Shown piece after piece: positions 1-35,138 of a stretch of 35,138 nucleotides of DNA. This DNA comes from Halieaceae bacterium (GTDB lineage Bacteria; Pseudomonadota; Gammaproteobacteria; Pseudomonadales; Halieaceae): contig JABHWT010000279.1 in NCBI GenBank assembly GCA_018657645.1, positions 1 through 35,138 of the forward strand, read 5' to 3'. The notes under the pieces were generated by a model. The model did no database searches and was not told the origin of the DNA. It worked only from the letters and a program-made list of their open reading frames with translations. Every line of letters begins with the position of its first letter. Position 1 is the first letter of the stretch. A program made the translations under genes and the position numbers.

Positions 1-1
1 A

Positions 2-130
2 AATCTGGCCCCGCGAAAAATGCGCTTTGGTACATCCGAGGGCATGGTCCTCGCTGCGGGGCCCGGTGGAGAGGACCTATATTTGTTGGAGCCCCACGCG
101 GGAGCAAAACCAGGAATGCAGGTGAAATAA
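2..130 (+). CDS. metG: Methionyl-tRNA synthetase, C-terminal end (5' truncated by window)
   Basis: Open frame from base 2 to TAA 128-130 translates [42 protein letters not shown], typical of the MetG C-terminal tRNA-binding domain. Confidence 0.9.
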
Positions 131-156
131 GAATCAATCCGTAACGAGTAACCGCT

Positions 157-735
157 ATGTTGGCAGACTATTCAATCCTGTTGGTTGGTGCAATTTTGGT
201 CAACAATTTTGTTCTGGTACAGTTTCTGGGCCTTTGCCCCTTCATGGGGGTATCCAACAAGCTCGAGACAGCTATGGGCATGTCTATGGCAACTACCTTT
301 GTCCTGACCCTTGCCTCGGCCTGCAGTCACCTCACCTATAATTTCCTACTCCAACCCCTCGGTCTGGGCTACCTGAAAACCATATCTTTTATCCTGGTGA
401 TTGCCGTGGTAGTGCAGTTTACCGAGATGGTTGTACGCAAATCCAGTCCTCTGCTCTACCGCGTGCTGGGCGTCTACCTGCCTCTCATCACTACTAATTG
501 CGCAGTGCTGGGCGTCGCCCTGCTGAATATCAATAAAGACCACTCCTTTTTGCAATCCCTGCTCTATGGTTTTGGCGCCGCCGTTGGATTCTCCCTGGTG
601 TTAGTACTCTTTGCGGCAATGCGCGAGCGTCTCAATGTCGCCGACGTTCCACTTCCCTTTAAGGGGCCGGCCATAGGCATGGTGACTGCAGGACTGATGT
701 CTCTGGCCTTTATGGGCTTTGCAGGGTTGGTATAG
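157..735 (+). CDS. rsxA: Electron transport complex subunit RsxA/RnfA
   Basis: 192-aa multi-TM ORF with Rnf A motifs ([26 protein letters not shown]); first of a six-gene colinear rnf operon. Confidence 0.95.
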
Positions 736-742
736 TCGGACA

Positions 743-1354
743 ATGCTGGAACTGATCTCACACTACCCGCTCGCCGCCGCCCTCCTGGCCCTGGTAGGAA
801 TGGGTGCCGTATTTGGTGCTTTGCTAGGCTATGCCGATGTGCGATTTAGAACTGAGGGCGATCCAATTGCAGACCAGATCAACAACCTACTGCCTCAGAC
901 CCAATGTGGCCAATGCGGCTACCCCGGGTGCCGGCCTTATGCCGAGGCCATTGCGGGTGGAGAGGCAATCAATAAATGTCCTCCGGGAGGAGAGTCCACC
1001 ATTGCCGACCTGGCCGATCTTCTCGATGTGGAGGCCCTGCCACTGGATCAGGAGCACGGGGAAGAGAAAGTCAAAGCTGTGGCCTATATTCGGGAACCGG
1101 AGTGCATTGGCTGTACCAAGTGCATCCAGGCTTGTCCAGTCGATGCCATACTGGGTGCGGCCAAACAAATGCACACGGTTATTGTCAGTGAATGCACCGG
1201 CTGCGACCTTTGCGTAGATCCCTGTCCAGTCGATTGTATTGACATGATACCGCAGGCACAGGGACTTCACAGCTGGCGCTGGCCGCTTCCCGACCCCGTC
1301 AGTAGCGTCGCTGCGATCATCGCGACGGATAGCAACCGGGGGCAGGCGGCATGA
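743..1354 (+). CDS. rsxB: Electron transport complex subunit RsxB/RnfB (ferredoxin-type)
   Basis: Start placed at the internal Met of ORF 719..1354. N-terminal [11 protein letters not shown] cluster and two 4Fe-4S motifs ([24 protein letters not shown]). Confidence 0.93.
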
Positions 1355-2910
1355 GAACAGTATTCCGCTTCCACGGTGGTATTCACCCATCTGAAAACAA
1401 ACAACAGTCTTTACAGACCCCGATAGAGTTTGCTGGGATCCCTCCGGAGTTGGTGATTCCACTCTCCCAACACGTTGGTGCTCCAGCTTCATCGGTAGTC
1501 GCTATCGGGGAGCGGGTTCTGAAAGGCCAGATGATTGCAGAGTCCACGGGTTATATCAGCTTGCCGCTGCACGCCCCTACCTCAGGCACAATCACCGCTA
1601 TTGAGGACCGTACAATCCCTCATCCATCTGGTTACAAGGCGCCGTGCCTCATCATTGCCACAGACGGTGAGGACGAGTGGCAGACCACTCGCTGCGAACC
1701 AAATTACCAGGACCTGACGCCAGCCGAACTGGTGCAACTGCTCCGCGATGCAGGGGTGGCAGGCATGGGCGGGGCCGGATTCCCGACTGCGGTTAAGCTC
1801 TCAATCAACCCGGATGTTCACATTGAAACCCTCGTCATCAACGGTACCGAGTGTGAGCCCTACATAACCGCCGACGATGCGCTAATGCGTGAGCGCGGTG
1901 CCCAAATTATCGAGGGTGCAAGAATTCTCAGTTATATTATTAATCCAGCACGAACCCTCATTGGCGTGGAGGACAATAAACCAGAGGGAATAGCCAGTTT
2001 GCGCTATGCTGCCCGGGACACAGGTATCGACATAGTAGCAGTCCCGACCCGTTACCCATCGGGGGGTGAAAAACAGCTCATTGAAATTTTAACCAACAAG
2101 CAGGTACCCAGCGGTGGACTGCCGGCAGACATCGGTGTCATGTGCCAGAATCTGGGTACCACAGTGGCTATCCACGATGCGGTCATCAAAGGACGCCCCC
2201 TTATCTCCCGAATTACCACCGTTACCGGTAGATCACTGGATCAGCCACAGAATTTCGAAGTATTACTGGGTACTCCCCTGCGTTTCCTTCTGTCCAGGGC
2301 CGGTTATCAGGGTAGCACCAACAACAAGCTGATTATCGGTGGCCCAATGATGGGTTTTACCGTGCCCAATGCCGATGTGCCTGTTGTGAAAACCTGCAAT
2401 TGCCTGCTTGCTCCCACCGAAAACGAATTACCCTCGCCCCCTCCTGCCAAGGCCTGTATTCGCTGCGGTCAGTGTGCCGAGGTTTGCCCTGCCAGTTTGC
2501 TCCCCCAACAATTGTTCTGGTTCGCCCAGGGCAACGAGCACGAAAAACTGGAGCGACACAACCTGTTTGATTGCATCGAGTGTGGATCCTGCTCATGGGT
2601 ATGCCCCAGTCACATCCCGCTGGTGCAATACTACCGCGCTGCCAAGGCAGACATAGTACTGCACAGAGAGAATCACCTTAAATCAGAGCATGCCCGAGGC
2701 CGATTCGAGTTTCGCCAGGCTCGAATCGCTCGCGAAGTGCACGAAAAACAGACCAGGCGTGAGGCACGCAGGCAAGCGGCTCTGGCCCACAATAACGATA
2801 GCGGATCGATAACAAGCCCCAGCACAGACCCTGTCCAGGCTGCCATAGCGCGAGCCAAGGCTCGCAAAGCAGGACAACAGAAGCCCAGATCAGAGCCTGA
2901 GAGTTCCTGA
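1351..2910 (+). CDS. rsxC: Electron transport complex subunit RsxC/RnfC
   Basis: 519 aa. N-term [20 protein letters not shown] (NADH/FMN-binding-like), two 4Fe-4S motifs ([24 protein letters not shown]). Confidence 0.95.
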
Positions 2911-2911
2911 C

Positions 2912-3940
2912 ATGGCCCCCGTGCTCATTACATCCCCACACGCTCACAGCGCCCGTTCCACCGCAGGGATGATGCTCAAAGTCTTGTTGGCCACAGTACC
3001 GGGCATACTGGTTCTTACCTATTTCTTCGGTTTTGGTACCCTTGTTAACATCCTCTGGGCCTGTGTAGTTGCGCTGACTTGCGAGTCTTTGGCCCTGGCT
3101 TTACGACGTCGCCCCCTGCTCTTCTACCTTGGCGATTATAGCGCCCTGGTTACCGCGACGTTAATAGGTATTGCACTGCCTCCCTATTCGTCCTGGTGGC
3201 TAATTGCAATCGGCACAGGCTCCGCTATTCTGCTTGCCAAACACCTGTACGGCGGCCTGGGTTACAACCCGTTTAATCCGGCCATGGTAGGGTATGTCAT
3301 CCTGCTGATATCGTTCCCGGTCCAGATGACAAGTTGGGCCTTACCGCAGGGCCCCGAAGAGCTACCTGGCCTTATTGAGGCCCTGAAGGCCTGTTTCGCG
3401 CCAGCGCACTACGATGGCACCACCATGGCAACACCTCTGGACCTTCTCAAGCAAAACAATAGTCTGCCAGTTGACGAATTGTGGGTTGAAAATCAGCAAT
3501 TTGGCCGCTGGGCCGGGCTCGGTTGGGAATGGGTTAATATTGCATTTTTAGGTGGCGGCTTATGGCTGCTTTGGCAGCGCGTTTTTACATGGCACGCCCC
3601 GGTGACAATGTTAGTGGCCCTGGCCCTTATGGCATCCCTGTTTTACGACGGCGGCAGTGCCGCCAGTGGCGGTTCACCCCTGTTCCATTTGCTTAGTGGT
3701 GCCACCATGCTAGGTGCTTTTTTCATCGTTACGGACCCAGTGACATCGGCTGTATCGCTACGCGGTCGTCTCGTCTACGGCACACTCATTGGTGTTCTAA
3801 TTTATGTCATTAGAGTCTGGGGCAATTATCCCGATGCGATGGCCTTCGCTGTTCTCATTATGAATTTCGCAGCTCCCTTTATCGATCACTTCACCCAGCC
3901 CCGCACTTATGGGCACCGCGACAAGCCGGAGAATCGGTAA
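2912..3940 (+). CDS. rsxD: Electron transport complex subunit RsxD/RnfD
   Basis: 342-aa polytopic ORF with YNPFNPAMVGY and SGATMLGAFFIVTDPVT(S) motifs of RnfD/NqrB. Confidence 0.94.
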   Translation: MAPVLITSPHAHSARSTAGMMLKVLLATVPGILVLTYFFGFGTLVNILWACVVALTCESLALALRRRPLLFYLGDYSALVTATLIGIALPPYSSWWLIAIGTGSAILLAKHLYGGLGYNPFNPAMVGYVILLISFPVQMTSWALPQGPEELPGLIEALKACFAPAHYDGTTMATPLDLLKQNNSLPVDELWVENQQFGRWAGLGWEWVNIAFLGGGLWLLWQRVFTWHAPVTMLVALALMASLFYDGGSAASGGSPLFHLLSGATMLGAFFIVTDPVTSAVSLRGRLVYGTLIGVLIYVIRVWGNYPDAMAFAVLIMNFAAPFIDHFTQPRTYGHRDKPENR

Positions 3941-3941
3941 A

Positions 3942-4583
3942 ATGCCGCGGCAGTCAATGACTCGCAATAGCCTGCTACTGGCCTCGTTCGCGGTAATCAG
4001 CACCGGCATCATCGCAGGCACGTACCTCCTCACACAAGACCGCATTGCCCTGGAGCAGCGCAAAGCGGAGGAGAAGGCACTACTGGAAATCGTGCCCAGA
4101 GACAGACACGACAATGTCATGCTTGATGACACACTACGAGTCGATGCATCAACACCGGGCCTGGGCCTGGGCCGCACCCGACAAATCTACCTGGCGCAAC
4201 TTGAGGGAAAGGTAGTAACGGCCATTGTCCCAGCGACAACATCCGAGGGTTACAGCGGTGATATCAATCTGATTATTGGTGTCAATGCCGACGGTAGTAT
4301 TGCCGGACTGCGAATACTTAGCCATAGGGAAACCCCCGGATTGGGAGACAAAATAGACCTCAAGAAATCTGACTGGGTTTTGAGTTTCGATGGTCGTTCT
4401 CTTGGAAATCCGACTGAGGAAAATTGGTCTGTCAAAAAGGATGGCGGTGTTTTTGATCAATTTACAGGCGCTACTATTACTCCGCGGGCCGTTGTTGCGG
4501 CGGTGCTAAAGGCGCTGCGCTATGCGGAGGCCGAGAAAGACGCGCTGTTTGCAGCCGACCGCCAAGACGCGGGGGTGGAGTAA
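3942..4583 (+). CDS. rsxG: Electron transport complex subunit RsxG/RnfG (covalent flavin)
   Basis: ORF 3909..4583 with likely start ATG 3942 just after the rsxD stop. [12 protein letters not shown] and flavinylation-type [12 protein letters not shown] motifs. Confidence 0.93.
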
Positions 4584-5296
4584 TGGCTGACACAGACTAC
4601 AAAATGCTGACTCGCAGCGGCCTTTGGAAAAATAACCCTGCTATCGTTCAATTACTTGGGCTTTGCCCCCTGCTTGCGGTTACCGGCAGTGTAGTCAATG
4701 CCATCGGCCTGGCGATTGCTACGACCTTTGTCCTGGTCGGCTCCGGGGCAGCTGTCTCGGCTGTCCGGCAAGTGCTGTCAGATGCCATCAGACTGCCGGT
4801 ATTTGTGATGATAATTGCAGCAGCAGTCACCTGTATCGAATTATTAATGCAGGCTTTCGCCTATGAGTTATACCAGATTCTCGGCATCTTTCTTCCACTG
4901 ATAACCACCAATTGCATCATCCTTGGTCGCGCCGAGTCTTTCGCCAGCCGGAACCCGATGATCCCCGCCATCTACGACGGCTTCATAATGGGTATTGGGT
5001 TCAGTCTCGTTCTGATTCTACTGGGAGGGCTGCGCGAAGTAATTGGCACTGGCGTACTGTTTGCAGATATGGATTTGCTGTTCGGCCCCAGCGCTGCCGA
5101 TTGGGAATGGGTCCTGGTGGAGAGTTATCAGCCTTTTCTGCTTGCCATTTTGCCTCCAGGAGCGTTTATCTTTGCAGGACTCATTATTGCTGTGAAAAAC
5201 CTGATCGACATCCGCATTGAAAAACGCCGGGACCGGCTAAGGCAGAAACCGGTTAAAGGCGCCAGGCGAGTACGAGTAACCGGGAAAATTTCCTAG
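4583..5296 (+). CDS. rsxE: Electron transport complex subunit RsxE/RnfE
   Basis: 237-aa polytopic [30 protein letters not shown] and [19 protein letters not shown] motifs; overlaps the rsxG stop. Confidence 0.95.
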
Positions 5297-5389
5297 CGTT
5301 GGTCTGGATGGCCTGTAATTTTTTACTACCGGTTAAAAATAAAAGGGCGACTCATTTCTTCCTTCACTTGCGTCTGACCAAGACTGAAC

Positions 5390-6364
5390 TTATTGCATCA
5401 CTTTATCAATTTTCCAGTCAGTCGCTGCGCGAAGAGTATCCATAAATGATTGCTCATATGCCTGTTCCGGATCACTGCGAACGCTTTGGTCTATAATCTT
5501 CGCGTCATCTCCGACCAGAATTCGCCAGCGCTCCTCGCGAACGCCATCCAGGATAATTGCCACCGCCTCGGAGGCCGAGGTCGGCGCACCCTCTGCAAAT
5601 GCGGACATCATATTCTCGAGCATCGCCTTGATTTCATCTACTCCCATCTCCTTGCCCTGATCTTCCTTGCCAAGTAGGACTGAAAATAGTTGCAAATCTT
5701 CATCGGTTAAATTTTCCGGATCGAAGCCAGAAACAATTTTCCCCGAATTGGCCAGCAGAGGCGTGCCGATATGGCCAGGCATAACCACCGACACTTTGAC
5801 GTGCGGGGCATGGTTGCGAAAGTCGTTTAGCAGTGCCTCGGAAAACCCCTTGACTGCAAACTTGGCCGAGGAATAGGCAGTGTGCGGGGCCTGGGGACCA
5901 ATGCTGGCCCAGAAACCATTGACACTGGAGGTGTTAATCAAGTGCGCTTCGCTGGCATTAATCAGTAATGGCACAAAGGCGCGACTGCACAGGTAAACCC
6001 CCCCCCAGCAGATATTGAACGTACGCTCCCATTGCTCGCGTGGATCATTAATGAAACTGCCACCGCCGCCAACACCCGCATTATTGAACAACAAGTTAAC
6101 ATGATCAGTAGCGTGTTCAGCTACAACGCTATCGCGAAACGCGTTGACAGCTGCCTCATCTGACACATCGCAAACATGCGTGGTGACTGTTACACCCGGG
6201 GGAGCCTCGCTATCGCAAATAGCCTTTGTCTCCGCCATATTGTTTTCAAGGACATCGCAGAAGGCCACGTTACAACCGGATGCAACCAATTGCCGGACTA
6301 ACTCCCTGCCCATGCCGGTACCACCACCGGTCACCACAGCCAACTTGCCACTAAAATCCTTCAT
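5390..6364 (-). CDS. Short-chain dehydrogenase/reductase
   Basis: TGGGTGMG nucleotide-binding motif, NNAG, YSSAKFAVKG active site (YxxxK). Confidence 0.9.
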   Translation of the reverse strand: MKDFSGKLAVVTGGGTGMGRELVRQLVASGCNVAFCDVLENNMAETKAICDSEAPPGVTVTTHVCDVSDEAAVNAFRDSVVAEHATDHVNLLFNNAGVGGGGSFINDPREQWERTFNICWGGVYLCSRAFVPLLINASEAHLINTSSVNGFWASIGPQAPHTAYSSAKFAVKGFSEALLNDFRNHAPHVKVSVVMPGHIGTPLLANSGKIVSGFDPENLTDEDLQLFSVLLGKEDQGKEMGVDEIKAMLENMMSAFAEGAPTSASEAVAIILDGVREERWRILVGDDAKIIDQSVRSDPEQAYEQSFMDTLRAATDWKIDKVMQ

Positions 6365-6378
6365 TTCTTCTCCTTATT

Positions 6379-6723
6379 TTAGTCTTCGCTGCTCTTCTTG
6401 CCTGACTGCAGGCCGGTAAAAGGGAAACTGGCGACATTGCCATCGGCTGAGGAGCCATCGGATATTTTAGCGGCGCCTTCTTTGTCCACTTCATCGATGC
6501 GGATGATTGCCTGCAGCGGAATATAGCTGCGATTGACACCGGCAAACTCATTCTTGAGCTTTTCTTCGCTGGGGTCTACCAGAATCTGCGAGCGCTCACC
6601 GAACACAAACTCTTCGACCTCTATAAAGCCCCACATATCGCTTTGATAAATCTGCCGGGCAAACATCTCGAACACCTGGTCGTGGTTGTGAAAGATCACC
6701 TTGTAAACGGGTAGATTTGCCAT
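6379..6723 (-). CDS. DUF1820-family protein
   Basis: Start placed at internal Met (MANLPVYKVIFHNHDQVFEMFARQIYQSDMWGFIEVEEFVFGE...) of ORF 6379..6861; strongly resembles the short conserved protein found beside miaB in pseudomonads (recalled, not searched). Confidence 0.75.
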   Translation of the reverse strand: MANLPVYKVIFHNHDQVFEMFARQIYQSDMWGFIEVEEFVFGERSQILVDPSEEKLKNEFAGVNRSYIPLQAIIRIDEVDKEGAAKISDGSSADGNVASFPFTGLQSGKKSSED

Positions 6724-6874
6724 TGTTTCCTCATACCTTGGCCAGTCCGGAGAACCAGTGGACGGCCAACTGAATTTAGCGGGCGGCAATATTACCATCA
6801 TCTGGGCAGAATTCCAGCCCGAGCCCTTTCCAGACCCAGGGCAAATCTGTATGATTCGCATCCCTTTTTACCCT

Positions 6875-7038
6875 AGGAGTCTGTCGGACTTAACACTGTT
6901 CTACTGCGCAAAAGCAGATATCAGCCATATTTCACGGTCAATTTCGTTAAATAGTGCCACTACTGGCCTTAATCGACCGCATAAACTGACTAATATCTTC
7001 TTCCCTTCGCTACGAACGGTTAGGTCCGACAGACTCCT
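6875..7038. repeat. MITE-like element: 20-bp terminal inverted repeats around about 124 bp
   Basis: AGGAGTCTGTCGGACTTAAC (6875-6894) against reverse complement of GTTAGGTCCGACAGACTCCT (7019-7038): 19/20 match. Confidence 0.6.
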
Positions 7039-7079
7039 GGAGCAGAAAATAATGGCGAGGCGGCCACAGTAGAAAACTT

Positions 7080-8411
7080 GTGAGTAAGAAACTGCACATC
7101 AAGACCCATGGATGCCAGATGAACGAATACGATTCGGCACGGATCCATGATCTGCTTCGGGAAAGCCACGACATGGTCCTCATTGACGACCCTGAAGATG
7201 CCGATGTATTAATTCTAAACACTTGTTCTATAAGGGAAAAAGCTCAGGAGAAGGTATTTCACCAGCTAGGTCGCTGGAAACACTTGAAACAGAAAAACCC
7301 GGATCTCGTAATAGGTGTTGGCGGCTGTGTCGCCAGTCAGGAAGGGGCAGACATTGGCAAACGCGCACCGTATGTCGACCTGGTATTCGGACCCCAGACC
7401 CTGCATCGACTACCGCAGATGATAGAACAGCGTAGAACTGGTGGCACTCTGATAGTAGATGTCAGCTTTCCAGAAATCGAGAAATTCGACAATTTGCCCA
7501 GCCCCAGGGTAGAGGGCCCCTCCGCCTTTGTATCGATCATGGAGGGCTGCAGCAAATACTGCACTTTCTGCGTGGTGCCCTACACTCGTGGTGAGGAAGT
7601 ATCGCGGCCACTGGATGATGTTATTGCCGAAGTCGTTCAACTGGTGGAAGGCGGTGTGTGCGAAGTGAATTTGCTGGGCCAGAATGTCAATGCCTATCGC
7701 GGCCAGGACCACCTCGGCGAAGTCGTTGATTTCGCCGAATTACTGTACTTCGTAGCAGGTGTACCGGGGATCGAGCGCATACGTTACACGACGTCTCACC
7801 CGGTCGAATTTTCCGACGCCCTGATCGCAGCTTATGCCGACATTCCGCAACTGGTTGATCATCTGCATTTACCCGTACAAAGTGGATCGGACCGGGTGCT
7901 CGCTGCCATGAAACGAGGTCACACCGTACTGGAGTACAAATCCAAAATCAGACGACTGCGCAGCGTTCGGCCACAGATCAGCATTTCCTCGGACTTCATC
8001 ATCGGCTTCCCCGGCGAAACCGACACCGATTTTGCCGCCACCATGAAACTGATTGACGACATTGAATTCGACAGTTCCTTCAGTTTCGTGTACAGCGCCC
8101 GCCCCGGCACACCCGCCGCTGACCTACCCGACGACACCGACCAGGAGACAAAAAAACAACGTCTGAAGATTCTCCAGGATAGAGTCGGACAACAGGCCCA
8201 ACAGATTAGTCGCCGCATGGTCGACTCTATACAAACCGTGCTGGTTACCGGCGTATCTAAAAAGGACCCGGGGCAATTACAGGGCCGCACCGGGAACAAT
8301 CGCGTGGTGAATTTTTCGACCAGTGATCAGTCTCTCATCGGTACCTTTGTCGACGTGCACATTCTGGAAGCGCTGCCCAATTCATTGCGCGGTGCGCTAA
8401 AGCACAGTTGA
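7080..8411 (+). CDS. miaB: tRNA-2-methylthio-N6-dimethylallyladenosine synthase
   Basis: GTG start; radical-SAM MTTase with [17 protein letters not shown] and [15 protein letters not shown] cluster; TRAM domain at C-terminus. Confidence 0.97.
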
Positions 8412-8473
8412 CTGTAGCAAAATCCGGTATATCCTTTAATTAATGCCACTACTCGGAGCGACTGCAGACCACA

Positions 8474-9496
8474 TTGAACAGTGAACCCCCAAGCCAACCG
8501 TCGACGCAACAAAGCCTCACACTCGAACCAAATGACACGCGTCACCTGGCTGACTTATGCGGCCAGCTCGACAGCCATTTACGCCAGATCGAACAGCACC
8601 TGGCAATTCAGATCAATGCGCGAGGTAATCAGTTCAGGCTAAGTGGCCCAGCCGTCAATGTGGCAGCCGGTAAACAGCTGCTCATTCACCTTTACGCAGA
8701 AGTTTGCCAGGGAGTAAATCTCACTGCGGAAACCCTGCATTTACAACTGGTTCAAACCGGTTCGGGGCACCTTGCGAGTTGTCAGGACAGTATACAGGCG
8801 GCAGACGCCGTTCAGGTTATCCGCACCAAGCGAGTAGCTGTTAAACCTCGCGGCGAAAATCAACAGGTCTATGTAAGCACAATAAAGCAGTACGATATTA
8901 ACTTTGGTATTGGTCCTGCCGGTACCGGCAAAACCCACCTCGCTGTGGCCTGTGCAGTAGAAGCTCTCCTGGAGGAACGCGTTCGTCGCATTCTGCTAGT
9001 GCGCCCCGCTGTGGAAGCAGGTGAGAAACTGGGCTTTCTGCCGGGCGATCTGAGCCAGAAAATCGACCCCTATTTACGACCGCTTTACGATGCACTCTAC
9101 GAAATGCTGGGCTTCGAGACGGTGAACAAATATATAGAGCGCAATATTATTGAGGTTGCTCCATTGGCCTTCATGCGAGGCCGGACCCTGAACAACGCCT
9201 TCATCATCCTCGACGAGGCCCAGAATACGACACGTGAACAGATGAAAATGTTTCTCACCCGGATCGGCTTCGGTTCTACTGCTGTTATCACGGGCGACGC
9301 CACTCAAATAGATTTGCCTCGCGGCACTGCATCCGGCCTGACCCATGTGAGCAACATTCTGGAAAATGTAGAGGGCATCGGCTTTACTTACTTTTCCAAT
9401 AGGGATGTTGTCCGTCACCCACTGGTACAACGTATTGTTGCCGCCTACGACATACACGAAGAAAATACCACTGCACTGGACAAGACGCGGAAATGA
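8474..9496 (+). CDS. ybeZ: PhoH-like ATPase YbeZ
   Basis: Walker A FGIGPAGTGKTHLA, Walker B AFIILDEAQNTT; followed by ybeY and ybeX. TTG start as given in the ORF track. Confidence 0.93.
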   Translation: MNSEPPSQPSTQQSLTLEPNDTRHLADLCGQLDSHLRQIEQHLAIQINARGNQFRLSGPAVNVAAGKQLLIHLYAEVCQGVNLTAETLHLQLVQTGSGHLASCQDSIQAADAVQVIRTKRVAVKPRGENQQVYVSTIKQYDINFGIGPAGTGKTHLAVACAVEALLEERVRRILLVRPAVEAGEKLGFLPGDLSQKIDPYLRPLYDALYEMLGFETVNKYIERNIIEVAPLAFMRGRTLNNAFIILDEAQNTTREQMKMFLTRIGFGSTAVITGDATQIDLPRGTASGLTHVSNILENVEGIGFTYFSNRDVVRHPLVQRIVAAYDIHEENTTALDKTRK

Positions 9497-9969
9497 ACCT
9501 TCAACTGGATATTCAGAAGTGTAGTGCACAACCCACACCAACGAATGACGAAATATTGTGCTGGGTTAATGCGGCCCTGGTCGACCGACAGCGGGATACC
9601 GAAATAAGTGTGCGATTGGTAGACCGGGAGGAAATGGCCCGATTGAACGAGGCTTATCGCGGCAAACCCGGGTCTACCAATGTTCTGTCTTTCCCCTCCA
9701 ATCTACCCCGGGAGCTGGCGCTTCCACTATTGGGGGACATCGTAATATGTGTACCCGTAGTGCACCAGGAGGCCGCCGACCAGTGCAAGTCTCCTAGTGC
9801 GCACTGGGCCCATATGACGGTGCATGGCATCTTGCATCTATTAGGATACGACCATCTGAGCGATGAGGAAGCGCAGACCATGGAATCGCTGGAAACCGAA
9901 ATTCTTGCAAGCCTCGATTACCCCTGTCCCTATAAAGTTCATAATCCCGGAGAAACCACACCGAAATGA
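9493..9969 (+). CDS. ybeY: Endoribonuclease / rRNA maturation factor YbeY
   Basis: Zinc motif HGILHLLGYDH; NVLSFP motif. Confidence 0.96.
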   Translation: MNLQLDIQKCSAQPTPTNDEILCWVNAALVDRQRDTEISVRLVDREEMARLNEAYRGKPGSTNVLSFPSNLPRELALPLLGDIVICVPVVHQEAADQCKSPSAHWAHMTVHGILHLLGYDHLSDEEAQTMESLETEILASLDYPCPYKVHNPGETTPK

Positions 9970-10811
9970 GCGAAGAGCAGAGTAACAGCGATTCAGGGAG
10001 AAGAACCTGGATCGAGAAAATAAAGCACCCTTTTTCCAGAGCACCCAGAAGCCGCCGGGATCTTGAAGATGTTTTATCTGTAGCGGCCAAAAATGAAGTT
10101 ATAGACGAGGATGCAAAGAATATCATCGAGGGCGCTCTGCAGGTCAGCGACATGCAAGTGCGCGATATCATGATTCCACGAGCACAAATGGTAGTTATCA
10201 AGGCAGAATGCGGGCTGGAAGAAATTCTGCCTCAAATCATCCTATCATCCCACTCTCGCTACCCCGTTATTGGTGACAACGCGGATGATATCCTCGGTAT
10301 ACTGCTGGCCAAGGATCTGCTTCCGCAAATACTGGAAAGGGACCCTGATAAGTTCGATATCCAAAGCCTTTTACGCACCACCACCGTCGTGCCAGAGAGC
10401 AAACGCCTCAATGTATTACTGCGTGAGTTTCGTGAAAACCGCAATCATATGGCACTGGTAATTGACGAGTATGGCGGAGTTGCGGGACTGGTCACTATTG
10501 AGGATGTGCTCGAGGAAATTGTCGGGGAGATTGAAGATGAAACGGATGCAGAAACCGACAATTTCATTCGAAAAATCACCGAGCGTGACTACTTCGTCAA
10601 GGCTCTCACTCCTATCGATGAGTTTAACGAGTACTTCAAGACAGAATTCAGCGACGCAGAGTTCGATACCATTGGAGGCCTGGTGACTCACGCCTTTGGA
10701 CACATGCCTTTACGCAATGAGATTACGATAATCAACAACTGTGAGTTCAAGGTTATCAACGCGGATCAACGTCGAATTCACAGCTTGCGAATGCGCCCCG
10801 TCCGGGTCTAA
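9966..10811 (+). CDS. ybeX: CBS-domain transporter-associated protein YbeX/CorC
   Basis: DIMIPRAQMV, two CBS units, VIDEYGGVAGLVTIEDVLEEIVGEIEDE, CorC_HlyC C-terminal domain. Confidence 0.95.
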   Translation: MSEEQSNSDSGRRTWIEKIKHPFSRAPRSRRDLEDVLSVAAKNEVIDEDAKNIIEGALQVSDMQVRDIMIPRAQMVVIKAECGLEEILPQIILSSHSRYPVIGDNADDILGILLAKDLLPQILERDPDKFDIQSLLRTTTVVPESKRLNVLLREFRENRNHMALVIDEYGGVAGLVTIEDVLEEIVGEIEDETDAETDNFIRKITERDYFVKALTPIDEFNEYFKTEFSDAEFDTIGGLVTHAFGHMPLRNEITIINNCEFKVINADQRRIHSLRMRPVRV

Positions 10812-10835
10812 CGCGGCGTCCAATATGAACCGGCC

Positions 10836-12356
10836 ATGACAAGAACCTCTAATTTCAGCCCTCACAAGCTGCAGGTTATGATGATGGCTGCCATGTCTGG
10901 CGCCCTGATCACCTTATCCCTGTCACCCTTGAACTGGTGGCCGGCAGGCATTCTCAGCATTGCCCTGTATCTGTCCCTGTTAAACAATTGCAGCTTACAA
11001 CAAGCACCTTGGCGAGGCTTGCTGTTCGGTCTTGGAATGTTTGGCTCAGGCGTATCCTGGGTCTATGTCAGCATTCACGTTCACGGCTATGCCAGCGCCC
11101 CGCTCGCGGCCTTACTGACTGTTATTTTTTGCGCAGGACTGGCACTGCTGCAGGCGCTGTGTGCCTGGAGTTATGTTCGTTGGGTAAGACCTTTACCGGG
11201 AGGGGCGCTGTTGGGGCTCCCCGCCCTGTGGGTGCTCTTTGAGTGGCTGCGCAGCTGGCTGCTCACGGGTTTTCCCTGGCTCTACCTTGGCTATGCACAT
11301 GTGGAAACACCACTGGCTGGCTGGGGGCCCATTATCGGCGTGTACGGCCTATCGTGGATCTGTGCCCTAACAGGCTGTTGCCTTTTCCTGGCCTGGCGCG
11401 ACCGCGGCACACTTCACTGCCTAAGCTACGTGGTGATAATTACAGCTTTGTGGGCGGGAGGTTGGCAACTGAAACAGATTCCGTGGGTAACACCAGTGAA
11501 AGGGGGCGTTTTAAGTGTTGCGATCTATCAACCCAATATACCCCAGGAGCAAAAATGGGACCCGGCCTGGTACCAATCCATCCTCCGCCAGTACCAGAAT
11601 GACACCCGCCCTCTCTTTGGCAACGACATCATCGTCTGGCCGGAGGCGGCAATCCCCAATTACTACCAGCGAGTCGATGATTTTCTCGACCCCATCGCTG
11701 AACGGGCGGCAATGAGCGGAACAACCTTGATTTCCGGTGTTCCCTACCAAAACACTGAAAATGGGGCTTTTTATAATGGGATTGTCGCTTTAGGCAACGG
11801 AGAAGGCGTTTATCTAAAACAGCGATTAGTGCCATTTGGTGAATATGTGCCAATGGAAAATCTACTGCGAGGCCTCATTGCTTTCTTTGACTTGCCCATG
11901 TCGAGCTTTAGCCCAGGCCCCGCCAATCAACCACTGCTGAATATAGGCGGATACCGGATTGCGCCGTTTATTTGTTATGAGGTGGTATATCCTGACCTGG
12001 TCGCCGGCAAGGCCAGCACTGCCGATTTGCTGGTGACCATCAGTAATGATAGCTGGTTCGGCAATTCAATAGGCCCCTTACAGCACTTGCAAATGGCCCG
12101 TATGCGCGCCCTTGAAAACGGGCGCTATATGATACGGGGCACTAACAACGGCGTATCCGCTATCATTAACTCACGTGGCCAGATCACCGCGCGAACCAGA
12201 CAATTCGTGGCCACCAGTCTAATCGGCGAAGTTCAGATTATGCAAGGTATGACGCCGCACGCAGGTTTTGGCTCAATGCCGGTAATTGCAGGCTGCGGAA
12301 TGACCCTTCTGTTGCTGGCACTAAGACCTTTCTTCCTCAGGCGCAGAGTAAGTTAA
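10836..12356 (+). CDS. lnt: Apolipoprotein N-acyltransferase
   Basis: N-terminal TM helices, nitrilase domain with WPEAAIP, LVPFGEYVP, CYEVVYPDL, SNDSWFG motifs. Confidence 0.96.
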   Translation: MTRTSNFSPHKLQVMMMAAMSGALITLSLSPLNWWPAGILSIALYLSLLNNCSLQQAPWRGLLFGLGMFGSGVSWVYVSIHVHGYASAPLAALLTVIFCAGLALLQALCAWSYVRWVRPLPGGALLGLPALWVLFEWLRSWLLTGFPWLYLGYAHVETPLAGWGPIIGVYGLSWICALTGCCLFLAWRDRGTLHCLSYVVIITALWAGGWQLKQIPWVTPVKGGVLSVAIYQPNIPQEQKWDPAWYQSILRQYQNDTRPLFGNDIIVWPEAAIPNYYQRVDDFLDPIAERAAMSGTTLISGVPYQNTENGAFYNGIVALGNGEGVYLKQRLVPFGEYVPMENLLRGLIAFFDLPMSSFSPGPANQPLLNIGGYRIAPFICYEVVYPDLVAGKASTADLLVTISNDSWFGNSIGPLQHLQMARMRALENGRYMIRGTNNGVSAIINSRGQITARTRQFVATSLIGEVQIMQGMTPHAGFGSMPVIAGCGMTLLLLALRPFFLRRRVS

Positions 12357-12359
12357 GTA

Positions 12360-12725
12360 TTATTTAACTTCAGATAGCTGAAGAAAGGTCTCCAGTCTCT
12401 TATCAATCCCGAATACATGGCAGGTCAACCACTCGGTGAGGAAGGTATGAACAATGTTCTTGAAGGCTGAATCATAGGCAGCGGACTGCTGCATTAATTT
12501 GTTAATTTCCGCTCTGAATTGATCGTGTGCCCGAATATGCTCTTTCATATCCGGGTACTTTAAATTATTCATATACAACTCCTCGAGAGAGAAGTGGTAC
12601 TCTGTGTATTCTCGCAGTTTGCGCAGCACCTCGACGTCGGAGTCCGGCTCTGAAATCATATCCAGAATATCAAACAGCACCTGATGCTGTGCATCCTGCC
12701 ATATAATGTCGCTGGTTTTTCTCAT
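12360..12725 (-). CDS. Bacteriohemerythrin
   Basis: ORF 12360..12773 with likely start at Met17. HxxxE / HxxxD-type ligands in order: WQDAQHQVLFDILD, YTEYHFSLEELYM, HIRAHDQF, WLTCHVFGIDK. Confidence 0.88.
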   Translation of the reverse strand: MRKTSDIIWQDAQHQVLFDILDMISEPDSDVEVLRKLREYTEYHFSLEELYMNNLKYPDMKEHIRAHDQFRAEINKLMQQSAAYDSAFKNIVHTFLTEWLTCHVFGIDKRLETFLQLSEVK

Positions 12726-12952
12726 GTTCAGAGGATGTTTTAAAAACTGTCTTAATTCAACGATACAGATCAATTATTGTGCAATTTATCGACCATCGCC
12801 CAGAGGATAAAATGCTGGTAAAATCCGCGCTTCTTTTTTGCTTCGTGGCCTCTGGCTAGCACGATGGCATTGTTCAGAAGTGCCCTAGCCGGGATTTATC
12901 CCGGACTGGCCACAAGGTATCACCCCTGTAACCATGAGACTCAATAGGCTAA

Positions 12953-15400
12953 ATGGAACAACACTATAACCCGCAATCCCTAGAGCAAGGCGCCCAGAAA
13001 TACTGGCTGGCAAACAACAGCTTCGCCGTGCAACCAGACGACTCCAGGGAGAAATTTTACTGCCTGGCCATGTTCCCATACCCCAGTGGCCAACTCCACA
13101 TGGGCCACGTACGCAATTATACCATTGCCGATGTGATCGCTCGCTATCAACGCATGCTAGGCAAAGCGGTGCTTCAGCCAATGGGCTGGGACGCATTCGG
13201 ACTGCCAGCAGAAAATGCCGCTATCAAACACAATGTCCCTCCCGCACAGTGGACGGCCGAGAACATCGAGTACATGCGCGAGCAATTTCGCCTGCTGGGT
13301 TTTGCCTACGACTGGGATCGTGAACTGGCTACCTGCCACCCCCAGTACTATCGCTGGGAGCAATGGTTTTTCATACGTCTGTTTGAAAAAGGCCTGGCCT
13401 ATAAGAAAAAGGCCGAGGTGAACTGGTGTGAGACAGATCAGACTGTGCTTGCCAACGAGCAGGTGGTGGATGGCTGCTGCTGGCGCTGCGACAACCCGGT
13501 GGAGCGCCGTGAAATTGATCAGTGGTTCATTAGAATTACCGAGTACGCCGACCAGTTGCTGAGCGACCTGGACCAGTTGGACCAATGGCCGGAGCGAGTG
13601 CGCACCATGCAGCGCAACTGGATAGGTCGGTCCGAGGGTATCGATCTTGATTTCACGCTGGCCGACAGCAGTGCACTAAGCGTTTATACCACCCGGCCCG
13701 ATACGCTTATGGGGGTCACCTATCTGGCGATTGCGCCGCAGCACCGTGTGGCCAAAGCAGCGGCCAGCAATAATCCCGCTCTGGCCGCTTTTGTTGAGTC
13801 TCAGACCAGCATAAAATTGGCCGAAGCTGATATGGCTACAATGGATAAGGTGGGCATGGATACTGGCGTCACTGCCACCCACCCGCTCACCGGCAAGGAA
13901 ATTCCTGTTTGGGTCGCCAATTTCGTATTAATGAGTTACGGCTCGGGTGCAGTTATGTCGGTGCCCGGCCACGATCAGAGAGACTGGGAATTTGCCACCA
14001 AATATCAGCTGCCTATCGCCCAGGTCATTGCGCCTGTGGAGAACGAGGACTGCAATCTCGATCAGGCAGCATTCACTGATAAGGGCATTCTGGTTAATTC
14101 GGGCGACTACAACGGCCTGGGTTTTGAACAGGCATTCGACGCTATTTCTGATCGGCTCGAGCGGGAAGGTCGAGGGCGGCGCAGTATTAATTTTCGCCTG
14201 CGCGACTGGGGCGTTTCTCGGCAGCGATATTGGGGGGCCCCAATCCCAATCATCAACTGCGACACCTGCGGTGCGGTCCCGGTGCCAGACCAGGAGTTGC
14301 CGGTAGTACTTCCCACCGATGTCAAATTTGAAGGCGTCGGTTCACCTATCAAGAAGATGCCCGAGTTCTACCAGACCACATGCCCCAAGTGCGGCGGAGA
14401 AGCGACCAGAGAAACCGATACCTTCGACACCTTTGTAGAATCATCCTGGTATTACGCCCGCTATGCCTGTACGCGAAATAGCAATGCCATGCTGGACCAG
14501 GAGGCCAATTACTGGGCACCTGTAGACCAGTATGTCGGGGGAATAGAGCATGCCATCTTGCATTTACTCTATGCTCGTTTTTTCCACAAATTAATGCGCG
14601 ACGAGGGACTGGTAGACTCCGACGAGCCCTTTAAGCGGCTGCTAACCCAGGGAATGGTGCTAAAAGATGGCGCCAAAATGTCAAAGTCCAAGGGCAATAC
14701 GGTAGATCCTCAGTCGCTGATAAACACCTACGGCGCCGATACTGTGCGATTATTCAGTATGTTTGCCGCCCCCCCAGAGCAGTCTCTGGAGTGGTCAGAC
14801 TCTGGAGTGGAAGGCGCCAATCGATTCCTGCGACGACTATGGAAGCTGGTAGTCAATCACGTCGCCCACGGCAGCGCACCGGCTCTATCGGTGCCCGACC
14901 TGAGTAATAATCAGAGGGCTGTTAGACGTAAAACCCACGAAACAATTGCCAAGGTAAGCGACGATTTCAGTCGTCGCCAGACCTTTAACACAGCCATAGC
15001 AGCAACCATGGAACTGTGCAACGACCTTGGAAAGCTGGGTACAGACGCACAGGACCGCGCAATTATGGCGGAGGCGCTACGCGCGGTTGTATTGATGCTG
15101 AACCCTGTAGTACCACATATTTGTCACCGTATGTGGCAGCTTCTAACAGGTGAGAGTGACATACTGACGGCCAGCTGGCCGATTGTAGATGAATCGGCCC
15201 TGACCCGTGATACCCTTGAGATAGTGGTTCAGGTTAACGGCAAGGTGAGGGCCAGAATAACCGTTCCCACCGACGCCGATAAAGATGCTATCCAGTCCCT
15301 GGCACTGGAGCAGGAGAATGTTAAACGATTTCTCGAGGGCGTTACCGTTCGCAAGACAATTGTAGTGCCGGGAAAACTGGTTAATATTGTTGCCAATTAA
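12953..15400 (+). CDS. leuS: Leucyl-tRNA synthetase
   Basis: 815 aa; [17 protein letters not shown] (HIGH), [12 protein letters not shown] (KMSKS), editing domain [12 protein letters not shown]. Confidence 0.98.
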
Positions 15401-15421
15401 TTCACCACACAGAGGCGCCAC

Positions 15422-15937
15422 ATGTACAGGCATTCCGCACGTCTAACCACTGCTATCTTTGCGCTAACCTGCCTGGTGAGTGCCTGCGGGTTCCAACTGC
15501 GCGGCACTGGAGGCACCGGTCTGCCAGAAGAGTGGAAGAGCATGTATCTGGCAACATCAAGCCCGAACAGTGAACTAAGCCGGGAGCTGAGCAGCAATTT
15601 TTCAGCCAATGGTATTCTTTGGGTTGACAGCGACCAGGCCAATTTTACATTGAACCTCGGCCCCGAGCGATTCAATCAGCGCAATCTTTCCATTAACTCC
15701 CAGGCTCGCGCCTCGGAATTCGAGCTTTCCCTGACCGCAGAGTTCTCCGTACTGAATGCCGGCAGAATCCCGGTAATTGAAAACAGCACCGCATCGGTGG
15801 TCAAGCAAATGGAGAACGACCCCAGAAATGTCGTCGGCAAAGCCGAGGAAATCCGTATTCTGAAAGACGAAATGCGCACCGAGCTGGTTCAGCAAATAAT
15901 GCGCCGCATCGGCTATTTTGCAACCAGCACTCAGTAG
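15422..15937 (+). CDS. lptE: LPS-assembly lipoprotein LptE
   Basis: Lipobox LVSACGFQLRG; position between leuS and holA. Confidence 0.92.
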   Translation: MYRHSARLTTAIFALTCLVSACGFQLRGTGGTGLPEEWKSMYLATSSPNSELSRELSSNFSANGILWVDSDQANFTLNLGPERFNQRNLSINSQARASEFELSLTAEFSVLNAGRIPVIENSTASVVKQMENDPRNVVGKAEEIRILKDEMRTELVQQIMRRIGYFATSTQ

Positions 15938-15955
15938 TATCTTCAAACGTATAAA

Positions 15956-16960
15956 ATGCGATTACGCCCGGAGCAACTCGCCAAGCATCTTAAGCAACAG
16001 CTACTACCTCTGTATATAGTGAGTGGCGATGAGCCATTGCTACTGCAGGAGGCCTGCGACCTTATTCGTGCACAGGCCCGGGAGCAGGGCTGCACCGAGC
16101 GCGAAATCATCGATGCTAGTGTCAAAGGCTTTGACTGGCGAGACATCCTCAGCAGTGCAAACAATATGTCCCTGTTTGGCGACCGCAAGCTCATAGAATT
16201 ACGCCTACCCAGTGGCAAGCCCGGCAAGGACGGTAGCAAAGCCCTCTGCGAATACGTTGAGCAATCGGGAGAGTTGGATGTATTGCTGATTGTTGCCGGA
16301 AAAATTGATAAAAAATCAACCAACAGCAAGTGGTTCAAGGCATTAGACAAGGTTGGAGGGGTTATCCAGATATGGCCGGTGGGTGCTAAAGAGCTTCCGC
16401 GATGGTTACAGCAGCGAGTGATTCAGATAGGCATGAGCATTACCGACGATGCCTTGCAATTACTGTCTGAGCGGGTGGAAGGCAATCTCCTGGCTGCGGT
16501 ACAAGAAGTAGAGAAATTAAAATTGCTGGCCAATGATTCGCGTATCACCGCTCAAACAGTAGCCAATGCGGTCTCCGACAATGCCCGCTACGATATATTC
16601 GGTATGGTGGATAGCGCCATATCGGGCAATACCACTAACAGTCTTCGTATGCTCCATGGACTGCGAAACGAGGGCACCGAACCAGCGGTGGTGTTATGGG
16701 CGCTGGCACGTGAGATTCGCACCCTGTATGAGGCGCAGCTTATTTGTGACACGGGGCAAACTGTACAGCAGGCATTGAACTCACTACGCGTCTGGAATAA
16801 TCGCATCCCTACAATGCAATCGGCCCTCTCTCGTCATGACCTGAGTTCGCTCACCGCACTACTGGAACAGGCTGCCACGGTTGACGGCAGCATTAAGGGA
16901 TATGACGAGGGCAAACCCTGGGATAACCTGGAGAGTCTCGTTGCCGGACTTAGCCAGTAA
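15956..16960 (+). CDS. holA: DNA polymerase III delta subunit
   Basis: YIVSGDEPLLLQEACDLIR N-terminus, follows lptE; C-terminal DGSIKGYDEGKPWDNLESL. Confidence 0.95.
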   Translation: MRLRPEQLAKHLKQQLLPLYIVSGDEPLLLQEACDLIRAQAREQGCTEREIIDASVKGFDWRDILSSANNMSLFGDRKLIELRLPSGKPGKDGSKALCEYVEQSGELDVLLIVAGKIDKKSTNSKWFKALDKVGGVIQIWPVGAKELPRWLQQRVIQIGMSITDDALQLLSERVEGNLLAAVQEVEKLKLLANDSRITAQTVANAVSDNARYDIFGMVDSAISGNTTNSLRMLHGLRNEGTEPAVVLWALAREIRTLYEAQLICDTGQTVQQALNSLRVWNNRIPTMQSALSRHDLSSLTALLEQAATVDGSIKGYDEGKPWDNLESLVAGLSQ

Positions 16961-16976
16961 AGCCCATCCGGCTATC

Positions 16977-17714
16977 TCAGGGTTTCTCAAACACCAGTAT
17001 AAAGCGATCAGTGATGCCCCGCACCTTGGGATCGAAGGGGCTTAAGCTGAAATCATCGTCGGGATTACGCAGAACATCACTGCTAGCGACATATTTTAAG
17101 CCGTAGCTTTCCACATCCTTACGGGCAAAGGCCTCATCGATTCGGTGCAGATCTTGCGCTGCACTACTCCCAGTGCCAACCGCGCCCTGGTGGTCGACGA
17201 TCAGGAATCGTCCACCGGGTTTGAGCGCTTTTACGATCTGCCCCATGAAGTCCGCCACATCTATTGTCGGCCAACCCTCGCTGGAGTGATACAAATCGTG
17301 ATATGACATGATGATCATTGCCGCATCCAGATTACCCTCTCCCAGGTCCAGGTCGTCCACTTCTCGATCGTGACGAGTGACGCCAGGGGGCGCACCCTTA
17401 GCAAAACGCGCATCCAGGGCCTTGGCAGCAAAACCAAGATAGGCTTTGTTGTTATGCAATAACACATCGCCACCCGGTGACACAACACTGCCAAGAAGCT
17501 CACTGTAGTAACCACCACCGGCAAAAATATCTGCGACCCGGTCACCTTCCCCTATGCCGAGCAGTTCAATTACCACATCCGGCCTGCTGCGCGCATCCCG
17601 TTTCTGGTCAGCAATCGACCTGTCGGGATCTGCCAGCACCTTAGTCAGTGTTTCGGCATGTAGCGGCATTATGCTGGTTACCATCAATAGTGCTGCTGCA
17701 ACTATTTTTTTCAT
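16977..17714 (-). CDS. Secreted class I SAM-dependent methyltransferase-like protein
   Basis: Signal peptide MKKIVAAALLMVTSIMPLHA; GEGDRVADIFAGGGYYSELL SAM-binding motif; LKPGGRFLIVDH. Confidence 0.82.
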   Translation of the reverse strand: MKKIVAAALLMVTSIMPLHAETLTKVLADPDRSIADQKRDARSRPDVVIELLGIGEGDRVADIFAGGGYYSELLGSVVSPGGDVLLHNNKAYLGFAAKALDARFAKGAPPGVTRHDREVDDLDLGEGNLDAAMIIMSYHDLYHSSEGWPTIDVADFMGQIVKALKPGGRFLIVDHQGAVGTGSSAAQDLHRIDEAFARKDVESYGLKYVASSDVLRNPDDDFSLSPFDPKVRGITDRFILVFEKP

Positions 17715-17949
17715 AGCCCCTTCTCTCCTGCTAATAAATATACAATCCTCCAGTCTGGTGCTAGGGCTTGATCAATGCAAGTGCATTCACCGCAACCAGG
17801 CCTCGCTTTAACGTCTAGTGCGCAAACAACATCCATCCACAAACCTGCCGCAGTGAATAAATGTCAACACACCAATTAGTGCCCATCCGAGATTGAAGAA
17901 ATGCGCTGCCCTGTGCCATAGTATGCAACCCTGACAGTAGGAGAGTTAC

Positions 17950-18978
17950 ATGAAAACATCCCTGAAAATCGACGGCGGCTTTGGATTTGCTGGCGAATTC
18001 GACAGCACCGATAAGCTGGTTAACAAAGCCAGGCAATTGGAAGAATTGGGGTTCGACGGGCTGCTGGTAGCCGAAATGGCTCACGATCCTTTTTTGCCTC
18101 TGGCCCTGGCCGCACACGAGACCAGCTCTATCGAATTGCGCACTTCCATCGCCGTGGCCCTGGCACGCAACCCAATGAACATGGCTAATATCGGCCACGA
18201 CTTGAATGCCTACTCCCAGGGGCGCTTTACCCTGGGCCTAGGCTCACAGATCAAGCCCCATATCAGCAAGCGGTTTAATATGCCCTGGCACGGCCCAGCC
18301 AAACAAATGCGGGAATTCATCGAAGCTACCCGGGCCATCTGGAATTGCTGGTATGACGGCGAACGCCTTGAGTACAGCGGTGACTGCTACTCCTACCGAC
18401 TAATGACACCCGAGTTCACTCCCACTAATACCGAACATGGTCGACCCAAGATACTTATGGCCGCAGTCGGCCCATTGATGACACAAACTGCTGCCGCCGT
18501 GGCCGATGGTATTATCGTCCACGCCTTCTGCAGTGAACAACACTTCAAGGAAGTGATGCTGCCTCAGTTGGAGACCGACCTGGCCGCCAACGGCCGATCA
18601 GTTGAGGATTTTGAAATCCAGTTCCCTGTGTTTGTTGCCCAAGGCGAAACAGAGGAGGAACTGGAAAAGAGCAAGATGGGTATTAAATACCGACTGGGCT
18701 TCTACGCCTCCACACCGGCCTATAAAACGGTTCTTGATACTCACGGCTGGGGTGATTTACAGCCGAGGCTCAACCGACTGACCAAAGACGGCAAGTGGGA
18801 ACAACTACCCCGCGAGATTCCCGACGAGATGTTATACGCTTTTGCCGCAGTAGGTGGCCCACTGGAAGTGGCACAGCAACTTAAGGATCGCTTCGGGGGC
18901 CTGGTAGACAGGGTGGCACTGGAAGCTCATTACAAGCCCGATATCCTGGAGCAGCAGATGAACATTTTGAGGGCGTAA
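17950..18978 (+). CDS. LLM-class (TIGR03617-like) flavin/F420-dependent oxidoreductase
   Basis: Luciferase-like fold motifs: GFDGLLVAEMAHDPFLPLALAA, GRFTLGLGSQIKPHISKRF. Confidence 0.82.
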   Translation: MKTSLKIDGGFGFAGEFDSTDKLVNKARQLEELGFDGLLVAEMAHDPFLPLALAAHETSSIELRTSIAVALARNPMNMANIGHDLNAYSQGRFTLGLGSQIKPHISKRFNMPWHGPAKQMREFIEATRAIWNCWYDGERLEYSGDCYSYRLMTPEFTPTNTEHGRPKILMAAVGPLMTQTAAAVADGIIVHAFCSEQHFKEVMLPQLETDLAANGRSVEDFEIQFPVFVAQGETEEELEKSKMGIKYRLGFYASTPAYKTVLDTHGWGDLQPRLNRLTKDGKWEQLPREIPDEMLYAFAAVGGPLEVAQQLKDRFGGLVDRVALEAHYKPDILEQQMNILRA

Positions 18979-19153
18979 AAAGAGCAAAATAAGGCCCGTA
19001 GCCAGTACAGCCCAGCAGGTCGTATCCCCCTCCAGCGAGGGGCGTTCAGCTACTCAGGTGCCGCGCCACCTGAGCCTGCTCACACTACCTGCCCGTGGCA
19101 TCAGTCGCAATATCTACCACCACGAGACTTGCATTCTGATTATCACTCAGATA

Positions 19154-19169
19154 CTGTATGTATATACAG
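19154..19169. promoter_or_regulatory. LexA (SOS) box upstream of imuA
   Basis: CTGTATGTATATACAG (CTG-N10-CAG) in TACTGTATGTATATACAGTA, one base from the E. coli consensus TACTGTATATATATACAGTA; 21 bp upstream of the ATG at 19191. Confidence 0.92.
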
Positions 19170-19190
19170 TAGTTGTCGCGAGTTTGCATT

Positions 19191-19928
19191 ATGAACACAG
19201 TACTGGAGCAGGTCTTCCAGCGCAGCGATACCTGGCGTGGTCGCCACAGCCACTTCCAGGGCGGCACCCGCCCGGCCAACGGTGACAGCCATGACATAGA
19301 GGGGCTGGACACTGGTTACGAGACATTGAATGCAGCGTTGTATTTGCAGGGCTGGCCACTGGGCAATACCATCGAATTACTGAGCGATGGTTGTGGACTA
19401 GGCGCCATGGGCCTGTTTCTGCCCGCCATGGAGACACTGAGTATACAGGGCAGATGGCAGGCTTTTATCGCCCCACCCTATACGCCTTATGCACCACTTC
19501 TGGCTGCGCGGGGCATCGACACCCGGCAGATACTGCTCATCCACCCCCGGAACCGGGAGGATTTACTGTGGAGCACCGAGCAAGCGCTGCGCAGCACCAC
19601 CTGCAGCGCCGTGTTTAGTTGGCTGGGGAACACGGCATACCGCTACAGTGAATTACGAAAATTACAATTGGCCGCTGACGGAGGCGATGCCCTGGCAGTG
19701 CTGTTTCGCTCCAGCCAGGCAAGCAAGAATCATGCACCGGCCAGCCTGCGCCTGCAGATGCAGGAATACCGCAAAATCCATATTCTCAAGCAACGCGGCG
19801 GCAACCAGCACATCGATGTATGCTTGCCCCCTGCACAAGACATACCAAACCAGCCGCAACTATGGGAACTGCCCGCCTACCCGGGCAGCAGTCAACAGCA
19901 CAGCACAACTGGCATGGCACCTGCCTAA
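19191..19928 (+). CDS. imuA: SOS mutasome accessory protein ImuA
   Basis: Start moved from TTG 19173 to ATG 19191 (MNTVLEQVFQ...). SulA/RecA-like fold motifs typical of ImuA (GLDTGYETLNAALYLQGWPLGNTIELLSDGCGLGAMGLFLPAM); perfect SOS box upstream. Confidence 0.88.
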   Translation: MNTVLEQVFQRSDTWRGRHSHFQGGTRPANGDSHDIEGLDTGYETLNAALYLQGWPLGNTIELLSDGCGLGAMGLFLPAMETLSIQGRWQAFIAPPYTPYAPLLAARGIDTRQILLIHPRNREDLLWSTEQALRSTTCSAVFSWLGNTAYRYSELRKLQLAADGGDALAVLFRSSQASKNHAPASLRLQMQEYRKIHILKQRGGNQHIDVCLPPAQDIPNQPQLWELPAYPGSSQQHSTTGMAPA

Positions 19929-21808
19929 TTAGTACCCTCTTCAGGTGTGGCAGCGGCTGCAATCATTGCATTCACTTTTTGCTCCAGGATAGACAGGGGT
20001 ACCGGGCCATCTTTCAGCACAACATCGTGGAACTGACGAATATCAAACTGTTCATCCAGCGCTTCGCGGGCCTTTGCTCGAAGCTCAATAATTTTCAACT
20101 TGCCAATTAAATAGGCTGTCGCCTGTCCGGGCATGGCAATATAGCGCTCAATGGCTTTGGTGGAATCACCTACCGAGTTGGGCGTATTGGCAAGCAGATA
20201 ATCAATCGCCTGTTCCCGTGTCCAGCGCTTGCTGTGAATCCCGGTATCGACCACCAGGCGACAGGCGCGCCATAGTTCCATGGCGAGGCGGCCGAAATCT
20301 GAATAGGGGTCTTGATAAAACCCCATCTCCTTAGGCAGTTGCTCGGAGTATAAACCCCAGCCCTCGGAGTAGGCTGTGAAACTGGCAAATCTCTGAAATT
20401 CCGGAATACTCTTTAGTTCTGCGGAGATAGCACGCTGCATATGATGTCCGGGTAGACCCTCGTGGTAGGCCAGGGCCGCCATCTGGTAGTTCGGCATATC
20501 CGCCATGTTATACAGGTTTGCATAGTAAATACCTGGGCGTGAGCCATCCGGGGGCGGCCCCTGATAAAATGCCTTACCGGCGGATCGCTCGCGAAAGGCC
20601 TCAACCCGTTTCACGGTAAGCTCAGACTTAGGTAGCAGGCCAAACATTTCGGGCAGGCGAGTGCGCATTTCATCGATCAAGCGCCTGGCCTCGGCCAGGT
20701 ATGCATCGCGCCCTGCATCAGTGCTGGGATAATAAAACTGTGCATCCTCGCGCATGAACACAAAAAACTCGTTCAAGCTGCCCTCATAACCCACTGCTCC
20801 CATGATGGCGTTCATCTGGCCATGAATACGCGCGACTTCGGCAAGGCCGATAGTGTGGATTTCATCGGCGGAGAGATCGGTAGTGGTAAACCATCGCAAG
20901 CGCTCGGCATAGAAGGCCTCACCATCGTCAAACTTCCAGACGCCATCGGCATCCGGGGCAATCGCCGCCTGCTGCTCCAGGGCCTCAATCAGACGCAAGT
21001 AGGCCGGCTTAACTACCTCGATCATAGCCCGTCGGGCATCGGACAGGAGTGATTTACGCTGCTCCTGATCGATTTCAAGTGCACCCACCTTGGATTGAAA
21101 GTCGCCCCACAGTGCGGAGTCTGCACCCTCTGCATCATAAGGGGCACCGCTGATGATATTTCTACAGGCTTTAATCATTTGCGGATACTGCCAGTCTGCC
21201 AGCAGAAAATTCTTGTCCTTGCGAATATGCAACTGCTTAATCACCTGATCAAACAACGACCCAACATTGTTCAGTCGACCGATGTAAGCCGTGGCGTCTG
21301 CGACATCTGATATCTGGTGAATATTGATCAGGCTACTGGCCACCGCAGTGTGGGGGCCCCTGAGCTGGTGAATAACGAATTTGTGATGACGAAATTCATC
21401 ACTGGCAATCTGGCGTTGCAAATCCAGATTGTATAAATCCCAGGACAGGCGCCCAGCTTCGTCGAGTACTTCACGATTAAATCGGGTCATTTGCTGCAAT
21501 CGCAAAAGATTGATTTTGCGCGTTTCCCGCTGATGGGACTCCGCCACCGAGTTCCATTGATCATTATTTGTCTTGATGCCACGGTAGCTGGCTGTATAGG
21601 GTGCGCGGGCCATATCCGCGGCATAGTTTCCGTCCAGAAAATCGCGAAATTCCGCTGCGGTGATTGCTGCGCCTATCGACGCTTGAGGAGCGCCAGAAGC
21701 AAAATCTGACCCCGAATCGGCCTTACTCTGCGGGCCCTCCCCGGAACAGCCAAGCAATGCCAGCATACTAATTCCAAGGGCTGGTATGAGCCTGAATAAT
21801 TTTGTCAA
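19925..21808 (-). CDS. DUF885-family lipoprotein (putative metallo-hydrolase)
   Basis: Lipobox MLALLGCSG; YHEGLPGHHMQ zinc motif and YSEGWGLYSEQL typical of DUF885. Confidence 0.9.
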   Translation of the reverse strand: MTKLFRLIPALGISMLALLGCSGEGPQSKADSGSDFASGAPQASIGAAITAAEFRDFLDGNYAADMARAPYTASYRGIKTNNDQWNSVAESHQRETRKINLLRLQQMTRFNREVLDEAGRLSWDLYNLDLQRQIASDEFRHHKFVIHQLRGPHTAVASSLINIHQISDVADATAYIGRLNNVGSLFDQVIKQLHIRKDKNFLLADWQYPQMIKACRNIISGAPYDAEGADSALWGDFQSKVGALEIDQEQRKSLLSDARRAMIEVVKPAYLRLIEALEQQAAIAPDADGVWKFDDGEAFYAERLRWFTTTDLSADEIHTIGLAEVARIHGQMNAIMGAVGYEGSLNEFFVFMREDAQFYYPSTDAGRDAYLAEARRLIDEMRTRLPEMFGLLPKSELTVKRVEAFRERSAGKAFYQGPPPDGSRPGIYYANLYNMADMPNYQMAALAYHEGLPGHHMQRAISAELKSIPEFQRFASFTAYSEGWGLYSEQLPKEMGFYQDPYSDFGRLAMELWRACRLVVDTGIHSKRWTREQAIDYLLANTPNSVGDSTKAIERYIAMPGQATAYLIGKLKIIELRAKAREALDEQFDIRQFHDVVLKDGPVPLSILEQKVNAMIAAAATPEEGTN

Positions 21809-21999
21809 AATCCTGCCCTCTTCATTTGTCGAATACGCTTTGTCGCACCATCGCGGCGCGAGACAACATTGCCAATAGTGGCCCTAGATTGCCACCGTAG
21901 TTGCGGTGTTACCAGTTTTCCAGAGACCCACCTTCGAAGCGGTGCCTTGCTGCTAACTGTTTGTGGACTTACGCCCTTATTTATCGACTGGCTGGAGTA

Positions 22000-22752
22000 C
22001 TAAGGCCGCATGAACTGACCACCATCGACATTCAGAATATGACCAGTAATCCAGCTGGCTTCATCCGACAGAAGAAACAGTGCCGCATGAGCCATATCCT
22101 CGGGTTGACCCAGGCGCCCAATCGGCATGCTTTTAATCATTTCCCTGGCATAATCACCCGCATTTCTTTCCAGTGCAGGCGTATCAGTCGGTCCCGGAGC
22201 AATAGCATTAATGCGAATTTTGCGCCAACCTAACTCGTTAGCCAGAGATTGAGTGAGGCCATTAACCGCCAGTTTTGCCACACCGTAGAAACCGGTACTC
22301 ATCCAGGCCGCCGTCGACGACTGATTGATAATGGACCCGCCGCCACCTGCCGTCATATGCTCCACCACAGCTCGCGTCATGATCAGACAGCCATGAACGT
22401 TGACATGCATGAACCTCTCCAGATAATCCAAATCCACGTCCAGATAACCTTCAATTTTCATATCGCCGAAAATCGCCGCATTGTTTATCAGGTAGTCGAT
22501 GCCGCCATAGGCTTCCATCGTGGCATCGGCACAGGCCCTGGCAGACACCTCATTGCCAACATCGGTTTTTACAAACAGTGCCACGCCGCCATCCTCGTTG
22601 ATCTTGGCGGCGACACGGCTACCACCGGCCTCGTTGAGTTCAGCGATGACAACGTTCATTCCACGCCCGGCACATGCCTTTGCATAACCTTCTCCAATAC
22701 CACCCCCAGCGCCTGTAATAATGATTGTCTTGCCCGAAAAATCCATCGTCAA
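22000..22752 (-). CDS. Short-chain dehydrogenase/reductase
   Basis: TGAGGGIGEGYA, NNAA, YGVAKLAVNG, C-terminal VDGGQFMRP. Confidence 0.92.
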   Translation of the reverse strand: MTMDFSGKTIIITGAGGGIGEGYAKACAGRGMNVVIAELNEAGGSRVAAKINEDGGVALFVKTDVGNEVSARACADATMEAYGGIDYLINNAAIFGDMKIEGYLDVDLDYLERFMHVNVHGCLIMTRAVVEHMTAGGGGSIINQSSTAAWMSTGFYGVAKLAVNGLTQSLANELGWRKIRINAIAPGPTDTPALERNAGDYAREMIKSMPIGRLGQPEDMAHAALFLLSDEASWITGHILNVDGGQFMRP

Positions 22753-22840
22753 ATCCTCGTCGTCCTGTTGTTAGAATCCTGAATATCACCAGGGCACCTC
22801 TGAACAATGGCAATCGTGCTCAGCGGAGCCCTAGTAATCA

Positions 22841-24307
22841 TCACCCCACACCAATTGCAATAGTTCGGGTTTCCAGGTATTCCTCAATGCCTTCTCGGCC
22901 CATTTCCCTGCCAATGCCACTTTGCTTGTAGCCGCCAAACGGGGCATCTGCAGAGTAGAAATTGCCACCATTTACATTGATAGTGCCAGTTCTGATCCTG
23001 CGCGCAACACCCAGTGCTCGCGCTTCGCTGGACGACCAGACACCACCGGACAGACCGTAGATAGAATCGTTGGCTATACGTATTGCATCGGCCTCATCGT
23101 CATAGGCGATCACTGCCAGCACTGGTCCAAATATTTCTTCGCGGGCAATCGTCATGGCATTGTCTACATCGACAAATACGGTGGGTTCTACGTAGTAGCC
23201 TGTGGACAAGTGCGCGGGGATCCCGCCTCCCAGTAAAAGGCGCGCACCCTCCTCCACACCTTGTGCAATATAGGCCAGCACCCGATCCCGTTGGCGCCTA
23301 TTAATCAACGGCCCCATGATCTGGCTATCGGAGGATGGATCTCCGTATTCGATATAGCCAAAGTAGGTTTTCAACAAATCCTCCACCTCTGACTGCCTGG
23401 CCCGGGGGATTAGCAGTCGCGTGTTTATCGCACAACCCTGGCCAGCGTGGAAACAAACGGCCAGACAGCTCAATAAACTCTGCTCCAGATCGGCATCGTC
23501 CAGAATAATATTTGCCGATTTTCCACCCAACTCGAGGAATACTTTTTTCACGGTTTGTGCTGCACAAGCCATGATCTGCTTACCCACTCCGGTCGAACCG
23601 GTAAAGGAGATCATATCGACACGCGGGTCCGTCACCAATTGATCGCCCACTTCCACTGGATCACTTGCAGTAATCACATTAAACACACCGTCTGGAATGT
23701 CTGTGTAATCCCTGACGATTCGCCCCAACAGAGTCGCTGACCATGGGGTGTCCGGTGCAGCCTTCAGTATTACCGTGCAGCCGGCAGCAAGAGCCGGAAC
23801 ACATTTAGCCAGGTTGATTTGCAGTGGCACATTCCAAGGGGTAATACAGCCCACCACGCCGATAGCCTCCCTCTCCACCAATCGCCGGGTCTTTTGCCCC
23901 ATGGGCACTGCAATCCCAATATCGCGACTCCACTCAAGGGCAGACAGCGTCTGCAATACATGCTCGATGAACGAGATTGGCATATCGCATTGCGGACCCA
24001 TCATGCCGCAAATTCCCATTGGTGCACCGGTCTCCGCCGCTATTTGTTCACGCAGGTCATTCTGCTCCTTAACCAGTCCATCCCTGAGCTGCTCTAAACA
24101 GCGCAAGCGAAGAGCATGATTGGTGAACCAGTCAGTGGTATCAAAAGCACGACGAGCGGCACTAATTGCCCGCTCCATGTCGATGAGACCCGCATCGGCC
24201 ACCTCACCCATAATCTGTTCGGTTGCCGGATTACTATTGGGATAGGTTTTACCCGAAGCGGCCTCGACCAGGTCACCGTCGATAAAGAGCTTTGTCTCAG
24301 GGTTCAT
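22841..24307 (-). CDS. Aldehyde dehydrogenase family protein
   Basis: FTGSTGVGKQIM, LELGGKSANIILDDAD, HAGQGCAINTRLL (catalytic Cys), EEIFGPVLAV. Confidence 0.95.
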   Translation of the reverse strand: MNPETKLFIDGDLVEAASGKTYPNSNPATEQIMGEVADAGLIDMERAISAARRAFDTTDWFTNHALRLRCLEQLRDGLVKEQNDLREQIAAETGAPMGICGMMGPQCDMPISFIEHVLQTLSALEWSRDIGIAVPMGQKTRRLVEREAIGVVGCITPWNVPLQINLAKCVPALAAGCTVILKAAPDTPWSATLLGRIVRDYTDIPDGVFNVITASDPVEVGDQLVTDPRVDMISFTGSTGVGKQIMACAAQTVKKVFLELGGKSANIILDDADLEQSLLSCLAVCFHAGQGCAINTRLLIPRARQSEVEDLLKTYFGYIEYGDPSSDSQIMGPLINRRQRDRVLAYIAQGVEEGARLLLGGGIPAHLSTGYYVEPTVFVDVDNAMTIAREEIFGPVLAVIAYDDEADAIRIANDSIYGLSGGVWSSSEARALGVARRIRTGTINVNGGNFYSADAPFGGYKQSGIGREMGREGIEEYLETRTIAIGVG

Positions 24308-24318
24308 TTCTCGGCTTC

Positions 24319-25176
24319 CTATGCCTTATTAAGAAACAGTGCAAGCACAGACTTGCGCAGGTTTTCAGTTGATGGCAAATCCACGCCCAGTTCCCCGGCG
24401 CTGGTCAGTGCGCAATCCAGATCCTTTTCACCCAGTCGCCCAAAGGGGCCGAAAATTTCATCCATCTGCGCCTCGGTACATGTCCTGGCCAGGGCGTTTC
24501 GGTTGCCGATAAACTGGTGCATAGACTCGTTAACCACGCCGTTTGATTTACCCACCTCGCGCAGCGTATCTGCCGACAAGCCCACCGCCTCAGCCAACCT
24601 TGTGGCTTCTGACATAGCCATAAACTCCGCATAGGTAATCAGGTTATTACACAGTTTTAACACAATGCCGGTACCCAACTCTCCGGCGTGAATGATTGTG
24701 GCGGCAGAGGTTTCAAACACTGGCGAAACCCTGGCGAGGGTTTCAATATCCCCGCCCACCATATAGCACAGGGTACCGGCCTCCGCGCCCTGGGCACCAC
24801 CGGTAACCGGCGCGTCGATTAGTTGCAACCCCGCCGCGTCGGCGTCGGCGGCCCATTTTATAAGTGCGGCATGCGTGACGGTACTGTGGATGGCAATCAC
24901 CGCGCCGGGCGCAGCGTTGGGCAGTATCCCCTGCGCACCATAGAGCACGCTCTCCACCTGGGCATCATCCCGAACACAAACACCAATATGGCTGCATGCC
25001 CGTGCCACTTGTGCTGGGGAAGTGCAACCGAGTGCGCCCAGGGCGACCAGTTCGTCCACAGACGATGGGACAATATCGTAAACATAGGTCTGGAATGCAT
25101 CACATAACAGGCGTTTGGCTGCGGGTTTGCCTATATTTCCCAGCCCGATGTAGCCCACCTTGAGCCTGTTACTCAT
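24319..25176 (-). CDS. NAD(P)-dependent oxidoreductase, 3-hydroxyisobutyrate dehydrogenase family
   Basis: Start placed at MSNRLKVGYIGLGNIGKPAAKRLL; DAPVTGGAQGAEAGTLCYMVGG substrate loop; conserved Lys region (LGTGIVLKLCNNL). Confidence 0.9.
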   Translation of the reverse strand: MSNRLKVGYIGLGNIGKPAAKRLLCDAFQTYVYDIVPSSVDELVALGALGCTSPAQVARACSHIGVCVRDDAQVESVLYGAQGILPNAAPGAVIAIHSTVTHAALIKWAADADAAGLQLIDAPVTGGAQGAEAGTLCYMVGGDIETLARVSPVFETSAATIIHAGELGTGIVLKLCNNLITYAEFMAMSEATRLAEAVGLSADTLREVGKSNGVVNESMHQFIGNRNALARTCTEAQMDEIFGPFGRLGEKDLDCALTSAGELGVDLPSTENLRKSVLALFLNKA

Positions 25177-25347
25177 ATTTTTATCTCCGGTACTCAAAAC
25201 AGTGCCAACCAGTCTACGCGCTGGCCTGCTATTATGTCACCAGGACCCAGTACAGGCAAAATCCGGAAGGGATGGCGCCGGGTTGTAAAGGCACTACGGC
25301 AACAGGATGCCCGTTCGCGCACTCGAATATTAATAGGGAGCTATTAC

Positions 25348-25716
25348 ATGAACGATAAGGAACGAAGAGAACTCGGCGAAAAAGTCATAGAGGATGTCTA
25401 TGCAGGGGATGTTGTCGTTCCACCGGAGGGCTTCGCCTTCACCGACATCATGCTCAAGCAGCTGTTCGCCGAATTATGGACCCGCGAGACCCTGTCCATG
25501 CGCGACAAGCGCATTCTGCTGCTCGGTATTATCGCCGAGAAAGGCGAACCCATGACTTTCAAGCTTCAAATTAAGGCCGCACTGAAGCGCGGGGAAATGA
25601 ACGTCGCTGAAGCGCGCGAACTCCTACTTTTTATAGCTCAATACGCCGGTTATCCCAGAGCTGCCTCCATGCTTGCCCCAATGGAGGAGGCGATCGTGGA
25701 GTTCGAAAAAGAGTAG
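25348..25716 (+). CDS. Carboxymuconolactone decarboxylase-family protein
   Basis: Start placed at internal Met (MNDKERRELGEKVIEDVYAG...); ELWTRETLSMRDKRILLLGIIAEKGEPMTFKLQIKAALKRG ... LLLFIAQYAGYPRAASM. Confidence 0.85.
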   Translation: MNDKERRELGEKVIEDVYAGDVVVPPEGFAFTDIMLKQLFAELWTRETLSMRDKRILLLGIIAEKGEPMTFKLQIKAALKRGEMNVAEARELLLFIAQYAGYPRAASMLAPMEEAIVEFEKE

Positions 25717-25774
25717 TTAAGACATCCCTGATTAATTCTGGCACGGGTAGACAGGGCACTCAATTTACCTGATA

Positions 25775-25790
25775 CTGTATATATGTACAG
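25775..25790. promoter_or_regulatory. LexA (SOS) box upstream of imuB
   Basis: CTGTATATATGTACAG (CTG-N10-CAG) within TACTGTATATATGTACAGTA, one base from the E. coli consensus. Confidence 0.92.
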
Positions 25791-25806
25791 TATTGCTCAA
25801 TCTATC

Positions 25807-25860
25807 ATGGGGATATTGCCCCCCCTCGACATTGCCCGCATGTCCGGGGGGCTTTCGTGA
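25807..25860 (+). other. Possible short leader ORF (17 codons) overlapping the imuB start
   Basis: ATG GGG ATA TTG CCC CCC CTC GAC ATT GCC CGC ATG TCC GGG GGG CTT TCG TGA = MGILPPLDIARMSGGLS*; its TGA overlaps imuB GTG (GTGA). Confidence 0.4.
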
Positions 25861-27284
25861 GCACGTGGCTGTGCTTACGCTTCGACCTGCTACCCCTGCA
25901 GTGCCTGAACCGCTCGGAAGATAAGCCCGTGGTGGTATTGGCAGGAGCACGCGTGGTGCGCTCTAACGATTGCGCCACCGCTCTGGGTATCAAAGAGGGC
26001 ATGAGTTCAGCTACAGTACGCGCCCTGACAGATTCTGGCTCCACTGTACTATTGGAGCGAAACACCGATACCGAGCGCCGCTGCTTGCAACAGCTATGCT
26101 GCTGGGCCTACACCATTACCCCCACTCTTTACACCTACCGGGAGGATTGCCTGCTGCTTGAAATCGGTGGTTGCCTGAACCTGTTCAAGGGACTAGAAGC
26201 ACTGCTGGAAAAGGTCGCCAGCGGCATCCGTAGTCGCAGTTACCGGGTACAGTACGGGCTGGCAGCTACGCCCAAGGCCGCCTGGTTGCTATCCTTCGCC
26301 GAGGGCAATACAGCAGTAGATTTTCAGCGAGATCTCTCGCGTCGCCTCGCCCCCCTACCCCTCACTCTGCTGGATGAATTCTCTCGTACTGTCGACTCAC
26401 TACACCGTGCCGGGCTCTATACGCTGGGGGACATTCTGTCACTGCCCACCTCCGCCCTGGGCCGTCGCTGCGGCAAAGACTTTACCCTCTTTCTGCAGCA
26501 GGTACTGGGCGTACGCGAAGATCTGCAGATTGATTATCAACCTCCGGAGGCATACAGCGACGACTACTGGTTTGGCTACGAGGTGAAAGCCAACGACGAG
26601 CTACTGCCGACAATGCAATTATTATTGCAGGCACTGTGCCAGTTTCTGCGCAATACCCAGCTACAAACACAGGAGATCGCCTGGCGACTCATCGGTATAG
26701 ATGGCAAGCTATGTGAGATTGTCGTGCGCAGCACCAGCAGCCACAGCACCTGGGAAAGCTGGTATCAGCTCACACGTATTCATCTTGACCAAATACGACT
26801 AACAGCCGGCGTGGAAGGTCTGACTCTGTCGTGTCACAGCTTGCGAGCGGGACAACTGGAAAGCATCGATTTATTCAGGCCCCATAGCGAGCGCGAACCC
26901 CTGGGTAGTCTACTGGACAGGTTGCGCAGCCGCCTGGGCTTGCAGGCTATAGAAAAAGTGGGGTGTCGAGACGAGCACCTGCCGGAGTTAGCGCTACACC
27001 TTGACAGTGATAATCCCGACCACGATCACAGCAAAGGCCTCGAGTGTGCACAGCGCCCCTTCTGGTTGATGCCCCAGCCCCAGACACTGAAACAACACGG
27101 TCGCCACCTGTACTGGAATGGTGTTCTATCGCTGGTATACGGCCCGGAGCGTATTGAAGATAACTGGTGGCTGGAGCCCGTTAGTCGCGATTATTACATT
27201 GCCAAATGCCGCAGTGGGCAACATTACTGGGTTTTCCGCGACCGATTGGCAAAGCACTGGTTTATTCACGGTGTGTTTGCCTGA
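25857..27284 (+). CDS. imuB: Catalytically inactive Y-family polymerase-like protein ImuB
   Basis: 475 aa; WLCLRFDLLPLQCLNR...VVLAGARVVRSNDCATALGIKEGMSSATVRAL; palm position reads LLEIGGCLNLFKG, without the acidic DE pair of active Y-family polymerases. Confidence 0.9.
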   Translation: MSTWLCLRFDLLPLQCLNRSEDKPVVVLAGARVVRSNDCATALGIKEGMSSATVRALTDSGSTVLLERNTDTERRCLQQLCCWAYTITPTLYTYREDCLLLEIGGCLNLFKGLEALLEKVASGIRSRSYRVQYGLAATPKAAWLLSFAEGNTAVDFQRDLSRRLAPLPLTLLDEFSRTVDSLHRAGLYTLGDILSLPTSALGRRCGKDFTLFLQQVLGVREDLQIDYQPPEAYSDDYWFGYEVKANDELLPTMQLLLQALCQFLRNTQLQTQEIAWRLIGIDGKLCEIVVRSTSSHSTWESWYQLTRIHLDQIRLTAGVEGLTLSCHSLRAGQLESIDLFRPHSEREPLGSLLDRLRSRLGLQAIEKVGCRDEHLPELALHLDSDNPDHDHSKGLECAQRPFWLMPQPQTLKQHGRHLYWNGVLSLVYGPERIEDNWWLEPVSRDYYIAKCRSGQHYWVFRDRLAKHWFIHGVFA

Positions 27285-27296
27285 CAAACTACTTTC

Positions 27297-27722
27297 TCAC
27301 TCTGCACTTTTTACAACAATGGTTCCCGCTAACTTATCGTGCCACCCCTGTTTACGCTTATCAATGCCCACCCAAATGATGCCAAGGAAAAAAGGTAGCA
27401 TGGATACGTAATAGCCAAGGTAGCGGCCAATCAGTTGCCCCGTGGAAGGTTTATCGCCAGTTGTAGCATCGACTATCTTCAGTTTCAACACCATCTTCCC
27501 AGGTGTTGCAGATTTGTATATCCAGAACAGAATGACCGCTATGGCCGGGAAAAAATAATTAAGCACAATGTCCCATAAACCATGGGCTCTGGCTTCTCCA
27601 ACCCAATATTCCTGGCCATATATCAAACTCATCACCGGGGAAACAATGACCAACAGCAGTACCGTATCGATTAGTGCCGCCCCGACTCGAACCCAAAAAC
27701 CTGCATAGTCCACATTATTCAT
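27297..27722 (-). CDS. RDD-family membrane protein
   Basis: YAGFWVRVGAALIDTVLLL (R-D motif) and ATPGKMVLKLKIVDATTGDKPS. Confidence 0.88.
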   Translation of the reverse strand: MNNVDYAGFWVRVGAALIDTVLLLVIVSPVMSLIYGQEYWVGEARAHGLWDIVLNYFFPAIAVILFWIYKSATPGKMVLKLKIVDATTGDKPSTGQLIGRYLGYYVSMLPFFLGIIWVGIDKRKQGWHDKLAGTIVVKSAE

Positions 27723-27749
27723 CTTACGTCCCTACACTAGTGTACCTCG

Positions 27750-28787
27750 TCACGGGCGACGCAGCGCATGGCAAACAAAAAGGGCGGCGGTCAATAATAC
27801 CACCGCACCGCCTTGATGGGCGGCAGCCAGGGCTACGGGAACGTGCAATAAAAGATTTAAAACGCCAAGCACCGCTTGAATCAGCAACATAGCAAACAGT
27901 GCAATCGCTCCCGTTCTGGCCCTGCCTGGCCCCGAGTTTGTATACACTCCGAAAGAGAACCAGCTAATCACGACCAGCAGTAGATAGGCAAACATTCTGT
28001 GATTAAACTGAATGGTGGTGACGTCCTCAAAGGCACTTATCCATGCAGGGGACCCCGTATATAAACCCTGGGGAATGAAACTGTTACCCATGAGCGGCCA
28101 GGTGCTGTAAGCAAAACCCGCCCGGGTACCAGCTACCAGCCCGCCGGACAATATCATCAGGAAAACCAGACCCACCAGCAGTGTTGACCAGGATTTATAG
28201 CGCCCCAATGGTTCAGCGCAAACACCCCCCGATGGCAGCCACAAATCAATGGCCAGCCAGAACATATACGCATAAATCAGCACTGCAAGACCCAGGTGGG
28301 CCGTCAATCGGTACTGGCTGACATGAGGGTCATTAACCAGACCACTCATAACCATATACCAGCCCAACAATCCCTGTAGAGCGCCCAGTATGAACAGGGC
28401 TATCAGCTTGGGCATCAAGCCGGTCCTGATCCTGCCCTTTATGGCGAAGTAGAGAAAGGGGAAAAAGAATAACACGCCGATCAGTCGGCCCAGCAGCCGA
28501 TGCAGGTACTCGTACATAAAAATAGCCTTGAAGCCCTGCAGTGTCATTCCAAGGTTAATCTTCTGGTATTCCGGAAACTGCTTGTACTTATCGAAGGTCT
28601 CCATCCAGGCCTGCTCCGACAATGGGGGTATAATACCCATTAGCGGCTTCCATTCGACCATCGACAAACCCGAGTGGGTTAATCGAGTGATACCACCGAG
28701 CAATATCATGCCAATAATGACAGCTGCGCAGACCATCAGCCATATTGCTATCTGCCTGTCGTAGGCCATCTGCTCACTGGACGCCAT
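27750..28787 (-). CDS. ctaA: Heme A synthase (COX15/CtaA type)
   Basis: GGITRLTHSGLSMVEWKPLMGIIPPL, EYLHRLLGRLIG, NHRMFAYLL, HQGGAVVLL histidine motifs. Confidence 0.93.
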   Translation of the reverse strand: MASSEQMAYDRQIAIWLMVCAAVIIGMILLGGITRLTHSGLSMVEWKPLMGIIPPLSEQAWMETFDKYKQFPEYQKINLGMTLQGFKAIFMYEYLHRLLGRLIGVLFFFPFLYFAIKGRIRTGLMPKLIALFILGALQGLLGWYMVMSGLVNDPHVSQYRLTAHLGLAVLIYAYMFWLAIDLWLPSGGVCAEPLGRYKSWSTLLVGLVFLMILSGGLVAGTRAGFAYSTWPLMGNSFIPQGLYTGSPAWISAFEDVTTIQFNHRMFAYLLLVVISWFSFGVYTNSGPGRARTGAIALFAMLLIQAVLGVLNLLLHVPVALAAAHQGGAVVLLTAALFVCHALRRP

Positions 28788-29084
28788 TATAATTTTCTCG
28801 CGGGTATCTGGAAAAGCGGCATGATACCTGAAAACTCACCCGCAGAGGACACCGGCGAGAACTAAAACCCTTCGATGCGCGACTCGTATATTGCCATAAA
28901 TCCGAAGTAGTGCTTCTATCGTAGCTGCCTCAGGGACAATTACAGCCCCTTCGTAGAACGAAGAGCAACAAAGTAGCAAAACGGAAGTGCGGCAAATTTT
29001 TAGTTCTCCACTACGGTGGCCAGACCATTGCCAGGTGGCGTAGAATGCGCTCCCACCCATCGACAGCACTAGTATCCCTTCAAG

Positions 29085-30989
29085 ATGATATTGTTACGCC
29101 TCGACTCAGTTGCTCTCCACTACGGCACCCAGGTGCTCCTCGACGATGTCGATTTCACTATCAGTAAAGGAGACAAAGTGGGCCTGCTGGGCCGCAACGG
29201 CGTTGGTAAAACAACGCTATTGAAGGTTCTGGCAGGCGATATTCTACCTGAGTCCGGAGAACACTGGATACGTCCAGGCATTCGGATGACCTGGTTGCAA
29301 CAAACCCTGCCGCCCGGGGATGAACAAACCGTTTATCAAGTTGTCTCCAGCGGTCTGGCCGAAGCAGGTCACCTGCTCAACGAATACCACCAGCTATTGC
29401 AGGCAGATGATTTTAGCGACATGGAAGCGCTATCTCGCACCCAGGCAAAGCTGGAGGCTGTCGACGGATGGCAGTTACAACAGCGCGTTGACACTGTTAT
29501 CAGCCAATTACAACTGCCAGGCGACGCCCTTATGAAAGAGCTATCGGGTGGCTGGCGCCGTCGCGTTGCCCTGGCTCAAGCCCTGGTTGGCCAGCCCGAC
29601 ATTCTGCTGCTCGATGAGCCCACCAATCATCTGGATATTCCTGCAATCCATTGGCTGGAGGAGCAGCTTCGCAATTTCAACGGCGCGATTGTTCTTATTA
29701 CCCACGACCGACGCTTCCTGCAAAATGTGGCCAATACTATTGCCGAACTGGACCGGGGCCACCTCACGCAGTGGCGAGGAAACTACCAGGGTTTTCTTCG
29801 CTTTCGCGAGCAGCAGCAACTGGCCGAGGAGCGCGCCAACGATCTGTTTGATAAGAGGCTCGCCCAGGAGGAAGTCTGGATTCGTCAGGGCATTAAGGCT
29901 CGTCGCACTCGCAACGAAGGGCGGGTTCGAGCCTTGAAGGCTATGCGGTCGGAGCGGAATGCGCGCAGGGAACGTATTGGCAACGCCACATTTGCCGCAG
30001 AGCAGGGAAGCAAGTCTGGCAAGATCGTCGCCGAGCTCAAAGATGTCGGTCACCAGTTTGGAGACACCCGAATTGTTAGTCACTTCTCCACGATTATCCA
30101 GCGCGGTGACCGAATTGGCATTGTCGGTGCAAACGGTGCCGGCAAAACCACATTGGTAAAGATTTTATTGGGCGAACTGAAGCCGGATTCTGGCACTGTA
30201 AAATTAGGCAGCAAGCTGGAACTGGCGTACTCCGACCAGCTTCGCACCCACCTTGACCCGGATAAAAATCTGATTGATAACATTTGCGGAGGACGGGAGT
30301 TTGTCGAAATCAACGGCAAGGCCCGCCATGCAATCTCTTATCTCGGTGACTTTCTGTTTACTCCCGAGCGAGTACGGTCACCGGTAAGAGCCCTGTCTGG
30401 CGGTGAGCAAAACAGAGCAATTCTCGCAAAGCTATTCAGTAAGCCCGCCAATTTGTTGGTGCTGGACGAACCTACTAATGATCTGGATATAGAAACCCTC
30501 GAGCTGCTGGAAGAAATTTTACTGTCTTTCCAAGGCACCGTTTTACTGGTTAGCCACGACCGGGATTTTATGGACAACGTGGTCACCAACCTTATCGTGG
30601 TAGAGGGCAATGGTGTGGTCAGCGAACATGCCGGCGGTTACAGTGACTGGGAGGCGCGTGGTGGTCAATTAATGGATATCCAGACCCAGGTACCTGCCGC
30701 GGTAGAACGGGACAAGACCGCCACGAACCCCCCCCAAAAAACCGGCACCACCGAGGGCAAGCGCAAACTCTCCTTTAAAGAACAGCGCGAACTTGAGAGC
30801 CTGCCAGGGCAGATAGAAGCACTGGAACAGCGCCAACAGGTACTGGAAGAATGCATGTCACAGCCGGGTTTCTATCAGTCCGATCACAATGAGGTACAAC
30901 GGGTAACAAGCGAGCTCGGCCTTATTCAGGAACAAATGGAAACCGCGTTTGAACGCTGGACAGCGCTCGAAGAGGAATCAAATCAATAG
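29085..30989 (+). CDS. uup: ABC-F family ATPase Uup
   Basis: Two ABC domains (GRNGVGKTTLL, LSGGWRRR; GANGAGKTTLVK, LSGGEQNRA), LLLDEPTNHLDI, and C-terminal coiled coil (KRKLSFKEQRELESLPGQIEALEQ). Confidence 0.93.
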   Translation: MILLRLDSVALHYGTQVLLDDVDFTISKGDKVGLLGRNGVGKTTLLKVLAGDILPESGEHWIRPGIRMTWLQQTLPPGDEQTVYQVVSSGLAEAGHLLNEYHQLLQADDFSDMEALSRTQAKLEAVDGWQLQQRVDTVISQLQLPGDALMKELSGGWRRRVALAQALVGQPDILLLDEPTNHLDIPAIHWLEEQLRNFNGAIVLITHDRRFLQNVANTIAELDRGHLTQWRGNYQGFLRFREQQQLAEERANDLFDKRLAQEEVWIRQGIKARRTRNEGRVRALKAMRSERNARRERIGNATFAAEQGSKSGKIVAELKDVGHQFGDTRIVSHFSTIIQRGDRIGIVGANGAGKTTLVKILLGELKPDSGTVKLGSKLELAYSDQLRTHLDPDKNLIDNICGGREFVEINGKARHAISYLGDFLFTPERVRSPVRALSGGEQNRAILAKLFSKPANLLVLDEPTNDLDIETLELLEEILLSFQGTVLLVSHDRDFMDNVVTNLIVVEGNGVVSEHAGGYSDWEARGGQLMDIQTQVPAAVERDKTATNPPQKTGTTEGKRKLSFKEQRELESLPGQIEALEQRQQVLEECMSQPGFYQSDHNEVQRVTSELGLIQEQMETAFERWTALEEESNQ

Positions 30990-31022
30990 TGAGTGCAGTC
31001 TCCGATGACAGCTTAGGGTGGG

Positions 31023-31409
31023 CACCAATTAGTGCCTATCCAGATGACCGGCCCCTCGGAAATGGCTAGGCTCAATGCGAAGGCTGTGAAGGTTAGCTGT
31101 TTTGGACACCTTTGAGCCCGCTAAGCGGAGGCCTGTTTTCAGGGGTTGGAGGCACATGGATGTGCCGGATGGCCGGCCCCCGAAAAGCCTTGCCGCGCAG
31201 GGACGCGCGTCAAGGCGGGCCCGTGAAAACTGGCTGTAGCGAGGGAAGCCGAAGGCCGGGCGATGGTTTCCAAAACAGCTAACCTTTGCAGCCGTCTCCA
31301 ATGTTTAGTGAAAAACGAAGCATTTCCACGGGCCGGACATCCGAGGGGCCGGCCATCCGAGGGGCCGGCCATCCGAGGGGCCGGCCATCCGGATGGACAC
31401 TAATTAGAG
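31023..31409. repeat. Nested inverted-repeat non-coding element with CANGGANG hairpins and a 16-bp tandem repeat
   Basis: Outer arms 31023-31046 and 31386-31409 match 19/24 in inverse orientation; inner arms 31082-31110 and 31265-31293 match 26/29; central hairpins at 31151-31166 and 31187-31216. Confidence 0.8.
31329..31392. repeat. Tandem repeat, about four units of 16 bp (GGGGCCGGCCATCCGA)
   Basis: Units at 31329-31344, 31345-31360, 31361-31376, 31377-31392; units 2 and 3 identical, ends degenerate. Confidence 0.9.
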
Positions 31410-32591
31410 AACCCTGCCGACGGACTCCACCAGGTAATCAATATTTGAGGCGTTCACACCGGCCACATTTATTCGCGATGAATCCAGCATGTATACACCG
31501 AATTCTGTTCGCAACCGCAGGGCCTGCTCAGGGGAGAGGCCAAGAAACGAAAACATGCCCTTCTCGCGCTCTATAAAGCTGAAATCGCCCTTGCCTGTCT
31601 TATTAAGTCTGGTCGCCAGGTCGGTGCGCAAACCGTTGATACGTTGGCACATGGTCATCAACTCGCTTCGCCAGGACGCATTCAGCTTTTCATCTGCCAG
31701 CACCCGTCCGGCAAGCAAACCGCCATGTGCGGGTGGCATGGAGTAAACTCGCCTTGCCGCAACCAGAGCCTGACTGACCAGGGCATCGGCATTGGTCTTA
31801 TCCTGGCACAGGAAGATAATGGCGCCAGTGCGCTCGCGATACAGTCCCAGGTTTTTAGAACAGGAGGCCGCAACAAGGACTTCCGGCAGCCGGGCAACCA
31901 GCGTGCGCAGCCCCGCTGCATCCTGCTCCAGACCATCACCCAGGCCCTGGTAGGCAATATCGACAAAGGGGATAAACCCCTGTTGCTCCGCCATGTTCGC
32001 TATTACCTCCCATTGCGACAGGGACAAATCGGCGCCACAGGGGTTGTGGCAACAGCCATGCATGAGAACAATCTCGCCTCTACCCGCTGCTTTTAAGTCC
32101 TCTACCATCGCATCAAAATTCACCCCGTGGGTCGCGGGATCGTAGTAGCGGTAGGTTTCAAAGCTCAGGCCAACACTGCCTAGCAACGGGATGTGCACGG
32201 GCCAGGTGGGATCACTAACCCACACCCTGGTGCCCGCTGCGGCTGCCTGGATAATTTCCGCACCTATCCGAAGCGCACCACAACCGCCTGGTGTTTGTAC
32301 ACTGGCGACTCGCCCATCGGCCAGTGCCTGACTATTGGTGCCCAATACCAGTTGCTGCATCCCGCTGTTAAACAATGCATCGCCCACCGGTGGAATGTAG
32401 GCCTTGGTGATTTCCTCGGCGGCCAGTGCTTTCTGGGCCTGCTGCACTGCCTCAAATACAGGGCAAATTCCCTGCTCGTCCATGTAAATACCCACGGTCA
32501 AATCTACCTTGTCCGGATTGGGGTCCGCGCGGCAAGCAGCCGCGAGCCCGAGAATGGGGTCATCCGGCAGGCGTTTCAGTTTTTCTAGCAT
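31404..32591 (-). CDS. Aromatic/aspartate-type amino acid aminotransferase (class I PLP)
   Basis: VDLTVGIYMDEQG N-terminus, HGCCHNPCGADLS, PLP lysine motif AASCSKNLGLYRERTGAI. Confidence 0.92.
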   Translation of the reverse strand: MLEKLKRLPDDPILGLAAACRADPNPDKVDLTVGIYMDEQGICPVFEAVQQAQKALAAEEITKAYIPPVGDALFNSGMQQLVLGTNSQALADGRVASVQTPGGCGALRIGAEIIQAAAAGTRVWVSDPTWPVHIPLLGSVGLSFETYRYYDPATHGVNFDAMVEDLKAAGRGEIVLMHGCCHNPCGADLSLSQWEVIANMAEQQGFIPFVDIAYQGLGDGLEQDAAGLRTLVARLPEVLVAASCSKNLGLYRERTGAIIFLCQDKTNADALVSQALVAARRVYSMPPAHGGLLAGRVLADEKLNASWRSELMTMCQRINGLRTDLATRLNKTGKGDFSFIEREKGMFSFLGLSPEQALRLRTEFGVYMLDSSRINVAGVNASNIDYLVESVGRVL

Positions 32592-32618
32592 GGTGGATTG
32601 CTCTCCTGTTCCTAAGGA

Positions 32619-34061
32619 CTACATTTCTATCAGCAGTTCGGTGAGAAACTGCCAGAATGGTGGTACGGTTTCTATATGCAGGCGCTCTGCGGGCGAGTGT
32701 GCGCCGCGTATAGTAGGCCCAAACGACAGTATATCGATGGTCGGTTTTTTACTTTTGAGAATACCGCACTCCAGACCCGCATGGATTGCTTTAATCGCGG
32801 GCGCTGTGCCAAAAAGCCGCTCGTGTAAGGCACTACCCCGGGCCAACAGTGCACTGTCAAAATCGGGATCCCAACCCGGATAGCCCCCACCCGGCGTTAT
32901 TGCCAAACCAAAACGACGGGCGATCGCCTCGACCGACTGCTGCAGGGGCTGGCTCTGCGTCGGGTTAAAAAATCGAAAGCTGGATTCCAACCATAAATTG
33001 CCCTCTTCGATACGCAGTCCTGCCAGATTGATGCTAAGGTCCACCAGATCTGCCGGTCGTTGCAGATTATATGACTGGGCGCCATGGGGAAACAGCGCAA
33101 TCAGGTCCGCAATTTCCGCGGTATCTTCCACACTTAAAGCCCGCTCGGCCATATCCCGATGCAGGGATAATTCCAACCCGCAATCCACCGGTGGCAAATA
33201 TTCCAGCCACGCCGCCCTAAGATCACGCAATATGTCCGCCAACAGGAATTCCTGGCCCGCAGCACAGGCGAAAACCAGATTACCCTCTCGAGGAATAACA
33301 TTGTGCGCAACACCCGCCTCCAGGCTAATTAGCTGCGCACCATCAAAAGCATGCAGGCACTGTCCCAGCATCTTGATGGCATTGCCCAGTTGCTCGTGTA
33401 TCTGAACCCCGGAATGACCACCCGCCAAACCTATTAACGATACTCGCCAGATTTCCCGTGAGCCATCGAAGACATTGGTAGTATAGGATTTTTCAAACTC
33501 CCACCCGCCACCGCCAGCGCAGCCGATATATAGCTCGTTCCAATCTTCGGTATCCAGATTCAACATGCGCGAACCACTCATCATTGTCGCATCCAGGTTC
33601 AAAGCGCCTCCCAATCCCGTTTCCTCGTCGACGGTAAACAGCAATTCCAGCGGCGGGTGTGCAATACTGCTATCTGTCATCAACGCCAGGGCCGCGGCAC
33701 AACCGAGTCCATTATCCGCTCCCAAGGTAGTACGATCGGCCCCTAGCCAACCATCCGTAATCTGCAGGGTGAGTGGGTCTGTATGAAAATCGTGTTCTTT
33801 GTCTGAAGTCTTTACCGCCACCATATCAAGGTGATTCTGAACAATAACAGGTTCGCGCTCCTTCATTTCTTCCGTAGCAGCGACAAAAACCACCAGGTTG
33901 CCCGCATCATCTATCCGCCATGACTGACCACCCGATTTAGCCTGATCAATTATATACTGGCGCATTGCCGCCTCCTCCCCTGAGGGGCGGGGAATTTGAC
34001 TAATCTGGTAGAAGTGCTCCCAAAGGTGGCGGGGCTCCTCGGGATAGTTGTCAGGTCTCAT
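32619..34061 (-). CDS. pepD: Aminoacyl-histidine dipeptidase PepD (M20 family)
   Basis: 480 aa; IPRPSGEE, QNHLDMVAVK, TLGADNGLGCAAALAL, FTVDEETGLGGA metallopeptidase motifs. Confidence 0.93.
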   Translation of the reverse strand: MRPDNYPEEPRHLWEHFYQISQIPRPSGEEAAMRQYIIDQAKSGGQSWRIDDAGNLVVFVAATEEMKEREPVIVQNHLDMVAVKTSDKEHDFHTDPLTLQITDGWLGADRTTLGADNGLGCAAALALMTDSSIAHPPLELLFTVDEETGLGGALNLDATMMSGSRMLNLDTEDWNELYIGCAGGGGWEFEKSYTTNVFDGSREIWRVSLIGLAGGHSGVQIHEQLGNAIKMLGQCLHAFDGAQLISLEAGVAHNVIPREGNLVFACAAGQEFLLADILRDLRAAWLEYLPPVDCGLELSLHRDMAERALSVEDTAEIADLIALFPHGAQSYNLQRPADLVDLSINLAGLRIEEGNLWLESSFRFFNPTQSQPLQQSVEAIARRFGLAITPGGGYPGWDPDFDSALLARGSALHERLFGTAPAIKAIHAGLECGILKSKKPTIDILSFGPTIRGAHSPAERLHIETVPPFWQFLTELLIEM

Positions 34062-34292
34062 CAGTCGATTCCATTGGCGGAAACGCGATTATACCCGAGC
34101 TGAGCCAGTCCCAACACCGGCGCAGTTCTCATTTTTTGGAAATCCGGATGGAGCCGACTGCACCCTGACTTACAAATGGTGACTGTGTCAGACACCGCAG
34201 TGACAACGAAGACAGCCTCCAGGTTGCACAGGGCTGTGCTACTCTAAAGCCTTCCCAAACTCATCCGTCCGCTGGCAAGGAACCCGGCCAAT

Positions 34293-34865
34293 ATGAACAA
34301 GCACTTTATCGATGCCCGGCAACTGCTCGAAGATTCATTTAACCTGGGCTGGCAGGTCTACCAAAGCGGTTTCAAGCCCACCTGCATTGTTGGCGTCTGG
34401 CGCGGCGGCACGCCGGTGGGCATCGCGGTACAGGAACTACTGCGCGTCATGGGTGTGAAATCAGACCATGTCGCCATTCGCACCGCCTCTTATTCAGGCA
34501 TCGGCAAGCGCAGCCGGCATATCGAGGTGCATGGTTTGACATATATTACAGACCGAGTGAAGGGAGATGATACTCTGCTGATCGTGGACGATGTGTACGA
34601 CACGGGCTTGTCTATTAACCAGGTTATTGCAGAATTAAACAACGCTTACCAGAATAATTCACCTGAAATCCGCATCGCTACTCCCTATTATAAACCCGGC
34701 AATAACAAGACCTCCCGCGAGCCTGATTATTACCTGCACCAAACCGAGGACTGGCTAGTATTCCCACATGAACTGGAAGGCCTGACCCCAGAGGAGATTC
34801 GTAACAACAAACCAGAGCTTGCGGCTTTCATCGACCAACTGGAATCTCAATTGCAGAGCAATTGA
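34293..34865 (+). CDS. Purine (hypoxanthine/xanthine-guanine type) phosphoribosyltransferase
   Basis: PRPP-binding motif LLIVDDVYDTGLSI; VGVWRGGTPVGIAV. Confidence 0.85.
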   Translation: MNKHFIDARQLLEDSFNLGWQVYQSGFKPTCIVGVWRGGTPVGIAVQELLRVMGVKSDHVAIRTASYSGIGKRSRHIEVHGLTYITDRVKGDDTLLIVDDVYDTGLSINQVIAELNNAYQNNSPEIRIATPYYKPGNNKTSREPDYYLHQTEDWLVFPHELEGLTPEEIRNNKPELAAFIDQLESQLQSN

Positions 34866-34947
34866 ATTGAAGCCTCTCCACAATACTGGCCTGGCAGTGT
34901 GCTGAATATGTCTCTGGCGAGTGCGGTACCAGGCGTTTTAATGAGTA

Positions 34948-35138
34948 CTAGTCAGTGCCGCGAGTGTAGGCTCTTATTATTGCCTCATGTTGCGGGAACA
35001 GCTCAAGCAGGAATCGGCGATCTCCCAATGTCATATCCCGGTAGTCAAACGCTGGAGACACAGCCTCACTCACCAACCCATAATCACCGCCACACAGGTG
35101 AGACGCCTTCCATACACCACCGGGTACAGTTAACTGTA
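34948..35138 (-). CDS. DUF985-type cupin protein, C-terminal part (start outside window)
   Basis: Reverse-strand frame reads ...PGGVWKASHLCGGDYGLVSEAVSPAFDYRDMTLGDRRFLLELFPQHEAIIRAYTRGTD*, stop complement at 34948-34950. Confidence 0.75.
   Translation of the reverse strand, partial: QLTVPGGVWKASHLCGGDYGLVSEAVSPAFDYRDMTLGDRRFLLELFPQHEAIIRAYTRGTD

Follow-up and report, generated by a model that had tools for sequence, protein, structure and literature searches.

Organization of the uup/aminotransferase junction

The window (the whole stretch of 35,138 nucleotides analyzed here) carries a uup gene with its stop at 30989 and, convergent with it, an aminotransferase gene with its stop codon at 31404-31406 (TTA on the plus strand). 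The whole region between the two genes is a nested palindrome. The outer inverted repeat pairs 31027-31060 with 31372-31405 (34 nt, 88% complementary), the inner one pairs 31079-31110 with 31265-31296 (32 nt, 88% complementary), and the segment 31043-31060 pairs inversely with three tandem partners. The computed folding energy was -224 kcal/mol for one strand (-170 in shuffled sequences, z -9.15) and -222 kcal/mol for the other (-164 in shuffled sequences, z -9.13), and in neither case did any of 100 shuffles equal it. A chance palindrome is ruled out by these z-scores together with the dispersed copies described below. The best borders of the element are 31025-31407 including direct repeats, or 31033-31399 without them, and the stop codon of the aminotransferase falls inside the right terminus (Table 1).

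The first-pass annotation had described the region as nested inverted repeats with no credible coding sequence and with the aminotransferase stop in the right terminus, all of which was borne out; the open reading frames inside the element are short and spurious. The borders given there, 31023-31409, capture the element with slightly shifted limits. A simple terminator, already disfavored in that annotation, was rejected, since neither a T-run nor a terminator-like site (GC hairpin followed by a T-run) was found in the region. No promoter-like site was found in the region either.

Table 1. Features of the element copy at the uup/aminotransferase junction (positions in the window).
Feature	Position	Strand	Basis
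Left copy of presumed target-site duplication, CCAATTAG	31025..31032	.	Sequence; direct-repeat test over 14 elements, p = 0.011
Left outer terminal repeat TGCCTATCCAGATG (family consensus TGCCCATCCRGAAA)	31033..31046	+	Sequence; inverted-repeat and family comparison
Left GC-rich unit CCGGCCCCTCGG, pairs with right tandem array	31047..31060	+	Inverted-repeat search
Inner arm, 5' side of outer RNA stem	31079..31110	+	Inverted repeat; 28/28 pairs of stem covary
Core, type-A TwoAYGGAY-like structured RNA, R1 span	31083..31292	+	Covariance model R1, 206.6 bits (window copy was in R1 training set)
Conserved joining segment, 5' side (family GAGCYCGCCGAGCGG)	31113..31128	+	Alignment
Inner stem, 5' side	31129..31145	+	Alignment, covariation
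Hairpin 1, GGCAC-AUGGAU-GUGCC, CsrA/RsmA-type GGA hexaloop	31151..31166	+	Sequence; GGA in 32/32 aligned copies
15-nt insert ATGGCCGGCCCCCGA, resembles outer GC-rich unit	31169..31183	.	Alignment; inverted pairs I5-I7
Hairpin 2, apical CGCGC-AGGGAC-GCGCG, second GGA loop	31187..31216	+	Sequence; GGA in 32/32
Inner stem, 3' side	31220..31235	+	Alignment, covariation
Conserved joining segment, 3' side (GCGAGGGAAGCCGAAGGCCGGGCGA), with small GCC-GGC hairpin	31239..31263	+	Alignment, covariation
Inner arm, 3' side	31265..31296	+	Inverted repeat
Tandem array of GGGCCGGCCATCCGAG, right side, 16 bp, 3.9 copies	31330..31391	.	Tandem-repeat search
Right outer terminal repeat CATCCGGATGGACA	31386..31399	+	Sequence, inverted repeat
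Right copy of presumed duplication, CTAATTAG; overlaps aminotransferase stop 31404-31406	31400..31407	.	Sequence; direct-repeat test

The 15-nt insert between the two hairpins is present in the window copy alone among the aligned copies. Elsewhere in the window, a lone outer-end sequence (CCAATTAGTGCCCATCC, 17872-17888) lies upstream of a gene and is a probable relic of this family of elements.

Copies in the genome

The element is a high-copy dispersed repeat. In its own genome (a MAG of 5.4 Mb in 491 contigs, 89% complete), a search with the element, as proposed in the first-pass annotation, gave 68 match pieces that map to about 40 places, with 80-96% identity in the main ones. Full-length matches measure about 240-320 bp each and are flanked by different genes. 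The 20-base inner arm had 60 matches, versus none for the reversed pattern used as control. The end of a contig truncates at least 16 copies, so the true copy number is probably higher. In two loci (L003 and L020) the core is turned around with respect to the outer sequence and the inner palindrome is lengthened, an inversion between the inner arms.

The same search against relatives, also proposed there, returned short or weak matches in 3 of 38 genomes and no close copy in any of them. An origin from a plasmid or phage was rejected, as the element had no blastn match in plasmids or phages and no pattern match in viral contigs. Pattern matches in Verrucomicrobia and Uhrbacteria (L164 and L169, with no R1 match, and L172, weak) were judged to be unrelated GC-rich repeats.

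The core as a TwoAYGGAY-type RNA

In its predicted fold, the core has long arms leading to a junction and two GGA-loop hairpins, and it groups with the known TwoAYGGAY-type structured RNAs (Rfam RF01731, clan CL00106, curated cut-off 43 bits). The window copy scored 19.1 bits, below the cut-off, probably owing to its 15-nt insert. Sister copies in the same genome exceeded the cut-off (C420, 44.1; C134, 44.0; C389, 43.6 bits), as did the type-A copies L132 and L134 and four order-level loci (L207, L210, L211 and L213). A survey with RF01731 found matches in 16 of 29 genomes, 10 of them above the cut-off, and in none of 14 control genomes.

Of the two loops in the window, AUGGAU fits AYGGAY, and AGGGAC is ANGGAY, with G instead of Y. 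Among 32 aligned copies, loop 1 reads AUGGAY in 24 and AGGGAU in six, and in the remaining two it is interrupted by an insert after GGA; loop 2 is mostly AGG(G)AC. GGA occurs in all 64 loops, each closed by C-G. As a separate observation, a 24-nt module (GAGCCTGCCCCG...CGGGT) directly follows the loop GGA in hairpin 1 of L003 and L022 and also in L060, L056 and L072; the module is shared by different repeat families and by two species, as though loops had been swapped like cassettes.

In the same alignment, 54 of 72 pairs have changed on both sides and 97.0% of cells are paired. The covariation score was 0.546, versus 0.150 in shuffled and at most 0.127 in slid controls; the alignment was made with the model and so leans to structure, and the contrast with the controls goes far beyond that. 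Unpaired columns are 0.89 identical, versus 0.68 for the outer arms. A covariance model of the core (R1), trained on 16 copies plus one distant relative, detected type-A cores within the family in 16 of 140 genomes; across the order it did so in 23 of 392, about half of them multi-copy. Core-type RNAs in other genera have kept the loops and joining segments, and their stems have been rewritten by compensatory change. In one genome (G144), each copy has its own arms, nearly perfectly self-complementary, and in the general TwoAYGGAY matches of relatives the arms likewise differ from place to place; they span roughly 20-30 bp and most are perfect. The arms of these repeats are rapidly rewritten, yet always self-complementary. 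These comparisons show the core structure to have been conserved through compensatory change.

The large structured RNA suggested in the first-pass annotation thus gains support from the Rfam matches and the strong covariation, and the covariance-model search that it recommended recovered conserved structure in other genomes. Against the refuting case named there, an element found solely here with no structural conservation, stand about 40 copies and a covarying core. In other families of the order, the type-A RNA is followed immediately on its 3' side by a second conserved hairpin (e.g., CTTTTGGTTACTTT...AAAAGTAACTCGCC) at 7 of 11 loci (L207, L208, L210-L213 and L216); this hairpin matched no Rfam family at cut-off.

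Orthologous junctions

Of 29 genomes, 24 yielded the aminotransferase gene, and uup is its convergent neighbor in 10 loci, including the one in the window. In six genera (G003, G011, G012, G014, G015 and G016) the junction is empty, the two stops lying 7-71 bp apart; the first-pass annotation had proposed a search for such empty sites. In the congener G002, the junction measures 121 bp and holds another TwoAYGGAY-like hairpin, different from the one in the window, whose 28-bp arms are perfect and whose loops are of the same two kinds. G013 has its own foldback elements at the junction; the junction has therefore been occupied independently.

TwoAYGGAY-like elements lie at this junction in three genera, as might be expected of a vertically inherited intergenic RNA specific to the uup/aminotransferase pair. 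However, the junction elements differ in type and are unrelated in sequence, most genera have none, and roughly 40 very similar copies at other places in the genome already contradict such an RNA, which we consider extremely improbable.

Outer ends and a second repeat family

The outer ends have the form CTAATTAG-TGCCCATCC...GGATGGGCA-CTAATTAG, with TGCCCATCC as the inverted termini. The same ends bracket a second set of repeats, family B, with quite different interiors (L051, L055, L060 and L061) and at least 40 places in the same genome; they also occur as near-empty, end-to-end palindromes (L057, L059 and L062). Matches of family B modules to microRNA families were ordinary hairpin matches below the cut-off.

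When the outer 8-base flanks of the two ends were compared over 14 elements, direct matches numbered 89 of 112, versus 81.5 expected (p = 0.011), a result to be read with the small sample and a preferred target that is nearly palindromic; the inverse match of the same flanks was not above expectation (p = 0.82). The approximately 8-bp CTAATTAG-like repeat is the pattern that a target-site duplication would give, and it is presumed to be one. With their inverted termini and this repeat, the outer ends look MITE-like, and the element has two further traits of MITEs in its terminal inverted repeats and its many dispersed non-coding copies. No transposase with these ends was seen among the loci fetched for end-pattern matches in this fragmented assembly. 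Mobility, as first suggested for this palindrome from its sequence, is supported by terminal anatomy and by distribution, namely the dispersed copies and the empty orthologous junctions.

Genomic placement

Placement was analyzed for 17 copies in the element's own genome and 28 TwoAYGGAY loci in relatives, with genes predicted by an iterated codon-model caller. Convergent junctions outnumbered divergent ones 22 to 4 (p about 0.001 to 0.004; background 7:6 in the window and 89:65 over all loci). This bias, the very stable hairpin on both strands and the different hairpin at the same junction in the congener would all suit a two-way 3'-end signal for convergent genes (a transcription barrier or an RNase-resistant message end) in which the GGA loops are incidental. 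Such a signal seems improbable to us: the T-run or terminator-like site is missing, six genera do without the element at junctions of 7-71 bp, the strict conservation of the GGA loops is left unexplained, and the convergent bias may simply reflect selection against insertion near promoters.

Between tandem genes, the GGA strand was sense in all five sites of the own genome; in relatives it was sense in five and antisense in six, with no strand preference. Taken together, these sites show no strand rule. A single type-A copy occupies the metK-ahcY gap in nine genomes of three genera (g38, g2 and g11; L134-L140, L141 and L143), sense to ahcY wherever both genes are readable, and is possibly an ahcY leader RNA. 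Two other TwoAYGGAY elements lie in the metK-ahcY gap of G001 (L072), and rpiA, another recurrently occupied site, adjoins TwoAYGGAY-like elements in two genera (L146 in G074 and L149 in G002).

Template switching can homogenize the arms of inverted repeats. The elements could accordingly be purely selfish foldback DNA, with hairpins and GGA loops recognized by machinery that copies single-stranded DNA and with compensatory changes arising from arm-arm conversion in replication rather than from RNA function. The high copy number and the breakage of the assembly, the tandem sites of relatives with no strand preference, the exchange of loop modules between different repeat families and the possible homogenization of arms all fit this explanation. 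It nevertheless appears unlikely, since conservation is highest in the unpaired loops and the joining segments, a pattern that arm conversion leaves unexplained, and since the single, consistently oriented copy at metK-ahcY looks like retention.

Relation to CsrA

The TwoAYGGAY RNA was first described computationally in 2010 (PMC2864571). It carries a CsrA motif, and CsrA binding was predicted in 2014; such motifs come in pairs because CsrA is a dimer (PMC4333381). No experimental test of this prediction was found in the open-licence papers searched. The arrangement seen here is of the CsrA type, with GGA in the loops of short hairpins (64 of 64 loops) and with paired sites, and the two hairpins look like candidate docking sites that CsrA would bind. 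A csrA gene is present in the congener G002 and in 34 of 38 relatives. It was not seen in the own assembly, and its region was probably not assembled, because the adjacent lysC is missing as well; a real loss of CsrA is unsupported for the same reason, and the absence is uninformative.

Proposed explanation

The explanation that we favor, with moderate confidence, is that the element in the window is one copy of a high-copy, non-coding, MITE-like foldback element with a TwoAYGGAY-type RNA as passenger, a putative history of movement and a putative CsrA role. It draws directly on the dispersal, the absence at orthologous junctions, the inverted ends shared by two families, the compensatory change and the GGA loops. 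Beyond these, we infer transposition machinery, transcription, CsrA binding and an effect, in the following manner. A transposase supplied in trans would once have moved the element via its TGCCCATCC ends, and insertion would have duplicated an 8-bp CTAATTAG-like target, here at the aminotransferase stop codon. Read-through from uup, on the strand bearing the GGA loops, would give the message a very stable hairpin at its 3' end. Together, the two GGA hairpins could then offer a paired docking site for one CsrA/RsmA dimer, which might protect or control that message in cis, and many copies summed might titrate CsrA. Several findings count against this proposal: the tandem sites in relatives are divided five to six, though RNA function should give a strand preference; no transposase with these ends and no promoter-like site was found; the window copy scores 19.1 bits against RF01731 and has an AGGGAC loop; and csrA was unseen in the assembly.

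A further, tentative suggestion, which we regard as rather doubtful, is that a mobile element connects CsrA/RsmA to the genome, its foldback copies carrying paired CsrA sites to the ends of genes. This raises the possibility that the targets of a global regulator are spread by a mobile element. If true, each insertion would be a new CsrA target, each burst would enlarge the pool of competing sites, and the system would be a bacterial counterpart, at the RNA level, of transposons that spread regulatory sites. With TwoAYGGAY forming the conserved core of a repeat that is high-copy and looks mobile, many natural copies become testable at once.

Comparison with known systems

The core family is already known; the new part, as far as the open-licence papers searched show, is its packaging in a high-copy foldback element with shared ends, of which they gave no earlier description. 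Like RF01731, the core has two neighboring GGA hexaloop hairpins, closed by C-G, inside an outer stem, with sister copies at 43.6 to 44.1 bits. Unlike it, the core contains an inner stem and additional conserved joining segments, occurs in about 40 copies in one genome and is enclosed by transposon-like ends; the copy in the window bears its 15-nt insert and scores 19.1 bits. The CsrA-sequestering small RNAs CsrB, RsmY and RsmZ likewise have repeated ANGGA-loop hairpins in pairs, but they are single-copy, regulated small-RNA genes with many sites, whereas here there are two sites per copy in many dispersed copies, and a promoter was not found.

Like MITEs, the element is short and non-coding, with inverted ends, many copies and a presumed target duplication; unlike them, its autonomous partner was not found, and passengers of different sequence share the same ends. 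REP/BIME sequences moved by RAYT are also dispersed intergenic palindromes at gene 3' ends, but the element here is much longer. A RAYT-driven REP was rejected, as the sole Y1 transposase gene of the genome (PF01797, on C378) is flanked by other repeats (TTTGGGGTCAGAG). At C378:4404-4727 (L050 in G000), this single Y1/RAYT-like gene lies between TTTGGGGTCAGAGTAAAAACTC repeats, which constitute a separate repeat family.
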